Shown in pieces: positions 1 to 64,000 of a stretch of 64,000 nt of DNA. The notes under the pieces were generated by a model. That model saw nothing but the letters and a program-made list of their open reading frames with translations. It did not search any database and was not told the DNA's origin. Position numbers and translations under genes: made by a program. The stretch's first letter is position 1, and each line of letters starts with the position of its first letter. Location: IMG/VR virus record IMGVR_UViG_3300005613_000002, positions 62,001 to 126,000 of that record; one strand, 5' to 3'. Source of the DNA: a virus.

Positions 1-605
1 TTCATAAAAACCCATAACTCATAAGTTAAGATATTAGCAAGAGGTCCTGCTGCAAAAAGAAATATTTTATCTTTAGAATTTTCATAATCTTTCATTATTT
101 CACTAAACACATTATAATCCTTTAACCATGCATCAGTACCAACATGATATGTTTTTTCAACATTAAATGGTAATAATGAAGTATCTGCCTTATCATTTAC
201 AACCATTACAATATCATGATTATTCATTTCTGGAACAAATTCAGATAAAAAACGTTTATAATTTGAATTAACATAAATATTTGCCCAAGTCAAATGTTCT
301 TCATCTTGACATGACTTAGTTTTCATATATTTATATTTTTCCTGACCAACACAACAAGGACATGCAATACCAATATAATATCCATCATCAGTTGTCGTAT
401 ATGAATATTCTAGTTTATTTCTAACACCAACATATTCATTCATATTTGGGTCATATCTAAATTCACCATTTTTTTGATTCCGTAAATCAATAAATTTATT
501 TTCTAATATCATTAATTCACCATCACCCCATCGTGACAATGAAAAATGTTCATTAGACTTAATTTTATTTAAAAACTTATCAAAATCACCACCAAATGTT
601 TTCAT
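1..605 (-). CDS. GT-D-like (DUF1792-type) glycosyltransferase, partial at window edge
   Basis: The reading frame starts at the ATG at 605 and runs off the left edge without a stop, so the C-terminus is missing. Residues 22-30 read SLSRWGDGE, which resembles the conserved RxGDGE motif near the N-terminus of DUF1792 (GT-D fold) sugar transferases. A CPCC stretch follows about 50 residues later. It is the last gene of a five-gene minus-strand run of glycosyltransferase-like ORFs and starts 2 bases beyond the stop of its upstream neighbour. The likely role is transfer of a sugar onto phage DNA, a virion protein or host glycan; the acceptor cannot be read from sequence. Confidence 0.6.
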   Translation of the reverse strand, partial: MKTFGGDFDKFLNKIKSNEHFSLSRWGDGELMILENKFIDLRNQKNGEFRYDPNMNEYVGVRNKLEYSYTTTDDGYYIGIACPCCVGQEKYKYMKTKSCQDEEHLTWANIYVNSNYKRFLSEFVPEMNNHDIVMVVNDKADTSLLPFNVEKTYHVGTDAWLKDYNVFSEIMKDYENSKDKIFLFAAGPLANILTYELWVFM

Positions 606-606
606 C

Positions 607-1341
607 TTATTTAATTTTATTTACAGTATCCCAACCACAATCAATACAATGAAAACAAACCTTATCTCTAACACCATAATGTGCGTTTTTTGTCCAAGAA
701 GCATTTTCATCATTACCAAATTTCATCCCAACTTTAAAATCTGAACTCCACAAATTTTTATTACTAATTGGATGTGGTGGGACAAATGTATTAATACCTC
801 CATACTTTTGTGCTAAATATGAAAACATAATATCTTCACCATTATCCCAAGTAAAAGGTTCTTCATACCATAAATATTTTGCCCATTCTTGTCTAAAAAA
901 CCAAGCATGACCAACTAAATCTACACGTTTTGTTTTATTTAATTGTTCACCATTCCATCCAATTTTATCGAAAGGTAAATATGATTTCCCTTTAATAATA
1001 ACACCACTACCACCAAGAATACCATTTGTTTCAGGATTTTCAATTGTTTCAAGACAATTCTTTAACCAATCTTTTTGTGGTATTGTATCATCATCAAACA
1101 TCGCAACATATGGAGTTTTCAATAATAATGGAACTGTAAATCTTCCAAAAAATTTAGTATTCCAATTACACGTATATGTTTTTATTTCTTTATCTTTTGG
1201 AAGATATTGTCCAACATCACTTTTATTATACCAAACATGAATATTTTCACTCTTTACTTCAATTGATTGATCTTTAATTGCTTGAATCTGTTGTTCAAGT
1301 GTGTGTGGTCTTTTATAAACATTTAATATTACACTTACCAT
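607..1341 (-). CDS. Family 2-like (GT-A) glycosyltransferase
   Basis: A 244-residue protein. It opens with MVSVILNVYKRP, the usual first beta-strand and loop of GT2 enzymes, and carries a DDD triplet at residues 83-85 (MFDDDTIP), the expected DxD metal/nucleotide-sugar site. Its start overlaps the 3' end of the upstream glycosyltransferase by 7 bases, so the two are probably translationally coupled. There is no membrane segment, so it should act in the cytoplasm. The substrate is unknown; it could decorate phage DNA, capsid or fibers. Confidence 0.8.
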   Translation of the reverse strand: MVSVILNVYKRPHTLEQQIQAIKDQSIEVKSENIHVWYNKSDVGQYLPKDKEIKTYTCNWNTKFFGRFTVPLLLKTPYVAMFDDDTIPQKDWLKNCLETIENPETNGILGGSGVIIKGKSYLPFDKIGWNGEQLNKTKRVDLVGHAWFFRQEWAKYLWYEEPFTWDNGEDIMFSYLAQKYGGINTFVPPHPISNKNLWSSDFKVGMKFGNDENASWTKNAHYGVRDKVCFHCIDCGWDTVNKIK

Positions 1342-2336
1342 AATTTACCTATATATTTTTGAGTATATACACCACCTTGCCCATCAATTCTAACATCACC
1401 ATGTAATTTTGAATCACCATTACCATCATGATAAACTAACGAATTTTCAGTTCTATATATCTCGTTATTTAAATAACCAATTGCGTCACCAATTTGAGTC
1501 CAAGCACGAACAGGGACTCCAGCTTTACAAACTTCATCAGCATTAACCTCAAGCATTTTATATTCCATAAACTCAATTACATCAATATCAATTAATGCAA
1601 TTCCATCAACAAAATGCTTATTTGACCACCAACTTTCGAATTCAGATGTTTCATTAAATGACCATAAATGTGGTGCTATCGCCATTATATTGCTGTTTTT
1701 TTCTTTTTTATTAAAAAATAAATCTGTTAATACATTTAAGAAATCTTTTGATAATATAAAATCATCATCCATCTGTAATACAGCATGACATTTTACTTCT
1801 TTTAAAATTTCCCACATCTGATTATAACAATACCAATGCAATACTTTTCCATTTGGTTTTTCATTTTTTATATAATGAATATTAGGATAAATATTAAGTA
1901 AATTATCATATCTTTCATCATCAGAACCATCATTTAATAATACTAATTTAAATGTATATTTTGTTGGTTCATTATATAATTGTGAAATAATTCTTTCTAC
2001 TTTTTCATATCTATTATATGATGGAATACATATTACAACATCAAAATCAACAAATGCTTTTTTTTGATATGGTGTTGGCATTAAGTTAACAACAACATCA
2101 TTTTTTATTTCACCCCTAAATTCTTTTTGAATTCTAATACCTTCCCTTCTTTTATTTCGTAAAAAAGGATTGGGTTGTTCATTCTTTAAAATTGGGATAG
2201 GTTTAGATTTATCTCCAAAAATTCTCCTACGATTTCTTTCATTCATGTTGTTCTTTTTTTCGATATACAAATTTTTATCATGTCTATGTTGTATCTTTTT
2301 AAGTATTAGTTCTTTTTTGTCAATTTTTTTTCTCAT
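1335..2336 (-). CDS. Family 2-like glycosyltransferase with basic N-terminal extension
   Basis: A 333-residue protein. The first 95 residues are lysine/arginine-rich and lack the GT-A fold signature. From about residue 99 the GT2 pattern begins (VVICIPSYNR, then LLNDGSDDE at about 134), with the DxD motif as MDDD at 189-192. The basic extension could bind DNA or anchor the enzyme to a partner, which is inference. It is coupled to the downstream gene by a 7-base overlap. The 24-base gap upstream has no clear promoter motif. Confidence 0.75.
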   Translation of the reverse strand: MRKKIDKKELILKKIQHRHDKNLYIEKKNNMNERNRRRIFGDKSKPIPILKNEQPNPFLRNKRREGIRIQKEFRGEIKNDVVVNLMPTPYQKKAFVDFDVVICIPSYNRYEKVERIISQLYNEPTKYTFKLVLLNDGSDDERYDNLLNIYPNIHYIKNEKPNGKVLHWYCYNQMWEILKEVKCHAVLQMDDDFILSKDFLNVLTDLFFNKKEKNSNIMAIAPHLWSFNETSEFESWWSNKHFVDGIALIDIDVIEFMEYKMLEVNADEVCKAGVPVRAWTQIGDAIGYLNNEIYRTENSLVYHDGNGDSKLHGDVRIDGQGGVYTQKYIGKLW

Positions 2337-2360
2337 AATTATAACTATATATTTAAATAG

Positions 2361-2987
2361 TTATAAAGAATGTTTTCGTCTTAATGCTGCTAATCCACTA
2401 TCTGTTCCTTTAGATGTTATACCTGAGTCAAGATAATAGGCATAAAATTTAAGATTTGGAACTAACACACCTTTTCCTCCATTTTTCACAATTGTTAACC
2501 AAATATCCCAATCTTGTAATCTTTTTAAATTTTCATCAAACATTGGAAAATTATCTCTCCTGATTAAAGACATTGTTGAAATATAATTCATTCCTTTTAA
2601 CACTTGTGCATTAAATGGTCTTGATGGAATTTGAAAATTACCATGCATAGGATGTGATTCTGGATGTAATACAATACCATGATAGCCAGTATATGAAAAT
2701 GCTGCTGTTTGATCTTTTATTAGCTTTTCATATAATGATTTAATGTAATTTTTCGGTAATAAAATATCATCATCACAGAAGAATACAAAAGGTTGTGTAG
2801 ATTTTTTAAATCCATCATTTCTTTTCTTTGGTGCTGTACCTTCATTATCATTAATAATAATTTCCATTACATCATTCGCTTCGATTAATGGTAAGACCAT
2901 ATTTGTGAAAAAATCCCTTCTACTTTTACTTAAAGGCACAATAACACTAATTGGTAATCCTTCTTCTACTTTATCTACTTTTATCAT
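2361..2987 (-). CDS. Family 2-like glycosyltransferase
   Basis: A 208-residue, single-domain GT-A candidate. ISVIVPLSKSR forms the first strand at residues 13-23, NDNEG follows near 47, and CDDD at 71-74 is the DxD site (VFFCDDDILLP). Its start codon overlaps the stop of the upstream gene by 4 bases (ATGA), indicating translational coupling. It is shorter than most GT2 enzymes but keeps the motifs expected for catalysis. The acceptor is unknown. Confidence 0.75.
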   Translation of the reverse strand: MIKVDKVEEGLPISVIVPLSKSRRDFFTNMVLPLIEANDVMEIIINDNEGTAPKKRNDGFKKSTQPFVFFCDDDILLPKNYIKSLYEKLIKDQTAAFSYTGYHGIVLHPESHPMHGNFQIPSRPFNAQVLKGMNYISTMSLIRRDNFPMFDENLKRLQDWDIWLTIVKNGGKGVLVPNLKFYAYYLDSGITSKGTDSGLAALRRKHSL

Positions 2988-3673
2988 TCTTCATAATTTA
3001 ATGGTAAATCATTTTTATATTTTTCAGCAAATTGCTTTCTATTTACTTCCCATTGCTCATTAGTCATACCTACTGACTTATGTAATATTCTAATATCAGT
3101 GGTTACACCAATATTACAACCATCTAAATAATTAGGTATGCAAAATGATAGATCATATAAATGAAAACCATTAAAATCTTCATCAAATTTATTTTCAATA
3201 TTATTACAATCAACAGCCATAAATAAACCATCAACAAGAACAACTGGTTTAATATATCCTGCAACAGGTTTTGCATATTCATTCACCCATGTATTAATAC
3301 CATCAGTATGTTCTACAACACCATACATTTTAGACCTATCATTCCACCACACACCATTTTCACCAAGATGTGGACTTCCAGCAACACCAATAATATCGAA
3401 ATCAAAATTATTAAATTTATTTAATAATAATTTACCCCAATTTTTAGTTTTAAATACAATATCATTATGACAAAACACCATAATTGCATCACTATTATTA
3501 TATTCACCTATTGCTTTGTTATAAATTTCTGTTAAACTATATTGATTAAAATTTTGATAACCATGAACAGTACATTTAACTTTACCAACAGTTTCTAAAA
3601 CATGATGATTAAATTTATGATTTTCTTCTTCAGTAAGATGTGAAGAATAAATTACAATTATATTATTTTTCAT
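2984..3673 (-). CDS. Glycosyltransferase-like protein
   Basis: A 229-residue protein at the head of the glycosyltransferase run. Residues 66-75 (MVFCHNDIVF) look like the DxD region of GT-A enzymes with HND in place of DDD. A later stretch, KPVVLVDGLFMAVD, resembles the conserved DG.f.a strand of this superfamily. The altered DxD lowers certainty about activity. No GTATTTATA-type motif is visible in the 66 bases upstream, so the promoter of this run is unclear. Confidence 0.6.
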   Translation of the reverse strand: MKNNIIVIYSSHLTEEENHKFNHHVLETVGKVKCTVHGYQNFNQYSLTEIYNKAIGEYNNSDAIMVFCHNDIVFKTKNWGKLLLNKFNNFDFDIIGVAGSPHLGENGVWWNDRSKMYGVVEHTDGINTWVNEYAKPVAGYIKPVVLVDGLFMAVDCNNIENKFDEDFNGFHLYDLSFCIPNYLDGCNIGVTTDIRILHKSVGMTNEQWEVNRKQFAEKYKNDLPLNYEE

Positions 3674-3739
3674 TTATTATTAATTAAAATTATTGCAATT
3701 ACAAACTTACTAATTAATAATTAATATATCAAGTGTAAT

Positions 3740-4054
3740 TTATTGTGTTTTAAATTTAGTTAGAATTGCTTCATAATCAGCCTTAACCTTTGCAAGTGGG
3801 AATGGTATTCTAATTAATGCATTATCTGTAATATCAAATTCTGATACATATTCTGGATTTGCATATAAAATAAGAAAATCATAAAATGGATTTCCATAAT
3901 ATTTTTGTGATAATTTATCTAATCTACTAAAATCAGGATTCCAATTCTCATATTTATCACTTGAATTAATTGGTAAATTAACAAAAGGAATATCATCTTT
4001 TGTACCGTCATCATTTTCTAAAATTGAATATCTATTATAATCAGTATATGGCAT
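3740..4054 (-). CDS. Baseplate wedge protein, T4 gp53-like
   Basis: A 104-residue protein. The middle reads RLDKLSQKYYGNPFYDFLILYANPE and the end DNALIRIPFPL. This is the pattern of gp53/LysM-like tail proteins, in which a small fold organised around a Y-G-[ND]-P motif is followed by an R-[IV]-P-x-P strand. T4 gp53 (about 196 residues) joins baseplate wedges; this copy is half that length. It lies 3 bases beyond the stop of a large baseplate protein, which supports the assignment. It could alternatively be another tail-X-like small protein. Confidence 0.6.
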   Translation of the reverse strand: MPYTDYNRYSILENDDGTKDDIPFVNLPINSSDKYENWNPDFSRLDKLSQKYYGNPFYDFLILYANPEYVSEFDITDNALIRIPFPLAKVKADYEAILTKFKTQ

Positions 4055-4057
4055 CTT

Positions 4058-7000
4058 TTAATTTATTAATTTGTTTAATTTTTCTTTTTCAGTTGCCAAT
4101 ATACCTTTCATATAACTTTCTTGTTTATTTGCAACATCAGATGGTAATTTATACATACCTTCAGAACTAAAATTAGAGTTAGCATAATAATTAAATGATA
4201 CAGCATTTTGAAGTGCATCGATAGGTCCTTTCAACGATTGACCACCCATTACTTTCATACTTAATGTAACATTTGCCATCATTGGCTGCATTCCAAATCC
4301 TTCTGGATTCATATCCCAAGGACTATCAACATAATCAATATTTAAACTTTCAATAATTACTTTTGTATAAAAGAAATCACCAACTCTTAAAATACAAATT
4401 GGTTGACGACCAAAAACTGAATTTTTTGCTCTTGTAATATTATTATCATCAACTTGCACATCATATCTTAATGCAGCACCTTGTCTCATACATTGCTGTA
4501 AGAATGTTAACCTTTTATGAAAATCTTCAGGAGTTTGTGAATGAAATGCTGGATAAAAATTATTTTTATTAATTGAGCTAAAACCATTTAATATTGCACT
4601 TTCATCAGCAGTTCTTTCATTCATTAAACAATCCGAAGCATTATTTTTTTGTTTATTTTTCTCATTTTCTAATCCAACAATTTCATTATTGATATCATCA
4701 ATAGTTTTTTGTTCATCAGCAGTTAATGTTTTTGAAATATTATCAACTGATTTATCATTTCTAACTATTTTTATTTCTGAATATCTATCTTGTTTAGCTG
4801 ATTTAAGAGCAATTCCACTTACTGTAGCACCATCATCACTAGCTTTAGTACTACCTAAACTTTCTGTTGTAATTTCAACACCCATTTGATCTGGTGTTTT
4901 TCCAAATAATGCTAAAATTTTTCTTTCAATAAAATTCTTTGCAGCATCTGCCCTTCTTTGTCCTAATAATTCATTATATTCTGAGGTATATAATTTTGAT
5001 GCTGACCCAATAATTTCAATTTTATAATATTCTCTATCTTCTTCGTTTTCGAAAAATCTTTTTAATTCAGAAATTAAAGGAACTGTATTACCAAAAAAAT
5101 CAGTTTCAAAAACAGAAGTATATTGTGAATATGAATATGGTTTTGAAACTTCATAATAAGTCTTCCCACTAACATTTACAGTATTTAAATCACCAATATA
5201 AAATATATCTTTATTTAATCCATAATGAGTTAAATCAGTAGTTGTAATAATTTCAGGATGAATATCATATGAATTATCATACATAGTATCAATAATTGAA
5301 CTTAAATTATCACTTACTTTAGGTACATCATTTGGAAAATATATAGTAAATGTTTTAGAATTCTTATTTAAATTTGGTTGAATTGATTTATTATCGCCAA
5401 TAATTAATTCTTTCTTATTTTCAAGTTCTTTTATTTTTGCCTCTTGATTAGTTTGTGGTGTAATATTGGTCAATTTATCACCACCAAAAGCAAAGAATTC
5501 TGCAATATCTTTATGTGATGTTTTACTATCTTTATAATTTTTTACATGTGGTGGATAATCAATTAATAATGAAAAATTAAGCACAGCACTTCTTTCAGAA
5601 TTTTGATAATTATACATCGGCTCACCTCTACCAACCATAACTGTTGATTCAAATTTAGCATTAGTTGTTTCATTAATTTCTAATGCGTATGGTGGAAACC
5701 ACATTATACGTCCATTGAAAGGACCTACTTCACACACAGGAATTGGTGACCCAAATTCATCATCAATTATACCAACTCCATCTTTACTAATAACTCTAAC
5801 TGCAAGATTTTCAAGACTAAACATTAAATCTTTATTATTAATGTTTCCTTCTTTATCTAATATTGGGTGTATTCTAGGTAAAACTGAATCATATATTACA
5901 GAATTTTCATTTCCACCATATACTTTATTCCCATTAAATCTTATTGTTTTCGTAAATTTATCATATTGGTCAATTGCTGAATGTTGACGAGTACCTCTAA
6001 CACTGGTATTATCACTAGAATCAGCATATGTACTATCATTAGATTTAAATAAACCTGAACCATTAAAACCTGCAATCTTATCACCTTTCATAAAGGCTTT
6101 TCTTGTCATATCAACAATTTCACCCTGAGAAGCAATAACTAAATTTCTAGTATACTCTAATAAACCAGTTTTAACATTAAAATCTGTCTCAAATTTTGAT
6201 TCATCTACAGTAAATCCCTGATAATTATCACCCCTATATTGTGCACCTACATTATTAGTAATATCATCAATTCCATCTCTACCCCAAACAATTTTATTTT
6301 CATTATTATTTAAGTTTCCTCTAAATTCAGTTTCATCACCAATCCAATCATTTTGTCCAAATACCGAAGTATATGTATAATCTTTTTTTAATGGATTACC
6401 CATCCAATCAATAGCATCATCATTTGGTGCATAATCACCATTACTATAATCTGCTGAATTAAACATGTTTTGATTAGCTACATCATTAGAATATTCAGAA
6501 TTATTTAAATATTGAACAATAAACGATTTATATGGATAAAATCTATTATTGTTAAAATCAAAAAATTTCTTATTGTTTGATAATAATATATTTTTAGTTC
6601 CTTGTATTGATGTTTCTGCTTCATCAGCCTTATCATAATAAACAACATTATAAGCATCATTATTAGGTCTAAATCTATTATTATTTATTGATGTAAATAA
6701 AAATTTTAATTGACCAGTACCTGTATTATTTAAAAAATCATTATTATCTGCATCCTTAGTAAACGGATAATTTTTATTTGGGTAAAAACCAGTTACACTA
6801 TCAATAAAATTACTAAAACCTGTTTTATCTTCTTTTTTAGTAATATTATAATTAATTCTTTTAGTAAATAATTTAGTGTCTTTATTTCCATCAAACAAAT
6901 TAGACACATTCATTATTGGTAAATAATCTTGAGCAACACTTGAACCAGCGTTCATAGCAAATTGTCTACCTAACATCACTAAACCAATTTCACTTAATGG

Positions 7001-7234
7001 TGTTCTATTAACAACCAATCTACCATAAATCGTATTTTCAAGATTATATGATTTAAATGGTGTTAAAAGACTAGTAATACTACTAATTGCACTTACTGTT
7101 TTATCAACAGCACCATCATCATATGTTGGATACTCAGTATATGGAGTATATAAATTTCTAGTTACTAATGTATCTCTTATTTGATTAGTAGTAGTTAATA
7201 GATTAGATGTTGTGATATCTGATTGTGTTGCCAT
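4058..7234 (-). CDS. Large baseplate/virion protein with internal OmpA-like domain
   Basis: The chosen start is the ATG at 7234 (MATQSDIT, 1058 residues), because a GTATTTATT motif lies 18 bases upstream of it and inside the longer frame that opens at 7312. The first 550 residues look like a virion protein without recognisable motifs. Near the middle is a segment with KIEIIGSASKLYTSEYNELLGQRRADAAK, which matches the peptidoglycan-binding OmpA C-terminal pattern (strand, then N..LG..RA..). A beta-rich end follows (PWDMNPEGFGMQPMMANVTL). The neighbours are a gp53-like protein and the tape measure, so it probably belongs to the baseplate or tail tip. The OmpA-like part may contact peptidoglycan during infection. 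Confidence 0.6.
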   Translation of the reverse strand: MATQSDITTSNLLTTTNQIRDTLVTRNLYTPYTEYPTYDDGAVDKTVSAISSITSLLTPFKSYNLENTIYGRLVVNRTPLSEIGLVMLGRQFAMNAGSSVAQDYLPIMNVSNLFDGNKDTKLFTKRINYNITKKEDKTGFSNFIDSVTGFYPNKNYPFTKDADNNDFLNNTGTGQLKFLFTSINNNRFRPNNDAYNVVYYDKADEAETSIQGTKNILLSNNKKFFDFNNNRFYPYKSFIVQYLNNSEYSNDVANQNMFNSADYSNGDYAPNDDAIDWMGNPLKKDYTYTSVFGQNDWIGDETEFRGNLNNNENKIVWGRDGIDDITNNVGAQYRGDNYQGFTVDESKFETDFNVKTGLLEYTRNLVIASQGEIVDMTRKAFMKGDKIAGFNGSGLFKSNDSTYADSSDNTSVRGTRQHSAIDQYDKFTKTIRFNGNKVYGGNENSVIYDSVLPRIHPILDKEGNINNKDLMFSLENLAVRVISKDGVGIIDDEFGSPIPVCEVGPFNGRIMWFPPYALEINETTNAKFESTVMVGRGEPMYNYQNSERSAVLNFSLLIDYPPHVKNYKDSKTSHKDIAEFFAFGGDKLTNITPQTNQEAKIKELENKKELIIGDNKSIQPNLNKNSKTFTIYFPNDVPKVSDNLSSIIDTMYDNSYDIHPEIITTTDLTHYGLNKDIFYIGDLNTVNVSGKTYYEVSKPYSYSQYTSVFETDFFGNTVPLISELKRFFENEEDREYYKIEIIGSASKLYTSEYNELLGQRRADAAKNFIERKILALFGKTPDQMGVEITTESLGSTKASDDGATVSGIALKSAKQDRYSEIKIVRNDKSVDNISKTLTADEQKTIDDINNEIVGLENEKNKQKNNASDCLMNERTADESAILNGFSSINKNNFYPAFHSQTPEDFHKRLTFLQQCMRQGAALRYDVQVDDNNITRAKNSVFGRQPICILRVGDFFYTKVIIESLNIDYVDSPWDMNPEGFGMQPMMANVTLSMKVMGGQSLKGPIDALQNAVSFNYYANSNFSSEGMYKLPSDVANKQESYMKGILATEKEKLNKLIN

Positions 7235-7252
7235 TAATATCTTATTATTTTT

Positions 7253-7261
7253 AATAAATAC
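7253..7261 (-). promoter_or_regulatory. Late-promoter-like motif GTATTTATT
   Basis: Sense sequence GTATTTATT, 18 bases before the ATG at 7234 and followed by an A-rich spacer. It belongs to the motif family found upstream of most transcription units in the window. Confidence 0.6.
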
Positions 7262-7703
7262 TTGTAATATTAAATTATTAAACATATTTTTACACTGCCA
7301 AAATCTACCCAAACCTCAACGCACAATATAAACTTATTTATCCTAAAACATTGTTGGGTATTAACCCAAGTGAAAAATTGAATGATAATAACTTGATCTA
7401 ACCAATCCAAATCAAAAGATTTGGATTTTTCCCTTAAATTGAGTATAATAAGTTAATGATTAAAATAGCGAATTTTAATGAGCATAGTATTCCTATTATT
7501 CAAATTGTTATTAGATTTGTAAAATTTAATAATCAAGTATGTAATTTTGTTTATTAAATTCGTAGAATTGAATAAAAAGACTTTTTGTGTATAAAGTGGA
7601 CTGGCTTATTAGACAGTTTGCTTTATTAAACGGAAAGTTCGTCAAAGTTACAAGAATTATTTTTAATAAACAAGAGATTTTTAATTAAATTCAAAAAATA
7701 AAA
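7262..7703. other. 442-base region without a convincing gene
   Basis: This lies between the stop of the tape-measure gene and the promoter motif of the large baseplate gene. It holds a small hairpin (TTGGGT-ATTA-ACCCAA, 7354-7369) and a plus-strand terminator-like hairpin at 7404-7430. A 33-codon plus-strand ORF at 7456-7557 has no supporting signal. The rest is low-complexity AT-rich sequence in which I see nothing. A leader, small RNA or replication-associated role is possible but unsupported. Confidence 0.4.
7404..7430 (+). terminator. Rho-independent terminator on the plus strand
   Basis: A perfect 10-bp stem AATCCAAATC / GATTTGGATT with an AAAA loop, followed by TTT and then CCC. The T-run is only on the plus side, yet both flanking genes are on the minus strand. 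This suggests a plus-strand transcript or an alternative structural role. Confidence 0.6.
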
Positions 7704-10181
7704 TTATGTACCTGTTCCATAACCAATTTTAGCATCAACTTGTCTTTGTATTGCTGTTACTGGACGATATATTTTTTGCATAAATTTTTCACCATCAATA
7801 TTTAATGTAATATCACTAACTACTGCTACATTACTATCAGCAAATTCAACTTTTAATGGTTTTTTCAAAATATTTGCTAAGTCAGCTAACATTCCACCAC
7901 CTTTTGTATTTACTTTTGATATTGATTCGACAGCATTTTGTATTGCGATATAATCTTCTTTATTTCCAGTTAATACTGTGCTAATATTTTTAAATGCATT
8001 ACCAACTCTTGAAATTGCATCAGCATTTTTTGATATTGTTTTCATTGTTGCAGCAAATGTTAATAATCCTAATGCACCAACTGTAAATCCCATCATTGAA
8101 GCAGCTAACATTCCAACTCCTGCTCCTACTTTTATCATTGATTCACCAGCACCATTACTTTTTTCAATTAAATTTCCTAAACCTTCAGCCATTTGACCAA
8201 TTCCCCATGCAGCAATTCCAATACCAGCACCAACACCTAAAGCAGCAGCACCAAAAGCTAACATTGCTGGTGCAGCAGCAGTACCTGCCGTAGCAAACGC
8301 AAACATTGCAGGTACTAAAATTGCAACCATAGTACCACCAAGAATACCAATAGTACCATTCATCATTTTTAGTTTATCTACATCAACATCTTTAATTGCT
8401 TTTGCTAATTCACTAATACCTGCTGATGCTACACCAATACCAGCACCCACTCCAACGGCAGCAGCACCAACACCTAATCCACCTTTCATCATACCTGCAC
8501 CTCTACCAGCAGCTAATTTTCCCCTACCAGCCATTTGTGAACCAGATAAAGCAGAACCTCGACTTCCAATTCCACCAGTCAATTTATTTGCAGCACCTGA
8601 TGTTAAATTTCCAAATCCTTTTAATACAGTTTTCCATGCTAAAGCACCAGCTAATAATATACCACCAGCAGTAGCAACACCACCCCAACCACTTCCAGCA
8701 AGAGTTGACATCCAATCAGCAATAGGTCTTACCCATTCTAATGTTTTATTAACACCTCTTAATAATGGTAATAATGCACCTTTTAATGCATTTATTGTAT
8801 TTTTGAATACTTCATCAAATGTTTGTGCTTCTTTTGCTCTTTGTTGTAATGTTGTTTGTTCTTTCTGAAAAGCATTTGCTTGTTCACTAGTTAATTTACT
8901 AATATCTGTCATATGACCAGCAAGCATAACTTGGAATTTACCAGTTTTAGAATCCATCGTGGCAGCACCTTTAAGTAATTCCTTTTCACGCTTAGTTAAT
9001 CCTCTACCAGCTAATTGATTATCCATTATAGATAAATCAAGTCTTCTTTGTGCAATTTCAAACATTTCTTCTTTAGCAATACCTAAAGAATTTGCAACAT
9101 TTGATAATCTATCAACATCAGCAGGACTTATAAATTTTTCGAAGGTTGTTTTACCATCAGGACTTATTATTTTCCTTAAAGTATAAACTCCTTTAGTCAT
9201 ATTTGATATTTGTTCTGTAACCTTTTCTGGTTCATTACGAACCATATATAACCAACGGAGTGGGTCCATTTTTGCAAAATTACCACCCATTACTTGTAAA
9301 TTAGCACCTAATTCAATTACTTTTTCTAATCCTCTTGTTGCTTCAGCTACATTAAGAGCAGTTTCCATACTAACTCTAGTTTTTTCAGCATCTATAGCCA
9401 TAGTACTGAATGCTTTAACACCGTTAATAAATGTAAATGTTGATAATTTTTTGAAGTTTTTATTAATATTTGAAAGAATTTTAGTTGTATTAAGACCCAT
9501 AAGTTCAGATGTTTCTACAACACCTTGAACAAAATTCATAGTTCTTCTAACATCAATTCCCATATATTCAAATTGTGCAGCTAATTTTGTTGCTTGTTCA
9601 ACACCTAAACCAGTACCTCTACCAATAGTAGTTATATCTATCAGAGTTTCAGCCACTAAAGCACGTGCTCTGCCAGTTTCATCAGCAAAACCTTGTTGCA
9701 TTGTTCGAATATCTTCTAATGAACCACCTAAACTTGAAACGATTCCAACCGATTGTTCGAATGATTGTCTCATTAAATCAGCTTTTGCTCCCGACATTCC
9801 TAAATTAAGGATTGTTGATTTAATAATTTTATCTGAAGCTAATAAATAATCTAAACCAAGTTTAAATTGTCCAACAGTGAATTTTAATATACCTAATAAT
9901 TGTTGTCTAGTTCTAACCTCTTTTGAAACTTCAGAATTAACATTTCGTTGTTCATTTACAATTTTAGTTAATTCTTCTTTTTCTTGAGCAGTTAATGATG
10001 ATGCTTGTTTTCTTGATTCTAATACTAGTCTTTCTTGTTCAGTTTGGACTCTTTTTTGATTTGCAATATATTCTTCTTGAATTTTTATTCTATCATTAAA
10101 ATCAATAGCAGTATTTAATTGATTATTATAATCAACCTGTAAATCCCTCAATTGTTTTAAAAATTCTAATTTATCTGCCAT
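7704..10181 (-). CDS. Tail tape measure protein
   Basis: An 825-residue protein. The N-terminal 110 residues are a predicted coiled coil rich in Q, E and K. A helical middle section follows, then a glycine/alanine-rich hydrophobic region (about residues 490-720) with several likely membrane-inserting helices such as GVATAGGILLAGALAW and GVGAAAVGVGAGIGVA. This architecture is typical of tape measure proteins, which set tail length and enter the host envelope. It sits directly downstream of the gp26-like gene with a predicted -1 frameshift, the arrangement usual for tape-measure chaperone genes. A promoter motif is 15 bases upstream of the start. Confidence 0.8.
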   Translation of the reverse strand: MADKLEFLKQLRDLQVDYNNQLNTAIDFNDRIKIQEEYIANQKRVQTEQERLVLESRKQASSLTAQEKEELTKIVNEQRNVNSEVSKEVRTRQQLLGILKFTVGQFKLGLDYLLASDKIIKSTILNLGMSGAKADLMRQSFEQSVGIVSSLGGSLEDIRTMQQGFADETGRARALVAETLIDITTIGRGTGLGVEQATKLAAQFEYMGIDVRRTMNFVQGVVETSELMGLNTTKILSNINKNFKKLSTFTFINGVKAFSTMAIDAEKTRVSMETALNVAEATRGLEKVIELGANLQVMGGNFAKMDPLRWLYMVRNEPEKVTEQISNMTKGVYTLRKIISPDGKTTFEKFISPADVDRLSNVANSLGIAKEEMFEIAQRRLDLSIMDNQLAGRGLTKREKELLKGAATMDSKTGKFQVMLAGHMTDISKLTSEQANAFQKEQTTLQQRAKEAQTFDEVFKNTINALKGALLPLLRGVNKTLEWVRPIADWMSTLAGSGWGGVATAGGILLAGALAWKTVLKGFGNLTSGAANKLTGGIGSRGSALSGSQMAGRGKLAAGRGAGMMKGGLGVGAAAVGVGAGIGVASAGISELAKAIKDVDVDKLKMMNGTIGILGGTMVAILVPAMFAFATAGTAAAPAMLAFGAAALGVGAGIGIAAWGIGQMAEGLGNLIEKSNGAGESMIKVGAGVGMLAASMMGFTVGALGLLTFAATMKTISKNADAISRVGNAFKNISTVLTGNKEDYIAIQNAVESISKVNTKGGGMLADLANILKKPLKVEFADSNVAVVSDITLNIDGEKFMQKIYRPVTAIQRQVDAKIGYGTGT

Positions 10182-10196
10182 TATTAAACATTTACA

Positions 10197-10205
10197 TATA
10201 AATAC
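10197..10205 (-). promoter_or_regulatory. Late-promoter-like motif GTATTTATA
   Basis: Exact consensus GTATTTATA in gene sense, 15 bases before the tape-measure ATG. A 7-bp inverted repeat (TCCAAGT / ACTTGGA, 10211-10233) just upstream overlaps the stop codon of the preceding ORF. Confidence 0.65.
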
Positions 10206-10220
10206 AATAGTCCAAGTTTT

Positions 10221-10400
10221 TTAATGACTTGGACTATTACTATTTTTTAATCTTGCAGCTTCCTGCATTTTTTCGATTTCTTCATTTTCTTTTTGTAATA
10301 AAAACAAAAAGTGTCTTCTTCTGTAAATTGGCAGTCTTTCTACGTACTCTGCTTGAAACTTAGCGTGTTTGGTCAAAATATAAATTTCTTCATCGACCAT
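10221..10400 (-). CDS. Small ORF, probably the frameshifted C-terminal extension of the gp26-like protein
   Basis: A 59-codon ORF from ATG at 10400 (MVDEEIYILTKHAKF...) to TAA at 10221. It is basic and helical with a C-terminal coiled-coil-like stretch. It is in the -1 frame relative to the upstream 299-residue gene and stays open back to the T9 run at 10431-10439. Slippage there would add about 69 residues (PKHLAGDYKK, then this ORF), giving a fusion of about 365 residues. In many phages the gene before the tape measure makes such gpG/gpGT-type pairs, where the extension binds the tape measure. Independent initiation at 10400 is also possible. Confidence 0.75.
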   Translation of the reverse strand: MVDEEIYILTKHAKFQAEYVERLPIYRRRHFLFLLQKENEEIEKMQEAARLKNSNSPSH

Positions 10401-10417
10401 TTTTTTGTAATCACCCG

Positions 10418-11317
10418 CTAGGTGCTTGGGAAAAAAAAATCTATGCCCACACTTAAATTCGTTTTAAATTTATAACCATCATTAGTCATAAATTCATATG
10501 CCATATCAACATCTGGTTTAACATCCATGATTTTTTTACGAATAGTGTACGCATCTAATGCTGGCATAGCATCAACAAATCTATCAATATATGATCTGTC
10601 ATCTTTTCCATTAATTGAAACAATACTTGCTTTTAGTTTTAACGTACTATATTGACTATAATCTTCACCATATGCTAATTTAATTTCTTCGGCTGATTTA
10701 TATATTTTTGAATCTTCACCATGACTAATTAATCTAATTATAACAGTTTTTTTACGCATTGGTATTTTTACTGAGAAATAACCTCTTTCATCAGGTTTTT
10801 CTTCAACTATTTTATATCTAAGTTTTAATAAATCTACTTTTGAATTAAATGGGATACCTGTTCTTGGGTCAACAACTTCTACAGAATAATCTGAACCATA
10901 ACTAGATGTACGTAAAAATAATAAAAGTGCATTTCTATCACCTTCTAATAAATCTTCAACTATAATTCCTTGAGATTTAATTTTTCTTTTTAATAACACA
11001 TCTAAAACAGTACCATTTTCGATTAATGATGGAGTTGTTAATAAATCTTCATCTTTAGATGTCATATATTCGATATTAACTTCAGAAACACCATTTGGGT
11101 AGTATAAACCATTTGATGGTAATTTAACTATTTCATATGATGTAATTAAATCAGGGTCAGTTTCTTTTGACATAGTTTTTTCATATTCATTAGCATTAAA
11201 GTTTGCTTTTGGAACAGAATCACCAACAACTGGGATATTATCGCCTGATTTATATTTATTTAGTGCATCAGCAATGCTTTCTTTTTTTGGTATATTATCA
11301 ATGTTTTCGTTTCCCAT
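10418..11317 (-). CDS. T4 gp26-like baseplate protein / tape-measure chaperone
   Basis: A 299-residue protein. After a loose N-terminus (about 60 residues) come IVKLPSNGLYYPNG, VNIEYMTSKDEDLL, GTVLDVLLKRKI and LLEGDRNALLLFLRTSSYG. This is the signature order of the T4 baseplate gp26/gp51 family: LPSxGxxYP, then MTxxDE, then LLxGDRxALLxxxRxxSYG. Family members act in baseplate hub assembly and as tape-measure chaperones. The gene ends at a T9 slippery run and the tape measure is the next large gene, as expected for a frameshifted chaperone. A promoter motif lies 33 bases upstream of the start. Confidence 0.85.
   Translation of the reverse strand: MGNENIDNIPKKESIADALNKYKSGDNIPVVGDSVPKANFNANEYEKTMSKETDPDLITSYEIVKLPSNGLYYPNGVSEVNIEYMTSKDEDLLTTPSLIENGTVLDVLLKRKIKSQGIIVEDLLEGDRNALLLFLRTSSYGSDYSVEVVDPRTGIPFNSKVDLLKLRYKIVEEKPDERGYFSVKIPMRKKTVIIRLISHGEDSKIYKSAEEIKLAYGEDYSQYSTLKLKASIVSINGKDDRSYIDRFVDAMPALDAYTIRKKIMDVKPDVDMAYEFMTNDGYKFKTNLSVGIDFFFPST
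10430..10440 (-). other. Putative -1 ribosomal frameshift slippery site
   Basis: In gene sense the sequence is GA followed by nine T and CCC. Reading frame 0 gives D-F-F-F-P-S-T-stop. Slipping back one base on the T-run gives D-F-F-F-P-K-H-L and continues into the downstream ORF. The stop of frame 0 (10418) lies only four codons past the run. Confidence 0.75.
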
Positions 11318-11350
11318 TATTATAGTTTTTTATATTTTATTATTGTTTTT

Positions 11351-11359
11351 AATAAATAC
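11351..11359 (-). promoter_or_regulatory. Late-promoter-like motif GTATTTATT
   Basis: GTATTTATT in gene sense, 33 bases upstream of the gp26-like ATG, in the divergent intergenic region. Confidence 0.5.
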
Positions 11360-11430
11360 TACAAAAAAAATTATTGAATTAATCAAGATATTTTATTTAA
11401 ATACGTATAAGTTAGTAAATAGTAAATAGT

Positions 11431-11709
11431 ATGAAAAATAATATATTAGTAATTTATGTTGGTGTAGCTGGTATTCGTGCTGAAGATATTCCTGAATATG
11501 TAAATAAGGTAGCAGCTAAAATTACACCAGTAACTTTTGAAGGTGAAATTATTTACATACCAATACAATCAAATGATACTAGAATAGAATGTGTAAATCC
11601 TAAATATATTACTGATATTGAATTGATTAATGAAAATAGAACAAAAATAAAAGAATTAAATGAAGAATTAAAATTTCAAATAAAACAATTAAAATCGAAT
11701 AAGAAATGA
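11431..11709 (+). CDS. Hypothetical protein
   Basis: A 92-residue protein with no family I recognise. The first two thirds look like a small alpha/beta domain (ILVIYVGVAGI at the start), and the last 30 residues are a charged helix rich in K and E. It opens a plus-strand run divergent from the gp26-like gene, and its 3' end overlaps the next gene by 4 bases. Upstream are tandem AGTAAAT copies and no clear GTATTTATA motif on this strand, so it may use another promoter class. Confidence 0.75.
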   Translation: MKNNILVIYVGVAGIRAEDIPEYVNKVAAKITPVTFEGEIIYIPIQSNDTRIECVNPKYITDIELINENRTKIKELNEELKFQIKQLKSNKK

Positions 11710-12443
11710 GTAAAAAAATAAAGGTTGGTATAGATATAAATGAAATTTTTAGAGCAAGATGGCTTCAATTTGATAGATTTTATGCACAGGAATTTGGTGA
11801 AGATGGTGTTCCTGATACACAACCATATGTGTATGATTTATTTAATAGTTATAAATTTGAAGACACAACTGAAACAATTAAGGAATTAAAAGAACCTGAA
11901 GATTTTCCTGAAAATATTAATCCAATTGATTATGAACTTAATGAAGAAGGTGAAGCACCAGCAGATGCTTTTTTATTTAAAAAACCTGAAGTTAATAAAT
12001 TAACTGCAAAAGAAGTTTATAATAGATTTATGTATGAAGATTTCCTTTTTGAACTTCATGCAAGTGCACCAATAATGTACAAGGGTATGGATTTACATGT
12101 TAATAATTTTTTAGAAAAATATAAAGACTCATGTGAATTTATTATTTATTCTGTTGAAAATAAATTCAGTATTCCACCAACATTATTCTTTTTAAGTAAA
12201 ATGTCATGTAGATTCAAAAATATTAAATTTATCGATAAATCTGTTGATGCTTTAAATGATGTTGATGTGTTAATTACTACTGACCCAGAAATATTATCAT
12301 TAGGTGTTCCTTGGGGTATGAAAATAATTAAAATGAGTAGACCATATAATAAAAAATTAAAATCAAATTCTATGGAAGCATTACAAATAGCTGATTTAAT
12401 TGATAATTTAGAATTTGAAAAAATAATTAAATACAAAAAATAA
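11706..12443 (+). CDS. HAD/5'-nucleotidase-like protein, probably degenerate
   Basis: A 245-residue protein. It starts KVGIDINEIFRARW, resembling the first HAD motif (hhDxDxhh) but with DIN in place of DxD, so the second aspartate used as acid/base is lost. The C-terminal half has FIIYSV, then NIKFIDKS, then DVDVLITTDPEIL and GMKIIKMSRPYNK. This recalls the later motifs of NT5C-type deoxynucleotidases. I infer a HAD-like fold that may be catalytically inactive. It overlaps the preceding gene by 4 bases and precedes two glycosyltransferases, so it may serve sugar or nucleotide modification. Confidence 0.4.
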   Translation: MSKKIKVGIDINEIFRARWLQFDRFYAQEFGEDGVPDTQPYVYDLFNSYKFEDTTETIKELKEPEDFPENINPIDYELNEEGEAPADAFLFKKPEVNKLTAKEVYNRFMYEDFLFELHASAPIMYKGMDLHVNNFLEKYKDSCEFIIYSVENKFSIPPTLFFLSKMSCRFKNIKFIDKSVDALNDVDVLITTDPEILSLGVPWGMKIIKMSRPYNKKLKSNSMEALQIADLIDNLEFEKIIKYKK

Positions 12444-12448
12444 TAAAA

Positions 12449-13627
12449 ATGAGTGAAGAATTAAATATAGCAACAAAACAAGCTGATTCTGAAAAAATAG
12501 AAAAAGTTAAATTATCTTTAGATAAAATAAAAAATAAAGAATCTAAATTTTTATTTTGTGTACCAGAATCACAAAGTCCTTCAGCAAGTGTTTATGAAAT
12601 TTATTTTCATGCAACAGTTGTAAAAAATATGGGATATAATGTAACTATTTTGGTTGAAAAAGGTGATTATGTTGCACCAAAATGGATTGAAAAAGAATTA
12701 ACACAGCATGAACATTTATCTTTAACAGACCCCAAATTAATGGTCGGTCCTGAAGACGTGATGATAATCCCTGAGATATATTCAAATGTAATGGAACAAA
12801 CTAAAAATTTACCATGCGTTAGAATTGGATTTTTACAATCAGTGGATTATATGACAAATAGTTTAATTCCCGGGACTGATTGGGCATCATTTGGAATTCA
12901 TGATATTATTACAACATCACAATCGCTTAAAGAACTATTTGAAACATTCTATGGGGAAACTAAATATAAAATTCAAACATATAATATTGGTATTCCTGAT
13001 TATTTTGAAAAATCAGATAAACCTCAAAAGCCAATAATTTCAATTATAGGTAGAAATCCAAATGAAATTTCAAAATTTGTTAAATTATTTTTTAGTAAAT
13101 ATCCACAATATAGTTGGGTTACATTTGACCCAATGTTAACTAAAAGTAAACCACCACAATCAATGCGTAGAGTTGACTTTGCAAAAAGATTGAAAGGAAA
13201 TTTTGCAGCAGTTTGGATTGATAGAATATCATCTTTTGGTACATTTCCATTAGAATGTATGAAATCTGGTGTAGTTCCAATTTGTTTTAAACCAGATATT
13301 ATCCCTGAATATTTAATTGAAAGAGATGAAAAAGGTGTTGCTAAAAAAATGGTTGAAGGTGCTGGTGTATGGACTGATAATTATTATGAATTACCAGTAC
13401 TAATGAATGATGTTTTAGTTAAGTTCCTAGATGATTCAATTTTACCAACACTATATGAATCAATGAATAATGTTGCTTCAAAATATACTCAAGAGGATTC
13501 AGAAAAACAATTAGTTGAAATATATCAAGGTTTTATTAATCAAAGAACTAGTTTGTTTGAACAGGCATTAACTACACCTGCTGAAGAAGTAAATGAAGTA
13601 GAAAAAAATAATAAAAAAGAAAAATAA
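12449..13627 (+). CDS. GT-B-like glycosyltransferase
   Basis: A 392-residue protein. The N-terminal half begins FLFCVPESQSPSASVYEIYFHA, like the first Rossmann domain of GT4 enzymes. The second domain starts near residue 190 (KPIISIIGRNP). The conserved donor-site region appears as WIDRISSFGTFPLECMKSGVVPICF, equivalent to the E..P..E.ma.G.pvi pattern. The last 30 residues are a charged tail. It is followed 7 bases later by a GT-A-type gene. The product probably glycosylates a virion component or DNA together with its neighbours. Confidence 0.7.
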   Translation: MSEELNIATKQADSEKIEKVKLSLDKIKNKESKFLFCVPESQSPSASVYEIYFHATVVKNMGYNVTILVEKGDYVAPKWIEKELTQHEHLSLTDPKLMVGPEDVMIIPEIYSNVMEQTKNLPCVRIGFLQSVDYMTNSLIPGTDWASFGIHDIITTSQSLKELFETFYGETKYKIQTYNIGIPDYFEKSDKPQKPIISIIGRNPNEISKFVKLFFSKYPQYSWVTFDPMLTKSKPPQSMRRVDFAKRLKGNFAAVWIDRISSFGTFPLECMKSGVVPICFKPDIIPEYLIERDEKGVAKKMVEGAGVWTDNYYELPVLMNDVLVKFLDDSILPTLYESMNNVASKYTQEDSEKQLVEIYQGFINQRTSLFEQALTTPAEEVNEVEKNNKKEK

Positions 13628-13634
13628 AGTAACA

Positions 13635-14468
13635 ATGAATATATCAGTAATAATTCCAGTTCATAAATATGATGATAAAATTTCAACATATTTAAATAGT
13701 GTAATTGAATCAATAACAAAAAATGTAGGTGTAACTGAATTACCTCAAGTAATTATTGTTTATCCACCAGATATTGAAAAAGAAATTATAGGATTTAGAG
13801 ATAGTCAAGTCCGAAAATATGGTGATAAATTTTCTGAAGCTAAATATACTTTAGTGAAAAATGAAGATAAAACTGATTATCAATCACAGGTAAATTTAGG
13901 TGTTGAATATGTAAGCACTGATTATTTTTCAGTAATTGAATTTGATGATGAATTTAGTACCACTTATTTTAAAAATGTTGAACAGCATATAAACACATAT
14001 CAAGATGTTGATATTTTCTTATCAATGATAATTGAGGTTAATGATAAAAACGAAGGTATGAAATTAACTAATGAAACCGTATGGGCGCAACAATTTGTTG
14101 GTGAAAATGGTGAAATGGGTTATTTGAATGCAAAATCATTACAACAATATACAGATTTTAAATTATCTGGTGCTGTAATAAAAAAATCAGAATTTGAAAA
14201 TATTGGTAAATATAAATCAAATATAAAACTATCATTTATGTATGAGTTGTTGTTAAGGGCATTAAATAATGCGTGTAAAATATATACGATACCTAAAATC
14301 GGATATAAACATTTAGCAACAAGACCAGATAGTTTATTTGGTGAATATTCTAAATCAATGTCAATGAATGAAAGAAAATTTTGGTTTGATACAGCTAAGA
14401 ATGAGGCTAATTTTATTAATGATAGGGTTATTGATACATCACGTATAACTAAACAAATTGTTACATAA
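13635..14468 (+). CDS. Family 2-like glycosyltransferase
   Basis: A 277-residue protein. MNISVIIPVHKYD is the first GT-A strand. YQSQVNLGVEYVSTDYFSVIEFDDEF contains the acceptor-side helix and an FDDE (DxD-like) site near residue 98. It is adjacent to the GT-B-like gene and upstream of the late sigma factor gene. No transmembrane helix is seen. It is a second glycosylation locus, separate from the one at the left edge of the window. Confidence 0.7.
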   Translation: MNISVIIPVHKYDDKISTYLNSVIESITKNVGVTELPQVIIVYPPDIEKEIIGFRDSQVRKYGDKFSEAKYTLVKNEDKTDYQSQVNLGVEYVSTDYFSVIEFDDEFSTTYFKNVEQHINTYQDVDIFLSMIIEVNDKNEGMKLTNETVWAQQFVGENGEMGYLNAKSLQQYTDFKLSGAVIKKSEFENIGKYKSNIKLSFMYELLLRALNNACKIYTIPKIGYKHLATRPDSLFGEYSKSMSMNERKFWFDTAKNEANFINDRVIDTSRITKQIVT

Positions 14469-14496
14469 AAATAAGACTATTAATTTTATGTAGATA

Positions 14497-15249
14497 ATGA
14501 AAGAAATTAAAAAAAGTACACCATATTTTGCTGAAAGGGAAGAACAAGCTGTAGCTGATTATATTAATTCAAACTCATTTGAGGAAAAGAATAAAATATA
14601 TAATGAGATACTGATTGAACCCTTTCGCAAAATGATTCAATCCATATTAAGAAGATATCCAATACATATTGGAAACTATGATATGGCAGAAGTAGAATCA
14701 AATGCATTAGCACATTTGATAGACCATATGGTTAAATTTAATCCAGATAAAATCACAAAATCAGGAAAAAAAACCAAGGCTTTTAGCTATTGTCAAACTA
14801 TAATTAGAAACTATTATAAAGACCATAGTAAAAAAAGTTATACTGAAAAGAAAATTAATCTATCTTTTGATGATTATGTTGATGAAATAAATAACAACAA
14901 TGAATTTGCATATGAAATTGAATTAGAATCACAACATCAACTTGAAAAATTGATTAATGAGGTAATATGTGAGATGGAGAAAATGATTGATGGTGAAACA
15001 CCGATGAAGAAAAATGAAATTATTGTTGGTGATGCAATTATTAACATCTTAAAATATTGGCATTTATTATTTTTGGAAGATAGTCCAGATGGGAAATATA
15101 ATAAAAAAGTAACTAATAAATTTCAAAAAAATAAAATATTATTTTATCTTAAAGAACAAACAGGATTAACAACTAAAGAAATTCGTATTGCTATTAAACC
15201 ATTTAAGGAAATTTATTTCTTAAAAAAAGTTAGTTATTTAGAGGAATAA
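14497..15249 (+). CDS. Late-transcription sigma factor, T4 gp55-like
   Basis: A 250-residue protein. Residues 10-115 read as sigma region 2: YFAEREEQAVADYI at the start, a helix with LIEPFRKMIQSILRRY, and AFSYCQTIIRNYYKD corresponding to the core-binding/-10-recognition helices. The C-terminal half is less conserved and lacks an obvious region 4. T4 gp55 is a minimal sigma that directs RNA polymerase to the late promoter TATAAATA with the gp33 co-activator and the clamp. Here it probably recognises the GTATTTATA motifs found across the window, which is inference. It lies 28 bases after a glycosyltransferase gene without its own motif. Confidence 0.75.
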   Translation: MKEIKKSTPYFAEREEQAVADYINSNSFEEKNKIYNEILIEPFRKMIQSILRRYPIHIGNYDMAEVESNALAHLIDHMVKFNPDKITKSGKKTKAFSYCQTIIRNYYKDHSKKSYTEKKINLSFDDYVDEINNNNEFAYEIELESQHQLEKLINEVICEMEKMIDGETPMKKNEIIVGDAIINILKYWHLLFLEDSPDGKYNKKVTNKFQKNKILFYLKEQTGLTTKEIRIAIKPFKEIYFLKKVSYLEE

Positions 15250-15282
15250 ATAAACATACAAATAATAAATTCCATCTAACTT

Positions 15283-15291
15283 GTATTTATA
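15283..15291 (+). promoter_or_regulatory. Late-promoter-like motif GTATTTATA
   Basis: Exact consensus, 18 bases upstream of the ATG at 15310. It heads the baseplate block 15310-18526. Confidence 0.65.
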
Positions 15292-15309
15292 TGTACTAAA
15301 ACTATTATA

Positions 15310-15690
15310 ATGGCAAGACCAATAAGAAAAAGAATAAAATTTGATGAAGATAGTGTTGAAAACTTACTTCAAGAAATCTATAATGATAGTCATAACATTA
15401 AAGCAAAAATAACTAGGTTATTTAATAAATGGGAAACTAAAGTTAAAGAAAATGGCGAAATTGCTGCTATTGGTGACCAGATTGTTAAATTAATAGCAGC
15501 AGAAGCAAAAAACCAAGACCAAAAAATCATGTTATTAAAATACTTAAAAGAAGTAGTGTTTGATAAGACTGGTGGAAAAGGTGAAGTAGTGAAGACTGAT
15601 GGTGAACAAACAATCTCTGCTGATAGAAGAAATGAATTATTAAATATAGTTCAAGAAGAAATCGAGAAAAAAGAGAAAGTATCTAAATAA
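15310..15690 (+). CDS. Small coiled-coil protein, possible terminase small subunit
   Basis: A 126-residue, mostly helical, charged protein (MARPIRKRIKFDEDSVENLL..., ending EEIEKKEKVSK). Helical segments at about 15-45 and 55-85 could form a coiled-coil oligomer like T4 gp16. No diagnostic motif proves this. Its stop overlaps the start of the next gene by one base (TAATG). The promoter motif just upstream and the neighbouring virion genes point to late expression. Confidence 0.4.
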   Translation: MARPIRKRIKFDEDSVENLLQEIYNDSHNIKAKITRLFNKWETKVKENGEIAAIGDQIVKLIAAEAKNQDQKIMLLKYLKEVVFDKTGGKGEVVKTDGEQTISADRRNELLNIVQEEIEKKEKVSK

Positions 15691-17021
15691 TGAGTTTATC
15701 TGACGACAAAAGAAATGTTTTTACTACTATTGGTGCTTATACCTCTTTTATGAAGCAGGAGAAGCCACCAAAAAGGGGTGAGATATATCCATCAATTAAC
15801 AATAAAAATGATGTAGTTCCATTTCTATTAGATACATTAAAAACAATTGCAGGTAGTGAAGCATTAAAAGGTTTAATTGGAGGAATGTTTACTGAATTAA
15901 TTGATGATTCAGAAGCAAAGATGAAGACTGTCTTAAAAAAACAATTCATTCAACCAAATTCAGATGACCAAATTCCTGCTGATTTTAATAATAATGGTAT
16001 TGATGTACCTGTAAAAGATATTGATGTTACAGGTAAATTAAAAATAAATCCCAATTCGGATAGTGGAAAGATGTTGTTTGATAATAATAAACCAAATTTT
16101 GATAAAACAGCATATGATGCAATATTAAATAATGGTACTACACAATCTTTTGCTGGTATAGATATTAATTATAGTGATACTACTGATAGTTTTAATTTTA
16201 AACCAACTGATGGAAGTGTTAATATTGGTCAATATTTTACTGATTATATTGATAATACTGAAATAGTTAATAAAGATGAATTATTAACAACTGTAATGGA
16301 TAAAATTTATGGTACATTATCAAGTGAAAATAATAAAACACCTGATGAAGTATTACAAGAATTAGAAATCGATAAATTATTAAATCAAGCACTAGATGCT
16401 GATGATTCTTTCGAAATTAGTCCAGCAGATTTTGATGAACTAATAAATACTTCAGAACAAATATCAAATGGTGCTGTAGAATATGATATGGGTTGTGGTT
16501 TATTATCATCATCACTATCATTTGATTCATTAAAGGATTTATTAAATAATTTTTCAGGGTCAACAGACCCATTTTATATTGGTAATATAATTGAAGATAC
16601 TATTGTTCAAAGTTCAAGTGGTGATACAACTACTGAAGAAACAACAGAAGAAAATAATGCAACAATAAAAGATGGTTTTTTTCAAAAATTAATTAAATTA
16701 TTCACAACTAAATTATTATTTTTTTTAACGGCATCACCACAAATTAGAACACTATTAGCTATTTTAAGTTCGTTTCAAAATAATGGTACTGTTATGATTG
16801 AATCAGCTAAAAATGATTTAAAAAAATTTAAAACATTTATTCTTTGTTTAGCTAAAGAAATATTAAAAATGGTGAGTGAATTTATTTTCATGTTAGCAAT
16901 TGGATTGTTGATTGAATTATTAACACCAGTAATAAAAAAAATAGTAAAAGAAAAGGTTAATCAATTTGTTAAAATAATAAAAAGTTTAACTCCAGCGAGT
17001 AAAATTATTGATACAACATAA
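15690..17021 (+). CDS. Virion/baseplate structural protein, unknown family
   Basis: A 443-residue protein. The N-terminal 290 residues are acidic and asparagine-rich, with no family I recognise. A 22-residue Thr/Glu linker leads to a C-terminal part containing two or three strongly hydrophobic helices (TTKLLFFLTASPQIRTLLAIL and FIFMLAIGLLIELLTPV). It lies between the small coiled-coil gene and the OB-fold hub gene, so a tail-tip role is likely. The hydrophobic end could insert into the host membrane. Confidence 0.55.
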   Translation: MSLSDDKRNVFTTIGAYTSFMKQEKPPKRGEIYPSINNKNDVVPFLLDTLKTIAGSEALKGLIGGMFTELIDDSEAKMKTVLKKQFIQPNSDDQIPADFNNNGIDVPVKDIDVTGKLKINPNSDSGKMLFDNNKPNFDKTAYDAILNNGTTQSFAGIDINYSDTTDSFNFKPTDGSVNIGQYFTDYIDNTEIVNKDELLTTVMDKIYGTLSSENNKTPDEVLQELEIDKLLNQALDADDSFEISPADFDELINTSEQISNGAVEYDMGCGLLSSSLSFDSLKDLLNNFSGSTDPFYIGNIIEDTIVQSSSGDTTTEETTEENNATIKDGFFQKLIKLFTTKLLFFLTASPQIRTLLAILSSFQNNGTVMIESAKNDLKKFKTFILCLAKEILKMVSEFIFMLAIGLLIELLTPVIKKIVKEKVNQFVKIIKSLTPASKIIDTT

Positions 17022-17022
17022 T

Positions 17023-17430
17023 ATGGCAATGGATTTTAGTAATATAGATGATATAGTTGGTGGATTTACAAAAGTATTAAGTCTTTCCTCAGTAGGAGGT
17101 CCGCCACCAGTACCAACACCATTAATATTAATTGGTGTACCTTTACGTACTGGTTTATCACCAACTAAAATTGCGTCAAGAATTATCGCAAGAAAAAGTG
17201 AAGCTGGATTACCTGTTGGAGTTTTACCATCGGGTAATGTTAATCCAGATGAAATAATGGAACGAATTAGAGTTGAGGAAATTATTAATGCGTTTCAACA
17301 AGAAGCTATTATAACGGTGGCTATACCTCCCGGGATTACTCTCACAGCAGCAGGTATTTCACCAACAGGACCTGTATCAGTTTTTGGGTCAACTGTAATA
17401 TATTCAAAAGGTTATGGAGTAATACAATAA
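17023..17430 (+). CDS. Pro/Gly-rich small virion protein
   Basis: The start at 17023 (MAMDFSNIDD, 135 residues) is chosen over 17008 because it follows the upstream stop by one base. The protein is rich in proline and glycine (GGPPPVPTPLILIGVPLRTG, then IPPGITLTAAGISPTGPVSVFG) and beta-like. It does not carry a clear PAAR motif, but its size, composition and position near a gp5-type hub protein would suit a tail-tip component. Its stop overlaps the next start (TAATG). Confidence 0.5.
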   Translation: MAMDFSNIDDIVGGFTKVLSLSSVGGPPPVPTPLILIGVPLRTGLSPTKIASRIIARKSEAGLPVGVLPSGNVNPDEIMERIRVEEIINAFQQEAIITVAIPPGITLTAAGISPTGPVSVFGSTVIYSKGYGVIQ

Positions 17431-17636
17431 TGAAAGATTTAAAAAAATATACACCAACAGAATTATTAAAAATGATTAACGAAACTAAAGATAATCATAA
17501 TAATTTAAAAGAAGAAATAGTAAGTGATACATACAAAATGGATGAACTTGAAAAAAATATTAATTCAAAACTTGATATTTTAGATAAATATGAAAAAGAT
17601 TATATTACATTATTAGAAGAAATAAATAGTAGATAA
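17430..17636 (+). CDS. Small coiled-coil protein
   Basis: 68 residues, almost entirely charged and helical (ELLKMINETKDNHNNLKEEI), predicted as a single coiled coil. It overlaps both neighbours by one base, so it is in the middle of a coupled baseplate operon. It may be an assembly chaperone or a small structural subunit. Confidence 0.7.
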   Translation: MKDLKKYTPTELLKMINETKDNHNNLKEEIVSDTYKMDELEKNINSKLDILDKYEKDYITLLEEINSR

Positions 17637-18526
17637 TGGCATTTGATAAACATGAAATACATACATCAAATTCTTATAAAAAAGAAGGAAGTATACATAA
17701 AATCACCAGAACAATATATTATGGTGAGGTAATTTCTATTGATGACCCAACTGAGGGTGGTAGGATTAAGGTAAGAATTCTAAGTTTTGATAATAAAACA
17801 GCAAATGCTGATTTACCTTGGTGTTACCCTATGTTACCTAAATTTTTCCATATATATCCACAAATTGGTGAAATGGTTCGAATTTTCATTGAAGATATTA
17901 AATATCCTGAAATGAGTAGATTTTGGCAAGGTAGTGTTATATCACAACCACAAAAAATTGGATTTGATTCAGTATATACGGCATTATCAACAACTAATTA
18001 TCCATCAACTAATCCTGAACCAGCACCATCAACTAATCCTGATGCTATTGGTGTTTTTCCTAGAAAAGATGATGTTGCACTTATTGGTAAAGTTAATACA
18101 GATGTAATTTTAAGGACAAATGAAGTACATATACGTGCTGGTAAACATGAAAACGGTGATATTTTAAAATTAAATACAAAAAATCCTGCTCAAATTACTA
18201 TGGTCTTCGAAAGTGTTGAAGATAAGGATGAATATCAAAGCAGTACAATTATAACTAGTGATAAAATAGCATTATTATCACATACAGGTAATCCACAATT
18301 TAAATCAACAAAATTAGAAGCTAAAGATAGAGAAAGAATTTTCAATGAGGGTCATTCATTAGCCAGAGGTGATGTTTTAGTTGAAGCATTAGTGATAATA
18401 CGGAATGCATTGATTAACCATATTCATGGATATTCTGGTGTTGCTGCTGATAAAACAGCAATAATTAATGATTTAGAAAAAATTGATCTTACTTCAATAC
18501 TTCAAGAAAATATTGTTATTAATTAA
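17636..18526 (+). CDS. Baseplate hub/spike protein with gp5-type OB fold
   Basis: A 296-residue protein. Residues 28-105 read YYGEVISIDDPTEGGRIKVRI, then ADLPWCYPMLPKFFHIYPQIGEMVRIFIED and FWQGSVI. This is the N-terminal OB-fold domain of T4 gp5/VgrG-like spike proteins. A proline-rich linker follows (PEPAPSTNPD) and then a beta-rich region. Unlike T4 gp5 there is no lysozyme domain. Cell-wall cutting is probably done by the separate M23-containing protein at 42502-47445. Confidence 0.8.
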   Translation: MAFDKHEIHTSNSYKKEGSIHKITRTIYYGEVISIDDPTEGGRIKVRILSFDNKTANADLPWCYPMLPKFFHIYPQIGEMVRIFIEDIKYPEMSRFWQGSVISQPQKIGFDSVYTALSTTNYPSTNPEPAPSTNPDAIGVFPRKDDVALIGKVNTDVILRTNEVHIRAGKHENGDILKLNTKNPAQITMVFESVEDKDEYQSSTIITSDKIALLSHTGNPQFKSTKLEAKDRERIFNEGHSLARGDVLVEALVIIRNALINHIHGYSGVAADKTAIINDLEKIDLTSILQENIVIN

Positions 18527-18533
18527 AATTTGA

Positions 18534-18542
18534 GTATTTTTG
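18534..18542 (+). promoter_or_regulatory. Variant promoter-like motif GTATTTTTG
   Basis: Two mismatches to GTATTTATA, 5 bases before the ATG at 18548. The spacing is short, and it is weaker evidence than the exact copies. Confidence 0.3.
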
Positions 18543-18547
18543 TTTTA

Positions 18548-19339
18548 ATGGATATTCAATTAGAAATACCAACCGAGTTATTTACGTCATTTAACGAGGT
18601 TAAATATTATGATGAACCACATAAATATTATGTAGGTAATAAAGAATTGGTTTCAGTTACAACACTTCTACATAAATATCAAGAAGAATTTGATGAAGAC
18701 TATTGGTCTGAATATAAAAGTAACCAATTTGGGATAAAAAAGCACCACGTTTTAAGAGCATGGGACTTTATTAATAAAAAAGGTACAATTAAAGGTTCAG
18801 CAATTCATGATTATACTGAAAATTTATTCATTAATAAAAAATTTGAATACCCAAGACAAAAAATATTTAATGAATTTGGTTTTGACCCTGTTACTATTGA
18901 ATATGAAATAACAAAGAAACATGTTGATAAATTTTATTCTGATTCGTATGGTAAATTAATTCCAATTAAAACTGAATTAGTTGTTTATGATAAAATTGCA
19001 CTTATTGGTGGAATGGTTGATATGTTATTTTATAATGTAAGAGCTGGTGAGTTTCAAATTTTTGACTGGAAAACAAATAAGAATTTTACAAATTCAACTA
19101 ATAGAAGATTAAAAAATAATTTATATGTTTTAAATGATTCTGATTTAACAATATATTCATTACAATTAGGATTATATAAATATATAATTGAAAAATATAC
19201 ATCAATTAAATTAGGAAAATCATATTTAGTATGGTTTTCACATAATAATCCAACATATAAAATAATTGAAACTAAAGATTTAACATATTTTGTTGATATT
19301 GTAATACAAAATAGAATTAATGAAATTAAAGTAGTTTAA
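18548..19339 (+). CDS. PD-(D/E)XK nuclease, RecB/Cas4-like
   Basis: The start at ATG 18548 (MDIQLEIP, 263 residues) is preferred to the in-frame TTG at 18530, since a GTATTTTTG motif variant precedes it. Residues 30-50 (KYYVGNKELVSVTTLL) resemble the N-terminus of phage RecB-family exonucleases. The catalytic core is visible as IGGMVDMLFYN followed by FQIFDWKTNK (D...D-x-K). The family degrades or processes DNA ends in recombination. The 3' end overlaps the convergent homing endonuclease gene by 14 bases. Confidence 0.8.
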   Translation: MDIQLEIPTELFTSFNEVKYYDEPHKYYVGNKELVSVTTLLHKYQEEFDEDYWSEYKSNQFGIKKHHVLRAWDFINKKGTIKGSAIHDYTENLFINKKFEYPRQKIFNEFGFDPVTIEYEITKKHVDKFYSDSYGKLIPIKTELVVYDKIALIGGMVDMLFYNVRAGEFQIFDWKTNKNFTNSTNRRLKNNLYVLNDSDLTIYSLQLGLYKYIIEKYTSIKLGKSYLVWFSHNNPTYKIIETKDLTYFVDIVIQNRINEIKVV

Positions 19340-20012
19340 ATTTTTCACGTTTACGACTTAAAGAAATATTAATTGAATCATTATATAAATATTTATGAAA
19401 TGTATTTAAATCTTTTTTATTTGTTATTCTTATTTGTGATGAAAACCCACCTCTACTAGTTATTATTCTTTCTTTATATTTATTAATTCCAATTTCATTA
19501 AATAATTTAATAATAAAATACCAATCTTGTTCTTTATGTCCAGTAAATGCTATTGAATGATGTCCTTTAGGAATTATTGTAACAGAACCATCACCATCAA
19601 AAAAACCTCTAAACCATAATTGCTTTTCAATATTATTTAATTTTGATAATATCTTATCTGGTGATTTTATTTTATTTCTATAATTATTTTCAATTAAAAA
19701 CTCCCCTAATTCTCTATTTGAAGTCCAATTTACTTCAAGAATATTATTTTTTTTAGTAAATGACCCTTGATTTCTTGTCTCATAAATTCCCCAATCACCA
19801 GTGTTAAGAAAAATTTTTCTAAAAAAAATATTATCTTCTTTTTTTGTTGAATGTTTAATTTGTGGTGTTTTTGCTTTATTATTAGCAAAAATGACACTAC
19901 CATCTGCCCATAATAACCCAAGTAAATATGCGTGTGATAATGTTTCCACATTAATAAAGTCAATTGCTGATACTTTTTTTATTTTCATTTGAAATTTGTT
20001 TACGATTCCCAT
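19326..20012 (-). CDS. LAGLIDADG homing endonuclease
   Basis: A 228-residue protein with two LAGLIDADG helices: AYLLGLLWADGSV near residues 28-40 and LWFRGFFDGDGSV near 132-144. These are the signature of single-chain, two-repeat homing endonucleases. It stands free between the tail-tube gene and a convergent nuclease gene and not inside an intron that I can see. The gene before it in the minus direction ends in a terminator hairpin (20027-20055). No GTATTTATA motif is upstream, which fits a selfish, weakly expressed insert. Confidence 0.9.
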   Translation of the reverse strand: MGIVNKFQMKIKKVSAIDFINVETLSHAYLLGLLWADGSVIFANNKAKTPQIKHSTKKEDNIFFRKIFLNTGDWGIYETRNQGSFTKKNNILEVNWTSNRELGEFLIENNYRNKIKSPDKILSKLNNIEKQLWFRGFFDGDGSVTIIPKGHHSIAFTGHKEQDWYFIIKLFNEIGINKYKERIITSRGGFSSQIRITNKKDLNTFHKYLYNDSINISLSRKREKFKLL

Positions 20013-20026
20013 TTATATGTTTAATT

Positions 20027-20055
20027 AAAGCCACATAAAGTGGCTTTGATTTTTT
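20027..20055 (-). terminator. Terminator hairpin downstream of tail tube gene
   Basis: An 8-bp stem AAAGCCAC / GTGGCTTT with an ATAAA loop, between the tail-tube stop and the homing endonuclease start. The better T-run (GATTTTTT) is on the plus side, so it may act in both directions. Confidence 0.55.
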
Positions 20056-20072
20056 AATTATTATATTAATAA

Positions 20073-20564
20073 TTAGAGATTTAAAATACATCTCCAAGGT
20101 TGTAATTCAAGAGTTATAGTTGATAATTCATCATTACTATAGTCATTATCACCAAAATCAATTGAAGTTATCATACATTGCTCTAAGAAAAACTTAGCAA
20201 CTTCAATACCTGTTGGGTCTAATTCTTTTAATAAAATATTTTTCTTGTAACCTGCTGCATAACCCATACGTCCTGTAAGTGATTCTGCATGTAAACGAAC
20301 CCACTCCATGAGTTGTTGTGATGTTGAAGGACCGATTGGGTCTAAGAACGTCACACTCATTGATTCCCAAGTATATCTACCAGCTACGTAATTTTGTTCA
20401 TTCATAAATGGTATTGGGACAGAGTTTATTTTCATTGTAGGTCTTTTAAATTTTTGAACCTTCCAAACTTCAATTCCTAATTCATCAGCAAATTCAGCGA
20501 AAAATCGGTTTATTCTTTTTGGTTCATATTCGAATGGGATACCCCTTATCATTTCTCCTGCCAT
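20073..20564 (-). CDS. Tail tube protein, T4 gp19-like
   Basis: A 163-residue protein with the length and pattern of T4 gp19: RINRFFAEFADELGIEVWKVQKFKRPTM near the start, YTWESMSVTFLDPIGPSTSQQLMEW in the middle, and a Tyr/Trp-rich end (LELQPWRCIL). It polymerises into the inner tail tube. It lies immediately after the sheath gene in the minus direction, as gene 19 follows gene 18 in T4. It is separated from the sheath by a terminator and has its own promoter motif. Confidence 0.92.
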   Translation of the reverse strand: MAGEMIRGIPFEYEPKRINRFFAEFADELGIEVWKVQKFKRPTMKINSVPIPFMNEQNYVAGRYTWESMSVTFLDPIGPSTSQQLMEWVRLHAESLTGRMGYAAGYKKNILLKELDPTGIEVAKFFLEQCMITSIDFGDNDYSNDELSTITLELQPWRCILNL

Positions 20565-20595
20565 AATATATCGTTTTAATTGTGTTTTATTTTAA

Positions 20596-20604
20596 TATAA
20601 ATAC
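20596..20604 (-). promoter_or_regulatory. Late-promoter-like motif GTATTTATA
   Basis: Exact consensus in gene sense, 31 bases upstream of the tail-tube ATG and downstream of the sheath terminator. Tube and sheath are thus likely separate transcription units. Confidence 0.65.
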
Positions 20605-20655
20605 TATGTGTATCGAAAAACATTTTAATAATTATATCAATAACCATTAAATAAT

Positions 20656-20685
20656 AAAAAAGAGCAACTAATGCTGCTCTTTTTT
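20656..20685 (-). terminator. Terminator after tail sheath gene
   Basis: Stem AAAAAAGAGCA / TGCTCTTTTTT with an 8-base loop, 22 bases beyond the sheath stop. A/T runs on both sides make it potentially bidirectional. Confidence 0.8.
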
Positions 20686-20706
20686 ATATTAATCAATTTG
20701 GTGTAA

Positions 20707-23511
20707 TTATGCACCAACATCTGAGAAGGATGCTCCAGATGGAGTTATTGTGAATGTAATTCCAATAAATTCAACTGCTCTTGTTGGTTTTAAGAATATT
20801 TCACCATATAATTCATTTCTGTCTTTAGATTCAGTAGTATTATTACTGTCATCCATTTTTATCCTAAATTCTTGCAAACCTCTTTCTCTTTTTATTGTAT
20901 CCAAAATTGGTGTTGCTTTAGATAAGAATTGGTCAATAGTTGTTTGGTCATTTTGTTCAAATACTAATCTAATTGCAATATTAGCAATAAGAACTTTAAT
21001 TTGAAGTAATAATCTACGAACATTAATTCTATCAAGTGCACTTTCTTTTACTTGAAGTGTTTTTTGTCCGAATATTGCAGTACCAACATCAGCATAATCA
21101 GCCATTGGATTGATTCTACCTTCATATAAAGTATCACGTGCTTCTTGTGAAAGTTTATATTTAGATTTCCTTGCGTTTGTAACACCACGGTTTAAACCAG
21201 CAGGTGAGAACCAAGGGAATTTAGTATTATCAGTAAATGCCATTGCTCTAACTACTTCACCTGTTGGTGGAAGATAAACATTAACATTATTCTCGGTATC
21301 TCTCATTTGAATCCAAGGAAAATAAGTACATGAATAGCTTGAATCAACATCAGCAGTATCGAGTAAATCAACAATATCTTCGGAAGCAATAACATCAGCT
21401 TTTCCACCATCACCAATAGTTAATGAAACATCAACATCTGGAGAATCAATAATATATAAACTATCAGTTCTTTGCGTTTCAATCATTTCAATAATGTCTT
21501 GAACCAAAATATTTTCATCAGACCAATTAATACCCGGAGTTGCAAACAAATTAATTGTTATTTCTTCTGGGTTAGACATAGTATTTACAGCAGTTTCCCA
21601 TGCTTGGAAATCATTTGTTGGGCTTCCGTTTGGTGTTACACCATCATAAAGACCATTTAAACGATATAAATCACCAGTTGAACGTTCAGTTCTGTTTTCA
21701 TCCCAACCATCAAAACCTTTTGAAGGAACTAAAGTAAATTTTCTAGTATTAATATCATAATATTCAGCAGTTGCATCACTTATTACATCTTCAACAGTTT
21801 GGAAATTACCATCACCACTATCAAAAGAATAACCATTTGATGTAACACCAGATGCATCAACATCCATGTGGAAACCTTTAGATTTTACGTGTGTTCCAGT
21901 ACTTTCTTGTCCATTAAAATTGAATAAATTTTGGTTAATTCCAGTTCCAATTACACCTGTCGCATCATAACCGTTTTCAGAAACACCTAAATATACTTTT
22001 TTTACTCTTTCATCATCATTATATTTAGTTTTATAGAATATTTTTGGTGCAGTACCATCAACACTTCCACCAGTATTAGAAATTTCATAATTATTCAACA
22101 TATATCCTTCAAAACCAGCAGGGAAGTCAGTAATACTTAAATCATCAGCAACTTCAATCATAATATATTCACTCATTAAATCGTATTCACCATCAGTTGT
22201 ACCTATTCGTTGTGCAATATAATTAGTTTCACCTTTAATTAAATTACATCTAGTGAAGGATTCTAAAACTGTAACATCATCATCAGTATCATAAAAATCA
22301 CGGATATATATATCAAATTCTAATGTTGATGGATTAATATTTGCAATACTAATTTTAATTTCCTTATTAGCATCATCACCGTCTGATATACTAACAAATT
22401 TAAATAATCTACTTACTGCACTACCTTTAACCTGAGAAACAACCCAAGGTGTTTCAGGAGTTTTAAATTGTGTTTTATAATTAGTGAATGCATCTGTATC
22501 ACATTCGATTAAAGTACTTGAAATACCAAATCCATAAGATGAAAGAGTACCAATTCCATAACTAGTTAATCCTGAAGTACCAGAATAATTAAGTATAGAA
22601 TCACCATCAGCATCCAATTTTTTTATTAAATCAGGATAAACTGCTTCAACCCATATTTTAGTTGTTTTATCTTTAGGTTCACTACCAATTACATTAGGTA
22701 GGTAACTACTTGAATCAGGATTTAATGAAACTGTATGTGTTTCTTTAGTTGTTCCACTTGTTGCAGTTATTTTGAAAGTCTCAAACATGTCCCCAATTCC
22801 TAATATTGTTGAATTTCCTGAGATTGCAACAGATGTTGTATCGAATTTAGTTGTCGGTGATGCGTTAAGATTATCAATAACATAACCTCTACTTCTAACA
22901 ATAGCTAATACCATATTACTATAATCAGTATTTTCTGTTGCTGTAAATGTTGTTGCTGTTACAGATACTACACCAGCACCAGTACTTGCAGAGTATGATG
23001 TGCATGTAAATTGATATGATGTGCCAGTAAAATCAGTATCATTAATTTTTTCAAATCCAGTAAATGTTGTTCCAGTATCGCCAGTTTGATTAATACCGAC
23101 ACCTAAATATTCGTTATCAGTAAATGATGCAGTTGATACAGAACTTGTACCACTACTTATTGTTGTTGGGTCAACACCAGCATCTAAGTTAATAGTCCAT
23201 GCTTTACCAGCATCATAACCACTAAGTCCCAATATTCTAGTTACCCACAATTGATTTGATTCTTCAAGATATGAATTAGCTACATATGGTAATTGATATT
23301 GAAGATTTCCATTTGAAAATCTATTTACACTTTGACCACCAAATCTATTACTGAAATCTGTTTTGTCTTGTATGTAAACTGGTTCAAAGGCAGGTCCTTT
23401 AAGGGTTTCTCCAACAAGACCTAATGTTGTTATTCCTACATTACGTGTTACAAATGTTAAGTCACGCTCTTTAAATTTTACACCCGGAGAGGTGAATACA
23501 AATTCTGCCAT
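20707..23511 (-). CDS. Contractile tail sheath protein, T4 gp18-like
   Basis: A 934-residue protein. The N-terminus MAEFVFTSPGVKFKERDLTF followed by GLVGETLKGPAFEPV is the conserved sheath beginning. The C-terminal 250 residues carry NAR-type and polymerisation motifs of gp18 (YLPPTGEVVRAMAFTDN, PWFSPAGLNRG, GQKTLQVKESALDRINVRRLLLQIK). T4 gp18 has about 659 residues. The extra 270 here fall in the middle (about 90-640), a Ser/Thr/Asp-rich beta section, probably surface-exposed domains inserted between the conserved halves. It powers contraction during DNA delivery. Confidence 0.93.
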   Translation of the reverse strand: MAEFVFTSPGVKFKERDLTFVTRNVGITTLGLVGETLKGPAFEPVYIQDKTDFSNRFGGQSVNRFSNGNLQYQLPYVANSYLEESNQLWVTRILGLSGYDAGKAWTINLDAGVDPTTISSGTSSVSTASFTDNEYLGVGINQTGDTGTTFTGFEKINDTDFTGTSYQFTCTSYSASTGAGVVSVTATTFTATENTDYSNMVLAIVRSRGYVIDNLNASPTTKFDTTSVAISGNSTILGIGDMFETFKITATSGTTKETHTVSLNPDSSSYLPNVIGSEPKDKTTKIWVEAVYPDLIKKLDADGDSILNYSGTSGLTSYGIGTLSSYGFGISSTLIECDTDAFTNYKTQFKTPETPWVVSQVKGSAVSRLFKFVSISDGDDANKEIKISIANINPSTLEFDIYIRDFYDTDDDVTVLESFTRCNLIKGETNYIAQRIGTTDGEYDLMSEYIMIEVADDLSITDFPAGFEGYMLNNYEISNTGGSVDGTAPKIFYKTKYNDDERVKKVYLGVSENGYDATGVIGTGINQNLFNFNGQESTGTHVKSKGFHMDVDASGVTSNGYSFDSGDGNFQTVEDVISDATAEYYDINTRKFTLVPSKGFDGWDENRTERSTGDLYRLNGLYDGVTPNGSPTNDFQAWETAVNTMSNPEEITINLFATPGINWSDENILVQDIIEMIETQRTDSLYIIDSPDVDVSLTIGDGGKADVIASEDIVDLLDTADVDSSYSCTYFPWIQMRDTENNVNVYLPPTGEVVRAMAFTDNTKFPWFSPAGLNRGVTNARKSKYKLSQEARDTLYEGRINPMADYADVGTAIFGQKTLQVKESALDRINVRRLLLQIKVLIANIAIRLVFEQNDQTTIDQFLSKATPILDTIKRERGLQEFRIKMDDSNNTTESKDRNELYGEIFLKPTRAVEFIGITFTITPSGASFSDVGA

Positions 23512-23576
23512 GTTTATAAATTATTAGTTATTTTTATTTTTTTATTTTAAATCTAATTCTTATTCGAATCGTTTAA

Positions 23577-23585
23577 AATAAATAC
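23577..23585 (-). promoter_or_regulatory. Late-promoter-like motif GTATTTATT
   Basis: GTATTTATT in sheath-gene sense, 65 bases upstream of its ATG. The leader would be longer than at most other genes. Confidence 0.45.
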
Positions 23586-23782
23586 TGAAAAATAACGCAA
23601 AAGGTGATTTATTTTAATTATTACAATTCTGCAACACTACGTCATAACTCAATTTTCTCACTAATTTCAAGTTTTTATATTCAAATTTTTCATTTTTTTT
23701 GATTTTTTAATTTAAATTTTGATTTATTTTGTAAATTTTTTTTTTTAAAATAAATCATTAATGTGTGATTTTTATTGGTTTA

Positions 23783-23791
23783 GTATTTATA
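23783..23791 (+). promoter_or_regulatory. Late-promoter-like motif GTATTTATA
   Basis: Exact consensus 15 bases upstream of ATG 23807. It sits inside the longer open frame starting at 23765, so the downstream ATG is taken as the true start. The rest of the divergent region 23512-23782 is AT-rich with no ORF. Confidence 0.65.
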
Positions 23792-23806
23792 AAAAACAAT
23801 AAAATA

Positions 23807-25927
23807 ATGAATAAATCACAAAAAATACTTTTTAATGATAGTGTCAAAGGTAATAATATGCACTTTAAAGTTAAATTGGAACAAAATGTTAATAATGTTC
23901 AATTTCTCAGCATGGATGTAAGTACTGAAGATGTATATCAAGATTTTAATTCAGATTATGGAGTTTTAGTTGGTAGAGTGATTGCCAATGATGGGATAGG
24001 TATTCCAAATGCTAAAATTAGTGTATTTATTCCGCTTAGTGATGATGATTCAACAGATAGTGAAATAAGTAGTATCTATCCATATAAAACACCTAGAGAA
24101 AAAAATAATGAAGGAAAAAGATATAATTTATTACCACGTGTTTCTAAAATAGACCCAATAACTAATCAATGGAAACCAAAACAACCATTTGGGTCATTAC
24201 CAATTAAAGAAGAAATTATTACAAATCCAGAATATCTTGATGTATATAAAAAATATTACAAATACACAGCATTAACAAACAATGCTGGTGATTATATGAT
24301 ATTTGGAGTTCCAATTGGAACACAAACTGTACATTTAAGTGTTGATATTACTGATATTGGTGAATATAGTATGAATCCTGCATCTATGGTTGTTAATTTA
24401 GGTTATTCAGCTAATTTATTTACTGATAATAATACAAAAATTAAAGAAAGTAAAGATTTGAATGATTTACCTAATATTGAAACACAAGAAATTTCAGTTG
24501 AAATAATTCCTTTTTGGGGTGATGCTGAAAATTTTGAAATAGGTATAACACGTCAAGATTTTAGGATTCGTTCTGTTTTAAATAAAACATTTGTTTTATT
24601 TGGAACTTCTTTTACTGATGGAAATGATTCAATGTGGGGTCATGATTATCGTAGTGATAGAAGTATAAGAGAATTTTATAGGATTAGACCTGATTGGATG
24701 GATAATTTAGGTATGGCAACCAAAAGAACAGCGAATGTAACAGAAAGTATATATTATTATCCACCAGAAATTAGTGATGAAACTATTGATGGTTATAGTG
24801 TTGACCCTATTAATCAAATGAGAAAATTAGATTCTTCAGAATATACTGTTCATAAAAGAAATGGTGACTTTGTATATATTCTTAGTTGTAATAGAAATAG
24901 AGTAATTACTGGTGAAAATGGTGAGGAAGTTCCAGTACCATACGATTCAAATGAGGGTGTTTTTACTGAATTTAGAGGGTTCGTTGTTTTAGAAATAGAA
25001 GATTCTGAAGCACCAATGGAATTTTCAAGTAAAATTGGAACAAATGCAGTATTAAAGCCATATAGATATAAATTAAAATTTCCACAACATGCTGGAAAAA
25101 ATCAAAGCTTCGAACCAACTGAAAGTCGAACTAATGATAATTGGAGAAATGAAAATTTTAAATTTGAAGGCGGGAAAATTTATAGTTTTTCACGATTTAA
25201 TGGGATTATATATAATAATGGAAATACTAGTGATGTAGATCAATATAATGATTATACTGATAATTTTTTTGGTGGTGATAGACATAATTATTTAAGAGGA
25301 AGTATTGAAACTAATGTGAATAATGTCGGTATTATTATGAATTCAAGTTTCACTTATGATGATGAATATTATAATCATGGTCAATATGAATTTCCAACAA
25401 ATTGTGTTGCTTCTGATGGTTTTTCTTTTTTTGGTGGAAATTGGATGAATCTATGTGTTCATTTTCCACAACTCGGATTTTTAGAAAGGGGTAGTAGTGG
25501 AACTAGAGATACTTATACAGCAGATCATTTTGCTAGACAAAAAGAAAATGATGAAGAATATAATTCATTTTATTTAACAAACAATTCACAAGATATTGTC
25601 GGTGGTTATAAAAATACCAAATTTTTTGCACGTGCAGATTTTAATTGGACTGATATAATAGAAGTCCCAATTACTGATATTAATTTAATGATTGATGAAT
25701 CTAAAGGGTTTATTGATACTGGAAGTACTGTATATACTGGAAGTACTTATAGAAATGGAATTAATATTCCAGATAGTGGCGATTGGGTAGAAGCGTGTCC
25801 TTTTGATGGTGGAAAAATAAATTGTATTCCAACTAATCCTGTAGACCCAAATACATATTTTTATAAAGGATATGATGAATCTGATTGTATTCAATATTTG
25901 ATTGATTTAGGTATTGTTGATAATTAA
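23807..25927 (+). CDS. Tail/virion protein with carboxypeptidase-regulatory-like domain
   Basis: A 706-residue protein. Residues 50-75 (LVGRVIANDGIGIPNAKISVFIP) and 160-190 (TNNAGDYMIFGVPIGTQTVHL) fit a beta-sandwich of the carboxypeptidase regulatory/Ig-like type (G.V....G.pi..A.V.v, then T...G.y.f..vp.G.y.v), interrupted by a long insert. The rest is Tyr/Asn-rich and unassigned. It heads a three-gene plus-strand unit between the sheath and DNA-metabolism genes. It is likely a tail or fiber-associated structural protein. Confidence 0.6.
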   Translation: MNKSQKILFNDSVKGNNMHFKVKLEQNVNNVQFLSMDVSTEDVYQDFNSDYGVLVGRVIANDGIGIPNAKISVFIPLSDDDSTDSEISSIYPYKTPREKNNEGKRYNLLPRVSKIDPITNQWKPKQPFGSLPIKEEIITNPEYLDVYKKYYKYTALTNNAGDYMIFGVPIGTQTVHLSVDITDIGEYSMNPASMVVNLGYSANLFTDNNTKIKESKDLNDLPNIETQEISVEIIPFWGDAENFEIGITRQDFRIRSVLNKTFVLFGTSFTDGNDSMWGHDYRSDRSIREFYRIRPDWMDNLGMATKRTANVTESIYYYPPEISDETIDGYSVDPINQMRKLDSSEYTVHKRNGDFVYILSCNRNRVITGENGEEVPVPYDSNEGVFTEFRGFVVLEIEDSEAPMEFSSKIGTNAVLKPYRYKLKFPQHAGKNQSFEPTESRTNDNWRNENFKFEGGKIYSFSRFNGIIYNNGNTSDVDQYNDYTDNFFGGDRHNYLRGSIETNVNNVGIIMNSSFTYDDEYYNHGQYEFPTNCVASDGFSFFGGNWMNLCVHFPQLGFLERGSSGTRDTYTADHFARQKENDEEYNSFYLTNNSQDIVGGYKNTKFFARADFNWTDIIEVPITDINLMIDESKGFIDTGSTVYTGSTYRNGINIPDSGDWVEACPFDGGKINCIPTNPVDPNTYFYKGYDESDCIQYLIDLGIVDN

Positions 25928-25934
25928 TATTTTG

Positions 25935-25943
25935 GTATTTATA
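25935..25943 (+). promoter_or_regulatory. Late-promoter-like motif GTATTTATA
   Basis: Exact consensus only 4 bases before ATG 25948. If it is a -10-like element, transcription would begin at or inside the start codon, giving a leaderless mRNA. Otherwise it may be fortuitous. Confidence 0.45.
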
Positions 25944-25947
25944 TTCA

Positions 25948-27102
25948 ATGGATAAGCAAATTAAAATATTACTTAATAGTGAACAGAATATTGATTCAGT
26001 TAATCTTGATATGCACGATAAAATTGAATTAGGTGTATTATCTAAAGAAATTACTGAATATAATATTAGAAATGTTGTTAATGCTACGGAAGTGTTTGAT
26101 GATGAAAGAGAAGCAAACCCAATATATAGAATATATGGTAAAATTGAATATTTGTCATTATTAAATGGATTAAAATTAGATTATGATGAATTTGAGGATT
26201 TTTTTCTCCCACAAACAACTGATAGTAAAAATATTTTAAATAGTTTTGATTTTTATTTAATTAGACCAGCATCATCAGGATATACAAACACAAGCGAGAA
26301 TGAGTATATTCGATATTTTGAAGTTATTGCTACACCTAACGATTTTGAATTATTTCCAGTTGGTTTTTCAAATAATGTTTATGGTGAACAAGGATATTCA
26401 TTTAATTATAGTGTTGATATTGATGTTTCTGAATATTATGACCATTTTGGTTTTCCTGTGACAGATTTATTTTTATATGCACAATATAAAAAATCACCAA
26501 ACGAAACATTATTATTTACTGATTGGTCAAGTACTGGTACTACTCAAGAAAATATGATATCTAAAACATTAAATGTTGGTGATTATGTTGAAACATTTAA
26601 TAATTTACGTATTGGTGATTTAATTGAATATAGTAAATTAATATTTTTACAAGAACAATTAACAGAACAATCATTTTATATTATAACCCCATATTTAATT
26701 AGTGGTGTTTCAACTACATTAAAATGGGAATATAAACCATTTATAGCAATTAATCTTAGAAATTTAAGCAATAGTTATTATAATGCAAATACAGGCAGTA
26801 CATCATATGAATTAGTGCAATCAATACCTTCATATGCTACAGATATTGATTCAGGAAATTTTGTCTGGAGAAATATAATGATTGAAGATTATATTGACCC
26901 TCTAACAGGAATTGGAACTAATCATCCATTTGTGAATAAAAAGAGATATGTGTTTTCATCTATTATTTTAGATATTATACCTGATTTAACTGATGATTTA
27001 ACTAGAATAGCATTTGATGAAGTTTGGTTTACAAGAAATAGAATTGGAAGTAAAATAACACCATACGGTGATATAGATAATATTGGAAAACCATGTTTAT
27101 AA
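25948..27102 (+). CDS. Virion structural protein, unknown family
   Basis: A 384-residue protein, beta-rich with many Tyr, Asn and Asp residues (DFYLIRPASSGYTNTSENEYIRYFEV, DFELFPVGFSNNVYGEQGYSFNYSVDIDVSEYYDHFGFPVTDLFLYAQY). I recognise no domain. It lies between two virion-like proteins and overlaps the next gene by 10 bases, so the three products probably work in one tail substructure. Confidence 0.55.
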   Translation: MDKQIKILLNSEQNIDSVNLDMHDKIELGVLSKEITEYNIRNVVNATEVFDDEREANPIYRIYGKIEYLSLLNGLKLDYDEFEDFFLPQTTDSKNILNSFDFYLIRPASSGYTNTSENEYIRYFEVIATPNDFELFPVGFSNNVYGEQGYSFNYSVDIDVSEYYDHFGFPVTDLFLYAQYKKSPNETLLFTDWSSTGTTQENMISKTLNVGDYVETFNNLRIGDLIEYSKLIFLQEQLTEQSFYIITPYLISGVSTTLKWEYKPFIAINLRNLSNSYYNANTGSTSYELVQSIPSYATDIDSGNFVWRNIMIEDYIDPLTGIGTNHPFVNKKRYVFSSIILDIIPDLTDDLTRIAFDEVWFTRNRIGSKITPYGDIDNIGKPCL

Positions 27103-27899
27103 AACAAAAAAAATTAAATAACGGTGTTGATGGTTACATAAAGATTAATTTAAAATCTAGTAACGATTTTCTTGGTGTTCAACAAGAAATTGACGATTTA
27201 ACAGAATTTAAATCTGTTGATTTAATTAATTCAGCTACTGATGTGGAAAAATTGAAATTTAAATTAGACCCAACAATTCCTCTAACTGTATTAATGTTTC
27301 AATTTAGTGGTGTAACTTCTTTTTTAAATGCAGGTTTTACTGATGTTGAGATTTCAGGTGGGAGTCAGAATATCCGTAATAGTTTTTTTATTTTAGATTT
27401 TTATGATACGTTTGACCAAAATATACAAACAAAAATATTTAAAACATATTTAACAAAAATTGATGATGAACCGATATATAATGTTAGTTCAAACACAAGT
27501 AATCAATTGTATTATTGGTATGTACCTGTATCACTTATTGAAAGTAATACAGGTGATACAACAATTGGATATGTGAAATTTAGTTTTTATAATGCAAAAA
27601 CTGGTAGTGTTGCATTATTTTATAACAATGATAATTCATTATTAACTACACCAGAAAAATATTATTTTAAATCTGAATTAAATTTTATAAATAGAACATG
27701 GAAATTTGTTGACTCTAATTTAGTTGTCGGTGTTGAACAATCTTATAGTAGTTCTAATAACTATAATGATAGAGTTGATGATACATTTGATAAAACAGAA
27801 TTATTAACTGAGGTATTTCCAACTGGTGATAGTTATAATTATAGAACAAATAAATATGAAAATATTGATGAAAACGATACTACAACTAGTAGGAGATAA
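27093..27899 (+). CDS. Virion structural protein, unknown family
   Basis: A 268-residue, beta-rich protein, start ATG 27093 inside the preceding gene. It contains repeated Asn/Ser/Thr-rich segments and ends DENDTTTSRR. No family is recognised. Its stop codon directly abuts the stop of the convergent minus-strand gene at 27900, with no terminator hairpin between them. Confidence 0.55.
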   Translation: MFIKQKKLNNGVDGYIKINLKSSNDFLGVQQEIDDLTEFKSVDLINSATDVEKLKFKLDPTIPLTVLMFQFSGVTSFLNAGFTDVEISGGSQNIRNSFFILDFYDTFDQNIQTKIFKTYLTKIDDEPIYNVSSNTSNQLYYWYVPVSLIESNTGDTTIGYVKFSFYNAKTGSVALFYNNDNSLLTTPEKYYFKSELNFINRTWKFVDSNLVVGVEQSYSSSNNYNDRVDDTFDKTELLTEVFPTGDSYNYRTNKYENIDENDTTTSRR

Positions 27900-28664
27900 T
27901 TACGTAATAGTGTAACCAATTTTTGTTTTCCTAACTGATTTAGAAATTTCGAAATCTTTTTCATCTTGTATAAAACCCATTACTTTAATTGCGTATTTAG
28001 AAACAAAATATCTATCACCATCAATATTTTCAATTGGATTTGATTCCGCAAATCCTTCAAAATTTATTGGTATTGGATTTCCTTTCACAAATAAATAATC
28101 TTGACGTGATGCAAAATTTTTCAACACTTGTTCGTCATATTTATTTACATCAACTCTATATTTAGTAAATAAAGTTATTTCAAACACTAAATCAACATTT
28201 GTTGGTTCAGGCATTTTAAATAATAAATATATAACTTCACCATTATCTAAAATAGGAACATTTAAATATCTAAATTTACGTGGTTGTGGAATTCTATATT
28301 TAGTACCTAGTCTTGTCCCGGGTAGTTTATTAATTCGTCTAACTGTAACATATGGTGTGGGTACATTTTTATCGTTATCCATAAATTTCCAAGTCTTTGA
28401 AAATTCACCCCAACGGTCATTATCTAAATAAAATGTTGGAACAGGTTTATTATCAATAACTAATTTCATTCCATCTAAATTCACATAATCAAATAGAGCT
28501 TGATCTAAATCTTCAATTAATATAGTTTTAGGTAAATATTTAGTTTTAGTATCAGTTTCACGCATTAATTCTTCAATGCGTTCTACACCATAATTAAGAT
28601 ATTCATTTCCAACATTAGGTGGATTAGTATCATGTGTTATTTTAACTTTTTTCGGAAGTGACAT
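27900..28664 (-). CDS. Virion protein, possibly tail completion/tail terminator class
   Basis: A 254-residue protein. The C-terminal half (VIYLLFKMPEPTNVDLVFEITLFTKY, then RYFVSKYAIKVMGFI) suggests a beta-sandwich that could oligomerise on the tail. I cannot match it to a named T4 gene with confidence; the T4 gp3/gp15 tail-completion group is a guess from position near sheath and neck genes. It forms a single-gene unit with an exact promoter motif. Confidence 0.45.
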   Translation of the reverse strand: MSLPKKVKITHDTNPPNVGNEYLNYGVERIEELMRETDTKTKYLPKTILIEDLDQALFDYVNLDGMKLVIDNKPVPTFYLDNDRWGEFSKTWKFMDNDKNVPTPYVTVRRINKLPGTRLGTKYRIPQPRKFRYLNVPILDNGEVIYLLFKMPEPTNVDLVFEITLFTKYRVDVNKYDEQVLKNFASRQDYLFVKGNPIPINFEGFAESNPIENIDGDRYFVSKYAIKVMGFIQDEKDFEISKSVRKTKIGYTIT

Positions 28665-28677
28665 GTTATTTTTTTTA

Positions 28678-28686
28678 TATAAATAC
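28678..28686 (-). promoter_or_regulatory. Late-promoter-like motif GTATTTATA
   Basis: Exact consensus in gene sense, 13 bases upstream of the ATG at 28664. Confidence 0.65.
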
Positions 28687-28736
28687 TGTTTGTTTTTAAT
28701 TATTAATTGATTATATTTGTTAAAAGATTAATTGAT

Positions 28737-29069
28737 ATGCTAATAGAACGTAAAGAATATTTAGATACCGATGGTAGTGTTGGTTACATCGAAGCAATTT
28801 TTGATTCAACCAATATTTTGAGAGTAACATTTTTTCCAAAATCTGAAAGATTGTATATTGCTTTTAGTAGAGGCAATACATATTCTTATCCAAATTTCAC
28901 TGAAAAGTTATACACTGAATTTGAAGAATGTGAATCACAAGGTAAGTTTTTTAATACAAAAATTAATAGAAATAAAAACCATCCTTCACGTAAAGAATTT
29001 ACACTATATCCTACAGAACTGTTGGAATTAAAAGAAATAGTGAAGAACAAAATAGATGATGATGATTAA
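28737..29069 (+). CDS. KTSC-domain-like small protein
   Basis: The start at ATG 28737 (MLIERKEYLDTDG, 110 residues) is preferred over 28707. Residues 18-70 read SNILRVTFFPKSERLYIAF-type strands, then SRGNTYSYPNFTEKLYTEFEECESQGKFFNTKI. This matches the KTSC pattern (hydrophobic strand, G..Y.Y..v....y......GK.fN..I). KTSC domains are small, widespread in phages and of unclear function. It begins the nucleotide-metabolism run and overlaps the next gene by 14 bases. Confidence 0.65.
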   Translation: MLIERKEYLDTDGSVGYIEAIFDSTNILRVTFFPKSERLYIAFSRGNTYSYPNFTEKLYTEFEECESQGKFFNTKINRNKNHPSRKEFTLYPTELLELKEIVKNKIDDDD

Positions 29070-29358
29070 ATTTAGTGTTAATGAGTATTATAATTTAGTA
29101 ATACTATTAAAACAAGCATTATTATTTTATGCTGATAAAGAAAATTATGGTGAATCTAAAAGTTCACCAATATTAATTGATAGAGGTTCACAAGCGCAAT
29201 TTGTTCTTAAAAGTATTACTGATTTAGAAGAAATGTATATGGATACAATAAAAGACCATAAAAATTTATCAGAATCAGAAATGTTAAAAGATTTTAGTGC
29301 TAATGATGAAAATGAATCATTGGCGAATTTAATTAAACAATTTAAAGAAGAAAAATAA
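29056..29358 (+). CDS. Hypothetical helical protein
   Basis: A 100-residue, largely helical, acidic protein. Three consecutive ATG codons mark the start, and the exact one used is uncertain (29056, 29059 or 29062). No family is recognised. Its stop overlaps the next possible ATG at 29358 (TAATG). Confidence 0.65.
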   Translation: MMMIKFSVNEYYNLVILLKQALLFYADKENYGESKSSPILIDRGSQAQFVLKSITDLEEMYMDTIKDHKNLSESEMLKDFSANDENESLANLIKQFKEEK

Positions 29359-29429
29359 TGAAGATTAAAATTATCATGTGTTTATTGTTATTTTCAATAA
29401 CACCGAGTATTTATTCTAAAATAAATATT
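29358..29429 (+). pseudogene. Signal-peptide-like leader frame fused in front of HNH gene
   Basis: In frame with, and upstream of, the HNH endonuclease are 24 codons starting at an ATG coupled to the previous stop. They begin MKIKIIMCLLLFSITPS and look like a secretion signal. A signal peptide makes no sense on a cytoplasmic DNA endonuclease. It may be the 5' remnant of an exported-protein gene interrupted by the HNH insertion, or a spurious extension. Confidence 0.4.
29407..29415 (+). promoter_or_regulatory. Late-promoter-like motif GTATTTATT
   Basis: GTATTTATT, 14 bases before ATG 29430 and inside the signal-peptide-like frame. It supports 29430 as the HNH start. Confidence 0.5.
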
Positions 29430-30065
29430 ATGGTTGAAAAAAAATGTTTAAATCCAGAATGTAATAAATTATTTTCAGTTATTAATAGTAGAAAAGATTC
29501 TGCAAAATTTTGTTGTAAGGAATGTGCTAATTTAAATTTAACAGGAAAACCAAATACAATTTGTACTGAATGCAATAAACCATTTCATTTAAAAGAATCA
29601 TCAAAAAAAAGATATAAAAGAACTCATGGTTATTTTTGTTCAACTAAATGTGTTGCTGATTTTAGAAAAAAAGCATATCTTGGAGAGAATAACCCTAATT
29701 TTAGAAATACTACTCATGACGGTGGTTATTTATTAAGTAATTTACCTAAATTTGGTAGAATAAAATTACATCATAAAGTTGTTTTTGAATTACTTAAAAT
29801 TGATAAAATACCTGAAAAATATTGTGTGCATCATAGAGATTGTAATATAAATAATAATGATGAAGAAAATTTAGTTTTATTAACATTAAGTAATCATAGA
29901 TGGTTACATAAAAATTTTGGTAACGCTACATTATGGGCATATTCGCAAAATAAGATTTCATTATACGAATTATGTGATTGGTGTAAGAATCCAGAAAAAG
30001 CAATGAGATTATTACCATTAAATATTATTAAACAAAAAGAAAATATTCATGAAATTATTAGTTAA
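29430..30065 (+). CDS. HNH homing endonuclease with N-terminal zinc fingers
   Basis: From ATG 29430 (MVEKKCLNPECNKLF, 211 residues). The N-terminal 85 residues carry two Cys clusters, CLNPEC...CCKEC and CTEC...FCSTKC, typical DNA-binding zinc ribbons. NNPNFR-type NUMOD-like sequence follows, and the HNH core is IKLHHKVVFEL...YCVHHRDCNINNNDEENLVLL...NHRWLH. Free-standing HNH enzymes are common selfish elements in T4-like phages. It overlaps the dUTPase gene by 17 bases. Confidence 0.85.
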   Translation: MVEKKCLNPECNKLFSVINSRKDSAKFCCKECANLNLTGKPNTICTECNKPFHLKESSKKRYKRTHGYFCSTKCVADFRKKAYLGENNPNFRNTTHDGGYLLSNLPKFGRIKLHHKVVFELLKIDKIPEKYCVHHRDCNINNNDEENLVLLTLSNHRWLHKNFGNATLWAYSQNKISLYELCDWCKNPEKAMRLLPLNIIKQKENIHEIIS

Positions 30066-30522
30066 ATATCATAATTCAAATTGTCATTTAGAGCAACATG
30101 GTAATTGGGTAGATTTAAAATCAGCAGAAAATATAAAAATTAAAAAATTTGAAAATAGATTAATTTCATTAGGTGTATCAATACGTTTACCTAAATATTA
30201 TCAAGCAAATATTGTTCCCAGAAGTGGAACTTATAAAAAATATAAAATTATTCAGGCTAATCATTATGGTATTATTGACGGTCCTGATAAAATTTCAGAT
30301 GGTTATTCTGGAAATAATGATATTTGGATGTTTAATGCAATTGCTTTAGATAATGTAGAAATTAATAATGGTGATAGAATTTGTCAATTTGAAATAAGAC
30401 CTACAATGGTTGCACCTTGGTTTATTAAATTAAATTGGATTTTTAATAATAAAATTAAAATTATTGTGGCTCAAGATTTAAAATCTGATGATAGAGGTGG
30501 TTTTGGTAGTTCAGGAAAATAA
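30049..30522 (+). CDS. dut: dUTP diphosphatase (dUTPase)
   Basis: A 157-residue trimeric-type dUTPase. It has all five motifs: DLKSAE at 22-27, PRSGT at 57-61, GIIDGPDKISDGY near 74-86, GDRICQFEI near 112-120 and RGGFGSSGK at 148-156 (the Gly/Ser-rich tail that closes over the active site). It hydrolyses dUTP to dUMP and PPi, lowering uracil incorporation and supplying substrate for the thymidylate synthase encoded next. It overlaps the HNH gene, which may have inserted immediately upstream. Confidence 0.94.
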   Translation: MKLLVKYHNSNCHLEQHGNWVDLKSAENIKIKKFENRLISLGVSIRLPKYYQANIVPRSGTYKKYKIIQANHYGIIDGPDKISDGYSGNNDIWMFNAIALDNVEINNGDRICQFEIRPTMVAPWFIKLNWIFNNKIKIIVAQDLKSDDRGGFGSSGK

Positions 30523-30549
30523 AATAAATAAAAATAATATAATAAAAAA

Positions 30550-31674
30550 ATGAGTGAATCATATCAAGTACAGTATGCGGACATTTTAGATAAATTAATA
30601 AATGAACCGAGAAAAAAAAGACCATCACGAATAGGTAATATTCGTAGTAATTTTGTTGAATTAATGCGAGTTGATTTAACAAAAGAATTCCCATTGATGG
30701 ATTTAAAGAAAATTAAATTCAGTAATATTTTACATGAATTACTATGGTTTATTCATGGTGATACACATATTAAATATTTAATTGATAATGGGTGTAATAT
30801 TTGGACAGATGATGCATATAGATATTATTGTGAACAACTAACAAGAAAAAGGGAAGATTATGTTGAATTATATGGTGATAACCCAAATCTTGCAGGAAAA
30901 ACTCCTGATGATTTATTTAACCCAATAAGTAAAGAAAAATTCATCAAATTAGCAATAAATGGTAAAGGGGAAAATCATTATGGTGAGTTAGATAGGGTTT
31001 ATGGTAAACAATGGCGTGAATTTAATGGTAAGACAGATCAATTACAAAAATGTATTAATACGTTAATGACGAATCCTGATGATAGGAGAATGATTGTTTC
31101 TGCACATAATCCAACTGATATTGAAGATGAAATTGTTGGATTACCAAGTTGTCATAATATGTTTCAATTTTATACAATTCCATTAACATTTGAGGAAAGA
31201 TTGAAAATCAAAGAAGAAAAATACCCAATTGATACTGATGATTTAGATACCGAAGAAAAACTAGATAGATATAAGATTCCAAAATTTTATCTCTGTACAT
31301 GGTTTAATATACGTTCTAATGACTTTTTCTTAGGACAACCATATAATATGGCATCTTATGCGTTATTAACTCATATCGTTGCTAATGTTGTTAATATGAT
31401 ACCTAAAGAAGTAGTTTGCACTGCTATTGATTGTCATTTATATGAAGCACATATTGATGCATCAGAAAAATATCTTAAAAGATTTGAAAAAATTATGAAT
31501 GATAATCATATTTTTGGTAGAGGAATAAAAACTACACCAAGTGATGTGACTTATTGTAAATCAAAATTACATATTAAAAGAGATTTAAAATCAATTGATG
31601 ATGTAACTGCTGATGATATTAAATTGATTGATTATAATCCGCAATCATTTATTAAAGCACCATTATTAACTTAA
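30550..31674 (+). CDS. thyA: Thymidylate synthase (ThyA type)
   Basis: A 374-residue protein. Motifs are WFIHGDTHIKYL near 66-77, VYGKQWREF near 150, DPDDRRMIVSAHNP-like TNPDDRRMIVSAHNP near 174-188, and the catalytic Cys201 in LPSCHNMFQFY. The folate/dUMP-binding end is RSNDFFLGQPYNMASYALLTHI. It methylates dUMP to dTMP. It is about 100 residues longer than bacterial ThyA because of charged insertions around 95-145 and 215-245. The upstream leader is A-rich without a GTATTTATA motif, so it may be expressed early or by read-through from dut. Confidence 0.96.
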   Translation: MSESYQVQYADILDKLINEPRKKRPSRIGNIRSNFVELMRVDLTKEFPLMDLKKIKFSNILHELLWFIHGDTHIKYLIDNGCNIWTDDAYRYYCEQLTRKREDYVELYGDNPNLAGKTPDDLFNPISKEKFIKLAINGKGENHYGELDRVYGKQWREFNGKTDQLQKCINTLMTNPDDRRMIVSAHNPTDIEDEIVGLPSCHNMFQFYTIPLTFEERLKIKEEKYPIDTDDLDTEEKLDRYKIPKFYLCTWFNIRSNDFFLGQPYNMASYALLTHIVANVVNMIPKEVVCTAIDCHLYEAHIDASEKYLKRFEKIMNDNHIFGRGIKTTPSDVTYCKSKLHIKRDLKSIDDVTADDIKLIDYNPQSFIKAPLLT

Positions 31675-31713
31675 TTTATCATGTGTGAGAAATTGACAAA
31701 ATAAAGTCATCTA

Positions 31714-31944
31714 ATGTTATATCTAATAATACTATTATTAATTATAATAGTTCTTTTATTATCATTAGGTCTATTTTTCTTTATAAAGAAAAATTTATAT
31801 CTTTCTGATAAGGAAATTGAATTTATTATATTCGTTATAGATATATATGAACAATATAGTGATGATTTAGGTATACAGTCTAAAGAACAACATAAGAAAC
31901 TTGTACTTGAATTAAATAAAATAAAGAAAAAATTAAAAAGATGA
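31714..31944 (+). CDS. Small membrane-anchored protein
   Basis: 76 residues: one strongly hydrophobic N-terminal helix (LYLIILLLIIIVLLLSLGLF) and then a charged amphipathic helix. No family is recognised. A TTGACA hexamer lies 15 bases upstream of the ATG, too close to serve as a normal -35 for this gene. It overlaps the next membrane protein gene by 4 bases, so the two may act as a pair at the membrane. Confidence 0.7.
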   Translation: MLYLIILLLIIIVLLLSLGLFFFIKKNLYLSDKEIEFIIFVIDIYEQYSDDLGIQSKEQHKKLVLELNKIKKKLKR

Positions 31945-32147
31945 TGGATAATAATAAAAAAAGACATGTTTTTAAAACAATCTCATGGAGAATTATTGCC
32001 ACATTGACTACAATAATTATTTCAGTTATTATCACAAAAAGTATTCAAATTGGTTTAGGTATTGGGATTACTGAATTTATTGTGAAAATGTTTCTTTATT
32101 ATTATCATGAGAGATTTTGGTTTAAGAAAATTAGATTAAAAACATAA
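31941..32147 (+). CDS. DUF2061-like membrane protein
   Basis: 68 residues. The pattern RHVFKTISWRIIATLTTIIISVIIT, then IGITEFIVKMFLYYYHERFW, matches DUF2061 (K.isWR..at..T, then G..E...K...Y..HER.W), a two-helix inner-membrane family of unknown function. The start may be either of two adjacent ATGs. It is coupled to the preceding small membrane protein. Confidence 0.75.
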   Translation: MMDNNKKRHVFKTISWRIIATLTTIIISVIITKSIQIGLGIGITEFIVKMFLYYYHERFWFKKIRLKT

Positions 32148-32149
32148 AA

Positions 32150-32287
32150 ATGGAAGAAGCTAAAATAATAAAAAAAGTGCTTAAAGAATTAAAAATTCAA
32201 ATTAGTGATGTTAAATCAATTAATATTAAATGGGAAAAAGTTTTAAATGATAGAGCATTTCCGAATATAGAAATAGTTTTAAAATAA
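32150..32287 (+). CDS. Small hypothetical protein (45 residues)
   Basis: ATG at 32150, two bases after the stop of the DUF2061-like gene, to TAA at 32287. The product (MEEAKIIKKVLKELKIQIS...) is a charged helix followed by a short beta-like end. Its stop lies at the foot of the bidirectional terminator, which supports it as the last gene of the unit. Confidence 0.6.
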   Translation: MEEAKIIKKVLKELKIQISDVKSINIKWEKVLNDRAFPNIEIVLK

Positions 32288-32315
32288 AAAGGAGGGTATT
32301 GATACCCTCCTTTTT
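32286..32315. terminator. Bidirectional terminator
   Basis: Stem GGAGGGTA / TACCCTCC with a TTGA loop, flanked by A5 and T5 runs. It lies between convergent genes ending at 32287 and 32318 and serves both. Confidence 0.92.
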
Positions 32316-32317
32316 AT

Positions 32318-32869
32318 TTAATTCCCTTTTGTTTCATATAAAAATGGAATAACATCCTCTTTTACTGGAACACCAGTGATTCGTTTCCAATATGGTTTGA
32401 ATCCACCAATTGTTTTCTTTGTTTCATCAGTAATATTATTAGCACTTTCAACTTCATAATATCTATTTTTTTCACCACTCATATTATATTCAACAATATC
32501 ACCACGATCAATTTCAATTTTTTTTTCTTCTAATTCTTTAAGATAAACACCGAAACTAATAATACCAGTATCATCACGACTAATCCCACCTTGAGCAGCA
32601 CCATAATATTCTTGTTGCCCATTATCAATATTAACCATTACGCTTATGCGCACTGGTTTCATAAACTTTTTATCTTTAGCTTTTGCTTGACCATATAGTG
32701 AATGAGATTTAGTATCAATTATGTTTATTTTATGAATAATAACTTCCTGTGCATTATCTGTTTGTAAGAAGTTTCGACCATACATAACATCTAAATCAAA
32801 CGAATTATCAGTCATAAATAATCCAAATCTATCATCTTCCAAATTTATTACTTGTTTTTTCTTTCTCAT
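32318..32869 (-). CDS. Neck-type virion protein, possibly T4 gp14-like
   Basis: A 183-residue protein. Features include FGLFMTDNSFDLDVMYGRNFL, then SHSLYGQAKAKDKKFMKP, and IDRGDIVEYNMSGEKNRYYEVESANN near the end. The last resembles the E.GD.iyyp....yEI.yV stretch of gp14-type neck proteins, which close the head and join the tail. The assignment also rests on proximity to a gp13-like candidate in the same minus-strand run. It overlaps the kinase gene by one base. Confidence 0.5.
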   Translation of the reverse strand: MRKKKQVINLEDDRFGLFMTDNSFDLDVMYGRNFLQTDNAQEVIIHKINIIDTKSHSLYGQAKAKDKKFMKPVRISVMVNIDNGQQEYYGAAQGGISRDDTGIISFGVYLKELEEKKIEIDRGDIVEYNMSGEKNRYYEVESANNITDETKKTIGGFKPYWKRITGVPVKEDVIPFLYETKGN

Positions 32870-33354
32870 TATGAAATTATTTTATACCCATCACTTTCAA
32901 CATTATTTAAATCTTTAATAAAATTTCGATATTGTTTATTTACAGCATTTGGTGGAACATTAGACCTATCAATACCAGTTTCAATATCATTACGAATTCT
33001 TTCATTACATATTTCAGGGTCAACATTGAATATTTTCGCAAATGCATCAAAATCTAATTCAGTGTTTTGTTTAATATAATCTAACATTCGTTTTCTATGA
33101 GAAGAATTAACATTAGTAGCATCAAATATCACACTATTTCCATCATTTATTGCTTTAATTGTTCTTTGAAAAGCAATTGGAAATACATCTTTATTTCTTG
33201 ATTGGTTTGAAACATCACCAGTTAATTCTCTACGAATATCATCAGGCGAAATAATTTCATACCCTAAATCTACAAGAGATTTAATCCATCTGGACTTTCC
33301 ACTTCCAGAAATACCAATAGGAATTATAAATTTTGGTTTAAAATTTTCTATCAT
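32869..33354 (-). CDS. P-loop polynucleotide/small-molecule kinase
   Basis: A 161-residue protein. The Walker A motif is GISGSGKS at residues 14-21, followed by EIISPDDIRRELTGD (the substrate-site DD.R typical of T4 Pnk-type kinases) and SVIFDATNVNSSHRKRML. This pattern belongs to the 5'-polynucleotide kinase/AAA_33 group. T4 PseT adds a 3' phosphatase domain that is absent here. A role in RNA/DNA end repair is likely but unproven. Its location between neck genes is unusual. Confidence 0.8.
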   Translation of the reverse strand: MIENFKPKFIIPIGISGSGKSRWIKSLVDLGYEIISPDDIRRELTGDVSNQSRNKDVFPIAFQRTIKAINDGNSVIFDATNVNSSHRKRMLDYIKQNTELDFDAFAKIFNVDPEICNERIRNDIETGIDRSNVPPNAVNKQYRNFIKDLNNVESDGYKIIS

Positions 33355-33373
33355 TTCAAATTATTTACATTTA

Positions 33374-34048
33374 TTATCTTTTTCTTTCAACAGGCACACA
33401 GGCTTCACCATTTTCATTTAATAATTTACTTAAATCACTAGCATAAATAAATCCCTCTCCATTCACACCCCAAGTTTCACCCCATGAATTATGTAATCTT
33501 ATTATTGGGTCTGATAACATTTCCCAATGCCAACCATTTCTTTTCCTTACTTGAATTCCATTAGCTAAAATAGCATGACCACCAGCTAATTCACCAGTTG
33601 GATAAATAAACCCATCATCATCAGTATCAAACATTCCACTATACCAATTCACACCTAAAACAATAGGACCGTGATTTGATAACGTATTCATCACATCCTC
33701 AATACCAAATGCCCAACGATATTCACCCATAAACCCAATGCTATTTATTGTTTTAGCACCAGCAATAACACTAGTTCCATCATATTCAGTACCAGCCCAA
33801 GAATCCCATTGTTGAGCAGCATAATAGACAGTTTTTGCTGTATTATTAGTTACTGGTATTTTATATGGTATAGCATTTAATTCATGACTCCAAGCAAACC
33901 CAACACAAGCACCTTCACTTCCTTGGTCTAATAGTTCTTTACATTTCCAAACCTTATTTTTTAATTTTGTTGATGTTAATACTGATGAAATTGGGTAGTT
34001 TCTACTTCTATCATCAAATCTTACTTCTCTATCTAATTTTCTTTTCAT
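33374..34048 (-). CDS. Papain-like (C1 family) cysteine protease
   Basis: A 224-residue protein with the complete C1 catalytic set. Gln42 and Cys48 are in DQGSEGACVGFAWS, His158 in GGHAILANG, and Asn187 in HNSWGETWGVNGEGFIY. The Gln-to-Cys spacing of six matches papain. There is no signal peptide and almost no propeptide (about 30 residues precede the domain). It sits inside a tightly packed minus-strand run with neck-type proteins (5 and 19 bases to its neighbours). That placement suggests a virion-associated or morphogenetic protease. Confidence 0.88.
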   Translation of the reverse strand: MKRKLDREVRFDDRSRNYPISSVLTSTKLKNKVWKCKELLDQGSEGACVGFAWSHELNAIPYKIPVTNNTAKTVYYAAQQWDSWAGTEYDGTSVIAGAKTINSIGFMGEYRWAFGIEDVMNTLSNHGPIVLGVNWYSGMFDTDDDGFIYPTGELAGGHAILANGIQVRKRNGWHWEMLSDPIIRLHNSWGETWGVNGEGFIYASDLSKLLNENGEACVPVERKR

Positions 34049-34053
34049 ATCTA

Positions 34054-35175
34054 TTAAATTGGTATTATTGGGAACATTGGTGGTTGATAACCACGTTCTT
34101 TATTTACATTTTCAGCAATTTTTGCTCGTTTTTCAGTTAAATTAACTTGACTAATATTATCTAATTGTTCTAATATTTTCTTTTCAGTATCTTCTTTTAA
34201 TTTAGTACCTTCATCAAGTAAATGACGATAATCCATCGTTAATTGCTTTTCAGCAACACCAAGTTCACCAGTATAAAAACCTCTAATTCCACCGATTACC
34301 ATTTTTACTTTAGCAATCAAAAAATCTCTTATTTGTTGACGTGCAACATCATTTAAATTAGACCATTGTAACACTTTTGTTGGTGCATCAGATGGTAGTT
34401 TAACAATATCACTATTTTCTTCTAAACATTTATCTCTATCACCTTCACCATTAATATCATAATACCAATACCAAACCTTTCTACCACTACAATGTTTACC
34501 CCATGATGAACCAATTTCATGACGATCATTTGGCATAGGGTACAAATGTAACATTTTTTCGCCAGTCGCCAAACCTGTTATACGATATGTTAATGTTGAT
34601 TGTAAAACTCTCTGTTTCATTCTTCTGTCTTGTGCAGATAATAAAGTAGAAAATGTTGGTTGAACATATAATGCTGGTCTTCCTAAATATGACATTCCCA
34701 TCATTCCAGCACTCCAAGCATTCAATGCGAATGGGTCAACCAAACCACCATCAATTGGTGGTGGTGTTTCCCATAATACTTCATTAACTTCACGTCCTTT
34801 TGGAATAATATAATGTTGAGTGAATTCAGTAGTAGTAATAAAATCTCGTTTTAATTCCCAACCATAGGCAGATGGTGAATTAGTACCCAAGCCAACTTGT
34901 TTTGAGTAAGCATAAGTGAATGATTCCATGTATTTGTTTGATTTAGTTGTAAAAGCTGAAAGAAAATCACTATTTTCTTTATCTAAACCTTCCAAACCAA
35001 TCCATTGTTGTTGAATTAACCAATCATTTAGTATTGATGAATAATCTTCAACTACCATTTCTAAATATGAATCCATCATTTCATCCTTTAATTCGAAAGG
35101 TCTCAATGGAAAACCTAATTCATGTTTTATTTTTAGGTATAATTTATTTTTATCAACTGTTGTTATTAATGCCAT
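34054..35175 (-). CDS. Neck/head-completion-type virion protein, possibly T4 gp13-like
   Basis: A 373-residue protein. The N-terminus (DKNKLYLKIKHELGFPLRPFELKDEMMDSYLEMVVEDYSS) and the C-terminal helix pair (RQQIRDFLIAKVKMVIGGIRG, then LTMDYRHLLDEGTKL) fit T4-type neck protein gp13, a ring that closes the packaged head. The match is by overall pattern and gene order, not by a diagnostic motif. It heads the run 35175-32318 and has an exact promoter motif 25 bases upstream. Confidence 0.55.
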   Translation of the reverse strand: MALITTVDKNKLYLKIKHELGFPLRPFELKDEMMDSYLEMVVEDYSSILNDWLIQQQWIGLEGLDKENSDFLSAFTTKSNKYMESFTYAYSKQVGLGTNSPSAYGWELKRDFITTTEFTQHYIIPKGREVNEVLWETPPPIDGGLVDPFALNAWSAGMMGMSYLGRPALYVQPTFSTLLSAQDRRMKQRVLQSTLTYRITGLATGEKMLHLYPMPNDRHEIGSSWGKHCSGRKVWYWYYDINGEGDRDKCLEENSDIVKLPSDAPTKVLQWSNLNDVARQQIRDFLIAKVKMVIGGIRGFYTGELGVAEKQLTMDYRHLLDEGTKLKEDTEKKILEQLDNISQVNLTEKRAKIAENVNKERGYQPPMFPIIPI

Positions 35176-35200
35176 AATTTTATATCTTTGTGTTCTTTCT

Positions 35201-35209
35201 TATAAATAC
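35201..35209 (-). promoter_or_regulatory. Late-promoter-like motif GTATTTATA
   Basis: Exact consensus in the sense of the gene starting at 35175, gap 25 bases. On the plus strand it reads TATAAATAC, 15 bases before the divergent ATG at 35225, so its direction is ambiguous here. Confidence 0.55.
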
Positions 35210-35224
35210 ATTAAGAGTTACATT

Positions 35225-35908
35225 ATGCATACAATTGAATATGAAATAAAATTAAATGACCAAAAAAGACCATATGTTGAGTTATCTGAAAATTATGAGG
35301 ATAAACCAGTAGATAAATTTTTTGCGATTGAATTAGCAACATATTTGATTAAAAATTCATTCAATAATAATTCACATGTTCTTGATGATGAATCAAGAAA
35401 TGAATTAACAAAATCACTTGAATTTTTATTAGATATTGGTGATAAAATGGCTGAAATTGTTTTTGATGATATGAAAGCTCTTGGTGAGTTGGATTTATAT
35501 TTATTTAAAAGTTATCATGTTAAGGTTAAATCACTTGAAGAACGTAATAATATTGATGAATTTGTTGCATATAATGATAAAATATTTGAAAAAAAAGTAG
35601 GGTTAAAAGTATTTGTTGAAGACGAATCAACAATATTTATTTTAGAAAGAAACAACGAGGGTGAATATTGGGAAGAAGTATGTAAACAAGAAATTAACCC
35701 ACCACATTTACAAAACCTAAAAAATAATCCAGATTACTATACCCCAAAAGAATCTGATTTAAAAGTTGGTGATGATATTATTATAGGAACTTATGCTTCA
35801 GATTGTCATGGTAGTCCAACCATTAGATGGTTGGAAACAACAATAGAAGGTTTACCTTTTTCTCAATATTATAGTGGTTATGTTACATGTAGAAAATTAA
35901 TTAAATAA
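35225..35908 (+). CDS. Hypothetical protein upstream of helicase
   Basis: A 227-residue, acidic alpha/beta protein. No family is recognised. The N-terminal 85 residues are helical (VDKFFAIELATYLIKNSF, LTKSLEFLLDIGDKMAEIVFDDM); the rest is mixed, ending YYSGYVTCRKLIK. It overlaps the helicase gene by one base (TAATG), so it is probably co-expressed and may be a helicase partner. Confidence 0.65.
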   Translation: MHTIEYEIKLNDQKRPYVELSENYEDKPVDKFFAIELATYLIKNSFNNNSHVLDDESRNELTKSLEFLLDIGDKMAEIVFDDMKALGELDLYLFKSYHVKVKSLEERNNIDEFVAYNDKIFEKKVGLKVFVEDESTIFILERNNEGEYWEEVCKQEINPPHLQNLKNNPDYYTPKESDLKVGDDIIIGTYASDCHGSPTIRWLETTIEGLPFSQYYSGYVTCRKLIK

Positions 35909-37392
35909 TGGGTTTTAAATTAACACAAGAACAAATAAGAATTTTTACGTTTGTTGATAAACGACACGAAAATATATTAATTAAAGCATTTGCTGGTACT
36001 GGTAAAACTTCAACTATTGTTGAAGCAGTTAAACTATTACCAAAAGATAAATCTATAATGTTTTTGGCATTTAATAAACATATTAAAGAAGAATTAACAA
36101 CTAAATTACCTGATTATGTTAGATGTTATACCACTTATGGTTTGGGCGTGTCAGCAATTAAACGAAAATATGGTGATAGTATTCAATTTGACGAATTTAA
36201 AATTGATAAAATTATTCAGAAAAAAGCAAAATCTTGGAAATTAGATGAAGAATTTAAAGATGATGAAGAAATATCAATTTATTTAAATTCCATAAAAAAA
36301 TTAGTTAATTTATGTAGATTAACATTAACATTAAAAGCAGATTTTATTCCATATATAGCTGATAGATATGAAATAAAAATTAAGAAGTCAAAAGATATTA
36401 AACGTGTTTTAAAAGTATTAGATACAGCAACAAACGATAGAAAGTTTTTTGATTATACTGATATGATCTATTTACCTGCAATAGATAATTCAATTTGGTT
36501 TTTCCCTCAAGATTATGTGTTTGTTGATGAAGTACAAGATTTAAATCGTTGTCAAATTAAAATAATCGAGAAAATATTAAAACGTGATAGAAAAACAAAA
36601 AAACTTAAAGGTAGATTAATTTCTGTTGGTGATTTTTTTCAGGGGATTTATGGTTTTAATGCTGCTGATGAAAAATCATTTGAATGGTTCGAGAAATTCC
36701 CAAATACTAAAGTATTACCATTATCTGTGTCTTTTAGATGTTCAAAAAATGTTATAAAAAAGGCACAAGAAATAGTACCAAATATTAAAGCAATGGATAA
36801 TGCTCCAGATGGTGATGTTAGAGAGGGTGATGTACTTAATGAAGCAGAAAGTGGTGATTTTGTCGTGTGTAGAACAACTATGCCTTTAGTTAAACTATTT
36901 TTTGAATTTTTATCACAACATAAAAAAGCCGTTATTAAGGGTAGTGATATTGGTGTGCATTTAATTGAATTAATTGGTAAGATCAATAATCTTGATAAAT
37001 TAAAAACATTCTGGGAATCAGAGTTATTTAAATTTAAAGAAGAATTAAAAGCAACAGGTATATTAAACCCAAGTGAACATAGTGGATATGCTGTTCTTGA
37101 AGATAAAGTAATGACTTTATTGTTTTTATCTAAAGTAGCTAACAGTATTGATGATTTAAAACTAAAAATTCGCACTATTTTTACTGATGAAATTGAAGGG
37201 ATTTGTTTAAGTACAGTACATAAGGTAAAAGGACTTGAAGCTGATAGAGTTTTCATTATTAGACCTGATTTATTACCAATGCAGAGTGCTAGAAGTTGGC
37301 AACATATCCAAGAAAAAAATTTAGAGTATGTGGCATATACTCGTGCTAAATTAGAGTTAATATTCGATAAAAATTGGACTGATGAAGGTTAA
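35908..37392 (+). CDS. SF1 UvrD/Dda-like DNA helicase
   Basis: A 494-residue protein with ordered SF1A motifs: Q-motif KLTQEQ at the start, Walker A FAGTGKT (28-34), Ia MFLAFNKHIKEEL, DEVQD in YVFVDEVQDLN (motif II, about 205), III SVGDFFQGIYGFNAAD, IV SVSFRCSKNV, V LSTVHKVKGLEADRVF and VI EYVAYTRAK. Such helicases act in replication start, recombination and repair, like T4 Dda. At 494 residues it is compact, lacking the large 2B insert of UvrD. Confidence 0.94.
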   Translation: MGFKLTQEQIRIFTFVDKRHENILIKAFAGTGKTSTIVEAVKLLPKDKSIMFLAFNKHIKEELTTKLPDYVRCYTTYGLGVSAIKRKYGDSIQFDEFKIDKIIQKKAKSWKLDEEFKDDEEISIYLNSIKKLVNLCRLTLTLKADFIPYIADRYEIKIKKSKDIKRVLKVLDTATNDRKFFDYTDMIYLPAIDNSIWFFPQDYVFVDEVQDLNRCQIKIIEKILKRDRKTKKLKGRLISVGDFFQGIYGFNAADEKSFEWFEKFPNTKVLPLSVSFRCSKNVIKKAQEIVPNIKAMDNAPDGDVREGDVLNEAESGDFVVCRTTMPLVKLFFEFLSQHKKAVIKGSDIGVHLIELIGKINNLDKLKTFWESELFKFKEELKATGILNPSEHSGYAVLEDKVMTLLFLSKVANSIDDLKLKIRTIFTDEIEGICLSTVHKVKGLEADRVFIIRPDLLPMQSARSWQHIQEKNLEYVAYTRAKLELIFDKNWTDEG

Positions 37393-37403
37393 ATATTTTA
37401 ATA

Positions 37404-37691
37404 ATGAAGTGGATAATTAGTGTTAAAGACGATAAATCTAAAAGAATTTCAATTAATTATAACCCAATTGATGAAATTTTAATATTTATTGGACAATGTA
37501 AATTAAGTAATGCTGGTTGGACTGATTTTACTAGTCATTTTATCCCAACTGAGGATATTGGGTTGAAAAAAATTCAGGATATGTTAGTTAGTACACATAA
37601 TAAACTTATTGAAAGATTTGATATATATACTAATCTAAATAATGGATTGAGTATTATTGGTGAAGTTGATTTTTCTATGAATGAGACATAA
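37404..37691 (+). CDS. Hypothetical protein
   Basis: A 95-residue small alpha/beta protein (MKWIISVKDDKSKRISINYNPIDE...), no family recognised. It lies 11 bases after the helicase stop and ends at the bidirectional terminator, so it is the last gene of that unit. Confidence 0.65.
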   Translation: MKWIISVKDDKSKRISINYNPIDEILIFIGQCKLSNAGWTDFTSHFIPTEDIGLKKIQDMLVSTHNKLIERFDIYTNLNNGLSIIGEVDFSMNET

Positions 37692-37692
37692 A

Positions 37693-37718
37693 AAAAGTGG
37701 TCAAATTTGACCACTTTT
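37693..37718. terminator. Bidirectional terminator
   Basis: A perfect 26-base palindrome: 13 bp AAAAGTGGTCAAA / TTTGACCACTTTT. It lies between the plus-strand helicase unit and the convergent capsid unit. Confidence 0.9.
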
Positions 37719-37743
37719 AATATATATGTTAATCTACTATTGA

Positions 37744-39429
37744 TTACTGTAAGTCACCTATTCCGAATGTTTGAAGTCCATCGCAATAGATACGTCCATA
37801 GTAACGGTTTAATACCATTTTCTTAGCATAACGAGTCATGATACCACGTATTGGTGTGAAATCGAATGGGTTATACATTACAGGTGTTAACTGCATTGGC
37901 ACGTAAGGTGCGTAAATATAACCAGTCTCTAAAATACTTGTTCCTTTATGACCAATAAGCACAGTGTTAGCTGGTGAATAAGGGTCACGATATACTTGAT
38001 ATCTACCACTAAGTGAACCGATTTTCTCAATACCCATGTTGTATTTATCTTGCTCTGGAGAAGCATTAGATACATGGAAGTATTCAAGGTCATCAAATAC
38101 TGCACTAACCTCTGGAGAAACAACTACCCAAGATGCTCCACCACGAAGTGTTGCTTTATGGATTTGTGCTGAAATCTGGTTAATTTTAGTAATCAACGTT
38201 TGATTCCAATCTTTTTGTGTTCCGTAATATGTGTTTGCTTGTCTACGAAGACCATTATAATCCCAACGAGCAGTCCATGCAGCACCTCTACGTAAATCAC
38301 GAAGGATTTCACGGTCAATCTCTGCTGCCATTTGTTCTGATAATAAAGCAGTTAATTCTGCTTCAGCATCAATGTTGTGGAATGCACTAACGTCTTGTGC
38401 TAATTCAGGAGTCCACATAGCTCTCATTTTACGAGTTTCTACTGATACAGTTACTTGGTCAAGTTGGAAAGTTACCTCTGCCATTCTTGAATCTTCTTCC
38501 ATATCAGAATAAGTTCTATATTCGTAATTAAATGTTACACCACTTGTTGCAGCACTTAATGCTTGGTAACCATTTGTTCCTGCATATTGTACATCAACTA
38601 CAAGTGTAATTTTACCTGTTGTATCAACAATTGCTTGTCCATATTTTTGTACTTTAATATTGAACGGAAGTGAAGTTCCAGCAGCAAGTGATTGGTCAGT
38701 AAATCCAGCAGGAGCACTTAATGCTTCATCAGCACTAATTTTTAAACTTGCAAGGAATGATTCAGTATCCATTGGAACACCAGCAGGTCCTACCAATTTA
38801 CCTGTATCAGACACTAAGAATCCAGTAATATATACTTGTGCGAATTTATCGCCAATTTCATAAGCAGTAACAGCAGTTGTAGCACCAGTATGAGTTGTCA
38901 TATCACCTTTTGAACGATCAAATAATGATTCACCTTCTTCAGCATATTCTGTTGCATAGAAAGAATCGTACAATGATTTAGTCTCAAATTGAGTTCTTGA
39001 TGTTTCAGCTTTATCAGCAGAGTTTCCATAAGCACCATTTGGTGATGTGTGTTTATCTCCCGGAGTTGTAGTAGTAGTTGAACTTTCTACTCTAGTACTT
39101 GTTTTTGGGTTGATGTAATACAATTTACCAATTGGTAAGTTTAACGCTTGTACTGATACAATATCATTTGCTAAAAGTTTAGCAAATACCCTACGAATTA
39201 CAGGGAATGCAACAGTTTCAAATTGTCCACTGTTTGATGAATCTGAAGACTCATTAATCATATGAGATAACTGGTTTTCGAATAACTGAGCACAGTTTTC
39301 TTTTACGTTACCTTCTAATCCTTCTAACAAACCAATTTTTTCCCAACGGTTTGTAGTAATTTCTCTTTGTTCACGAAGTTGTTTTAATCCAATATTACCA
39401 ACATCCGCACTTTCCATTAAAAATCCCAT
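37744..39429 (-). CDS. Major capsid protein, T4 gp23-like
   Basis: A 561-residue protein. VAFPVIRRVFAKLLANDIVSVQALNLPIGKLYYI (about 72-105) is the conserved entry to the HK97-like gp23 fold. Near the end come ASWVVVSPEVSAVFDDLEYF and NTVLIGHKGTSILETGYIYAPYVPM, typical of gp23. An INE-S site at residues 58-61 fits the (I/L)-x-E cleavage rule of the T4 prohead protease and matches the position of the T4 propeptide cut (about 65). Codon choice is visibly less AT-biased than in neighbours, as expected for a very highly expressed gene. It lies directly after the scaffold gene, in T4 order 21-22-23. Confidence 0.92.
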   Translation of the reverse strand: MGFLMESADVGNIGLKQLREQREITTNRWEKIGLLEGLEGNVKENCAQLFENQLSHMINESSDSSNSGQFETVAFPVIRRVFAKLLANDIVSVQALNLPIGKLYYINPKTSTRVESSTTTTTPGDKHTSPNGAYGNSADKAETSRTQFETKSLYDSFYATEYAEEGESLFDRSKGDMTTHTGATTAVTAYEIGDKFAQVYITGFLVSDTGKLVGPAGVPMDTESFLASLKISADEALSAPAGFTDQSLAAGTSLPFNIKVQKYGQAIVDTTGKITLVVDVQYAGTNGYQALSAATSGVTFNYEYRTYSDMEEDSRMAEVTFQLDQVTVSVETRKMRAMWTPELAQDVSAFHNIDAEAELTALLSEQMAAEIDREILRDLRRGAAWTARWDYNGLRRQANTYYGTQKDWNQTLITKINQISAQIHKATLRGGASWVVVSPEVSAVFDDLEYFHVSNASPEQDKYNMGIEKIGSLSGRYQVYRDPYSPANTVLIGHKGTSILETGYIYAPYVPMQLTPVMYNPFDFTPIRGIMTRYAKKMVLNRYYGRIYCDGLQTFGIGDLQ

Positions 39430-39453
39430 TTTTTATTTATTTTAAATTTTGTT

Positions 39454-40992
39454 TTAAATTATTTTTTTACCTCTATTTTCTACGTATTCGATAAGTTTTT
39501 TCATTTTATTAATGTGTTCATCATTTTCGTAGGCTTTTGTTTCTACAACTTCATCAAGTTTTTGTTTTGATGATGGTTGAATTGAGGTTGATACTTTTGT
39601 TTCAACACTTTCAGTTATTGTTTTCTTACTATCTTTCATTTCTGAAAGGAATGTTTTGTAAGTTTCTTGTGATTCTGAAATTGTTTCAACTTTTTTAAAT
39701 CCATTGATGATATTAATTTTATCATCTTGAGTTAATGCTAAACTCTCATTTACTAATAGGTTATTCACATGAGCCAAATTAGTATTGAAAATTGCCATCT
39801 CTTTCAATTGGTTACGATACTTTCCAAGTGCATTTTTGTAGCTTTCAACTAATGTTGAAACAGATGTTTTATATTTTTTAGATTCGTTTAATTTTTTTGT
39901 TAATTTTTTGTTTTCTTCAATTAAACTACCTAATTTTACATCAGATTCTTTAAAACGTCTTCGTTCTGTTTCAGCAGTACTTAAATAATCAGTTTTGGGA
40001 ATCACACTTTGTATTCCTTTACCTGCTGAATGTGATACACCATGCGCTTCATCAACTTCATCAGGTGTAGCACCTAAAACTGCGTTAATATCATCATCAG
40101 TAATTTCATCTGTGCTTTCTTCTTCTTCTAAACTAGTCGTTACTCCACCATCAACAGGACTCACCACATCTGTATTAATTTCTTCAGATTCAGTTTGAGC
40201 ACTACCCATGTTTTTTATCATTTCATCTAATTTATTTCTCATGCTAATTAATTCAGAAAACGGGTCACCATTTTGATTTTCAGGTGAACCAATACTTACG
40301 GGTTGAGCACCAGTATTAATTTCTTCGCCCAATTCTTCCATTTGTGTTATTTCTGATTCGATTTCATCAATTGAGATTACGTCATCATCATCAGCATTTT
40401 CCAATGCGCTACCTACACTATTAATATCAAGCTCTGATATATTAAATTCTTCTTTAATATTTGAAATTGGTTTTCCGCTTGTAGGACCTTTAAGTTTCTC
40501 TTTAAATGCGTCACCTTTAGCTGTTTCGCCTTTAGCTTGATTTGGAGTTTCACCTTCAACATCAGCCATAAATCCTTTTTCACGTTCTTCTTCGATAGGT
40601 TGTTTCACTTTTGATTTTTTTTCAAAAGGGTCACTTTTACCAACAGTATTAGTAACTTTAACATCTTCCTTTACTTCTTTTGGTTTTTCTTCGAAGGGTT
40701 CACCATTTCCAACAGTGTCTACGACCTTTACGGTCTCTTTAACTTCCTTTGTCATATCAGATTCTTTTTTTGATTTAGTATCATCCAAATTGGATTCTTT
40801 TGCTTCATCTATTTTTTTATAAGACTCTTTAGCTATATTATTTTTATTTAATTCTTCATTTAATAACTCATTAAACTTTTCAGGAAATTCAGTTGACAAT
40901 TTTTTTAATGCATTTTTATCTGCTGCTTCCTTTATTGCATTATAGTCAGCTAATGCTTCTTTAATTATTGTAGTTTTAATTTCTTTTGCCAT
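39454..40992 (-). CDS. Prohead core scaffold protein, T4 gp22-like
   Basis: A 512-residue, extremely acidic and lysine-rich protein. Low-complexity repeats dominate the first half (KEVKETVKVVDTVGNGEPFEEKPKEV and a related VKVTNTVGKSDPFEKKSK copy), followed by coiled-coil helices (about 360-450). Position between the prohead protease and capsid genes plus composition identify it as the scaffold. T4 gp22 has about 270 residues, so this one is nearly twice as long. It is expected to be cut to small peptides during maturation. Confidence 0.8.
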   Translation of the reverse strand: MAKEIKTTIIKEALADYNAIKEAADKNALKKLSTEFPEKFNELLNEELNKNNIAKESYKKIDEAKESNLDDTKSKKESDMTKEVKETVKVVDTVGNGEPFEEKPKEVKEDVKVTNTVGKSDPFEKKSKVKQPIEEEREKGFMADVEGETPNQAKGETAKGDAFKEKLKGPTSGKPISNIKEEFNISELDINSVGSALENADDDDVISIDEIESEITQMEELGEEINTGAQPVSIGSPENQNGDPFSELISMRNKLDEMIKNMGSAQTESEEINTDVVSPVDGGVTTSLEEEESTDEITDDDINAVLGATPDEVDEAHGVSHSAGKGIQSVIPKTDYLSTAETERRRFKESDVKLGSLIEENKKLTKKLNESKKYKTSVSTLVESYKNALGKYRNQLKEMAIFNTNLAHVNNLLVNESLALTQDDKINIINGFKKVETISESQETYKTFLSEMKDSKKTITESVETKVSTSIQPSSKQKLDEVVETKAYENDEHINKMKKLIEYVENRGKKII

Positions 40993-41027
40993 GTCGTTAA
41001 ATATCGTATTGTAATAGTTTAATTTAA

Positions 41028-41036
41028 TATAAATAC
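41028..41036 (-). promoter_or_regulatory. Late-promoter-like motif GTATTTATA
   Basis: Exact consensus in gene sense, 35 bases before the scaffold ATG. It could drive both scaffold and capsid, since no motif precedes the capsid gene. Confidence 0.65.
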
Positions 41037-41106
41037 ATATTCTTTATAAAAAAGTATGATTTTATGTTAAAAACTTGTTTTTTTAATTTTTTTTATTATG
41101 TAATTT

Positions 41107-41811
41107 TTATAATAATAAAAATTTATCAGTCGCTGTAATTATTTTAGAATCATCTTCTTTAAGATAAATTCCATTCTTATTTTTATATGTTTCACCGAAA
41201 TTTGTCACACCTTTTTCTGCTGGAAATAAGTATGCTCCGGGAGTACTAGGAGTTGCAACTAAATCAAACCCAATTAATTCGAAATCATTTTGAACTAAAT
41301 TTTCACCATTGATTTCTTTAAGAGTACCAACACCACGTGATGATATACCTAACTTAATTTTATTTTGTAAGTATAAAATTATCTTATCACCAATAACTGA
41401 AACGATTCCCATTTTAATAAATCCGGGACTTACAATAATTTTCAATTGTCCATATAAAACATTCTCATGTTCACCATTTCCCCACCAAATTTTAGTAACC
41501 ATGTGAGAAATGTTTTGTAATGAAATAATGCTACTATCTGGATGATCTGCTTCAGATACTGCACTATTGTTATTTACTAATTGTTCATATTCTTGAACTT
41601 GAGCAATTAATACATCTTTAGGGTAAATTCTACCATTTTTATTTTTAACTCCCCATTTTTGTAAAATACAATTAATTAAAACTGGCTTATTTGGTTCTAA
41701 TACAAATGATTCATTTATTAATGTTGGGTTTAAATCTGAATTTATAAATCCAGCATCATGTTCGATTAATATACCAAATCCTTGTTCACCTGATTGTAAT
41801 ATCTTGCTCAT
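41107..41811 (-). CDS. Prohead core protease, T4 gp21-like (S77 type)
   Basis: A 234-residue protein. NKNGRIYPKDVL near 57-68, EADHPDSSIISLQNISHMV (the catalytic-His region) and KLGISSRGVGTLKE (the catalytic-Ser region) follow the herpes/T4-type assemblin protease order, ending in FELIGFDLVATPSTPGAYLF. It matures the scaffold and capsid by cutting after (I/L)-x-E. The gene order protease, scaffold, capsid is as in T4. Confidence 0.88.
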   Translation of the reverse strand: MSKILQSGEQGFGILIEHDAGFINSDLNPTLINESFVLEPNKPVLINCILQKWGVKNKNGRIYPKDVLIAQVQEYEQLVNNNSAVSEADHPDSSIISLQNISHMVTKIWWGNGEHENVLYGQLKIIVSPGFIKMGIVSVIGDKIILYLQNKIKLGISSRGVGTLKEINGENLVQNDFELIGFDLVATPSTPGAYLFPAEKGVTNFGETYKNKNGIYLKEDDSKIITATDKFLLL

Positions 41812-41827
41812 GTTTATTATCTTTCTA

Positions 41828-41836
41828 TATAAATAG
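41828..41836 (-). promoter_or_regulatory. Promoter-like motif variant CTATTTATA
   Basis: One mismatch (first base) to GTATTTATA, 16 bases before the protease ATG and just past the stop of the small upstream gene. Confidence 0.5.
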
Positions 41837-41842
41837 TTCGAA

Positions 41843-41995
41843 TTATTGCTTTTTAACTTTTTCTGTTTTAGTTATTTTCTTTTGTGTGTTAATATCTTCA
41901 CTAATACCACTATTGATGAATAACTTAGCCTCTAAAATCATTGATAATTTATCAATGATTGAATTGATTTCATTAAGTTTTTTTAATTTATTCAT
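41843..41995 (-). CDS. Small charged protein, prohead-core position
   Basis: 50 residues (MNKLKKLNEINSIIDKL...), helical and very basic at its C-terminus. ATG at 41995 overlaps the stop of the upstream membrane protein by 8 bases. It lies immediately upstream of the protease gene, where T4 carries the small core genes 67 and 68. Similarity is by position and size only. Confidence 0.55.
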   Translation of the reverse strand: MNKLKKLNEINSIIDKLSMILEAKLFINSGISEDINTQKKITKTEKVKKQ

Positions 41996-42416
41996 CATCA
42001 ATACTTTTAACCCCAAATCTTTTTATTATGTTATGAATTTCATTTAGTTTTAACATAATTTTACTCGATTCAACATCAGTTACTTTTTCGTTTAAATCCA
42101 ACAGTTTTGATACACCACCCAATACTTTCAATGTTTCTTTTTCTGATTCGAACCACTGACGACTACGTTCTTCATCACGTTTATTTGAATTAATTCTAAT
42201 CTTTTCAATTTGTTTAATATGTATTTTACTTAATTCATCAATTCTTTTAACATAATTTTTTTCAATTGAAATCCGTTTTTTAGTTGCAGTTTTATTATAC
42301 AACATAAATGAAACCATAACTAAAATTGTTATAATTACAAGCATAACAAATAAATAGATAAATATTTCTTGACAATTTTGGTTTTTTATTAAATCTAAAG
42401 GCGTTGATAAATTCAT
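41988..42416 (-). CDS. Single-span membrane protein with coiled coil
   Basis: A 142-residue protein. A short N-terminal part is followed by one transmembrane helix (IFIYLFVMLVIITILVMVSF, about 18-38) and then a long charged coiled coil. It resembles membrane-anchored phage proteins such as inner-membrane spanins in layout, but its place upstream of the prohead genes also allows an assembly role at the membrane, where T4 proheads start. A weak promoter motif lies upstream. Confidence 0.6.
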   Translation of the reverse strand: MNLSTPLDLIKNQNCQEIFIYLFVMLVIITILVMVSFMLYNKTATKKRISIEKNYVKRIDELSKIHIKQIEKIRINSNKRDEERSRQWFESEKETLKVLGGVSKLLDLNEKVTDVESSKIMLKLNEIHNIIKRFGVKSIDDE

Positions 42417-42435
42417 ATGTATATAGTATTATAAG

Positions 42436-42444
42436 GATAAATAG
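42436..42444 (-). promoter_or_regulatory. Promoter-like motif variant CTATTTATC
   Basis: Two mismatches to the consensus, 19 bases before ATG 42416. Weak. Confidence 0.35.
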
Positions 42445-42484
42445 TTTGAAAACTCTTAATAGTTTTTGATTTTTTACTTATATT

Positions 42485-42493
42485 GTATTTATA
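42485..42493 (+). promoter_or_regulatory. Late-promoter-like motif GTATTTATA
   Basis: Exact consensus, 8 bases before ATG 42502 and inside the longer open frame from 42466. It selects 42502 as the start. Confidence 0.6.
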
Positions 42494-42501
42494 TAAAAAA
42501 A

Positions 42502-45500
42502 ATGACGAACGTTTTAGAACATAAAAGTATAATGTATATTGATGACCCAAATGGTATCAATGTAAATACTGATATAATTAATGGTATTCCACAATATCAA
42601 GATATGCATATATATGCTGAACTAACAGCAGTTAGAAAAGGTAGAAGTGTAATTACTATTGGTGATGATTTTGAAACTGATGATACTTTTAATGTTAATT
42701 TCATTGGAGTTAATCAAAATGAAGATAATCCAAATAATATGAGTTTTAGTACCAATTACTATGACGGTAGTACTGGTTCAAATGAAAAACAAATGGAATC
42801 GTTTGGTATTAGCAATATTAAAGTTACAGTTAATTCATCATACGTTCCACAAATTAATATACAATTTATTGATTTTAGAGGTTTATCATTTTTTAATCAA
42901 GAAAATTCACCATATAGAATATTATTTGATTTCCCACCACCAATATTCAACTTAAAAATTAAGGGTTATTATGGAAGAACATTAGAATATAATTTACATT
43001 TAGTTAAATATGATACTGAATTTAAATCAGATAATGGTAATTTTATTATTGATGCACAATTTGTCGCATTAACATATGCACCATTAACTGATATATTATT
43101 TAGATATATTACAAATATGCCATTGACTGTTAACAAGGAATCGTTAACTTCAAATACTAGTGATAAGCCAAAAAATACCAATGAATTAATGCTGAAAATA
43201 CAGAATTTATATTCTGAAGCAAATAAATTAATTGATAAGTCAGAAGAAAAAATAAAATATGATGAAGCATTGGTTGAATATGGTAAGATAGAATCAGCAA
43301 TTAATCTATTAGAAAATTATAAAAATATTTTAAAAGAAAAAGGCACACCAATTTTATTTCAAAAACACACAAAAGGCACATATGATTCATCTATACCAAT
43401 CCTTGATAGTGATTTTGATTTGATTGAAGGTTATCCAACAACTGTTGGTGAAATTGAAAAGTTAGAAAAAATAAAAGATTATAATTCAACAATTAAATCA
43501 CAAAAAAATTCAGTTACATCAGATAAAACAAATTCTAAATTATTTGTTGGGTATTTGGGTGCAGCAAATAATAGTAAACAAAATGAAATGTTGTTGGAAT
43601 TTAAAAATAGATTATCATCATCATCAATTGCTTTGGTTTCTGAAAATAGTATCGGAAGTCCTGAAATTATTAATGATGCATTAATACCAACATCAACAGT
43701 AACAATAAGTTCGTATTTTGTTATTGATATAACAACATTTTATGTTGAATTATATAGAAAGAAATTAGAAGTTATTGAAAAAAGGAAAAATTTATCAAAA
43801 TCAATTAATTTGATGATAAATAATTCAATTTTACAAAATCTTGGTATGATACCAACGATATATAATATATTTAAAATTATTTTAGATGATGTTGATGATT
43901 TTTTTGATATATTAAAGAAAACATCGGTTGATGCTGAAAATCATCATAATAAATTTAAATCTGAAATTATTTCTAAAATAGCACCAAACGATAATCAAAG
44001 TGGTTCTGAATATTTATATCCTTTTCCATTGATTATAAAAAATGAAGTTGGTCATTGTTTTAATAGAGAAGTAAGGACATCACCAAAAGAAATTAATGAT
44101 GTAATATCTGAACCATTTCCTGAAAGTAAATTGATAATGGAATTTATTGAAAGTTTTAATAAACAAAAACAATTTGCTATTGATTTTAAAGCGAGAACAA
44201 ACGTAAATGATGATGGTACTGCAACATGGATTCCAGTTTCACCTTTAGATTCAACATTAGGTGATGTAAGTCCTGTTTCACCATATGCTGGTAGAGTTGG
44301 AAATATCGATAATGTTCTCCAAACATTATTAGAAAGATTTTATATTCTAACACAATATTCAATTGGTAATGATTTTTATGATACTAACGATGTTAGCAAT
44401 CCAAATGCTTCTAAATATTATATTGATTTATATTCATATTCAGAAGCATTAAATATTGCATTATCTGTTAGTAATACAAATGTTTCAAATAATTTAATTG
44501 ATTTTGCTAAAAAATATTCAAAAGAAAATAGAATTCAATATTTTTATGATTATTTAGATAGTAATATAAATATTAATAACTACAGTAAACTTGATAATTA
44601 TTACGTTATTGATGGAGTTTATTATGTTGATAAAAGTAATAGTTCATATAAAGGGACAACTCTTTATCGACCTGAGATTCAACTACAAAACATACAACAA
44701 GATGATGATAATCCGCTATCAGTTTTTTTAACTGAGGTAAATAAAAAACAGAAAACAGGTTCTTGGTTTTGGAATAGGACTAAATTACCTGAATCAGCAT
44801 ATTTATTTACTAAAGAAAATGTACTTTACATTAAAGACGCACCAGTAAGTGGTGGGGAAATTGATGATAATCCAGATATCGTTTCTACTAGATTTTTAAC
44901 AAAAGCATCATTAATTGAAGATATTGGTGAATCTAATACTGGACTTCCTGATTCAATAAATAAAACATTATATGATGGATATGTAAACATATTATTAACT
45001 GAAGGTAATAGTGGTTTTAGTAAAATTCCAAATACTAATAAAAAAGTGAATATTAGTTCTAGTGATAATTTCATTGTAAATAATTTTATTAATATGATTA
45101 CTATTTGGTCTAATGAATTAGGTGTAAATGATGGTAATTTATACGATGATGTAATTAATAATTCTAGCGAATTAAGTGCAACTATTATATTATCTAATTT
45201 TGGTTTTACATTAAGTTGTTATAATTTATATCCTAAATATTTAAATGAAAGCATATTTCAAACACCAGCAGCAATTGAAGTACCTAGTTATATAGCATTA
45301 TATATTGGTTCACTAGTTAATGCAACAACTAATGGTAGATTAGATGAATTATTAAATTATTTTTCTGGTGGTAGTGGTTATAATTTAACTAGTAAAGGGT
45401 ATTATATTTTTGCCGATATTTATGACATTAATAATTATTTATCTGATGTTGATAAAACTTATTATAAAGATTTATACGATAATTGGTATTCTAATGGTTA

Positions 45501-47445
45501 TAGCAATATTAGAGAAAGTCTAAAAGATTTATATGATGAAATATATAATAATTCATCAGCAAGAAATAATTCAACACTTAAAACTTCATTATATAAATAT
45601 GCATTAAGTCCTGAACGTGTAATGGCTGATAAAAGTAAAAATTATTATGATAATATTTTAGCACCACTATTAGAAAGAAGGAACATCATTGTTTATAGTC
45701 AAAACACATTTAAAAGATATATAACAGACAATAACACTGTTTTTGAACCATTAAAAACAGTGAACGATAATAGTGTAATTGGTGATGGGGTAAAGAAAAA
45801 AGCTAATGATGTATTCTTTGCTAATTTTTTCACTAAATTAGCAGAGATATTAACTGAAAAAAATATCGATATTGCTGAAGAAGATAATGAAAGGAAAAAA
45901 ATATCTGGTGATGAAGATGTAACAACACAGTTATATTATTCATTTAAAAATATTAATGACAAATGGTTAAGTAATCCAAATAAAAATTTTGGTGGGTCAA
46001 GTGGTTATCCTTCAAATAGAGATGGTAGAAAATTGATTGATTCGTTTGCGTTTATTGATAGAGCAATGAACCCTATTGGTGATACTATCATAAACCCTGA
46101 AATATTGTTAGAATTGTTTGAAGATACTAATGTTTCAGTTTTTAGTGTGTTAGCTCAATTATTATCGATGAATGGTTTTGAATTTTTTCCGCTTCAAAAT
46201 TTTATGACTCATAGTAGAGAAAGTTGGGGGGATTCATTCAAAATTGACCCAAGTGGTCTTGTAACAAAAAGAGATGCATTTATATGTATGTATATTGGTG
46301 GTAGTTCTAGTTATCCTAGTAATATTAGTAAAAATGGGTTTATTAATGATGGAATTATTGATATTACAGATACTGATGCAGTTGATTTTAACGTAGAAAG
46401 TACAGATTGTAATACTAAGACTGAATATGATAATCAAGTTGCAAATAATATAGATTTTCCATATCAACAAGTACGTGCATTTAGAGTGAAATTTGGTGAA
46501 CAAAATCAGTCTATGTTTAAAGATATTAAAATTAATAGTAAAGAATTTCCTGAAACAAATGAATCATTACAAATTTTATCAAGATTAGCAGGTGATTTAG
46601 GAAAAACAAAACCAATACCTAAAGGACAAAATTTATATAATTTATATGAGAATCGTGCATATAGTGCAGCAATAACTGGTCTTGGTAATGCAATGATTCA
46701 ACCAACACAGTATTTTCAATTAGATAATGTGCCATTATTTAATGGCGCATATTTAATATTGTCTGTTGAACATGATATTAGTCAAAATAAAATGTCAACA
46801 ATGTTTTCAGGTACTAAAATATTAAAGTATCCAATCCCAAAGGTTACGAATCCAGCAGCAGTAATGGGTTTTGATATTGGTAGTTCTGATGTAACTGATT
46901 GGGATGCATTAAATGATAGTACACCAACAACTAATGATGGGAATGAAGATTTAATATCTGAATCTACTCCTGAAATAAATGGTTATATTCAATTAAATGC
47001 ACCAATTGCTCCATCAAAAGTTAGATTTACTGGTGATTATGGTGATGTTAGAAGTACTGGTCATATACATCGTGGACTTGATTTTGCAGCAAATGCTGGT
47101 ACTGAAATATGGGCAGTTGCAGATGGTGAGATAGTACTTAAATATTATAGTGAAAGTTATGGTAATAATATTGTAATTGACCACGGTAATAATCACTATT
47201 CGCAATATGCACACATGTTAGATTCATCACCAAATGTTAGTGTTGGTGATGAAGTGGAGGCTGGTGAAACTATTGGTCATTGTGGAACAACTGGAAAACC
47301 GAGTACTGGAACACACTTACATTTTGAATACAGAATAGGTGCAGGTGGTGGTAGCAAAACAGGTACTAAACAAGCTGTAGACCCAAAACCATATCTACAA
47401 ACATCAATGAAGTATGTATGGAAAAGTAATAAATTAACAATATAA
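42502..47445 (+). CDS. Giant tail/baseplate protein with C-terminal M23 peptidase
   Basis: A 1647-residue protein. About 1480 residues are Asn/Asp/Ser/Tyr-rich virion sequence without a recognised family. The last 170 form an M23 (LytM) zinc endopeptidase: HRGLD with His1523 and Asp1527, the G..V..... strand WAVADGEIVLKY, GNNIVIDHGNNHYSQYAHM, and HLHFE with His1605 and His1607. M23 enzymes cut peptidoglycan cross-bridges. A promoter motif precedes it and a terminator follows, so it forms its own unit. It probably replaces the lysozyme of T4 gp5 as the tail-tip wall-cutting enzyme. Confidence 0.85.
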   Translation: MTNVLEHKSIMYIDDPNGINVNTDIINGIPQYQDMHIYAELTAVRKGRSVITIGDDFETDDTFNVNFIGVNQNEDNPNNMSFSTNYYDGSTGSNEKQMESFGISNIKVTVNSSYVPQINIQFIDFRGLSFFNQENSPYRILFDFPPPIFNLKIKGYYGRTLEYNLHLVKYDTEFKSDNGNFIIDAQFVALTYAPLTDILFRYITNMPLTVNKESLTSNTSDKPKNTNELMLKIQNLYSEANKLIDKSEEKIKYDEALVEYGKIESAINLLENYKNILKEKGTPILFQKHTKGTYDSSIPILDSDFDLIEGYPTTVGEIEKLEKIKDYNSTIKSQKNSVTSDKTNSKLFVGYLGAANNSKQNEMLLEFKNRLSSSSIALVSENSIGSPEIINDALIPTSTVTISSYFVIDITTFYVELYRKKLEVIEKRKNLSKSINLMINNSILQNLGMIPTIYNIFKIILDDVDDFFDILKKTSVDAENHHNKFKSEIISKIAPNDNQSGSEYLYPFPLIIKNEVGHCFNREVRTSPKEINDVISEPFPESKLIMEFIESFNKQKQFAIDFKARTNVNDDGTATWIPVSPLDSTLGDVSPVSPYAGRVGNIDNVLQTLLERFYILTQYSIGNDFYDTNDVSNPNASKYYIDLYSYSEALNIALSVSNTNVSNNLIDFAKKYSKENRIQYFYDYLDSNININNYSKLDNYYVIDGVYYVDKSNSSYKGTTLYRPEIQLQNIQQDDDNPLSVFLTEVNKKQKTGSWFWNRTKLPESAYLFTKENVLYIKDAPVSGGEIDDNPDIVSTRFLTKASLIEDIGESNTGLPDSINKTLYDGYVNILLTEGNSGFSKIPNTNKKVNISSSDNFIVNNFINMITIWSNELGVNDGNLYDDVINNSSELSATIILSNFGFTLSCYNLYPKYLNESIFQTPAAIEVPSYIALYIGSLVNATTNGRLDELLNYFSGGSGYNLTSKGYYIFADIYDINNYLSDVDKTYYKDLYDNWYSNGYSNIRESLKDLYDEIYNNSSARNNSTLKTSLYKYALSPERVMADKSKNYYDNILAPLLERRNIIVYSQNTFKRYITDNNTVFEPLKTVNDNSVIGDGVKKKANDVFFANFFTKLAEILTEKNIDIAEEDNERKKISGDEDVTTQLYYSFKNINDKWLSNPNKNFGGSSGYPSNRDGRKLIDSFAFIDRAMNPIGDTIINPEILLELFEDTNVSVFSVLAQLLSMNGFEFFPLQNFMTHSRESWGDSFKIDPSGLVTKRDAFICMYIGGSSSYPSNISKNGFINDGIIDITDTDAVDFNVESTDCNTKTEYDNQVANNIDFPYQQVRAFRVKFGEQNQSMFKDIKINSKEFPETNESLQILSRLAGDLGKTKPIPKGQNLYNLYENRAYSAAITGLGNAMIQPTQYFQLDNVPLFNGAYLILSVEHDISQNKMSTMFSGTKILKYPIPKVTNPAAVMGFDIGSSDVTDWDALNDSTPTTNDGNEDLISESTPEINGYIQLNAPIAPSKVRFTGDYGDVRSTGHIHRGLDFAANAGTEIWAVADGEIVLKYYSESYGNNIVIDHGNNHYSQYAHMLDSSPNVSVGDEVEAGETIGHCGTTGKPSTGTHLHFEYRIGAGGGSKTGTKQAVDPKPYLQTSMKYVWKSNKLTI

Positions 47446-47474
47446 AAAAAGACCTGCATTGCAGGTCTTTTTTT
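47444..47474. terminator. Bidirectional terminator
   Basis: Stem GACCTGC / GCAGGTC extended by A7 and T7 runs. It lies between convergent genes and covers the last stop codons of both. Confidence 0.92.
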
Positions 47475-48249
47475 ATAATATTTCTTTTTTTAATTCATAT
47501 AGACTTAAAATATCGTTATCAACATTTACTTTATCATATTTCATTTCTTTTATTTTTTGAATTGCCTTTTTAATGTTATCTTCAACATTTTCATTATTAG
47601 CACCTTCTAATAATTTTAAGTTTTCATCTTTTAAAGATTCAAGTAAATCTTCCTTTTCAATATTATTAAATTTTATTAATTTCTGCAATAATCTTTTATC
47701 TTCCTCATTTAAACTCCCATATTTCTCATTATATTTATTAATTGCAATTTCAACAATATTTTCGTTAATGAGGTCATTTTTACTGTTTTTTATTATATTA
47801 TCCTTTGGTGTTTTTATATGATTTAAAACGAATGAATAAGATTCGTCAATTTTATTAACATCTACATCATTATTATCAATTAATGATTGTTCAATTAATG
47901 TGAATATTGACTCATATAAAGTAATCTTATTTTCATCATCATAATTTATATTTTCATTTAAAAATGATTTCAATTTTTCATGTTCTTTTTCAATTTCTTC
48001 AATCGTATAGATTTCAAATAAATTAATATTATTATCAATATAACGTGATGCAGCTAAATCATCATCAATATGTTTATTTTCAATATTATTAAAAATTTTA
48101 AATTCTAATTGTAATATTGGTGAATCTTTAACTATTTCAAAAAATTCAGTGATGTTATTTTTTGATTCATCTAAATTCTTATTAAAATAAGAATCTTTTA
48201 GTTTATTTGAAATTATATAATTAATAATCCCTATGTTTAATTTTTCCAT
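47473..48249 (-). CDS. Hypothetical charged helical protein next to portal
   Basis: A 258-residue protein, almost entirely helical, rich in N, K, E and I, with no recognised family. It lies in the minus-strand packaging run just after the portal gene and has its own exact promoter motif. Its stop overlaps the terminator stem. It is possibly a head-assembly or internal protein, by position only. Confidence 0.6.
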   Translation of the reverse strand: MEKLNIGIINYIISNKLKDSYFNKNLDESKNNITEFFEIVKDSPILQLEFKIFNNIENKHIDDDLAASRYIDNNINLFEIYTIEEIEKEHEKLKSFLNENINYDDENKITLYESIFTLIEQSLIDNNDVDVNKIDESYSFVLNHIKTPKDNIIKNSKNDLINENIVEIAINKYNEKYGSLNEEDKRLLQKLIKFNNIEKEDLLESLKDENLKLLEGANNENVEDNIKKAIQKIKEMKYDKVNVDNDILSLYELKKEIL

Positions 48250-48268
48250 ACTGTTGTCTTAATTTTAA

Positions 48269-48277
48269 TATAAATAC
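48269..48277 (-). promoter_or_regulatory. Late-promoter-like motif GTATTTATA
   Basis: Exact consensus in gene sense, 19 bases before ATG 48249. Confidence 0.65.
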
Positions 48278-48305
48278 TTTTATTAGTAATTAAAAACGAA
48301 TCTTG

Positions 48306-50303
48306 TTATTTTTTTTCAATATCATCAACATTTAAATCATTTAGATCAACATCTTCGATATTATCAGTTTTCTCAACAGTATTAATACTGTCTGAATTTT
48401 CTAATAAAACATTTATCTCATTAACCATATTATTTGCTTTATTATTTAGTTTATCGTTTGTTTTCTCATTTTCATTAATAAGTTTTTTATTGATAACCTC
48501 ATTTTTTGTCTTATTAGTTCCAGCAAAAACTAATTTTTCAACATGATTATTAAATTCTTCTTCACTTAATTTACTTTGCACTTCAGCTAATGGTGATATG
48601 CCTCCTGCTGGTTCACTACCAACCATTCCTCCTGCTGGTGGTGCATCACCCATTCCACCACCTAATGGTTCATCACTCATAGGTGCATCACCTATTGGAG
48701 CACCACCATCTGGTGGTAATTCACCTTGTTCTGTCCCACCTGACATTTCAATAGCACCTTCTGGTTCACCAAATCTTTTATCAATATCACTAAATAAACC
48801 AGTTTTCTTAATAATTACTGGTGCATCGGCTAGTTCTTGTTGAACAACTTTTTCCATTTTTTGATGCTTTAAATCTTCAACAATTTGATTATCACTCATG
48901 TTAAAGACTAATCGTTTTGCATTTGTATGTGACATGGCAGCAATACCGCTTTCACCACGAGTTAATTCAGTATATGTTTGTGCCTTATCACGCATTAACT
49001 CAGATTTCATCATTTCTTGTTGAGTTGATGGATTGGTTAATGTTAGTTCAAAACTACTCACATCTTCCCCACTATAACCCAATAAATATAAATGAATCAT
49101 TGCCATTTTATTGAGTTCTTGAATAATTGCTTGTTGAATTCGACTTACTTTTTTCGCAAAACGTATATCATATTGTGCCATATTTTTACCACCACCAGAT
49201 GCATCTTGGAAACTTAAAAATGGCTTTGGAACACCTAATCCCATAAATAAATTATCACGAAGATATTCAATATCCTGTATGGCATCTAGGTTTGATGCCC
49301 CCGGGAGAGTATCAATACCTGTTTGAGTATTTGCGTTTCTTACTGGTAGAAAATAATCTTCATCATTACCTAATATGTTGAAACGATAATCAATTTGACC
49401 ATCATTCGGTGAAACTTGAGCAACTTTTTTAAATTTGGTAGCAACTTTATAGATATAATCCTCGATATCGTCTTCATCAATATTACCAACATCAATTTTA
49501 AATACTTTTTTCTCACCAGCACGAATAATACGATAAGTTAACATAGCATCTTCAGCCATAACTAATTGTCTAAAAACTCTACGAATTTTATTTAATACTG
49601 ATGAACCATATGGTAAATATTTATCATCACCCAATAATCTAAAATGTGCAATTTCAAAAACATTAAATTCATCACCAGTCATTCTTTCTTTAAACATAAC
49701 CGATGGTTTACCATTTTGAATTCTTTCAAATCTTTCTATTTCATAATTAACTAATTGTTTTACATGAGTAATTCCTTTTTTTCTTTCACCATAAAGTAAA
49801 ACAAAGTTATCACCATACTTTACAGTATTTCTAACCCAAAATGGTAGATTAACATTCACATTTACAATATCATAGAAAAATTCTTCTAATAAAAGTTTTA
49901 TCCTTTCTTTATTTGAAAAAATATTTAACATTTTCCCATTAATCCCAATAGTTGTTGCTTCTTCCATAAATAAATCCAAGGCACTTGAAATAATTGGATA
50001 ATATTCCATACCCTCATAATCAATATATGCTGGAAGTCTAGCTGCTTCATATTGTAATGCTTTTTGGAATCCTCTATCAGTAGTACGGAAAAATTTATTT
50101 TGGAGTTCTCTTTTTTGTTGTAATTCTAATCCTTTTTTATGTATATCTTCGGGACTATTACCTTTAATTATAATTTTAGCTTCTTTTGAAGTTGGTGTTG
50201 ATTTTGATACATTTGGTTGTGCATCTGGCGTGTCAAAACCACCCATATTAAAGAATTGGTTGATTTCTTGATATATTGTTCCCTTTTTTTCTTTATTAGC
50301 CAT
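48306..50303 (-). CDS. Portal protein, T4 gp20-like
   Basis: A 665-residue protein. Conserved gp20 blocks are visible: ARLPAYIDYEGMEYYPIISSALDLFMEEAT, LPFWVRNTVKYGDNFVLLYGE, DKYLPYGSSVLNKIRRVFRQLVMAEDAMLTYRI and LFMGLGVPKPFLSFQDASG. The last 180 residues are an acidic, Gly/Pro-rich tail (GGGMGDAPPAGGMVG) not typical of T4. The portal forms the dodecameric DNA gate at the capsid vertex. It lies between the terminase and the prohead genes. Confidence 0.94.
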   Translation of the reverse strand: MANKEKKGTIYQEINQFFNMGGFDTPDAQPNVSKSTPTSKEAKIIIKGNSPEDIHKKGLELQQKRELQNKFFRTTDRGFQKALQYEAARLPAYIDYEGMEYYPIISSALDLFMEEATTIGINGKMLNIFSNKERIKLLLEEFFYDIVNVNVNLPFWVRNTVKYGDNFVLLYGERKKGITHVKQLVNYEIERFERIQNGKPSVMFKERMTGDEFNVFEIAHFRLLGDDKYLPYGSSVLNKIRRVFRQLVMAEDAMLTYRIIRAGEKKVFKIDVGNIDEDDIEDYIYKVATKFKKVAQVSPNDGQIDYRFNILGNDEDYFLPVRNANTQTGIDTLPGASNLDAIQDIEYLRDNLFMGLGVPKPFLSFQDASGGGKNMAQYDIRFAKKVSRIQQAIIQELNKMAMIHLYLLGYSGEDVSSFELTLTNPSTQQEMMKSELMRDKAQTYTELTRGESGIAAMSHTNAKRLVFNMSDNQIVEDLKHQKMEKVVQQELADAPVIIKKTGLFSDIDKRFGEPEGAIEMSGGTEQGELPPDGGAPIGDAPMSDEPLGGGMGDAPPAGGMVGSEPAGGISPLAEVQSKLSEEEFNNHVEKLVFAGTNKTKNEVINKKLINENEKTNDKLNNKANNMVNEINVLLENSDSINTVEKTDNIEDVDLNDLNVDDIEKK

Positions 50304-50325
50304 TTTATAATTTTTTATATTTTTT

Positions 50326-50334
50326 TATAAATAC
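50326..50334 (-). promoter_or_regulatory. Late-promoter-like motif GTATTTATA
   Basis: Exact consensus, 22 bases before the portal ATG. A second copy, GTATTTATC, lies at 50363-50371. Confidence 0.6.
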
Positions 50335-50380
50335 TTTCATTTTTGCGAAAAGTACACTTTTAGATAAATACATTTAAATT

Positions 50381-52426
50381 TTAGTTTTTCTTATTTAATC
50401 CATCAAACAACCAAGCATTAGTAATATGTTGATTTAAAGGTGAAGTACTATTTAATGATGATAAATTACTATTTTTATTTTTATCTTTTTTTGACATTTG
50501 ACTTATATCATTATTTGTTATAATAGCATTTAATAGTTTTTCAGTTATTCCTTTATTTTGTTTAAATCTAGCCATATCAAAATTTAAAACAAACAAACCA
50601 ATAGATAATCCCATTATTGAATCATCATGGAATGAACGTTTATGATCTGCAACCCTATTTCCAGCCACTGTAACGAATGTTTTTAGTTCATTTAATAATC
50701 TGAATGATCTAATTATTACATCCTCTAAATGGATAGCTCTCTGCAATTCAAGCAATACTGATGGTCGATTATTACCGATAAAGAATCCGGGTATTAAATC
50801 AACATTCACAATAGCACCATCTGACATTATTTTTTGACCTTTTTTTATGTAACCTTGTAATCTATCTCTCGATGGCTTATGTGATACTTCAGCATAATGG
50901 ACGTTTTCATAACCAATTTCAAGTAGTTTTTCAACTGTTTGAACACCATAACCACCAGTAATATCAACAACACAATATGCATCATTATATCGTTTTCCAT
51001 ATTGATATGAAATTTCAGCAAGCATTTGTGGAGTTACTTTACCATAATATTCAGCAACTTGTTCAACTTTATGTCTTTTTATTTTTACTTTTTTTGTTTT
51101 ACCATTTTTTGTGATTTCTTTATTTTCAATAATTTCAATAGTTTTTAATATGTTAATTGTTGAATTATCCTCCCCATGTCCCGGAGATGCATCAATAGCC
51201 ATTATATAATCTTCACCAACTATTGAATCCTCCCAAATCCACATATTTTTATCTAAATATTCTTGACGTATTGGTGGTTTAATTTCATCATCTTGAATTC
51301 TTTTAAGGTATTCTTCAGCGATAAAATTATCACCAGACCCAAGGAATGAACATAATAATTCTTGTGCAATTTTACGCATATCACCATTTGCATCTCTAAC
51401 TTGTTCTTCAAACCAAGGTGAACTTGCTTCCCAACCTTCATCAGCTAATTCAATTCTTCTTTCATTATCCCAACCTTCATCAGGTAATTCAATTACGTTT
51501 TCCTTTCCTTTATTTTTTAACCAAACTAATTCTTTATTATATCGTGGGTCATTATACCACCATAATTCAACTGCTTTAAAATTATTTTCACCTCTACGTG
51601 CACCATCAAAAGTTTTATAGAAAACAGCATCTAATCCAGATGGTGTACTAACCATAATGGCAGAACCACCAGTTTGTAATGTTGGTTTTGCTGATGTCCA
51701 GAATTTATCACCTTTTTCAGTCCAAGCAGTTTCATCCCAGAATAGTAATGTTGGTGTATAACCACGAAGTCCTTTAGATGAAAACGCACCTAATGATGAA
51801 CCATTATCATATCTTTTTAATTTTTGAGTATCTTTAAATTTATCATCAGATTCTTTACCTGTTTTTGGTCTTAAAAAATCTGGACATCCTTCGATAAACA
51901 TAACAACATCATTCATTAATTCATCACGTGCAGTTTCTAATTTATCAGCAACGATAGCAACACTACGATTTAAGTTAAACATCACATACCAAGCAATATA
52001 TGCACAAGTTGTTGTTGAAATACCTGCTTGACGATATTTATTGGCTACTACGAATCTATTTTTTGTGAAAGTATTAACTAGTTTATTTTGGAAATCGAAA
52101 AGTTTAAAATTAACAATCAAACCTGAAATCCCTTGTGTTTGGTCAAAGATTGTTAAATATGTTTCAATGAAATATACAGGGTCAGTAGCGCATTTCACAA
52201 ATTCACGTTCTTTTTCATCAATAGTTAAATCACTAGCTTTAACAGCAATCCCATCACTATTAATTACAATTGGCTCAAGTTTACCACTTTTTTTTCTAAT
52301 ATCCTCTGCTAATTTTCTTCTTGATTCTTTTTCTTTTTCTCTTTGAAGATTATATGGCACAACTGGAATATGTTCAGGGAAACTATCATCTTTAATTGGA
52401 GTGATTTTTTCTTTTCTACTTTCCAT
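50381..52426 (-). CDS. Terminase large subunit, T4 gp17-like
   Basis: A 681-residue protein. The ATPase half has NKYRQAGIST (variant Walker A, with RQxG as in gp17) and TLLFWDETAW (Walker B and catalytic Glu), then the coupling motif IMVSTPSGL. The nuclease half has MAIDASPGHGEDNST, CVVDITGGYG and HDDSIMGLSIGL, supplying the three acidic residues. It pumps DNA into the prohead and cuts concatemers. An additional 90 residues precede the ATPase core. Confidence 0.95.
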   Translation of the reverse strand: MESRKEKITPIKDDSFPEHIPVVPYNLQREKEKESRRKLAEDIRKKSGKLEPIVINSDGIAVKASDLTIDEKEREFVKCATDPVYFIETYLTIFDQTQGISGLIVNFKLFDFQNKLVNTFTKNRFVVANKYRQAGISTTTCAYIAWYVMFNLNRSVAIVADKLETARDELMNDVVMFIEGCPDFLRPKTGKESDDKFKDTQKLKRYDNGSSLGAFSSKGLRGYTPTLLFWDETAWTEKGDKFWTSAKPTLQTGGSAIMVSTPSGLDAVFYKTFDGARRGENNFKAVELWWYNDPRYNKELVWLKNKGKENVIELPDEGWDNERRIELADEGWEASSPWFEEQVRDANGDMRKIAQELLCSFLGSGDNFIAEEYLKRIQDDEIKPPIRQEYLDKNMWIWEDSIVGEDYIMAIDASPGHGEDNSTINILKTIEIIENKEITKNGKTKKVKIKRHKVEQVAEYYGKVTPQMLAEISYQYGKRYNDAYCVVDITGGYGVQTVEKLLEIGYENVHYAEVSHKPSRDRLQGYIKKGQKIMSDGAIVNVDLIPGFFIGNNRPSVLLELQRAIHLEDVIIRSFRLLNELKTFVTVAGNRVADHKRSFHDDSIMGLSIGLFVLNFDMARFKQNKGITEKLLNAIITNNDISQMSKKDKNKNSNLSSLNSTSPLNQHITNAWLFDGLNKKN

Positions 52427-52440
52427 TTATAATTTTTTAT

Positions 52441-52449
52441 AATAAATAC
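52441..52449 (-). promoter_or_regulatory. Late-promoter-like motif GTATTTATT
   Basis: GTATTTATT in gene sense, 14 bases before the terminase ATG. Confidence 0.6.
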
Positions 52450-52469
52450 TTAAACTATTTAAAACCGCA

Positions 52470-52503
52470 AGGCACGTTATAAATCCATTGTTATAACGTG
52501 CCT
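52470..52503. repeat. 13-bp perfect inverted repeat upstream of terminase gene
   Basis: Arms AGGCACGTTATAA and TTATAACGTGCCT flank an 8-base loop (ATCCATTG). Neither side has a real T-run, so it is not a classic terminator. It is unusually GC-containing for this region and lies between the preceding gene's stop and the terminase promoter motif. Confidence 0.8.
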
Positions 52504-52569
52504 CGAAAACCTTTTCTTCCTAATATGGTAAGATAGGCAAATAATAAATATGATATAAATTTTTAAAAA

Positions 52570-53058
52570 TTAAAGTATTATTGATGATGTTTCAATAAAT
52601 TCATTACCTTTTAAAATAATACTTCTTGATTCAAGTACTTCTTTAATTGTTTTCAATGTCATTCCATAGTGGAAAACTAATAATGGAATATCATCATTAT
52701 TAGTATCAGAGTTAAACATTTTATCATAACTACTAACATTATGATTATCATCATCTTTTTCAGTTTCATAAGCTAGGGCATGAATATTATGAAAACCATG
52801 CATATATTCTCTATCAACTGCTTCGTGTAAACAAAATAAATCAAAAGATTTTGTTTTTAAATTTAAAACATCATTTATATATTCATCAGTTGGTGGTATT
52901 GCATTATCACAAGCAGGTGAATTATCCCAACACCAACCTTCTATATCAATATTTGATTCATCAAGAGAAAAAATAAATTCATATAAACCCTCATTTTTTG
53001 AATTATAACCAATTTTTAAAACATATATAAGTTTTAGTTTATCATCACTATATTCCAT
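52570..53058 (-). CDS. Hypothetical acidic protein
   Basis: The start ATG 53058 (MEYSDDKLKL, 162 residues) is chosen because a GTATTTATG motif lies 12 bases upstream of it, inside the longer frame from 53088. The product is acidic, with a GWCWDNSPACDN segment and a DREYMHGFHNIHALAYE stretch. No family is recognised. It is a single-gene unit, with a terminator upstream and an inverted repeat downstream. Confidence 0.65.
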   Translation of the reverse strand: MEYSDDKLKLIYVLKIGYNSKNEGLYEFIFSLDESNIDIEGWCWDNSPACDNAIPPTDEYINDVLNLKTKSFDLFCLHEAVDREYMHGFHNIHALAYETEKDDDNHNVSSYDKMFNSDTNNDDIPLLVFHYGMTLKTIKEVLESRSIILKGNEFIETSSIIL

Positions 53059-53070
53059 GTTATTTTTTTT

Positions 53071-53079
53071 CATAAATAC
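53071..53079 (-). promoter_or_regulatory. Late-promoter-like motif GTATTTATG
   Basis: One mismatch in the last base, 12 bases before ATG 53058 and directly after the terminator of the preceding gene. Confidence 0.55.
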
Positions 53080-53086
53080 TATAAAC

Positions 53087-53124
53087 AAAAAAAGCTATAA
53101 TACTCAAAGTATTATAGCTTTTTT
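53087..53124 (-). terminator. Terminator after the 683-residue acidic protein gene
   Basis: Stem AAAAAAGCTATAATAC / GTATTATAGCTTTTTT with a short loop, 18 bases beyond the stop at 53142. The T-run lies on the minus strand past the hairpin. Confidence 0.85.
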
Positions 53125-53141
53125 ATGATTGTGTTTTATGA

Positions 53142-55193
53142 TTATTTTTTTATAACATTTTTATAGTTATCAAATTGTTCATCAATTAATTTATCTAATT
53201 TTTTTAATGAATCAGATTTTTTATCTTCATTAATTACTGCTTTTCTTAAACCTGCTCTTTCTTCAAGTCTTGCCCTGATATATTTTCTTACTTTTAATTC
53301 ACTTTCATTCATTGAAATATTAACAGATTTATCAGGATTAACATTAATATCAACACCTGTTGTTGGTGCACCATCTGGTTTAATAACACCACCACCTAAT
53401 GGCTGTGCTTCTGGAGCAAACCCAACTTCATCAGTTTTATCTTCAATAGCATCTAAATCAACATCATCTTCTTTTATCATTGGTTGTACTTCAATACTTG
53501 CAGGGTCTGTCATTCCTTCTCTTTGTAATCCACTACCTGCTGTAGTTCCACCAACATTAGCATCTTTACCAGTTCTAACTTGATTAGAAATTCCAGCAAT
53601 TAATTTTTGTGTGTCAACAGGTTCTTGACCTGCTTTTGTTAGTCTTGTGTTTAATGACGCAACTTGTGACCCTAAATCATTAGCTAATTTTTCTAATTTT
53701 TGTATTTCACCTTTAACTTCACCACTATGGTATGTCTGACTAATTGCTGTTCCAGCATCTTTAGCTGCTTGAACACCTTTTTGTGCTGCACCACCTATTG
53801 CTTGTCCAGCATCTTTAGCTACACCACTTATTGCTTGTCCAGCACCTTTAACTGCACTACCAACTGCTTGTCCACCTTTTTTTATACCACTAACTGCTGC
53901 ACCACCTAATGATTTTAATCCACCAAATAATTCATCTAATTTTGCTAAATTTTCATCATCATTACTTTCATTCATTCCATCAACATATGGTGTTAATTTT
54001 TCAGCATATTCATCATGACCATATTCGTTTTTTAATGAATCTAACATGTTTGGATTAATTACTTTAATAACTAAAGCAACACCTTCAAGGTCACCATCAT
54101 TCATTCCATCATTATGGGCATTAGCATATCCACTTACTAAATTATTCACTTCATCTTCACCACATTCTCTAAGTGCATCAGCACTTCCATAACCTCTTGA
54201 TTCCGCATATTTTCCAAAACTTCCACATTCACTACAACTTTCTTCTTCAATTTCATCTGGTGGTAATGTATCGCCTAAATCTTCCATATCTTCAGGTGGT
54301 ACAACTTTAAGGATTAAATTTGCAATTTCTTTCCTGTCTTCAATTTCAAGTTCTGGTAATTTATCTTTAAATGATTGGATTAATGATTTAAGATATGATT
54401 GTGATTGTGATGGTTCTAAATCAGTTTTTCTAATTGTATTAGTGATTTTCCCAATAGATTTTTCAAGTTCTCTTGTTGATTCATCTTTTTCTTCACCATC
54501 AACATTATCTGTTGATGTTTCTTCACTATCATCTGTAGTTTCTTCACCTTCTACATCGGTAGTTTCTATTTCTTCTTCACCAGTACCACCATCAGCAGGT
54601 AATCCCGTGTCATCATTAGCTGGTTCAGTTTCCACACTATCAACATCAGTAGTTTCAACATCTGGTTCACTTACATCAGCAGCAGGTAATTCAGCATCAT
54701 CACTAGCTGGCTCAGACTCAAAACCAGCAGCAATTTCATCGCTTGCTGGTTCAGCATTAGCAGTAGCTGCATCTAAATCATCTAATTTGCTTTCAGCATT
54801 ACTAATTTCAATATCTGCTTTATCTTCATTTAATTTTTCTTTTCCACCATTAATATTTGGTTTAAGATTATTGGCTTCATTAATAGTATGCATAAGCATA
54901 TTCCTATTTTTATCAGCTTCATGTAATGATTTATACTGGAAATTGGTAATGTTAGACAATCCACCAATATATGCGAAATCAGATACATTTGGGTCGGTTT
55001 TTGTACCAGCTTTTTTTATGAAGTAATTATGGTTTTCTTTAATTATTCCATAATTTATACCATCTGCTGCTGTTTTATAGTCGATTAATGTACCTAAACT
55101 ACGATTTACTGATTCCTTTATTGTTTTTTTATTTACTTCAGCTAAATTTTTAAGTCTGTCGTAATACGCATCTTTTGATGTATGTTTTTTCAT
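53142..55193 (-). CDS. Large acidic virion-type protein with amphipathic repeats
   Basis: A 683-residue protein. Residues 110-260 are very acidic (Glu/Asp/Thr/Ala repeats around ADVSEPDVETTDVDS and EEEIETTDVEGEE). A CSECGSFGKYAESRGYG segment follows, then tandem 11-residue amphipathic repeats near 440-490 (GGQAVGSAVKG, AGQAISGVAKD, AGQAIGGAAQK). The C-terminus is basic (KVRKYIRARLEERAGLRKA). Position between terminase and acidic neighbours suggests a scaffold-like or internal virion role; I recognise no named family. Confidence 0.55.
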   Translation of the reverse strand: MKKHTSKDAYYDRLKNLAEVNKKTIKESVNRSLGTLIDYKTAADGINYGIIKENHNYFIKKAGTKTDPNVSDFAYIGGLSNITNFQYKSLHEADKNRNMLMHTINEANNLKPNINGGKEKLNEDKADIEISNAESKLDDLDAATANAEPASDEIAAGFESEPASDDAELPAADVSEPDVETTDVDSVETEPANDDTGLPADGGTGEEEIETTDVEGEETTDDSEETSTDNVDGEEKDESTRELEKSIGKITNTIRKTDLEPSQSQSYLKSLIQSFKDKLPELEIEDRKEIANLILKVVPPEDMEDLGDTLPPDEIEEESCSECGSFGKYAESRGYGSADALRECGEDEVNNLVSGYANAHNDGMNDGDLEGVALVIKVINPNMLDSLKNEYGHDEYAEKLTPYVDGMNESNDDENLAKLDELFGGLKSLGGAAVSGIKKGGQAVGSAVKGAGQAISGVAKDAGQAIGGAAQKGVQAAKDAGTAISQTYHSGEVKGEIQKLEKLANDLGSQVASLNTRLTKAGQEPVDTQKLIAGISNQVRTGKDANVGGTTAGSGLQREGMTDPASIEVQPMIKEDDVDLDAIEDKTDEVGFAPEAQPLGGGVIKPDGAPTTGVDINVNPDKSVNISMNESELKVRKYIRARLEERAGLRKAVINEDKKSDSLKKLDKLIDEQFDNYKNVIKK

Positions 55194-55234
55194 TTTTTTG
55201 TTTTTATATTGACTATTATATGATTTACATTTTT

Positions 55235-55243
55235 TATAAATAC
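55235..55243 (-). promoter_or_regulatory. Late-promoter-like motif GTATTTATA
   Basis: Exact consensus in gene sense, 41 bases before ATG 55193. Confidence 0.55.
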
Positions 55244-55270
55244 TTAATTGATAATAAAAAAGTTATTTTA

Positions 55271-55519
55271 TTAGATTATTTCATAATTTTCATTCATTAT
55301 GTTATACTTGACTAACATATTAAAAACTCTGGGAGTTATTAAATCTTTTCTTTGATAATTATCAATAACTGATTGATTTACTTTAGTCTGTGAAACATTT
55401 TCATTCAACATTTTCGAGTTTCTATGTAAATGCTCCAATATTTCATAAAAGGTATTATCAGATTTCTTCCTATCGATAAATTCAACTAATTGTTCTTTTT
55501 TAACTATAAACTTTTTCAT
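55271..55519 (-). CDS. Hypothetical small protein
   Basis: An 82-residue, helical, basic protein (MKKFIVKKEQLVEFIDRKK...). No family is recognised. It starts 3 bases after the nucleotidyltransferase-like gene ends, so the two are probably co-translated. Confidence 0.65.
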   Translation of the reverse strand: MKKFIVKKEQLVEFIDRKKSDNTFYEILEHLHRNSKMLNENVSQTKVNQSVIDNYQRKDLITPRVFNMLVKYNIMNENYEII

Positions 55520-55522
55520 TTA

Positions 55523-56287
55523 TTAAATATTGAGTTCATCTAAACTTAATTCATTTTGTAGATAACCATTCTTTAATTCAACCATTTTTTCAAGATAACC
55601 AGTATTTCTTAACACTTTAAAAACTAGATTTTCAACAGAATATTCACCACCATTTTCTAATCCTGTTTGTCTATATTTTTTTATTTTATCTTTAATTTGT
55701 TCATATTTTTCTAACCAATTATCTTTATTTTTATTAGACTCTAAATCGTCAATAGCATTCATAAAATCTGCTGATTTTAATTTAATATTGGCAGTATCAA
55801 TATTGACAATTTTTTTTGTTGGTTTGTTAATCCATTGATTATTCATTAATGAATAGATTCCTGACGAATGATGCAATTCGCTTTTATCTTGAAAATATAG
55901 TTCAACATCATGCCCTTTTACTTGTATTGGAAGTTTTTCTTTCCATAATTGTTTTTTTAGTTTAAGGAAATCAGCAACAAATTCTTTATTTTCGGATATT
56001 TGTGAATAATCTAAAACAATATGAATATCTAAATCTGAATTTTCATTATAATTAAAGTTAGCCATACTACCAGTAAGTGTTATATCATTAAATTTTAAAT
56101 TTTCAACATTTGAAAACTCAATGAATCTTTTAGCATTAAGCAGTAATGTTTTTCTAACATCAGATTTAAGTTTATCATCTTCCCAAATAAGTGGAGATAG
56201 TTCATCATGTAATTGGATAGATGTTACATCAACACTATCAGGTTCAATCACTTCTTTAATGATATCACTAATGTTTATTTTATTCAT
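55523..56287 (-). CDS. Nucleotidyltransferase-fold protein
   Basis: A 254-residue protein. Residues 65-90 (DITLTGSMANFNYNENSDLDIHIVLD) contain the GS.A.....SDLD.h..... signature of the DNA-polymerase-beta-like nucleotidyltransferase superfamily, with Asp-x-Asp metal ligands. A third acidic residue could be in HDVELYFQDK (about 124). The substrate is unknown; the superfamily includes tRNA, antibiotic and toxin-type nucleotidyltransferases. It lies in a late virion run with no motif of its own. Confidence 0.75.
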   Translation of the reverse strand: MNKINISDIIKEVIEPDSVDVTSIQLHDELSPLIWEDDKLKSDVRKTLLLNAKRFIEFSNVENLKFNDITLTGSMANFNYNENSDLDIHIVLDYSQISENKEFVADFLKLKKQLWKEKLPIQVKGHDVELYFQDKSELHHSSGIYSLMNNQWINKPTKKIVNIDTANIKLKSADFMNAIDDLESNKNKDNWLEKYEQIKDKIKKYRQTGLENGGEYSVENLVFKVLRNTGYLEKMVELKNGYLQNELSLDELNI

Positions 56288-56323
56288 GTTTTCTATAATT
56301 ATAACACTTAATATAATCAGTTA

Positions 56324-56764
56324 TTAACCAACGGTTGGAATAGATTTAACAGGAACGTTAGGTTTAGTTTCATCTAATTCTTCCTTATCATCATCTTTTT
56401 TTTCTTCTTTTGGTTTTTCATCATCTTTTTCGTCATCATCCTTTTTCTTATCAAAATTCCACTCTTGTAGATTTTCTTCAGGAGATGTGTTATTATCTAT
56501 TTCAACACTTGCTTCTTCTTCTTCTTCACCAGTTGCATCACCTCCATTAACTAATGTATATAATTCTCCAACTTTTTCTTTTAGTTCATCATATTTTTGC
56601 TCAATTGTTTTTTCTTCAACTTCGGGAGTTTCAGTTGCATCAATTTCAACACTTGCTGGTTCTGCTGGTAATTCATTATCGAAATTTTCGTTTAAACTAG
56701 GCTTAAATGTTTTATCTAATTTATGCATTACTTCGAAAAGTCTTTTTTTATCGTTTTTTTTCAT
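56324..56764 (-). CDS. Very acidic small protein
   Basis: A 146-residue protein. After a basic start (MKKNDKKRLFEVMHKLDKTF) it is dominated by Glu/Asp/Lys low complexity, with EPASVEIDATETPEVEEK and DDDEKDDEKPKEEKKDDD. It is compositionally similar to the 683-residue protein and the scaffold, so a prohead-core or internal role is possible. It is first in the minus-strand packaging run and has an exact promoter motif. Confidence 0.6.
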   Translation of the reverse strand: MKKNDKKRLFEVMHKLDKTFKPSLNENFDNELPAEPASVEIDATETPEVEEKTIEQKYDELKEKVGELYTLVNGGDATGEEEEEASVEIDNNTSPEENLQEWNFDKKKDDDEKDDEKPKEEKKDDDKEELDETKPNVPVKSIPTVG

Positions 56765-56789
56765 AATTATGATTTTATATTTTTATTAT

Positions 56790-56798
56790 TATAAATAC
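56790..56798 (-). promoter_or_regulatory. Late-promoter-like motif GTATTTATA
   Basis: Exact consensus in gene sense, 25 bases before ATG 56764. A further minus-strand copy lies at 56859-56867. Confidence 0.6.
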
Positions 56799-56891
56799 AC
56801 ATTATTGATGAATTTAACCCACTATTCATCTATTCATCATAATAAATGTGTGATTTTATATAAATACGCAATTTTAAATTAAAATCATATA

Positions 56892-56900
56892 GTATTTATT
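56892..56900 (+). promoter_or_regulatory. Late-promoter-like motif GTATTTATT
   Basis: GTATTTATT, 17 bases before ATG 56918. It favours that ATG over the in-frame TTG at 56909. Confidence 0.6.
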
Positions 56901-56917
56901 ATAAATTCTTGAGTAAA

Positions 56918-58231
56918 ATGAGTTTAGATTGTTTAAATAGTATAATTACAGATAATTTAGCAATTCACATTGACCTAACTGACAGTAAATCATGGAATTT
57001 AAATACTGATTTAATTGTTAATAGTTTAAATAAGTGGAATGAGGCAATTTCTGATGATATTGATCTAATTGACTTTGGATTAACAGGTTTTGATAATGGT
57101 AGAGTGGATTCTATGAATTCAGGAATAACATTAACTCAAAATGATAATAAATTAACACTTAATAGAGTTGGGTATAATGATATTAGTGGTGGTACTTATT
57201 ATAGTGGATATACTGTTACATCACATAGTGGTGCATCAGTAGGTAATTATTTTTCATTAAATGGTGGATATCTTCAAGGTTTTTTTAAATTAGAAGATTA
57301 TGATTTCGAATTATTTCCACCTCGATATAATAGTGGTATTACTATTGAAACAGTGATTGAAATATTACCAGAATCTGAAGGTACATTCTTTTTAATGGGT
57401 GTTAGAGCAGAAGATAAATATAATTCATTTTTTAGTGGTGAGACAACAATAACTGGAACAACTGAGGTATCATATGGCGGTAACTCAACTGGTCAATCAA
57501 TTCAATTTAGTGGAATCACAACAAGTGAAGATAATTATTTGGTATCATATGATGAAGATGAAGTAAATCTGAGTTCGTTCAAACAACCAGAATATAAAGA
57601 GTTTACAATATTTGATGAACCAATACAAGTTGATAATATTGGAAATAATATTATTTCGTTTGATATAACTGATTTAAAGAAGTTAAAATATAGATATGTT
57701 AATTCTGACGGTATTTTAGTTCAAAATGAATCATCTAATTCTATAAGTAGAACTGGTTGGACTATAATTGATATTGTATTTAAGCCATATTCGATTATTA
57801 ATGAATATGACCCAACAATTTATAAATGTTATGATAGAAGGAAAGGTGATCTTATTTTTTATGTAAATGGTAGAGTATTTTGGAAGATAAAAGATTTTGA
57901 TGAATTTTATTTTATTGGAATTAATAATGATAAAGAAAAACAATTAGGTGTTCCATATAATATTAGTTGGGGTGGTGGTTCATTTGGTTTGAAACATTCT
58001 TGGCATTTTAATAATTTCAATCGTAATGAAATTATACAAGATGAAACAAAAAATGATTTATTTATTGAAAAATATTTTAATTCATCATTTATTGGAAACA
58101 TACAAAAATTAAGAATATATGATACAGCATTATTATCAAACGAAATATTAAATAACACAATTATTGAATCTAAAAACAATACTTATTATAATATTTCCGT
58201 TTCTAAAGGTGGTAGAATAATATATAGATAA
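56918..58231 (+). CDS. LamG/concanavalin-like virion protein
   Basis: From ATG 56918 (MSLDCLNSIITD, 437 residues). The C-terminal half has GLKHSWHFNNF and SSFIGNIQKLRIYDTALLSNEILNN, the typical last strands of LamG-like jelly-rolls (F.G.i..lriYd.aLs..Ei..n). The N-terminal half is beta-rich. Such domains on phage tails bind carbohydrates. It is divergent from the packaging run and probably a fiber or tail-decoration protein. Confidence 0.65.
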   Translation: MSLDCLNSIITDNLAIHIDLTDSKSWNLNTDLIVNSLNKWNEAISDDIDLIDFGLTGFDNGRVDSMNSGITLTQNDNKLTLNRVGYNDISGGTYYSGYTVTSHSGASVGNYFSLNGGYLQGFFKLEDYDFELFPPRYNSGITIETVIEILPESEGTFFLMGVRAEDKYNSFFSGETTITGTTEVSYGGNSTGQSIQFSGITTSEDNYLVSYDEDEVNLSSFKQPEYKEFTIFDEPIQVDNIGNNIISFDITDLKKLKYRYVNSDGILVQNESSNSISRTGWTIIDIVFKPYSIINEYDPTIYKCYDRRKGDLIFYVNGRVFWKIKDFDEFYFIGINNDKEKQLGVPYNISWGGGSFGLKHSWHFNNFNRNEIIQDETKNDLFIEKYFNSSFIGNIQKLRIYDTALLSNEILNNTIIESKNNTYYNISVSKGGRIIYR

Positions 58232-58287
58232 TAACAATCACTTGACAACAAAAAAAATTATAGTTATTTTTATACAAAAATATTAAT

Positions 58288-58530
58288 ATGACAATATTAT
58301 CAGAAATATATGCAGGTTGGAAGAATTTCATTTTCGAAAATCCAAATGTTGAAGCCGAAGCAAAAAGAAGAATTGAAATTTGTACAGGAAATGAAGAAAA
58401 AAATATAAAAAAGTGTGACCACTTTAGAAATAATAAAACTTGTGCTAAATGTGGTTGTTATATGCCAGCTAAAGCTAGAAGTCCAAAATCTCGTTGTCCT
58501 GTTGGTAATTGGAAGTTAAGGTCTGTTTAA
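58288..58530 (+). CDS. Small Cys-rich zinc-ribbon-like protein
   Basis: An 80-residue protein. The C-terminal half has CTGNEEKNIKKC, then CAKCGCYMPAKARSPKSRCPVGNW. The Cys spacing and the CP.G.W end resemble small phage zinc-ribbon proteins of unknown function. A TTGACA hexamer 41 bases upstream with TATTTT after a 17-base spacer resembles a sigma-70 promoter, unlike other genes here. It overlaps the convergent gene by 15 bases. Confidence 0.65.
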   Translation: MTILSEIYAGWKNFIFENPNVEAEAKRRIEICTGNEEKNIKKCDHFRNNKTCAKCGCYMPAKARSPKSRCPVGNWKLRSV

Positions 58531-58938
58531 TGTTATTACATATGTGTCTTCTAAGGACACACCTTTAAATTCGTTGGATTTTAATGTTGTTTTATTAAAT
58601 GCGTCAATTATTACAGTTTCGTTGTTTACTTGTAGTTTAAGTTTTCCACTTACACATATAATAGTATGTATATAATCCCTTTTTTCTAATTCTAATACAG
58701 TACCTTTTGGGATAAAATGAAAAACCGTTATATCTTCTGGTTTTTCATTATCGTTTATTGTTTTATATCTAATTTCATCATTATGGTTACAATTTTCCCA
58801 ATTAGTAAAAAATCTAATAACAATCCCATCATCAATATCATGGACGCTTGGAATTTCTATTTTACTTAAAAGTTGTGCTTCCTTTTTATCAATTAAAAAA
58901 TTAATCTTATCTAATATTTTTTGTTTTTCAACGTTCAT
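58516..58938 (-). CDS. Small cupin-like protein
   Basis: A 140-residue protein. The centre and end (FHFIPKGTVLELEKRDYIHTIICVSGKLKLQVNNETVIIDAFNKTTLKSNEFKGVSL) follow the single-domain cupin pattern of strands with a G-x-L turn. The usual metal-binding His residues are incomplete. The function is unknown. It starts 3 bases after the upstream gene ends. Confidence 0.5.
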   Translation of the reverse strand: MNVEKQKILDKINFLIDKKEAQLLSKIEIPSVHDIDDGIVIRFFTNWENCNHNDEIRYKTINDNEKPEDITVFHFIPKGTVLELEKRDYIHTIICVSGKLKLQVNNETVIIDAFNKTTLKSNEFKGVSLEDTYVITLNRP

Positions 58939-58941
58939 ATT

Positions 58942-59541
58942 TTAACAAAATTGAGATATTGCTGATTTATTTATATTATCACGTATGTCCATAGTAGTTT
59001 CAGTTGAAATAAAACCACTTACATATTCTCTAATAAATAAATTTTTTATATTTATAGGTGCTTTTTCAAAAGCTAAAAATTTTAGTTCCTCACCATCATC
59101 ACTAAATAATGATATTTCGATATCCTCCCAATTAATATAATTAAACCAAGCATTACCTGATGGTGGCGTATTATAATCACCACTATCACTTTCACCACTT
59201 GCTGTTACACTAATATTACTACTATTAAATTCTAATGCTAGTTTTATTGGGTCTTTATTTGAATCATATAAATATTCAATATTAAGTCCATATTCAATAG
59301 TAATATTATTCATTTCATCGTAACTGGATTCAAAATCTCCACCTATTGATGCATTAGTTGTTTCAATTATTTTAATTTTGTTATTTTGCCTTAATAGCGA
59401 GTCACAAATAAATTGTTTTTGTAATTCCTCATTGTTAAGTAAGTCAATGTATTCTTGATATTTAACATTTGTGTCATTATTAAGAAAATCAAAATTGTTG
59501 ATTTCTTCGGTTATAATTTTTTGAAAATTAATTTTATACAT
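58942..59541 (-). CDS. Hypothetical protein
   Basis: A 199-residue protein with a helical first third and a beta-rich acidic remainder (SSNISVTASGESDSGDYN). No family is recognised. It forms a two-gene minus-strand unit with the cupin-like gene under a GTATTTATT motif, so late expression is likely. Confidence 0.6.
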   Translation of the reverse strand: MYKINFQKIITEEINNFDFLNNDTNVKYQEYIDLLNNEELQKQFICDSLLRQNNKIKIIETTNASIGGDFESSYDEMNNITIEYGLNIEYLYDSNKDPIKLALEFNSSNISVTASGESDSGDYNTPPSGNAWFNYINWEDIEISLFSDDGEELKFLAFEKAPINIKNLFIREYVSGFISTETTMDIRDNINKSAISQFC

Positions 59542-59565
59542 TGATTATAATTTTGTAATAAATAC

Positions 59566-59574
59566 TCATAATTT
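59566..59574 (-). promoter_or_regulatory. Late-promoter-like motif GTATTTATT
   Basis: GTATTTATT in gene sense, 24 bases before ATG 59541. Confidence 0.55.
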
Positions 59575-59607
59575 TTATTAAATCGAAAAAAAATATTAAA
59601 AATCATT

Positions 59608-59616
59608 GTATTTATA
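59608..59616 (+). promoter_or_regulatory. Orphan late-promoter-like motif GTATTTATA
   Basis: Exact consensus on the plus strand followed after 8 bases by an ATG that opens only a five-codon frame (MTALA-stop). A terminator follows 126 bases later. Confidence 0.5.
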
Positions 59617-59780
59617 ATTGAAAAATGACTGCGCTTGCTTAATCAATGAATTAAGTTACGTTTTCTATGACAAATTAGCATGATTTTTTTAATTTTATAG
59701 CCAGATAGTGGTTACGTGAAATTTTAAACTTAATAATTTATAAAAATGCATCAAATTTAGGGTGCATTTTTTTTTTATTA
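59617..59780 (+). ncRNA. Candidate small RNA or micro-peptide unit
   Basis: The stretch lies between an exact promoter motif (59608) and a terminator (59742-59771). Its only ORF is MTALA at 59625-59642. The signals imply a transcript of about 150 bases without a protein product. It contains two TTACGT copies (in AGTTACGT and GGTTACGTG) but no obvious family match. Confidence 0.35.
59742..59775 (+). terminator. Rho-independent terminator
   Basis: Stem AAAAATGCA / TGCATTTTT with a 12-base loop, and a run of ten or more T on the plus side. Confidence 0.8.
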
Positions 59781-59809
59781 TTATTTATATAAAATAATAT
59801 AGTTAAATA

Positions 59810-60301
59810 ATGAAGATAATTGGAGAACACACACATAATTTTTCTGCATTAATGATACAATTAGGAATGCATATTGACCATTTAATAAATGGGAATCCTA
59901 TTAATGGTAGAGTCTATAATCATATATTAATTGAACATGATGGTTATGTATATGAAGCAATTGGTCATGGTGTGGTAAAATGGACATTAGCAGAACACAA
60001 TGCACAACGTAAAGTTAAAAATCATTGTAAACGAATTGAATTTAATCTCGATCTAACTAAAATTGAATTACATAAAGCATTAAGTTATTTAGAAAATCAA
60101 AAAGGTAAAAAATATGAATATGCTAATTTTTATTGGCATTTAAAAAAAATATTCACTAATAAATGGAAAGGTGATAAAACTGATAAGAAATTATATTGTA
60201 CTGAATTGGTTATCCGTGCTATGAATTTTACTGGAAAATATAATATTGACCCATATTTAAATCCAATTGAAATTAGAGAACTACTAAGAATTATTATTTA
60301 A
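59810..60301 (+). CDS. Permuted NlpC/P60 (C92-like) peptidase/amidase
   Basis: A 163-residue protein. A His-first order typical of permuted papain-like NlpC/P60 proteins is visible: His38 in YNHILIEHDG, Glu49 in YVYEAIGHGV and Cys130 in LYCTELVIRA. Members cut peptide or amide bonds in cell-wall or lipid substrates. No signal peptide is present. It could be a lysis enzyme or a virion factor. A TTATTTATA motif variant lies 20 bases upstream. Confidence 0.7.
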   Translation: MKIIGEHTHNFSALMIQLGMHIDHLINGNPINGRVYNHILIEHDGYVYEAIGHGVVKWTLAEHNAQRKVKNHCKRIEFNLDLTKIELHKALSYLENQKGKKYEYANFYWHLKKIFTNKWKGDKTDKKLYCTELVIRAMNFTGKYNIDPYLNPIEIRELLRIII

Positions 60302-60347
60302 AAATGAAAAATAATATAAATTTTTATTATTTTTTTTAAAAAGTATT

Positions 60348-60356
60348 GTATTTATG
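60348..60356 (+). promoter_or_regulatory. Late-promoter-like motif GTATTTATG
   Basis: One mismatch (last base), 50 bases before the small ORF at 60407, in the region leading to the tRNA cluster. Confidence 0.4.
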
Positions 60357-60406
60357 ATTTTAATGCGTATATTTGCATTATAATTTAGTGTTTAACAATT
60401 AGTATT

Positions 60407-60490
60407 ATGAAAAATTTAGTGAACATACAGCATCAACCCGTACAACATCCACAGGATATCGTTGAATGGGTAGATTATGTTCAAACTTAA
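60407..60490 (+). CDS. 27-residue micro-ORF
   Basis: ATG to TAA, MKNLVNIQHQPVQHPQDIVE and seven more residues. It lies between a promoter motif and a strong terminator (60521-60556). Notably it contains several His, Gln and Pro codons (QHQPVQHPQ), the same three amino acids as the tRNAs encoded next. It could be a leader peptide. Confidence 0.45.
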   Translation: MKNLVNIQHQPVQHPQDIVEWVDYVQT

Positions 60491-60520
60491 ATTTTTCCGA
60501 GAGAAGTTTTAATTTAGGGC

Positions 60521-60556
60521 AAAAAGTTCCATTCTATTTAGAGTGGAACTTTTTTT
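60521..60556 (+). terminator. Terminator/attenuator before tRNA cluster
   Basis: An 11-bp stem AAAAAGTTCCA / TGGAACTTTTT with a 12-base loop and a T-run. It is 8 bases upstream of the first tRNA and would uncouple it from the micro-ORF unless read through. Confidence 0.88.
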
Positions 60557-60563
60557 GTTATAT

Positions 60564-60658
60564 CTGGGATTGAACGAGTGGTTGAAGTTACCAGCCTTGG
60601 AAACTGGTGAGGGCGATAAGATGGTTGTCCTCCGTGGGTTCGAACCCCACATCCCAGA
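60564..60658 (+). tRNA. tRNA with long variable arm, apparent anticodon UGG (Pro); Ser(GGA) register possible
   Basis: Acceptor CTGGGAT / ATCCCAG with A73, D stem AAC/GTT, T stem GTGGG / CCCAC. The anticodon arm CCAGC-CTTGGAA-ACTGG gives UGG with a C-A mismatch closing the loop. Reading it as a 9-base loop with stem ACCAG/CTGGT allows GGA. The variable region is 26 bases with a GAGG/CCTC stem. C1-G72 and A73 are Pro identity elements, while the arm is Ser/Leu-like. CCA is not encoded. Confidence 0.8.
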
Positions 60659-60660
60659 CA

Positions 60661-60803
60661 AATGAATAATGGTAGTGTTAATATTATATATGGAGTAACT
60701 TGATGAATCCTTGAAGGAACGCTTGGTGAAAAATAGTAAAAGTATATAACAACAACACGCTAGTCGAAGATGACTGGAGTTATAGGCGAAAATCCTATTC
60801 ATT
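60661..60803 (+). ncRNA. Structured RNA segment E1 after first long-arm tRNA
   Basis: 143 bases framed by AATGAATA and TATTCATT (8 bp). Internal hairpins include TCC-TTGAA-GGA, AGTC-GAAGAT-GACT and ATAGG-CGAAAAT-CCTAT; the last competes with the outer helix. It shares GTTATAG followed by GAAAA with segment E3. There is no ORF. T4 has two non-tRNA stable RNAs (rnaC, rnaD) in its tRNA cluster, a possible parallel. Confidence 0.4.
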
Positions 60804-60815
60804 GTTTATAAATAT

Positions 60816-60901
60816 GGTGATTGTTGCAGAGTGGTCAAATGCGCCAGATTGTGGTTCTGGTATCCGAAAGGATTTCGTGGGTTCGAAACCCATCATTCAC
60901 C
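60816..60901 (+). tRNA. tRNA-His(GUG) with long variable arm
   Basis: Acceptor GTGATTG / CATTCAC (one T-T mismatch) preceded by G-1 and followed by C73, the hallmark pair of tRNA-His. D stem GCA/TGC; anticodon arm CCAGA-TTGTGGT-TCTGG reads GUG; T stem GTGGG / CCCAT. The variable region is 16 bases with stem ATCC-GAAA-GGAT, a type II feature not normal for His. Confidence 0.85.
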
Positions 60902-60908
60902 CAAAAAT

Positions 60909-61021
60909 AATTAGTTACCCTGCTTGTTCCGTATGGGGTTATAAAAATACATCAATTAACGGAACTCATGATGGAGTCCTTGCCAAGAAAGTAGGATAAA
61001 GATGTTAGATATTAACTAATT
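60909..61021 (+). ncRNA. Structured RNA segment E2 after second long-arm tRNA
   Basis: 113 bases framed by AATTAGTTA and TAACTAATT (9 bp). Internal stems are TTCCGT / ACGGAA enclosing 28 bases, ACTC / GAGT and TCCT / AGGA. There is no ORF. TTTATAAATAT follows directly before the next tRNA, the same 11-mer as at the E1-tRNA-His junction. Confidence 0.4.
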
Positions 61022-61030
61022 TATAAATAT

Positions 61031-61105
61031 CGGGTAGTTATGCAGATGGCTATACAACGATGCCTTGGACGCATCGGTTCGCAGGTTCGAATCCTGCCTA
61101 TCCGA
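61031..61105 (+). tRNA. tRNA-Pro(UGG), short variable arm
   Basis: Acceptor CGGGTAG / CTATCCG with C1-G72 and A73 (Pro-like), T stem GCAGG / CCTGC, anticodon arm GATGC-CTTGGAC-GCATC giving UGG. The variable loop is 5 bases. The D stem is weak (two pairs), so function is less certain than for the next tRNA. Confidence 0.8.
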
Positions 61106-61113
61106 CATAATAT

Positions 61114-61186
61114 AGAGTAGTAGCGCAGTTGGTAGCGTACTGCATTTGGGATGCAGGGGTCGCAGGTTCAAGTCCTGTCTACTCTA
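61114..61186 (+). tRNA. tRNA-Pro(UGG), canonical
   Basis: Acceptor AGAGTAG / CTACTCT, A73, anticodon arm CTGCA-TTTGGGA-TGCAG (UGG with G37, as usual for Pro), T stem GCAGG / CCTGT. The variable loop is 5 bases. The first pair is A-U and not C-G. Confidence 0.93.
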
Positions 61187-61188
61187 CT

Positions 61189-61260
61189 GTGTTAGTAGCA
61201 TAACTGGCTAATGCGCCACACTGTGAATGTGGAGAATAGGGTTCGAGTCCCTCTAACACC
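61189..61260 (+). tRNA. tRNA-His(GUG), short variable arm
   Basis: Acceptor GTGTTAG / CTAACAC, C73, anticodon arm CCACA-CTGTGAA-TGTGG. The variable loop is 5 bases. The base before G1 is T, so the G-1 of His tRNAs is not encoded. Confidence 0.9.
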
Positions 61261-61266
61261 CAACTT

Positions 61267-61350
61267 AGTCCTATGGTGGAATTGGTAAACACATCGTCCT
61301 TTGAAGGCGACACCCGAAAGGGTTTGTAGGTTCGAGTCCTACTAGGATTG
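61267..61350 (+). tRNA. tRNA with anticodon UUG (Gln) and long variable arm
   Basis: Acceptor AGTCCTA / TAGGATT with G73, Leu-like D arm GTG/CAC around GAATTGGTAAA, anticodon arm TCGTC-CTTTGAA-GGCGA (UUG), T stem GTAGG / CCTAC. The variable region is 15 bases with stem ACCC-GAAA-GGGT. G73 and a weak first pair suit Gln, and G73 also suits Ser. Confidence 0.87.
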
Positions 61351-61353
61351 CAA

Positions 61354-61492
61354 AAGTGTGAAAAACATACTTTATTAAGACGAAAGAAGATTCAGAGATG
61401 GTTGACATTCATGTAACCAATAGCTCGATAATGGTAGGGTTATAGTGAAAAGTGATAATAATCTTCTTCCAATATGAAGTACAAGTATTGGA
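61354..61492 (+). ncRNA. Structured RNA segment E3 after third long-arm tRNA
   Basis: It begins with hairpin AAAGTGTG-AAAAA-CATACTTT (61354-61374). A core is framed by AAGAAGATT and AATCTTCTT (61384-61468) and contains hairpin GGTTGACAT / ATGTAACC. A last hairpin TCCAATA / TATTGGA (61468-61492) follows. It shares GTTATAG near GAAAA with E1. There is no ORF. Confidence 0.4.
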
Positions 61493-61505
61493 TAGTCTTT
61501 TTTAT

Positions 61506-61580
61506 TGCCCATTGGTGTAATTGGCTAACACATCTGATTTTGATTCAGAAGACTTATAGGTTCGAATCCTATATGGGCAA
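61506..61580 (+). tRNA. tRNA-Gln(UUG), short variable arm
   Basis: Acceptor TGCCCAT / ATGGGCA, D stem GTGT/ACAC, anticodon arm TCTGA-TTTTGAT-TCAGA (UUG), T stem ATAGG / CCTAT, variable loop 6 bases. U1-A72 is typical of Gln, but the discriminator is A and not G. Confidence 0.9.
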
Positions 61581-61633
61581 CTTTTCTCTTGCTACTTATT
61601 ATTTTTTTAATTATATTTATGAAAAATATAATT

Positions 61634-61831
61634 ATGGATGCAGAAGAACTATTGAAATATCTAAAAAAATGTGTTGAAGACCTAAATTTAGGTTATGAAC
61701 CAATTATAACTCCAACAAAGTCAGACCCAAGAAAATATCAAACAGATGTGTCTATTATTGTTATGGAAAAAGCATTGGTGGGTAATAGACCAATATTCAA
61801 AATAAACGTAAAAGATTTAATAAAAGGATAA
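61634..61831 (+). CDS. Hypothetical small protein
   Basis: The start ATG 61634 (MDAEELLKYLKKC, 65 residues) is chosen because an ATATTTATG motif variant precedes it by 12 bases. An upstream in-frame extension from 61589 would add an odd hydrophobic leader. The product is a small alpha/beta protein without a recognised family. It is the first gene after the tRNA cluster, one base before the next gene. Confidence 0.6.
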   Translation: MDAEELLKYLKKCVEDLNLGYEPIITPTKSDPRKYQTDVSIIVMEKALVGNRPIFKINVKDLIKG

Positions 61832-61832
61832 T

Positions 61833-62117
61833 ATGATTTACAAACTAAAACATGTTCCAACTGGTTTATATTATCAACCACATAGACATCGAGGTAGCAA
61901 TTTAAGTAAAAGAGGTAAAATTTATCAAACTTCTACTCATGGTCTATCATCAGCATTTAAAAATAAAAGAGCAACATTTACTGTTTATTGTGAAAAAGAT
62001 AGTCGCATATATAAATTATGTAATAATATTTTAAATTTCGAAGATTATAGATTTTCATATAATCAAGTAAAAGCTGAAACAAAAGTAAGTGATTGGATAA
62101 TTGAAGAAATTAAATAA
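61833..62117 (+). CDS. Hypothetical basic protein
   Basis: 94 residues, basic and Tyr/His-rich at the start (YKLKHVPTGLYYQPHRHRG), possibly nucleic-acid binding. No family is recognised. It lies between a small unknown gene and the cREC-like gene and is probably in one operon with both. Confidence 0.6.
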   Translation: MIYKLKHVPTGLYYQPHRHRGSNLSKRGKIYQTSTHGLSSAFKNKRATFTVYCEKDSRIYKLCNNILNFEDYRFSYNQVKAETKVSDWIIEEIK

Positions 62118-62122
62118 AAACA

Positions 62123-62521
62123 ATGAAATATAATTTATTCTTAGATGATGTTAGAAACCCGATTGATTGTGTATACTACATGTATACACCAATATATACT
62201 AGTGTTGACTGGGTGATAGTTAGAGATTATAATTCTTTTATTAAAATAATTAAAGAAAATGGTTTACCTGAAATAATCTCCTTCGATCATGATTTATCTG
62301 ATGAACATTATGACCCAAAAATGTATCATGAATCATATGATGAATTATATGATTCATTTAAAGAAAAAACTGGTTACGAATGTGCTAAATGGTTGGTAGA
62401 TTATTGTATTGATAATAATGAATTTCTACCAAAAAAAATATTAGTACATTCAATGAATCCTATTGGTAGACGAAATATTGAGTCTTATTTCGAATCATAT
62501 AATAAATCATTAAAATTATAG
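62123..62521 (+). CDS. Cyclic-phosphate-processing receiver-like (cREC) protein
   Basis: A 132-residue protein. LFLDDVRNP at 5-13, VIVRDYNSFIKIIKENGLPEIISFDHDLSDE near 31-61, GYECAKWLVDYC and VHSMNPIGRRNIESYF at the end follow the cREC_REC pattern. These are receiver-domain-like proteins with a constellation of acidic residues and a conserved HS.NP..., proposed to act on cyclic phosphates of nucleic-acid ends. Its position after a tRNA/RNA cluster is suggestive, but the function is unproven. Confidence 0.7.
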   Translation: MKYNLFLDDVRNPIDCVYYMYTPIYTSVDWVIVRDYNSFIKIIKENGLPEIISFDHDLSDEHYDPKMYHESYDELYDSFKEKTGYECAKWLVDYCIDNNEFLPKKILVHSMNPIGRRNIESYFESYNKSLKL

Positions 62522-62566
62522 TTTAATAATTATTTTATTAAGTTCTTAATTTTTATATTTTCTTTT

Positions 62567-62575
62567 GTATTTATT
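62567..62575 (+). promoter_or_regulatory. Late-promoter-like motif GTATTTATT
   Basis: GTATTTATT, 15 bases before the fiber ATG at 62591. Confidence 0.6.
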
Positions 62576-62590
62576 TAAAAACACAATATT

Positions 62591-64000
62591 ATGAAACATA
62601 CAAGAGAAGCAATAGGAGTAACATATGATGAATTAACAACTTTAATTGGGTCTGCTAGTTTAACTGTAGGACAAACATATAAAATTACTGATTATCAAAC
62701 TGTTCATTATTTAATTGATGGTGATGGTGGTGATGTGGTTTTAGAAGGTGGAACAGGTGATACTGTCGTTCATACAGGAAATACTGAGGCATTAGTTGTA
62801 ACAGCACTTACTGGTGAAGAATTATCACCAATTGCATATAGTGAAGAATATCTATATGATATTATTCATTATGATTGGAATCCTAATAATTGGTTGTTTG
62901 ACTTAGGTTTTAGTGCTTATGATGAAGCAGTAGTAACAGGATTTAAAGGTGTTATTTATTATAGAGAAGACACACAAAATAATAATATTTTCGGATATGA
63001 TTTCCGTAATGTAATGAATCGTAGATGGGTATTGGATTATGGAGAATGGACAGGTACAACAACATATAATTTTGCTGATAAGGTTCAAGTAGAAGGTGAT
63101 GGTCTTTATATGTCAACAAAAAATAATAACACAGACAATGCAGTTAGTGCTACAACATATTGGGATAAAATTGTTGATTATTCTAATTATTCATATTGGT
63201 GTTTAAATTCTGGTGATGCACAAGATATTGAAGATTATATTGATTCATTAACATTTAATGATAGTGAAGGTTCTTATGAGGATATTGTGAAAAATAATAT
63301 ATTCACTACAAATAAAGACAATACAGACATAGGAATGAGTCCAACTAATTCTATTTTGGATAATAATGTGTTTTATTTATTAGATGATGGAGCATTTAAT
63401 TTATCAGGTAATAAGTTTGGTGTTTATTTTCAATGTAACACTATTGATGGGAATTATTTCAATAATAACTCATTAGGTAATAATTGTAGTTCAAACACTA
63501 TAAGTCGTAATTTTGAGAATAATAAAATTGAAAATTCATTTAATGGTAATTTTATTGGTTATTCTTTTGATTCTAACATTATAGGAAATTATTTTCAAAC
63601 TAACACAATTGGAAGTGGTTTTGGTAAAAATTTAATTGGGAATTATTACCAAAATAATATAATTTCTGATGGTTTCATAAGTAATATAATTGGAAATTAC
63701 TTTTCAGGAAATGATGCAATTGGAAGTGATTTTGCTGAAAACTCAATTGGTAGTGATTTTCAAAGTGTTGAAGTTGGGACTGGATTTACTAATAACACAA
63801 TAGCAAATAGTTTTAAAAGTTCTTTTACTGTTGATGATTTCCATAATAATACAATAAAAGATGATGTTACTAGCATTAATTTTGCTTCAATGACACATGC
63901 TTATGAGGATTATAATTGTGAAGTGTTTTTAACTGCTAATGATGATTATAGATTATCATATTTTAATGCAAGTGATGTGCTTACTATTGTAGCTACAACA
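62591..64000 (+). CDS. Tail fiber/spike-like protein with beta-helix repeats, partial
   Basis: 470 codons are open to the window edge without a stop. The first 250 residues contain a YKITDYQTVHYL-type segment common near the start of phage adhesin repeats and a YREDTQNNNIFGYDFRN stretch. From about residue 240 there are short repeats of the form N-x-I-G-x-x-F/Y-x-x-N-x-I (IGNYFQTNTIGSGF, LIGNYYQNNIISDGF, IGNYFSGNDAIGSDF), the pattern of a parallel beta-helix. Likely host-binding fiber. A late promoter motif precedes it. Confidence 0.75.
   Translation, partial: MKHTREAIGVTYDELTTLIGSASLTVGQTYKITDYQTVHYLIDGDGGDVVLEGGTGDTVVHTGNTEALVVTALTGEELSPIAYSEEYLYDIIHYDWNPNNWLFDLGFSAYDEAVVTGFKGVIYYREDTQNNNIFGYDFRNVMNRRWVLDYGEWTGTTTYNFADKVQVEGDGLYMSTKNNNTDNAVSATTYWDKIVDYSNYSYWCLNSGDAQDIEDYIDSLTFNDSEGSYEDIVKNNIFTTNKDNTDIGMSPTNSILDNNVFYLLDDGAFNLSGNKFGVYFQCNTIDGNYFNNNSLGNNCSSNTISRNFENNKIENSFNGNFIGYSFDSNIIGNYFQTNTIGSGFGKNLIGNYYQNNIISDGFISNIIGNYFSGNDAIGSDFAENSIGSDFQSVEVGTGFTNNTIANSFKSSFTVDDFHNNTIKDDVTSINFASMTHAYEDYNCEVFLTANDDYRLSYFNASDVLTIVATT

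What the first reader, a model, noticed from the sequence alone, without database searches (positions are those of the whole stretch)
60564..61580. Three tRNAs with Pro, His and Gln anticodons carry long (type II) variable arms, alongside short-armed tRNAs with the same anticodons
Seen: tRNAs at 60564 (UGG, 26-base variable region), 60816 (GUG, 16 bases) and 61267 (UUG, 15 bases) have stem-forming variable arms. The tRNAs at 61031 and 61114 (UGG), 61189 (GUG) and 61506 (UUG) have normal 5-6 base loops. Established: in bacteria only Leu, Ser, Tyr and Sec tRNAs have type II arms, and SerRS recognises the arm and not the anticodon. The long-arm copies also carry synthetase identity elements of their anticodon: C1-G72/A73 for Pro, G-1/C73 for His, G73 for Gln. 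Some of these are missing in the short-arm partners (no encoded G-1, A73 in the Gln tRNA). Inference: either Pro/His/Gln tRNAs acquired long arms, for example to escape host anticodon nucleases, or Ser/Leu-type bodies acquired CCA/CAY/CAA-reading anticodons and mistranslate or recode.
Basis: partly seen in the sequence, partly recalled or inferred. Interest (0 to 1): 0.85.

Follow-up and report, generated by a model that had tools for sequence, protein, structure and literature searches.

The report
Phage tRNAs with swapped long arms
A group of giant bacterial viruses carries many tRNAs for proline, glutamine, threonine and other amino acids that wear the long side arm normally reserved for leucine, serine and tyrosine tRNAs, yet still look built to carry their usual amino acid, possibly so that they survive the cell's tRNA-cutting defences.

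Summary
It is also clade-wide. The window lies in a 321,624-bp virus record with about 50 tRNAs. In 24 of 24 related contigs with at least 8 tRNAs, at least one non-Leu/Ser/Tyr tRNA is long-armed: 83 of 479 unique genes, 14 isotypes, against 2 of 156 in ten other tRNA-rich phages. The window's Pro and Gln genes have syntenic long-armed orthologues whose arms covary. The His gene's syntenic counterparts are short-armed, so its arm was probably gained in place. The acceptor end follows the anticodon: the discriminator matches the cognate short-armed norm in 73/83, and former Ser-type bodies have gained C2-G71, which blocks E. coli SerRS. Ala, Arg and Phe never have the arm. CCA, CAY and CAA keep their standard meaning. 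So these are very likely cognately charged tRNAs with remodelled bodies, not recoding devices. RNA-repair genes (cRec, T4 Rnl1-type ligase) sit in the conserved array, which favours evasion of tRNA-targeting defences. That last step is inference; relaxed remoulding remains a serious rival.

The parts
60564..60658 (+). tRNA-Pro(UGG), long arm (variable region 60608-60633, 9-bp stem), C1-G72, A73
   Evidence: syntenic long-armed orthologues in 7 relatives, 98.6% of paired cells kept and 10 compensated pairs including the V arm
60816..60901 (+). tRNA-His(GUG), long arm (variable region 60861-60876), encoded G-1 (60816), C73
   Evidence: syntenic His genes in relatives have 3-6 nt variable regions
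61031..61105 (+). tRNA-Pro(UGG), short arm, C1-G72, A73 (Rfam 34.4 bits)
61114..61186 (+). tRNA-Pro(UGG), short arm, A1-U72
61189..61260 (+). tRNA-His(GUG), short arm, no encoded G-1 (U at 61188), C73
   Evidence: a short-armed His lineage without G-1 recurs in G004, G024, G027, G034, G036
61267..61350 (+). tRNA-Gln(UUG), long arm (variable region 61311-61325), Leu-like D arm, G73
   Evidence: 14 long-armed Gln genes in the clade; 8-member alignment 99% paired, 18 of 24 pairs compensated, V arm 96.8% paired
61506..61580 (+). tRNA-Gln(UUG), short arm, A73
62123..62521 (+). cRec (cyclic-phosphate processing Receiver) protein, 132 aa, predicted RNA-end/cyclic nucleotide processing
   Evidence: PF20274, 84 bits; homologues in about 20 relatives, mostly within about 1.7 kb of tRNA-Gln; function predicted in PMC7824862

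Best explanation
The three long-armed genes are functional tRNAs that read Pro, His and Gln codons and are charged with the amino acid of their anticodon by host synthetases. They belong to a clade-wide set in which the variable-arm class has been uncoupled from amino-acid identity. Two routes led there. Leu/Ser-type bodies changed anticodon and then acceptor end (Gln, Pro, Thr, Trp), or a normal tRNA gained an arm (the window's His; some Lys and initiators). The phage keeps long and short copies side by side so that host systems which cut or modify particular tRNAs by recognising their body cannot remove every copy. A repair kit encoded in the same array (cRec, T4 Rnl1-type ligase) mends those that are cut. 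Shown here: structure, synteny, covariation, cognate-like acceptor ends, standard codon meaning, linked repair genes. Inferred: transcription, charging, and the defence advantage.
For: Real tRNAs. Clade-wide. Arms kept by selection: compensatory changes in Gln-long and Pro-long; V-arm stems longer than shuffles (mean 3.98 bp against a shuffled maximum of 3.46; 78 of 83 at least 3 bp). Cognate identity: discriminator matches in 73/83 (permutation maximum 52) and in a separate set from pattern-selected contigs (16/20 non-Thr and 16/16 Thr); acceptor ends fit the cognate better than Ser/Leu/Tyr in 47/54; C2-G71, a SerRS antideterminant in E. coli (PMC9976931), in Thr 7/7, Trp 8/8, Gly 2/2 against Ser 0/21. 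Arm absent from Ala, Arg, Phe (0/73, p=4e-7), whose bacterial identity uses D-loop position 20 (PMC9976931). Standard code. Sole phage copy in some fetched arrays, e.g. Thr and Cys in G014 and G016. Repair genes in array. Precedent: body positions away from the anticodon loop affect AriB cleavage (PMC12409363); phage tRNAs evade nucleases (PMC10264068).
Against: No expression, charging or nuclease data exist. A survey reports anticodon-loop changes, not arm changes, as the usual escape route, and one VapC even cuts in the variable loop of a tRNA-Ser (PMC13273310), so a long arm is not protective in general. Some long copies have ambiguous ends (Pro in G008 has G73; Gln is A73 in several relatives; Asn in G000 has U73). 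Repair genes also accompany tRNA arrays in other jumbo phages (PMC7824862). The Ala/Arg/Phe test was made after seeing the zeros.
Confidence: 0.5

Rival explanations
1. Relaxed remoulding. Large phages carry redundant tRNA arrays; copies drift, switch anticodon from Leu/Ser bodies or pick up arms, and are kept because most synthetases read only the anticodon and acceptor end. They are translated normally, and the long arm itself gives no advantage.
For: Anticodon switching between alloacceptors is well documented in eukaryotes and mitochondria. The two routes of origin and their scatter over 14 isotypes fit opportunism. Leu tRNAs lose the arm just as freely (35 of 87 in the clade; 7 of 16 in ordinary phages). 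The Ala/Arg/Phe exclusion fits mere tolerance equally well.
Against: Long arms are about 16-fold enriched (odds ratio) over other tRNA-rich phages, are kept by compensatory change over deep divergence, and recur as long plus short pairs in most genomes.
Confidence: 0.33
2. Recoding or ambiguous decoding: the long arm makes SerRS or LeuRS charge these tRNAs, putting Ser or Leu at Pro, His, Gln and other codons, as for nematode nev-tRNAs (recalled, not tested).
For: D arms of several long tRNAs resemble host Ser-UGA or Leu-UAG. Some copies keep A73 or G73 compatible with Leu or Ser.
Against: Acceptor ends follow the anticodon in 73/83; C2-G71 and changed discriminators block SerRS or LeuRS by E. 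coli rules; aligned homologues show P at CCA 90/140 with S 3 and L 3, W at TGG 34/74 with S 0 and L 2, and H and Q as the commonest residues at CAT and CAA.
Confidence: 0.06
3. Non-translational RNAs: decoys for nucleases or synthetases, primers, or decaying pseudogenes.
For: A few copies look broken (Pro in G008). Overexpressed viral tRNAs may act as competitors of AriB (PMC12409363).
Against: Intact cloverleaves with covariation in most helices, canonical anticodon loops, cognate ends and syntenic persistence; sole phage-encoded copy in some fetched arrays.
Confidence: 0.08
4. Host adaptation: the unknown hosts themselves use long-armed tRNAs of these isotypes and the phages copied them.
For: Hosts are unknown; MAG binning points to Bacteroidota only.
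Against: In two Bacteroidota MAGs the long tRNAs examined on non-array contigs are only Leu, Ser or Tyr; the exceptions lie in phage-like arrays. Only a small sample was checked.
Confidence: 0.03

Closest known systems
Phage tRNAs that evade tRNA-targeting defences (van den Berg 2023 PMC10264068; Azam 2024 PMC11555353; AriB/PARIS and T5 PMC12409363)
   Same: Phage-encoded substitutes for host tRNAs targeted during infection; structural divergence from host tRNAs; Lys-UUU, Thr-UGU and Asn-GUU are among the AriB targets and are also among the long-armed isotypes here.
   Different: Known cases change the anticodon loop or stem; here the whole variable-arm class changes. Evasion itself is untested here.
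Alloacceptor tRNA remoulding / anticodon shifts (mitochondria, eukaryotes; PMC4783518, PMC3923123)
   Same: A duplicated tRNA body takes a new anticodon and identity.
   Different: Here it crosses the class I/class II boundary repeatedly in phages, is accompanied by acceptor-end changes, and also runs as arm gain on unchanged isotypes.
selC* tRNA-Cys, allo-tRNAs and 8/4 or 9/3 tRNAs (reviewed in PMC7609411)
   Same: Natural bacterial tRNAs with unusual frames.
   Different: Those have altered acceptor/T-stem lengths; these have an ordinary 7/5 layout in nearly all cases and span 14 isotypes in one phage clade.
Nematode nev-tRNAs (own knowledge; not found in the library)
   Same: Class II arm on tRNAs with non-Leu/Ser anticodons.
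   Different: nev-tRNAs are recalled as charged with leucine; here acceptor ends match the anticodon's amino acid.
Jumbo-phage tRNA arrays with RNA repair genes (Iyer 2021 PMC7824862; Al-Shayeb 2020 PMC7162821)
   Same: Large tRNA sets with RNA ligases and cRec.
   Different: Word searches of these papers found nothing on variable-arm class ('variable' 0 hits in PMC7162821; 'variable loop' 0 hits in PMC7824862).

Membership tests
tRNA genes (RF00005) | Cloverleaf score above the curated threshold | tested here: met
   All seven window tRNAs above 29 bits
Class II (long-arm) tRNA structure | Variable region over 10 nt forming a stem | tested here: met
   26, 16 and 15 nt with 9-, 4- and 4-bp stems; covariation for Pro and Gln
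tRNA-Ser / tRNA-Leu / tRNA-Tyr identity | Matching discriminator and first acceptor pairs | tested here: not met
   Cognate model beats Ser/Leu/Tyr in 47/54, including all three window genes
Cognate Pro/His/Gln identity | C1-G72 and A73 (Pro); G-1:C73 (His); weak 1:72 pair and G73 (Gln, E. coli rules) | tested here: met
   Read from sequence; identity rules for Pro and His in PMC9976931; Gln rule from own knowledge
Cognate Pro/His/Gln identity | Actual aminoacylation with that amino acid | not testable with these tools
   Needs in vitro charging or acid-gel northern
Recoding tRNA | Codon aligned with a different residue in homologues | tested here: not met
   Standard meaning at CCA, CAT, CAA, TGG and others
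8/4 or 9/3 allo-tRNA | Altered acceptor/T-stem lengths | tested here: not met
   7/5 layout in the three window genes
Alloacceptor remoulding | Body closer to another isotype than to its own | tested here: inconclusive
   Gln, Trp and Thr look Leu/Ser-like but scores to short cognates are often similar; His and Lys closer to own isotype
Defence-evading phage tRNA | Insensitivity to a host tRNA-targeting effector | not testable with these tools
   Only indirect support: cRec and Rnl1-type ligase in the array
tRNA pseudogene | Loss of pairing or conserved bases | tested here: not met
   99% and 98.6% of cells paired with compensation; His-long is a single sequence with one acceptor mismatch (U5.U68) and was not tested by covariation

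The most novel reading that the evidence does not exclude
In a clade of giant T4-like phages the variable-arm class has been uncoupled from amino-acid identity across at least 14 isotypes (and, as in other phages, Leu often loses its arm). Long-armed copies are maintained beside short ones as body-disguised isoacceptors that host tRNA-targeting defences cannot all recognise.
Probability: 0.45. Interest if true: 0.88.

Novelty: new variant of a known kind. Interest (0 to 1): 0.8.

Why it matters
Textbooks treat the long variable arm as the mark of Leu, Ser and Tyr (and Sec) tRNAs. Here natural selection has tested, isotype by isotype, which synthetases tolerate the arm, and the apparent exclusions (Ala, Arg, Phe) coincide with synthetases that read D-loop position 20. 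If the arm protects tRNAs from host effectors, it is a second mode of tRNA camouflage besides anticodon-loop mutation. The genes are also ready-made parts for orthogonal translation work, and the idea is testable with short synthetic tRNAs in laboratory strains.

Tried and rejected
Alternative anticodon register (Ser GGA for 60564): rejected, orthologues keep a 7-nt UGG loop. Recoding of CCA/CAY/CAA: rejected. Phage-encoded synthetases explaining identity: no tRNA-synt_2b or tRNA-synt_1 in this record; other synthetase families not searched. RtcB absent. Close cultured relatives: none; terminase hits among the listed records are about 25-28% identical. His-long orthologues by pattern: none; a narrow Trp pattern gave one contig. 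ARAGORN 'Phe-GAA' long in G008 was reassigned by hand to Gln-UUG (same family, loop CUUUGAA). cr112_1 'Ile AAU' with v23 looks like a miscall but was left in the control count. Spacer RNAs between the tRNAs gave no Rfam match and no folding z-score below -2. PMC library searches found no report of long arms on non-Leu/Ser/Tyr phage tRNAs; subscription papers, and the Mukai 2017 paper on novel cloverleaf tRNAs, were not readable.

Full report
What was checked. The window is bases 62001-126000 of a 321,624-bp IMG/VR virus record. It carries T4-type head and tail genes: portal, terminase, gp23-like capsid protein and tail sheath. The closest annotated phages are remote; among the listed records the terminase is about 25-28% identical. 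More than 100 uncultured relatives were found with the capsid and terminase proteins. Capsid-bearing contigs were binned in Bacteroidota MAGs, a weak hint at the host. The long variable regions are 26, 16 and 15 nt and form stems of 9, 4 and 4 bp.

It is not three genes but a property of the clade. The record has about 50 tRNAs covering all 20 amino acids, an amber-suppressor type and a tmRNA. Besides Pro, His and Gln it has long-armed Trp, Cys, Asn and an initiator-like Met tRNA with a 1.72 mismatch. I fetched arrays from relatives in two rounds (and 88, 89, 91). Together they give 621 unique tRNAs, of which 479 have anticodons other than Leu, Ser, Tyr, stop or odd. Of these, 83 are long-armed, spread over 14 isotypes, and every one of 24 contigs with at least eight tRNAs has one or more. 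Ten tRNA-rich phages from elsewhere (KVP40, Atu_ph07, G, Aeh1, T5, SCTP-2, BcoS136, cr106, cr112, Papperlapapp) have 2 of 156 (Fisher p=4e-9). Two 634- and 636-kb uncultured phage records have 10 of 68, so the trait is not limited to this clade. A long-armed Thr(UGU) tRNA alone occurs in 28 viral contigs. Short-armed Leu tRNAs are common in the clade (35/87) but also in ordinary phages such as KVP40, so that half is not special.

The genes are maintained. The window's cluster order (Pro-long, His, Pro, Pro, His, Gln-long, Gln) is broadly conserved: relatives show Pro, Pro-long, His, Pro, His, Gln(CUG), Gln-long, Gln. An alignment of eight Gln-long tRNAs has 99% of cells paired, with compensatory changes in 18 of 24 pairs, three of them in the V arm; sliding the pairing drops the score several-fold. 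For Pro-long, 98.6% of cells pair, 10 pairs are compensated, and the V arm pairs in every sequence with compensation in two pairs. Over all 83 genes the longest V-arm stem averages 3.98 bp, above every one of 500 shuffles. The His-long gene is the exception: in relatives the His genes of the cluster have 3-6 nt variable regions, so its arm is probably a lineage-specific gain. It rests on one sequence.

What amino acid do they carry? Nothing was measured, but the sequence evidence is one-sided. The discriminator base matches that of short-armed tRNAs of the same isotype in 73 of 83, against a permutation maximum of 52. In contigs selected only for Thr-long and a few other patterns, 16 of 20 other long tRNAs match, and all 16 Thr-long have U73 and C2-G71. 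A simple model of the first three acceptor pairs plus position 73 prefers the cognate over Ser, Leu or Tyr in 47 of 54. C2-G71, reported as an antideterminant against E. [quoted passage not shown] Leu is A73 in 52/52 while the window's Gln-long has G73. Ala, Arg and Phe have no long arm in 73 genes (p=4e-7). Bacterial Arg and Phe identity, and the Ala profile, use position 20 in the D loop (PMC9976931), which a class II body would reshape. I noticed the zeros before looking for the reason, so this is a post hoc test. Eight window proteins aligned to four remote phages show the standard meaning of CCA, CAT, CAA, TGG and the other codons.

Where did they come from? Two routes appear. The D arms of Thr-long and Gln-long resemble Bacteroidota Ser(UGA) and Leu(UAG) tRNAs seen in the MAGs, which differ from UGU and UUG by one base. 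Others are near-copies of short tRNAs plus an arm, such as Lys-UUU in G004, 92% identical over aligned bases to a short Lys in another phage. Long copies are often most similar to long copies of the same isotype in other phages, so many are old.

Why keep them? The array contains RNA-repair genes. A cRec protein, proposed to process 2'-3' cyclic ends in phage RNA repair (PMC7824862), lies 542 nt after the last Gln tRNA of the window and is found near the tRNA array in about 20 relatives. A T4 Rnl1-type RNA ligase lies in the Lys/Tyr part and is conserved in over a dozen. This says that these phages face RNA cleavage. Phage tRNAs are proposed to evade nucleases through anticodon-loop changes (PMC10264068), and for AriB positions away from the anticodon loop also matter (PMC12409363). 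I therefore favour body-level camouflage: keep decoding and charging, change the surface. This step is inference; relaxed remoulding explains most of the same facts. Against a simple version, one VapC cuts in the variable loop of a tRNA-Ser (PMC13273310).

Verdict. Observation confirmed and much broader than reported. Cognate charging is likely (about 0.8), recoding unlikely (0.06), defence evasion plausible (about 0.45 to 0.5). No report of this was found in the open-licence library; subscription papers could not be searched.

Noticed in passing
window 60903-61030; L194:14996-15125 (LR756504.1): A structured spacer RNA between tRNAs is about 75-80% identical in a 636-kb phage, with compensatory changes in its closing stem and a possible pseudoknot; no Rfam match. 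Two neighbouring spacers (60660-60815, 61352-61505) have a similar closed-stem layout but no homologue found.
   Followed up: partly
window 61188-61260 and relatives: A second tRNA-His lineage with C73 lacks the encoded G-1 in several relatives, although bacterial HisRS normally needs it.
   Followed up: partly
L001:3836-3924 (-) and relatives: Initiator-like tRNA-Met genes with a long variable arm and a mismatched 1.72 pair (U.U or C.U).
   Followed up: partly
L002:12007-12369: A tmRNA (Rfam RF00023, 94 bits) is encoded inside the phage tRNA array.
   Followed up: no
L003:19544-19617; L318 (G028): A CUA (amber) tRNA is present, and one relative has a long-armed CUA tRNA with G73; TAG ends only 1 of 43 large window ORFs, but TGA also ends only 1.
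   Followed up: no
L002:9984-10057, L003:11233-11303: tRNAs with apparent 6- or 8-nt anticodon loops; similar odd loops recur in relatives.
   Followed up: no
L002:15768-16856: T4 Rnl1-type RNA ligase inside the tRNA array, conserved in over a dozen relatives near Lys/Tyr tRNAs.
   Followed up: yes
L168:779-1726 (G003) and L181 (G013): The cRec gene next to tRNA-Gln is interrupted by about 600 bp, perhaps an intron or insertion.
   Followed up: no
L212:6229 (Aeromonas phage Aeh1): A named phage already in GenBank carries a long-armed tRNA-Asn(GUU) with G73.
   Followed up: partly
L003:1835-3133: IS605 OrfB/TnpB-like gene within the tRNA array region.
   Followed up: no
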